Of a stretch of 9,630 nucleotides of DNA, positions 1-9,630 are shown one piece after another. The DNA is from Candidatus Martarchaeota archaeon. GTDB lineage: Archaea; Micrarchaeota; Micrarchaeia; Micrarchaeales; CABMGC01. A program made the position numbers and the translations under genes. Each line of letters opens with the position of its first letter. The stretch's first letter is position 1. The stretch covers positions 1 through 9,630 of the forward strand of contig JAMDBP010000039.1 of NCBI GenBank assembly GCA_023487825.1. Reading direction: 5' to 3'. The notes under the pieces are model-generated. The model was not told the DNA's origin. It worked only from the letters and a program-made list of their open reading frames with translations, and searched no databases.

Positions 1-1692
1 AGGCAAGGGAGCGATCGTCTTTATCTCTTTAAGTGGTATGAAGGTGGCCCTGCCAAGGTTGTTTCTCTTTACATACTCTATTATCCTGTTCGCAACATCA
101 ATGTCATCTACAACAAAGTACTCCATCCTCGCTCCTGCAGCAGCCTCTATCGCTGCAGAGTGCTCAAGCTCATAAGTGCATAACGAAGCAGCCTTTCCAT
201 AGAAGCCGTCCTTCTCCTTGAAGGCAGACGTGAGCCGGGTCTCAAGCTGGCTGTTCCTCTGCCTTGCATAAGATCTCTGCTCCCTTAGCTCTATGAGTTT
301 TTCATCGGCCCTTTCTATGGTTGCTGAAAGACCTTTAGATTCAGATTCAAGCTTCTTCAGCTCAACCTCTATCTCCTTCAGCCGTGACTCTATCTCAGGA
401 ACGCGCTTGCCAAGCTCGTTCATCTCAGATACGAGGCTCACCGTACTCTTCGATACTTCGTCAGCCTGCTTCTTGTAGAATTCCTTCCTGTCGAGCATTG
501 CAGATCTATCTGCGCTTATCCTGGATATGTGCTCCTGCTCCTCCATAAGCCTGCTGCTCAGCTCGAGTATCCTCTGGTTTATCAGACGTATCTCATCAGC
601 TTTCTCATCCGCAATTCCAAGATAATCTAGTTCAGAGACCACCTTGGCATATCTGCTCTCCTCTTCCTTAAGCCCTTCTATCTCCTTTGAATTGGCGCTC
701 ATCTTCTCAAGTATTCCTTTACGCTCAGCCTCAAGGGCGGCTATATCCGTACTGCACTGGACTATCTGCTGCTCCCCGTTTGAAAGCTCTGCCTTAACCT
801 TTGCCAGTTCTGCAGCAGAGAGCTCAAGTTTCTTGCTTCTCTCTCCAGAAGAAGCCGTGCGTTCATTCATTTCTGATATTAACTTCTGCCTCTCATCATT
901 GAGCAGCTCTATCTTCTTGCTCATCTCTTCGTACTTCTGCCTAAGCCCGTTCTTCTTCTGCTCTATGACCTTGATCTTTTTACCAGCATCATCATAGGAC
1001 ATCTGCAGCGCATCCTTCTTCATTGAAAGCAGGCTGTACCTTAATGATTTGTATCTCTTATTGTAATTGATGTAAGACTCTGCAACCTCCTTCTCCTTGC
1101 CAAGCTCCCTCAGGAAGCCGGTCCTCTCATTCAGAGAGACCCTTGCCTCTGAAATCTTCTGATCCACCTTGTCAAGCTCCTTAAGGCTCTCATCCTTCTT
1201 GATATCAAATTCTTTTATGCCTGAAGCTATGTCTATGAGCTCCCTCCTCTCCTTAGGATTCATCTCTATGACACGGTTTATCTCTCCCTGCAGCATCGTA
1301 TTCGTGTAATCTGATTTTATTCCATGCTTCGCAAGGAGTTCCATCACGTCCCCTTTTTTCATCCTCTTCCCGTTAACCCTGTAAGCGTGCTTTCCGTCAG
1401 AGCGTATGTACCTGGCCACTTCTACATTTTCATCCCCTGTAAAGGTCAGCTTGACGTAAGCAGTATGCAGCCCCTTCTTCTCCTTCAGCGAATCGGATAA
1501 GAGCTCCTTCATGCTGTTTACTCTCAGCCTCTTCTTAGAAGTAACCCCAAGACCGAACGTAAGCGCATCGAATATTGTCGACTTGCCAGAACCGTTGCGC
1601 CCCACTATGCAGGTAAATCCATCGTTGAAAAGGAGCTCTGCGTGCTTGAATGACTTGAACCTGTGTATAGTTAGTGATTTTAGATGTAGCAT
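1..1692 (-). CDS. smc: Chromosome segregation ATPase SMC, N-terminal half (cut by window edge)
   Basis: SMC proteins are long coiled-coil ATPases that organise and help segregate chromosomes in the cytoplasm. The frame is open from the ATG at 1692 to base 1, giving 564 residues. Visible are the N-terminal head with RFKSFKHAEL, the Walker A motif GRNGSGKST (residues 31-39), the FGLG stretch, YRVNGKR, and a Q-loop region containing QGEINRVIEM followed by ASGIKEFD, all typical of SMC rather than Rad50. A charged coiled coil fills about residues 165-485. The hinge follows from about 495 (FYGKAASLC, AAIEAAAGARMEYFVVDD, NNLGRATFIPL) and is truncated by the window edge, so the second coil and the Walker B/signature head lie outside. 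A start at 1692 is supported by GGCGATCA (1698-1705), close to the archaeal GGTGATC binding site, five bases upstream. The gene is divergent from the operon that begins near 1893. Confidence 0.95.
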   Translation of the reverse strand, partial: MLHLKSLTIHRFKSFKHAELLFNDGFTCIVGRNGSGKSTIFDALTFGLGVTSKKRLRVNSMKELLSDSLKEKKGLHTAYVKLTFTGDENVEVARYIRSDGKHAYRVNGKRMKKGDVMELLAKHGIKSDYTNTMLQGEINRVIEMNPKERRELIDIASGIKEFDIKKDESLKELDKVDQKISEARVSLNERTGFLRELGKEKEVAESYINYNKRYKSLRYSLLSMKKDALQMSYDDAGKKIKVIEQKKNGLRQKYEEMSKKIELLNDERQKLISEMNERTASSGERSKKLELSAAELAKVKAELSNGEQQIVQCSTDIAALEAERKGILEKMSANSKEIEGLKEEESRYAKVVSELDYLGIADEKADEIRLINQRILELSSRLMEEQEHISRISADRSAMLDRKEFYKKQADEVSKSTVSLVSEMNELGKRVPEIESRLKEIEVELKKLESESKGLSATIERADEKLIELREQRSYARQRNSQLETRLTSAFKEKDGFYGKAASLCTYELEHSAAIEAAAGARMEYFVVDDIDVANRIIEYVKRNNLGRATFIPLKEIKTIAPLP

Positions 1693-1697
1693 GTCCC

Positions 1698-1705
1698 TGA
1701 TCGCC
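1698..1705 (-). promoter_or_regulatory. Ribosome binding site of smc
   Basis: GGCGATCA on the minus strand matches the archaeal consensus GGTGATC at six of seven bases and lies five bases before the ATG at 1692. It fixes that ATG as the start. Confidence 0.55.
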
Positions 1706-1724
1706 AAAAATTAGTGTGATTTAA

Positions 1725-1736
1725 GGAATAAAAAGC
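1725..1736 (-). promoter_or_regulatory. Putative TATA-type promoter of smc
   Basis: On the minus strand this reads GCTTTTTATTCC, centred about 39 bases before the smc start. That predicts a leader of only about 12 bases if transcription starts some 26 bases downstream of the box. A near-identical element, GCCTTTTTATCC, sits at the same distance in front of rpoK (7725-7736), which supports both calls. No transcript data can be inferred. Confidence 0.45.
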
Positions 1737-1745
1737 TTGCTCTAC

Positions 1746-1821
1746 GGAGAGTCATCTCCAATTCATGCCTCATTATTCGGATGAGGCATCCCAATTCCGC
1801 ATCAAAACAGCCTATCGGAAT
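1746..1821. repeat. Cluster of three inverted repeats between divergent promoters
   Basis: The central element is a perfect 9-base inverted repeat, ATGCCTCAT (1765-1773) and ATGAGGCAT (1781-1789), around a 7-base spacer. To its left is GGAGA-GTCA-TCTCC (1746-1759). To its right is ATTCCG (1794-1799) paired with CGGAAT (1816-1821). The central dyad is also flanked by direct copies of CCAATTC (1758-1764 and 1791-1797). The cluster lies between the TATA boxes of smc and of the 1893 operon, so it is not the leader of either gene. It could be a dimeric-regulator operator, a small structured RNA, or the relic of a tiny insertion. The repeats are seen directly; the role is inference. Confidence 0.5.
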
Positions 1822-1836
1822 AAATTCTTTACTTAA

Positions 1837-1856
1837 AAGAAATGTTTATATATTAT
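1837..1856 (+). promoter_or_regulatory. Putative TATA/BRE promoter of the VirB4-like operon
   Basis: AAAGAAAT precedes TTTATATATT (1845-1854), a good match to an archaeal BRE plus TATA box. Transcription would start near 1875-1880, giving a leader of about 15-25 bases before the first gene. This is the only strong promoter-like element seen ahead of the six overlapping or closely spaced genes, so one transcript from 1893 to 6064 is likely. Confidence 0.6.
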
Positions 1857-1892
1857 AATATATGATATTATACTTAAATAAAGGCTGATTGG

Positions 1893-2165
1893 ATGGAGAT
1901 GGATGTAGACACCGGCAAACTTCATAATATCATCTTGCGGCTCTGCGGACCTGAGGAAGGGACAGCATTACTGGGATACGTGAATTCCTCTTCTGAGATA
2001 AGGCTGAGCGAGCTGATATACAGGATGATATCAGCAGGAGCAGATAGGAGAGCCATACTATCGGAGCTTCGCAGGCTAAGGATAAGCGACAGTGAGATAG
2101 CAGATGCATTCGCAGGCGCGGTAAAGAAGATAGCAACAGGTGCCAAAAATGAAAAAGCAGAGTAA
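1893..2165 (+). CDS. Unrecognised 90-residue helical protein, first gene of the operon
   Basis: I do not recognise a family. The product is soluble and predicted mostly helical, with no membrane segment, signal peptide or cysteine pair. Charged helices such as ILSELRRLRISDSEIADAF occupy the middle and the C-terminus is basic. The ATG at 1893 is two bases after GGCTGATT; the in-frame ATG at 1899 is better spaced from it and may be the true start (MDVDTGKL), shortening the protein by two residues. The 3' end overlaps the next gene by 17 bases, so the two are probably translated together. Position at the head of a VirB4-like operon suggests an accessory or regulatory part, but that is inference only. 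A coding call rests on the promoter, the overlap and the conserved reading direction. Confidence 0.7.
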   Translation: MEMDVDTGKLHNIILRLCGPEEGTALLGYVNSSSEIRLSELIYRMISAGADRRAILSELRRLRISDSEIADAFAGAVKKIATGAKNEKAE

Positions 2166-2814
2166 GTACGTGATAAGTTATAATGTCTCTATAAATGCGG
2201 TCATGACTGCTGACAAAAGCCAGATATGCGGGTATCTTTCAGGAGTAAAGGCATACAGATTCACAGAGGATAAAGGCAGCATAAACGTAATTTCAGAAGA
2301 GCAGGACAGAAAATTCATATTCAATCTTGATGAAAGTCACATCTCTGCAGAGCTTCTATCAAACACCGTACTGGAAAACCCGAAGAGGGATATTCTTCTG
2401 AAGCTTTTCGAGCTGCTGTCCAACTGCAAATGGAAATACGAGATAAAACTATCTGAAGTATACGCACATGTGTCTGAGTCACTTATCAAGAACCAGTTAA
2501 ACCACTACTCAAACATGATAAAGGAGATGAACTCCAACGAGTACTCCGATATTCTGCTCTCAAAGAGGATAATAGAGCTCAGGAAGAAGAATCTTGAACT
2601 TGAGAACGGTTGTGCAAAGCTCCGTAATAAGTTATACCAGATTGCACCTGAACTAATAATCGCAAGATCAGGGAGGGAAGCGACTATACAGGATATAATG
2701 GAATATACTGGATTGGACAAAAATGAGATACAATCTGCACTCAGCGAATTGCCTAATCTCGGATACAAGGTAATCTATTCAAAGGGAAATAAGCTGAACA
2801 TCGTGAGGACATGA
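2149..2814 (+). CDS. Coiled-coil protein with C-terminal winged-helix-like domain
   Basis: The product has 221 residues and is soluble. An N-terminal part of about 110 residues looks mixed alpha/beta. A charged heptad-like helix runs about 115-165 (KRIIELRKKNLELENG). The last 50 residues (ATIQDIMEYTGLDKNEIQSA, then LGYKVIYSKGNKLNI) have the helix-turn-helix plus beta-wing pattern of winged-helix DNA-binding domains. The ATG at 2149 is chosen because AGGTG (2138-2142) sits six bases upstream; an in-frame GTG at 2140 would add three residues. It overlaps the previous gene by 17 bases and the next by 4 (ATGA). It may be an operon regulator or a scaffold that links DNA to the membrane complex. 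Homology to a named family was not recognised. Confidence 0.75.
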   Translation: MKKQSKYVISYNVSINAVMTADKSQICGYLSGVKAYRFTEDKGSINVISEEQDRKFIFNLDESHISAELLSNTVLENPKRDILLKLFELLSNCKWKYEIKLSEVYAHVSESLIKNQLNHYSNMIKEMNSNEYSDILLSKRIIELRKKNLELENGCAKLRNKLYQIAPELIIARSGREATIQDIMEYTGLDKNEIQSALSELPNLGYKVIYSKGNKLNIVRT

Positions 2815-3383
2815 CGCAATTAATAATTCCTTACCTGTCTCAATTCTATCCTCTGTTGATAGGCATAACTATATTCGCAATACTCAAATCCCTTAACCTG
2901 CTGAAGCACAAGACACGTGTTGATCTTGATACTCCAATAGAAAGAGAGGAAAATGGATCGGATGAAATCACAAGCTTAACCGAAGTGGCATATATCAAGG
3001 ACCTTCAGGAAGACTCCGATACTGCCTATCCATTCTACCGTTATGCCTACTTTGGGATGAGCAGATTCGGCAACTATATAACAAGTTCTGCAGAGCCGCG
3101 CAAGTCCGCGCTTTCAAACATGGTCAATGATAGGCTCATAATAAATGGCATGCAATTGAGAAGAGTATCGGAAAGCGATGCATATGAAGCAGCAGCTAAA
3201 AAATTCGGAATAATAGACCTTTACAGCTGCAATTCTTTACCTGAACGAATAAAAGACCATAAAAAACTGGAGCTTGCCTTCCCTGATAATGCCTCTTTTC
3301 TGAATAAAATACTGGGCAGGGAGGAGCTCTCAGGAAGTCTTCTCATCTTAGCTGCCGGATACGATATCAGCATGGTGTCATGA
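2811..3383 (+). CDS. Membrane-anchored protein of unknown function
   Basis: The 190-residue product begins with one hydrophobic helix (about residues 8-30, ending LKSLNLLKHKTR). The basic residues just after it favour an orientation with the larger C-terminal part in the cytoplasm. The acidic linker that follows (about 37-65) leads to a folded domain rich in aromatic residues (YPFYRYAYFGMSRF) and then a helical C-terminus. I do not recognise the domain. The gene starts in an ATGA overlap with the preceding gene and ends in another overlap (ATG at 3380 inside the TGA region), so translation is coupled on both sides. The topology would suit an inner component of a secretion or DNA-transfer complex that docks on the ATPase; this is inferred from context, not from sequence similarity. 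Confidence 0.75.
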   Translation: MTQLIIPYLSQFYPLLIGITIFAILKSLNLLKHKTRVDLDTPIEREENGSDEITSLTEVAYIKDLQEDSDTAYPFYRYAYFGMSRFGNYITSSAEPRKSALSNMVNDRLIINGMQLRRVSESDAYEAAAKKFGIIDLYSCNSLPERIKDHKKLELAFPDNASFLNKILGREELSGSLLILAAGYDISMVS

Positions 3384-3577
3384 TGAACGATTTTCTGTTA
3401 TTATTCAAGAGCATAACAGAGGCTTCAGCAATCACGGTTTCTATACTGTCAATAATAATCGTATTCTTAGACGACAGCCAGGTTACCGGTGCTGGACAAA
3501 AACTCCTTATGAGGCAGATTCTGATATTCTCCATAATCATAATTCTCTCCTCTGCAGTATATATGGTGGCTCAATGA
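3380..3577 (+). CDS. Small two-helix membrane protein, VirB2/CedA1-like candidate
   Basis: The 65-residue product has two hydrophobic helices, about 12-30 (AITVSILSIIIVFL) and 47-64 (ILIFSIIIILSSAVYMVA). They are joined by a short polar, net-basic loop (DDSQVTGAGQKLLMRQ). This hairpin with a Gly-containing basic loop is the layout of VirB2/TrbC pilins and of the CedA1/TedC subunits of archaeal DNA-import machines. The family is too short and variable to be sure by eye. Start is at 3380, or at the adjacent ATG at 3383. It overlaps both neighbours by 4 bases and lies two genes upstream of a VirB4-like ATPase, as virB2 does. It could instead be a generic membrane subunit. No signal-peptide cleavage site is evident. 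Confidence 0.7.
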   Translation: MMNDFLLLFKSITEASAITVSILSIIIVFLDDSQVTGAGQKLLMRQILIFSIIIILSSAVYMVAQ

Positions 3578-3837
3578 AGTACATCCGCAACATAAACGGT
3601 ACCTGGTATGAAAAACACATGTCTCTTGCATTTGCATATGCAAACGTACAGTTCGCCATCCTCTCAATAGCTTTTTCTATCGGTATAGGGGGATATCTGA
3701 TCATCGCAGCATCTACCGCAGCTATAATCTCAATAATTTTGGCAAGGAAAAAAATTTCAGGCAGAGCCAGAACATACATGATGCTGATGCTTCCCAATCT
3801 CTTCTCCGTACTCGTATTGCTCTTAATAACAAGGTGA
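3574..3837 (+). CDS. Small multi-helix membrane protein, VirB3-like by position
   Basis: The 87-residue product has a long hydrophobic stretch (about 20-57) with a GIGGY turn that can form a helical hairpin. A basic segment (RKKISGRAR) follows, then a third hydrophobic helix (about 70-86). The first 18 residues are polar. The start overlaps the previous stop (ATGA), and the stop lies inside the ribosome binding site of the following ATPase gene. VirB3 proteins are short hairpin membrane proteins encoded directly before virB4 and bind that ATPase; position, size and topology fit, but a third helix is unusual and no VirB3 sequence motif was recognised. The functional call therefore rests on gene order. 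Confidence 0.7.
   Translation: MKYIRNINGTWYEKHMSLAFAYANVQFAILSIAFSIGIGGYLIIAASTAAIISIILARKKISGRARTYMMLMLPNLFSVLVLLLITR
3832..3837 (+). promoter_or_regulatory. Ribosome binding site of the VirB4-like gene
   Basis: AGGTGA, a full match to the archaeal consensus, lies four bases before the ATG at 3842 and includes the TGA stop of the preceding gene. It fixes the start of the ATPase and indicates reinitiation or coupled translation. Confidence 0.65.
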
Positions 3838-3841
3838 ATTA

Positions 3842-6064
3842 ATGTCGGAATTGCACTGCATAAGAGTAAATGCCATACCCTCAAATACAGACAATCTACT
3901 ACTCCTGAACGCATTCCTCAACTCAAAGTTCATGATGCTCCATGATACTTCTTCAGGCCATACCTCGATAATAACAGACTCTTCAAACGTAAGCAAGGCA
4001 ATGAATAACTTTGGCATTTCTACGGATGAATCAGATGGTGGCTGGACCACAGGAAGTCCAAAGAGGTTCAGAGTATTTGCAACTTACTTATTCGAGGACA
4101 ATACACTTCCGTATAAAAAAATGGACAGCGTGCAGGAGAGCAGGCTCTCAGACCTGTATGCTATACTAAATGGAACGGGCGCAAAGATTATAACTGCATT
4201 CTGCCCTTCTGAAATAATAAGCACAAACAGGGTAAAGAAAGAGATAGAGAAGGATATAAGCGAGATGGAGGTAAGGGCGACAAGGAATGCAAGACCGATA
4301 TTTGAGAACAGGGATTACTCTGCCCAGGTTGAGCTCTATCATAATTCAGATAAAAAAAGAGTTCTTGGCTCCGCACTCAACATGCTTAACGACATAATAA
4401 TGAGCAACGGAACATCGTACAAATTCTATGTACTGATAGAGACGCCTTCAGGTGCTGAAGAAGCCGAGAAATACATCAAAAGCAAACTTCTGGTACTGGA
4501 AGAGAGTGAAATAACTGCAAAATCCATGTCGGAACTCTATACAAGTATAGAAAAGGTGAACTGCATACCATTTTCTATGGAAAGATGCAGCAGACTTCTC
4601 TCTTTCTCTGGCAGGATAAGAAAGCTACCTGCCATAAAAACATCATTCAATACTTCAGAAGATGGTATATTCGTAGGCAGCTACATGCAGAATGGGGTAA
4701 AGAGTACAGATGAAAGACTGTTCATAATGAAAGAGTCCCTGAATCTGGGTGCCATTGTCTCAGGTCTTCCAGGTTCCGGCAAGACACTTTCTGCAAAGAG
4801 CATAATAGGCCAGATAGCAAAAGAAAAAGATACTAAAATAGTGATCATATCTCCGAATGACGAATGGAACGGCTTCGGTTATTCAAACGGCCTCGAAGTG
4901 ATAAGGATATACAATTCACAGAAGCCGATAAATTTCTTCAGATGCGACAGCACGATAAACGCGGAGAGATTCTATGAAGACCTCAGCATGCTTATAGCTT
5001 CTGCCTCAAACGCAGGTCCTTACAGAAACTCGATAGAGAAGGTGCTTCTTTCAGCATTCAACAAATCTTACAAGGATACAAAGGATCCTGATCCGAATAC
5101 AGTATACGCAAACATAGAGCTTGCTGTTATAGAGCAGCATGCAAAGGTTACAAACACCTCTGTAAAGTATACTAAGCATGGAGAAAACATCAAGGCAGCG
5201 CTGCAGAACCTACGCCTCATAATATCAAGGCCGGAGTTTGCATATAACAACGGAATAGACTTCAGATCGATAATAGAGAAAGGTGCTGTCTTTGACCTTT
5301 CAAATGTGAGCAACAACATGAAGCCATTCTTCTACGCTCTTATACTTAACCAGGTATACAGCTTTGCAGAATCATTCGATATATACGGGGATAACAAGCT
5401 GCGAATGCTTATCTGTCTTGAGGAGGCGCAGGTGGTATTCAGCAATGACATAGAATCGGCTGCGAACCAGGACCTTGAAAACAGGGTGCAGAACTTCAGG
5501 AAAAAAGGGATAGGGTTATTCCTGATAACGCATAATGCTACCGATATTAGTCCAAGGATACGCAGGCTCCTGCAGTTCAAGATGTACTTCAGACAGAGCG
5601 CAGATGTTGCAAAGTACGCTTCAAATGACCTGATATTCAACGAAGCAGAAGATACTGAGATTGTGAAGAAGATGAAGGTACTTGGACAGAGAGTATGCGC
5701 AGTGAGCTATATCGGCATGGATGGGAAGAGGAAGGTTCCTGAGACATCAGTATTCGTGGAGGTACCAGAAGTAATCGAAGAGGAACTCCATCAGGAATCG
5801 GAGATTAGCGAGAGCAGCTCCAGGCTTTCGGATACAAGATTCATAATCAAGAACAAGGAAGGAGCTGCGTTAGAAGGGATAAAAATGCAACTCTTGTATC
5901 TTGGAGAGCGCATAGCAGAATCGATATCAGACAAGGAGGGCAGTGCTGTATTTACAGGCATGCTGGTCGACAAAATATACGAATTAGCGGTGCTGGGAGA
6001 GAAGAAAAAAGACACCAAGAGATTCTCCGTTTATGGCGGAAAGAACCAAGAGCTTACTATATAG
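3842..6064 (+). CDS. VirB4/HerA-family secretion or DNA-transfer ATPase with C-terminal beta domain
   Basis: This 740-residue protein belongs to the FtsK-HerA class of P-loop motor ATPases. An N-terminal alpha/beta domain (about 1-270) resembles VirB4 (SYKFYVLIETPSGAEEAEKY near 192-211). The ATPase core follows, with Walker A GLPGSGKT (308-315), Walker B MLICLEEAQ (522-530, the LEEA form common in HerA), and the sensor strand GLFLITHNATDISPRI (558-573) with a downstream arginine-rich segment. Residues about 664-740 form an extra domain described under findings. No membrane segment is seen, so it should act at the cytoplasmic face of the membrane, driving assembly or transport. It is the last and largest gene of the operon and is preceded by two small membrane proteins, as in virB2-B3-B4. 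CedB-like DNA-import ATPase, VirB4, and HerA-type translocase are the competing identities; no nuclease NurA is nearby, which argues against HerA proper. Confidence 0.85.
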   Translation: MSELHCIRVNAIPSNTDNLLLLNAFLNSKFMMLHDTSSGHTSIITDSSNVSKAMNNFGISTDESDGGWTTGSPKRFRVFATYLFEDNTLPYKKMDSVQESRLSDLYAILNGTGAKIITAFCPSEIISTNRVKKEIEKDISEMEVRATRNARPIFENRDYSAQVELYHNSDKKRVLGSALNMLNDIIMSNGTSYKFYVLIETPSGAEEAEKYIKSKLLVLEESEITAKSMSELYTSIEKVNCIPFSMERCSRLLSFSGRIRKLPAIKTSFNTSEDGIFVGSYMQNGVKSTDERLFIMKESLNLGAIVSGLPGSGKTLSAKSIIGQIAKEKDTKIVIISPNDEWNGFGYSNGLEVIRIYNSQKPINFFRCDSTINAERFYEDLSMLIASASNAGPYRNSIEKVLLSAFNKSYKDTKDPDPNTVYANIELAVIEQHAKVTNTSVKYTKHGENIKAALQNLRLIISRPEFAYNNGIDFRSIIEKGAVFDLSNVSNNMKPFFYALILNQVYSFAESFDIYGDNKLRMLICLEEAQVVFSNDIESAANQDLENRVQNFRKKGIGLFLITHNATDISPRIRRLLQFKMYFRQSADVAKYASNDLIFNEAEDTEIVKKMKVLGQRVCAVSYIGMDGKRKVPETSVFVEVPEVIEEELHQESEISESSSRLSDTRFIIKNKEGAALEGIKMQLLYLGERIAESISDKEGSAVFTGMLVDKIYELAVLGEKKKDTKRFSVYGGKNQELTI

Positions 6065-7499
6065 GGCCAGGATGGAACTTCTCCTTAACCTCTCTCATCT
6101 CAGTGTTGACCATGTGCTTCCAAGCGCCGAACTCACTAACAGTCTTAGGATAATTCTGGTATATCTCGTTCATCTTCTGCATCTTCTTTACGGTGAAGAG
6201 CAGGTTCTTGAAAGCGTCGATATTCGCTATTCCATGCAGAACCTTGTGGAAGGTGCTTGCGATTGTAATCTTTGGTATGTTGCCGTAGCTTATCTCGACA
6301 GCTTCTTCCTCTGTAAGGAAGTGGTGCATACCATAGTTTATCAGGTCGTTGTTGAGCGACTGGAGATAGACGCGGAAGGCTTCAAGGCCTGCGGTCTTGT
6401 TTCCATATGATTCATTGAACTTAAGGTTGTACTTCCACAGGAACTCCATGCTTGTGTCCTTTGCTGCTATTGCCTCTGCAGCTACCTCTCCTGCCAGTAC
6501 CCCTGCAACCATTGCCGGACCTATGCCTCCTGCGCTTATAGGGTTGGGCATAGCCATCGTGTCACCTGCGCCGAGGTAATTCTGGTAAACCAGGCTGTCG
6601 AACTGTCTCCTTACCGTAACAGACCAGTATCCCTTTCCGTTGCTGTCAGTTTCGTCTATAACAGTATCCTTTACATTAGGATTCCATTTAACGTATTCAT
6701 CTATGAGCATATGCAGAGTGTCCTTCCTTCCGAGCTTCTCGTTCCTTACCTCAAGGCTCTTCTTCTCCACTCCAAGCCCTACATTTATTCTGGTTCCAGT
6801 CTTAGGGAAGACCCAGCCATAGCCTCCTGGTGCCAGCTTCTGGTTCAGATGTATAAGCGCATTCTTAGGATCATAGTAGCGTTCGTCAGAGCCCTCGGGG
6901 GTGAATTTGTAGATGTACCTTCCTGTAGACTCTATGTCATCTGTGCTGACCATATTCTCTATATACTCATTCTTAGGGAGCTTCCTCCTTATAGTGCTTG
7001 CAACTCCCAAACAGTCTATCACGAGCTTGCTCCTTATCCTGAACTGCTCTCCCTTATGGTCTCTTCCGAAGACCCCTACAAGCTTTCCATCTTCCACTAT
7101 AGGTCCTTCTACCTCATGCAGAGGCACATACTCTGCGCCTTCCTTGACCGCATAGTTGACCAGCTTCTTTGCAAGCTTTGGCCTGTCAAGGCTGTATCCC
7201 GCTCCCTCGAACTGGAACTTCCTCTCAAGGTCAGGGCTGAAGACAAGCACCCCATCTACCTTAAGGTCAAGTTCAGGCTCGGTGAGCTGAAGACCTATCT
7301 TCTTGTGTATAAAATCAATATGCGTCTTTGCAACCGCATCTCCGCAGACCCATCCCCAGTTGGTCTTCTTTCCAACTGTAGTATCAGGGTTCCTGTCCAG
7401 CATCACTACCTTTGCTCCTCCTCTTGCAGCTGCAGCTGCAGCAAGGGAACCTGCTATTCCTGCTCCTGCCACTATTATATCGTATTCCTTATGCTTCAT
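6057..7499 (-). CDS. Geranylgeranyl reductase family flavoprotein (archaeal lipid saturation)
   Basis: The family hydrogenates the double bonds of geranylgeranyl chains in archaeal ether lipids, using FAD, at the membrane surface. The 480-residue protein has an N-terminal Rossmann FAD motif GAGIAG (12-17) with the ribose-binding acid D35, WGWVCGDAVAKTH (48-60), SLDRPKLA (103-110), the substrate-pocket YGWVFP (227-232), and the second FAD motif GAGDTMAMPNPISAGGIGP (310-328). It is nearer in length to the roughly 450-residue crenarchaeal enzymes than to the 400-residue Thermoplasma type, with about 130 helical residues after the FAD domain. The ATG at 7499 overlaps the rpoK stop (ATGA), with GGAGAG about 12 bases upstream. 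Its 3' end overlaps the convergent ATPase gene by 8 bases, leaving no room for an intergenic terminator. Exact substrate (phospholipid or free diphosphate) cannot be read here. Confidence 0.9.
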   Translation of the reverse strand: MKHKEYDIIVAGAGIAGSLAAAAAARGGAKVVMLDRNPDTTVGKKTNWGWVCGDAVAKTHIDFIHKKIGLQLTEPELDLKVDGVLVFSPDLERKFQFEGAGYSLDRPKLAKKLVNYAVKEGAEYVPLHEVEGPIVEDGKLVGVFGRDHKGEQFRIRSKLVIDCLGVASTIRRKLPKNEYIENMVSTDDIESTGRYIYKFTPEGSDERYYDPKNALIHLNQKLAPGGYGWVFPKTGTRINVGLGVEKKSLEVRNEKLGRKDTLHMLIDEYVKWNPNVKDTVIDETDSNGKGYWSVTVRRQFDSLVYQNYLGAGDTMAMPNPISAGGIGPAMVAGVLAGEVAAEAIAAKDTSMEFLWKYNLKFNESYGNKTAGLEAFRVYLQSLNNDLINYGMHHFLTEEEAVEISYGNIPKITIASTFHKVLHGIANIDAFKNLLFTVKKMQKMNEIYQNYPKTVSEFGAWKHMVNTEMREVKEKFHPGPI

Positions 7500-7693
7500 G
7501 ATGATCCTGCTCTCCTTCTTATCACTACTATAGGTATTGCCTTCTCCTCATACTCTATCTCTGCGAGTTCAAGAGGGTCATGGACGTGTTCAGGCACCTT
7601 TATCAGCGGAGGCGCTCCGTATGCCAGCTGAAGGGCACGTGCCCCTATTATGCTTGCCTTCTCGAATTTTGTATACTCCATAGTAAAGACCAT
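7496..7693 (-). CDS. rpoK: DNA-directed RNA polymerase subunit K (Rpo6/omega homologue)
   Basis: Subunit K is the archaeal counterpart of eukaryotic Rpb6 and bacterial omega and stabilises the largest polymerase subunits. The 65-residue product carries the hallmark block YTKFEKASIIGARALQLAYG, then APPLI and PLELAEIEYEEKAIPIVVIRR. These match the family end to end at its usual archaeal length of about 55-90 residues. ATG at 7693 gives the longest form; the in-frame ATG at 7681 (MEYTKFEK) starts where most family members do and is a credible alternative. No clear ribosome binding site precedes either, consistent with a leaderless or short-leader transcript from the 7725-7736 promoter. The stop overlaps the start of the geranylgeranyl reductase gene by 4 bases, so the two share a transcript. 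Confidence 0.93.
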   Translation of the reverse strand: MVFTMEYTKFEKASIIGARALQLAYGAPPLIKVPEHVHDPLELAEIEYEEKAIPIVVIRRRAGSS

Positions 7694-7724
7694 ATTATAA
7701 GAATCAAAAACGCATATCTCTATT

Positions 7725-7736
7725 GGATAAAAAGGC
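7725..7736 (-). promoter_or_regulatory. Putative TATA-type promoter of rpoK
   Basis: GCCTTTTTATCC on the minus strand lies about 37 bases before the ATG at 7693. It is nearly the same as the element in front of smc (GCTTTTTATTCC), at nearly the same distance. The predicted leader is about 10-22 bases depending on the start codon. Confidence 0.45.
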
Positions 7737-7804
7737 TTTTAAAGTTTTATCAAAACTGCCATCCTTCTTAAACCGGCCAAAGCTGCCTATAATGCCAATG
7801 CTGC

Positions 7805-8017
7805 CTATCCTTTTCCAAACTCCCTGGCTACCATTGCCATCTTCGGATATGCCTCTCTCTTCCTCTTTCTCTTTCCGCGCTTATCAAAGCCGCTCCATCC
7901 TTCCGGGTCAAGAATATCTGATATTGTAAAGATTGCAGCCGCACTCTTTCCTCTCCTCTTTGCAATCGCAAAGAGAGCAGCCGCTTCCATTTCTACAGTA
8001 AGGACGCCTTTTTCCCA
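7805..8017 (-). pseudogene. Remnant of a uridine/purine nucleoside phosphorylase (C-terminal part)
   Basis: Reading from 8017 down, the frame gives WEKGVLTVEMEAAALFAIAK followed by SAAAIFTISDIL. This is the signature of the PNP/UDP phosphorylase family: the VEMEAAAL nucleoside-binding helix and the strand ending in SD, whose aspartate acts in catalysis. The C-terminal tail is complete to the TAG at 7805. The N-terminal two thirds (roughly 180 residues) are missing: the frame hits a TGA at 8018-8020, with no plausible phosphorylase sequence upstream. A short stretch in another frame reads YEFLM just before this stop and might be the continuation after a small deletion. An in-frame ATG at 7990 could still allow a 61-residue peptide, but it would lack the phosphate-binding and most of the active-site residues, so this is called a broken gene. 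Confidence 0.75.
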
Positions 8018-8165
8018 TCAGGAATTCATAGCCCTCACACTCGGTTTTCAGTTGATATACCTCAGTTCATGGACAATTGCCTCACTGGAAAATTGAAGCC
8101 GTGCATCATCTCTCTGGGTGTAGATTTCTACGTGTACTGTCGTATAATGTAATTAAGAACTTGAC
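8018..8165. other. Junction region without an intact gene
   Basis: No complete gene, tRNA or clear terminator is visible between the phosphorylase remnant and the promoter-like site at 8166. On the minus strand a stop-to-stop frame at 8051-8152 reads protein-like (VHVEIYTQRDDARLQFSSEA) but has no start codon, so it may be debris of another gene or chance. I do not recognise it. Confidence 0.4.
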
Positions 8166-8177
8166 AAAATATAAAGC
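8166..8177 (+). promoter_or_regulatory. Possible TATA box upstream of the dehydrogenase region
   Basis: AAAATATAAAGC on the plus strand looks like an archaeal TATA element with a purine-rich upstream edge. It lies about 140 bases before the intact dehydrogenase start, so it may have served the broken fragment at 8204, with the intact gene now using a long leader. The context is AT-rich, so chance matches are likely. Confidence 0.3.
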
Positions 8178-8203
8178 TTATTGTCTAATAAAATAATAGA
8201 GGT

Positions 8204-8290
8204 TTGGGCATCGCCAGCATAATAGTGCAGAGATACGACCACACGAAGAAGTTTGCAAAGCATATAGGGGCCCACACCGTTTACGGATGG
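8204..8290 (+). pseudogene. Fragment resembling the NAD(P)-binding domain of a zinc alcohol dehydrogenase
   Basis: In the frame starting at 8204 the codons read ASIIVQRYDHTKKFAKHIGA, then HTVYGWENG. This fits the second Rossmann strand and following helix of medium-chain dehydrogenases, in the pattern IIV-x-R-x-D-hydrophilic-FAK-x-(I/L)GA-x-x-V. There is a stop shortly upstream (TAA just before 8195), and the frame differs from that of the intact dehydrogenase beginning at 8313; it runs on into that gene before ending near 8360. The sequence is not a simple duplicate of the matching segment in the intact enzyme. I read it as a relic of a second dehydrogenase gene, but the match is short and by eye only. 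Confidence 0.45.
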
Positions 8291-8312
8291 GAGAATGGCA
8301 CAGGTAATACAA

Positions 8313-9275
8313 ATGCAAAGGTACAAAGCTTTATTTACAGACGGACTGGGAGAGTTAACTCTTAAATCTATAGATTACGAAAATAATACAAAAATGGCAA
8401 AAATCCTCAGAGCAGGAGTGTGCGGAACAGATAAACATGTGATTACCGGAGGCATCAAGGATATAAAACTCCCTCGTGTTTTAGGTCATGAAAATGTGGG
8501 TGAGATTGACGGCAAGCGCTATGTTTGGCCTGCAATAATGCCATGCGGGACGTGTTTAGCTTGCAAGGAAAGGCGATATAACCTATGTGAAAAGAATCAG
8601 GTTTTTGGGCTCACTGCCGAAGACGTAGAAATGGGCGGATGGGCAGAATATACACAAATCTCAAAAGATATAGTTTTATATCCAGTGCCCGACAGCATAG
8701 GAGACGATGAAGCTGTGCTAATAGAGACGGTTGCAAGTACAAAGCCCTTGCAACATGCAGATGTGGAAGGTAAAAACATCCTTATAATCGGATCTGGAGC
8801 CATAGGTTTAGTTGGGGCAGTTCATGCCAAGGCCATAGGCGCATCAAGTATAACAATGGTGGGCCACAAAGAACAGGCCCAAATATTGGGCAAAATAATC
8901 GACTCATTCTATGAGAAAAATACACCTATAGAGGTAGTTGGTAACCGATACGATATTGTATACGATGCTGGTGGAGATCCGACATCGTGCAGCTACTCAA
9001 TAAATGCAGTAAAGCCTTTTGGCACGGTACTTGAAAGCTCTTGCATGCCACATGCATTCAACGTTGATTTGAATACACTGATATCAAAAGAAGCAAAGTT
9101 GCATACGCAATACGGGTATGTGCCCAACGATTTTAAATGGGCGATTGACTTAGTAGAACAGAATCTCGCAGAGTTCAAAAAGGTCATTACACATAAATTC
9201 CATCTAGATGAATACGATAAAGCATTAGACACTATCCTGAACAAGAGATATGGCAAAATTATATTCTCACCGTGA
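8313..9275 (+). CDS. Zinc-dependent medium-chain alcohol/polyol dehydrogenase
   Basis: The product of about 320 residues is a cytoplasmic NAD(P)-linked dehydrogenase. Counting from the upstream ATG at 8295 (326 residues), catalytic-zinc ligands are C43 in GVCGTDKH, H65-E66 in LGHENVGEI, and E144 in LIETVAS. The four structural-zinc cysteines are C84, C87, C90 and C98. The Rossmann motif GSGAIGLVGA is at 166-175, with helix AKAIGA after it. The stretch between GHENVGE and PCGTC is unusually short, lacking the usual GDRV loop. I prefer the ATG at 8313 because AGGT (8302-8305) lies seven bases upstream and MQRYKALF is a typical beginning for the family; 8295 remains possible. Substrate cannot be told: glucose, threonine, sorbitol and alcohol dehydrogenases all share these motifs. 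Neighbouring remnants suggest an accessory, perhaps transferred gene. Confidence 0.88.
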   Translation: MQRYKALFTDGLGELTLKSIDYENNTKMAKILRAGVCGTDKHVITGGIKDIKLPRVLGHENVGEIDGKRYVWPAIMPCGTCLACKERRYNLCEKNQVFGLTAEDVEMGGWAEYTQISKDIVLYPVPDSIGDDEAVLIETVASTKPLQHADVEGKNILIIGSGAIGLVGAVHAKAIGASSITMVGHKEQAQILGKIIDSFYEKNTPIEVVGNRYDIVYDAGGDPTSCSYSINAVKPFGTVLESSCMPHAFNVDLNTLISKEAKLHTQYGYVPNDFKWAIDLVEQNLAEFKKVITHKFHLDEYDKALDTILNKRYGKIIFSP

Positions 9276-9385
9276 CGCATTTGTCTGCTTATTGTGCATG
9301 CGCATAAAAATATAGTTATTGGCTTTGGAATATTTAGTATAAGCTCGCTTTTTATGAATCAGGCGCGGATAGGCACCACTGCCAT

Positions 9386-9630
9386 TTAACCTCTTTTTTG
9401 TTTAAATAAACCATTTACAATATTTGCTGCCTCTTTTATTGCAATATTGTACCTTTCATTCTGTTTCTCCAACAATTCTTTTACAATTTTTCCTGCGAGT
9501 TCTGGTTTTGTCCTACTATCAATATCCACCATGTCATCTGAAAACCACTTTACCAGATTAACATATAGCAACCTGTTGCCCTTCTTCACTGCATCTTTTA
9601 CCTTCTCCCCGGCTATTCTCGGATCTTCTG
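9386..9630 (-). CDS. C-terminal end of an unrecognised protein (runs off the window)
   Basis: The minus-strand frame is open from the window edge to the TAA at 9386, giving at least 81 residues. It reads DPRIAGEKVKDAVKKGNRLL, then YVNLVKWFSDDMVDIDSRTK and a long lysine-rich helix ending in VNGLFKQKRG. A GTG at 9589 could start a 67-residue protein, but the sequence upstream of it is equally protein-like, so a larger gene extending beyond the window is more probable. No domain was recognised. It is soluble, charged and helical, with no membrane segment. It converges on the dehydrogenase gene across a 110-base gap in which I see no convincing terminator hairpin. Confidence 0.6.
   Translation of the reverse strand, partial: EDPRIAGEKVKDAVKKGNRLLYVNLVKWFSDDMVDIDSRTKPELAGKIVKELLEKQNERYNIAIKEAANIVNGLFKQKRG

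Follow-up and report, generated by a model that had tools for sequence, protein, structure and literature searches.

Half of a probable split, Ced/Ted-like type IV secretion system in the chromosome of a Micrarchaeota archaeon

The closest described relatives of the locus presented here are the Ced and Ted systems. In the parts of the published accounts available, the Ups pili and the Ced system of the Sulfolobales are both damage-induced (PMC11868833); in Sulfolobus, the ups motif, a hexamer that is not palindromic, lies upstream of the core promoter and is described as missing from the ced loci (PMC5817253). The Ted loci of the Thermoproteales, as far as the available text describes them, contain, in this order, a gene for a pilin with a signal peptide and a seven-helix gene; the gene of a VirB4-like ATPase is nearby (PMC9905601). 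The 9,630-nucleotide stretch analysed here (the window) probably holds half of a split, chromosomal, Ced/Ted-like type IV secretion system (T4SS) of the Micrarchaeota, which most likely moves DNA across the membrane; we infer DNA import as its function.

The plus strand of the window contains six intact open reading frames (G1 to G6), all in the same direction, with overlaps between neighbours from G1 to G5 of 17, 4, 4 and 4 bases, followed by a 4-base gap before G6. G1 (1893..2165, 90 residues) is a stand-alone C-terminal domain of a further ATPase, D, produced via gene fission (see below). G2 (2149..2814, 221 residues) consists of an N-terminal domain, a coiled-coil-like stretch and a C-terminal winged-helix-like segment; its start is the ATG at 2149, with an alternative GTG possible at 2140. 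G3 (2811..3383, 190 residues) has a single, N-terminal membrane helix, G4 (3380..3577, 65 residues) is a membrane hairpin of two helices, and G5 (3574..3837, 87 residues), immediately 5' of the ATPase gene, has two to three membrane helices. G6 (3842..6064, 740 residues) is a VirB4-type ATPase with an N-terminal domain and an extra C-terminal beta domain (residues ~660–740). Neither an Rfam match at gathering thresholds nor a tRNA was found in the window.

Of 61 relatives that could be tested, 34 have the window genes preceded by four more, denoted A, B, C and D, and G2 to G6 correspond to E to I of this longer operon; the full gene set comprises nine genes, A–I, of which the window holds half. 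A, immediately 5' of B, is a VirB2-like pilin candidate, with matches in the relatives that are all sub-threshold (TrbC 0.004, T4SS_pilin 0.0015, TrwL 0.15). B, with five to eight predicted helices and no profile match, is a channel candidate, C is a membrane protein, and D is an ATPase of the VirB4/HerA superfamily. A single break, within D, has divided the operon in the window's clade; it separates the ATPase domain from the C-terminal one and is a clean fission at the domain boundary. A-B-C-D(N), which ends with the N-terminal part of D, lies at a separate chromosomal site, and D(C), which is G1, precedes E-F-G-H-I in the window arrangement; G1 matches the D C-terminal domain with 61 bits at positions 287–371 of 374.

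Several statements of the first-pass annotation of this DNA change in the light of the longer operon. Its description of a ‘minimal’ machine fails because the window holds only half of the set, and its reading of G4 as VirB2 is unsupported because gene A fits that role better. G1, which it had left as an unrecognised protein, is a part of D. It had correctly noted that no VirB6-like channel, relaxase or VirD4 is visible within the window, but the candidate B, with six to seven helices, is encoded outside it in genomes of the same clade, and the suggestion that novel partners replace the channel is not supported. The T4SS-like nature that it had proposed is supported by the predicted VirB4-type fold of G6 (see below) together with the pilin candidate, the channel candidate and the second ATPase. 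Its description of six co-directional, overlapping genes ending in a VirB4/HerA-family ATPase agrees with the reading frames, the 17- and 4-base overlaps, the Walker A motif and the DUF87 match, and the two small membrane proteins that it placed before the ATPase are indeed there, with two hydrophobic segments in G4 and two to three in G5.

The order of the six genes is the same in the relatives L001, L003 and L004. Values of dN/dS for the window against L001 are 0.10, 0.13, 0.21, 0.21, 0.27 and 0.11 for G1 to G6, respectively; pairs that include the more distant L005 give higher values, with a maximum of 0.68 (G4), and many of the dS values are saturated. Purifying selection acts on the six-gene operon, which is real, intact and more than a product of chance. 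Since the operon is separated from A–C and most of D, it might be regarded as the decaying remnant of a broken machine, a reading that we consider highly improbable: all six genes are open in the window, L001, L003 and L004, dN/dS is ~0.1–0.3 among the window, L001 and L003, four genomes of the clade have an intact A-B-C-D(N), and the promoter is conserved, with a pair of operator-like sites.

The Walker A motif of G6 is GLPGSGKT, in which G308, P310, G311, G313 and K314 are invariant in 40 of 40 aligned rows, including the window. Profile matches of G6 are to the HerA/VirB4 families (Pfam DUF87, 3e-6); in NCBIfam, those to the VirB4-like CD1110 (1e-8) and CedD (4e-8) models both lie under the curated cut-offs, CedD scoring 32 bits against a cut-off of 600. 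The ATPase domain of G6 has a predicted fold of the VirB4 type. Alignment of TrwK to the G6 model, which serves as a comparison of the VirB4 N-terminal domain, spans residues 1–658 and includes 537 residues at an rmsd of 15.1 Å. The ATPase domains of D and I are homologous (hhalign 98 percent, E 2.5e-13). The top NCBIfam match of D is usually CedB (2 of 3 tested), the D of L005 scoring 68 bits against a cut-off of 700; D has ~30 residues ahead of its ATPase part, and the first ~250 residues of CedB are missing. PHROGs and PADLOC returned only generic ATPase matches for G6 and D.

An alternative reading takes G6 (and D) for HerA-type translocases of DNA repair or defence, with the small genes beside them by chance. 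This appears very unlikely. The four highest-ranking Foldseek hits with the predicted G6 structure are full-length TrwK/VirB4 proteins, and the operon is conserved together with membrane genes and the pilin and channel candidates. A HerA–NurA pairing, which the first-pass annotation had itself named as counting against its reading, is disfavoured because NurA is missing from all seven draft genomes (0/7, vs detection in 7 of 14 control genomes).

Conjugative elements typically carry VirB4-type ATPases, and D has weak matches in seven plasmid records (22–33 percent identity over partial length), one of them from Pyrobaculum. Nonetheless, carriage of the genes by a mobile element, be it a plasmid, virus or ICE, is the explanation to which we attach the least weight of all: relatives of G6 were found neither in 72,556 plasmid records nor in viral contigs, and none of B in the plasmid records. 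The window operon is flanked by genes for SMC, digeranylgeranyl reductase and RpoK, and the L006 locus likewise by the reductase and RpoK.

Sequence conservation of the small genes extends to the close relatives L001, L003, L004 and L005, as the first-pass annotation would have it, but further out profiles reach G in only 16 of 81 loci and H in 14 of 81; elsewhere these two are recognised only from their size, helices and place. G5 can be called VirB3-like solely by position and topology. The C-terminus of E resembles a winged helix-turn-helix (PDB sequence profile 7bhy, 8e-4), and G2 has weak PHROGs/PADLOC matches to GajB (1e-4) and a replication O-like family (0.016), while those of A (0.008) and C (0.036) are to families of unknown function. 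No named T4SS partner emerged from the PDB sequence profiles of B, C and E. A relationship of C to the N-terminal domain of I was likewise considered, and hhalign found none.

Upstream of G1, the element TTTATATA (1845..1852, plus strand), which we take to be the TATA box, is identical in all four aligned upstream regions (window, L001, L003 and L004). It is accompanied by two operator-like sites, spaced 20 bp, which form a degenerate tandem pair of the palindrome TTTACTTAAGTAAA. Site 1 (1846..1865, unstranded) scores 17.7 bits, the highest in the whole window, part of which is gained because it overlaps the TATA-like element; site 2 (1866..1885, unstranded), a degenerate copy, is the window's second best with 13.0 bits. 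No such pair arose when the window was shuffled 500 times with a first-order Markov model. The promoters of both half-operons bear forms of the palindrome and, among the matches listed across the Micrarchaeota, it marks the promoters of A and I as well as a type IV pilus operon. The site co-occurrence tables cover 77 of the 94 rows for B, 23 of the 78 for I and 67 of the 77 for the pilus ATPase, with at least 108 distinct sites; weaker B and pilus-ATPase rows and most I rows were left out.

A promoter test with an automatic first-gene definition was not significant overall (p 0.11), with 7/41 vs 2/275 at 18 bits or more. This definition is unreliable, the gene caller having missed small genes and mis-set starts (e.g. 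in the window and L001), and promoter regions were redefined post hoc, after the non-significant automatic test, as the 900 nt preceding I, the 160 nt preceding A or E and the 130 nt preceding G1. The pilus-operon ATPase is present in 74 of 196 genomes of the phylum. Among genomes G001–G007 an ortholog was found only in G007, the best matches in G001–G006 being other T2SSE genes (~1e-47 to 1e-48), and the co-marked pilus operon is absent from the window's clade. A candidate DNA-binding protein of ~110 residues is encoded divergently beside the operator, as on the minus strand of L236 at 1931..2260. The palindrome appears to be a switch-like signal common to both halves, which by analogy recalls Ups and Ced of the Sulfolobales.

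In the mechanism that we propose, A would form a VirB2-like pilus, B would act as a VirB6/CedA-like channel and C would anchor the ATPase D. G1 would dock back onto D(N), and D would therefore now be a two-chain ATPase. D and I may work jointly as VirB4-like motors, as proposed for CedB and CedD, with E–H anchoring or regulating I, and the two half-operons would answer jointly to a common regulator. DNA acquired from the host or from other cells would be the cargo, serving repair or scavenging.

The same split machine might instead export proteins, or attach to and act on the host, with no import of DNA. In the available parts of the respective reports, cultivated DPANN archaea have so far been ectosymbionts (PMC11291902), a VirB4-type secretion system has been proposed for host subjugation in nanohaloarchaea (PMC10266531), and epibiotic growth of Saccharimonadia is said to require T4SS components (PMC12102498). 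In addition, no relaxase is apparent in the window. Against this stand the DNA-import ATPase CedB as top match of D in two of the three cases and the operator shared, among the matches listed, with the pilus operon of relatives, which parallels the aggregation pili that go with Ced. Furthermore, an Nre-family gene comes next after the operon in 18 of the 80 loci where a downstream gene was called, the identity being confirmed by Pfam in both loci tested (n=2). The Nre family has a role in repair. No secreted effector is apparent in the operon. Export or host attachment is, on this evidence, unlikely.

Returning to DNA transfer, a wider reading can be put forward tentatively, as a possibility: a DNA-exchange regulon of the Micrarchaeota, with a Ced-like two-motor T4SS, an Ups-like pilus in many lineages and one regulator (the ~110-residue candidate) acting via TTTACTTAAGTAAA. 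The T4SS of the window's clade, split in a motor gene, would still function as a whole because each fragment retained or acquired the operator and the motor operates in two-chain form; DPANN cells that depend on a host may thereby take up host or sibling DNA. If this is true, conjugation-derived chromosomal DNA exchange reaches beyond the Sulfolobales, Thermoproteales and their kin, is a conserved trait across a good part of one DPANN phylum, and gives cells whose genomes are very small a means of gene exchange and repair. As a natural experiment, the clean fission of a VirB4-superfamily motor bears on which ATPase parts need covalent joining, and the operator provides a concrete regulon and a candidate regulator.

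Among the matches listed in open-licence PMC papers, the split system of the Micrarchaeota is undescribed. G6 resembles TrwK/VirB4 of R388 in its predicted fold; it differs from this and other VirB-type systems in the extra C-terminal beta domain, and the profile scans made gave no match to VirB5 or VirB7–VirB10. The giant VirB4 proteins of nanohaloarchaea and the T4SS of Patescibacteria share VirB4-type ATPases and ultra-small, host-associated cells, as far as the available texts describe them (PMC10266531, PMC12102498), whereas the Micrarchaeota operon has another component set and is without a giant adhesin. As in Ted (TedC, TedA, TedB), A is followed by B, and D lies two genes further on; in contrast with the single named ATPase of Ted, TedB, the Micrarchaeota set has two, and in the window's clade the operon is split and a gene has undergone fission. 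HerA, ParA and Rad50 genes are found near Ted loci. In comparison with Ced (CedA, CedA1, CedA2, CedB, CedD, CedE), D and G6 are too divergent for the CedB and CedD cut-offs, the C-terminal domain of D is a separate gene in the window's clade, this analysis found no named counterparts for E–H, and the operator is a palindrome that lies between TATA-like element and start codon. The two have in common a chromosomal location, a membrane protein of six to seven helices, a small pilin candidate, and two paralogous VirB4/HerA-type ATPases, CedB and CedD there and D and I here.

In the window, six intact genes (G1–G6) occupy positions 1893–6064 of the forward strand. Successive genes overlap by 17, 4, 4 and 4 bases, with a last gap of 4 bases, and the block is flanked by SMC and by a digeranylgeranyl reductase–RpoK pair, both on the opposite strand. 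All six genes have dN/dS values of 0.10–0.27 in comparison with the related locus L001; values are higher in pairs with a further locus, L005, reaching 0.68 for G4, many of the dS values being saturated. The window comes from a Micrarchaeon: the organisms named among the listed homologues of G6, the VirB4-fold ATPase, are Micrarchaeota, or MAGs labelled Marsarchaeota. Residues at about 660–740 of G6 (window 5820–6061) are confidently predicted to form a C-terminal beta domain, located outside the VirB4 match.

Relatives carry a longer operon, A–I, in which E–I correspond to G2–G6. Scanning species genomes yielded 100 confirmed relatives of G6; 80 were retained, and genes were called around these and profiles built. 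Complete loci contain four extra genes upstream of the G2 homologue: A (about 125 aa), a two-helix protein with a signal-like start; B (about 350 aa), as a rule with 6–7 helices; C (about 240 aa), with a two-helix start followed by a soluble part; and the ATPase D (about 375 aa). Nineteen of the 80 loci have less than 5 kb upstream of I, leaving a testable set of 61. In 34 of these, the 7.5 kb upstream of I include A–E or A–F in the same orientation; three loci are of the window type, 21 have none of A–F within 7.5 kb and three are partial. G and H diverge fast: of 81 loci, profiles matched G in 16 and H in 14, and elsewhere the two are recognised by size, helices and place only.

Among 196 genomes drawn evenly from the phylum, 76 have I, 93 have B and 72 have the two together (Fisher p = 7e-29). 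Among the 45 genomes (of the 80 loci) that we chose because their I locus has no clear link to the full set, B is present in 38 and an E match in 39, some of the weaker E matches perhaps being the E paralogue of a second T4SS-like cluster. By our own count, 25 of these 45 show a second type of split, downstream of E, in which the starts of B and E share a contig at a distance of no more than about 3.5 kb and I lies apart. The second T4SS-like cluster, which is larger, was seen in genomes G003, G006 and G002 (L157, L158 and L159, respectively), which also carry the present system. Its members are a pilin-like gene, two C-like genes, an E-like gene and a D-like ATPase of 501–504 aa, together with five to six multi-helix genes that resemble B by profile and a separate gene for a protein of about 100 aa resembling the C-terminal domain of D.

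The first gene of the window block, G1, scores 61 bits against the D profile, aligning with roughly its final 85 positions. The genomes of L002, L003, L004 and L006 carry A-B-C and D residues 1 to 283–287, denoted D(N), at another site, among other genes; in the L001 genome, B is truncated by the contig end. The end of D(N) and the start of G1 are adjoining points in the unsplit D of L005, which already has an internal Met at the fission point; of 37 aligned D rows, 29 have a Met at this position. A tree built by a quick method from 99 G6 proteins, which include database rows of unknown fission status within the fission clade, puts the six fission rows to the same side of a branch (99), L005 being next to them. 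A single fission at a domain boundary explains this pattern.

The TATA-like element and about 30 bases after it are near-identical upstream of G1 in the window, L001, L003 and L004. A palindrome, TTTACTTAAGTAAA, recurs upstream of A in full operons; in 25 of the 32 regions upstream of A, which are also those that trained the site matrix, the two best operator-like sites have a spacing of 19–20 bp. No training region came from the window's clade. The two best matrix sites of the window are at 1846 and 1866, spaced 20 bp; Markov shuffles of the window gave such a pair in 0 of 500 and a maximum as high in 1 of 500, the score at 1846 deriving partly from the overlapping TATA-like element. Across 49 non-training loci (window included), 14 of the 19 sites of at least 18 bits fall in the system's promoter windows, which make up 5.8 percent of positions (p = 5e-14); these windows were defined after an earlier automatic promoter test of the operator sites had come out non-significant (p = 0.11).

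A 14-base operator pattern was matched in 79 of the 196 genomes and, read backward, in 39 (our own count). Among the 108 distinct sites listed, 31 precede A, 5 precede I, 27 precede a T2SSE-family ATPase and 45 are elsewhere, a count that used partial tables (77 of 94 B rows, 23 of 78 I rows and 67 of 77 pilus-ATPase rows); the three kinds of promoter window amount to 0.034 percent of bases. All five genomes of the window's clade have an exact match before A. Two pattern sites, in L204 and L206, lie directly before IS605/TnpB-like genes and probably reflect chance or insertion.

The operator-marked ATPase type gave a T2SSE match in all five proteins tested (1e-18 to 1e-27). At seven of its loci (L233–L239; clear in L235–L239), the ATPase is followed by two polytopic proteins and several short one-helix proteins. 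One polytopic pair was tested, with a T2SSF value of 0.008 for one member and no match for the other; two short proteins matched a class III signal peptide model, one above the cut-off (3.6e-5) and one below it (3e-4). Judged by gene content, this is a type IV pilus operon with the T4SS-type palindrome in its promoter; the window's clade lacks it. Divergent to the ATPase, 12 of 17 loci with a confirmed ATPase encode a conserved protein of about 110 aa, which at L037 and L065 adjoins the T4SS half-operon's operator. It lies beside the operator on the minus strand at L236:1931–2260 and L037:6600–6971. Of three such proteins tested, one gave weak HTH matches in Pfam (0.045 and 0.096); this is probably a winged-helix protein and a candidate regulator.

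In the machine we propose, A would form the pilus and B the channel, driven by two VirB4-type motors, C-D and H-I; in the window's clade, motor D would have to be reassembled from its two parts, D(N) and G1. An Nre-family gene is the next downstream neighbour of I at 18 loci, one of them L005 (7288–8496), out of the 80 whose downstream gene was called, and Pfam Nre_N and Nre_C were confirmed in both genes tested. Nre is a repair protein. Our best guess for the cargo step is DNA import, favoured because of the likeness to CedB, a pilus that parallels Ups and the presence of Nre beside I. The main rival is that the machine exports towards a host instead, for which passages of PMC10266531 and PMC12102498 can be cited. 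The system is a variant of the chromosomal conjugation-derived systems; open-licence PMC papers yielded no description of such a system in Micrarchaeota, and by model cut-offs it falls outside Ced. The Ced motors, according to PMC11868833, are CedB and CedD, a pair that the proposed D and I motors would parallel.
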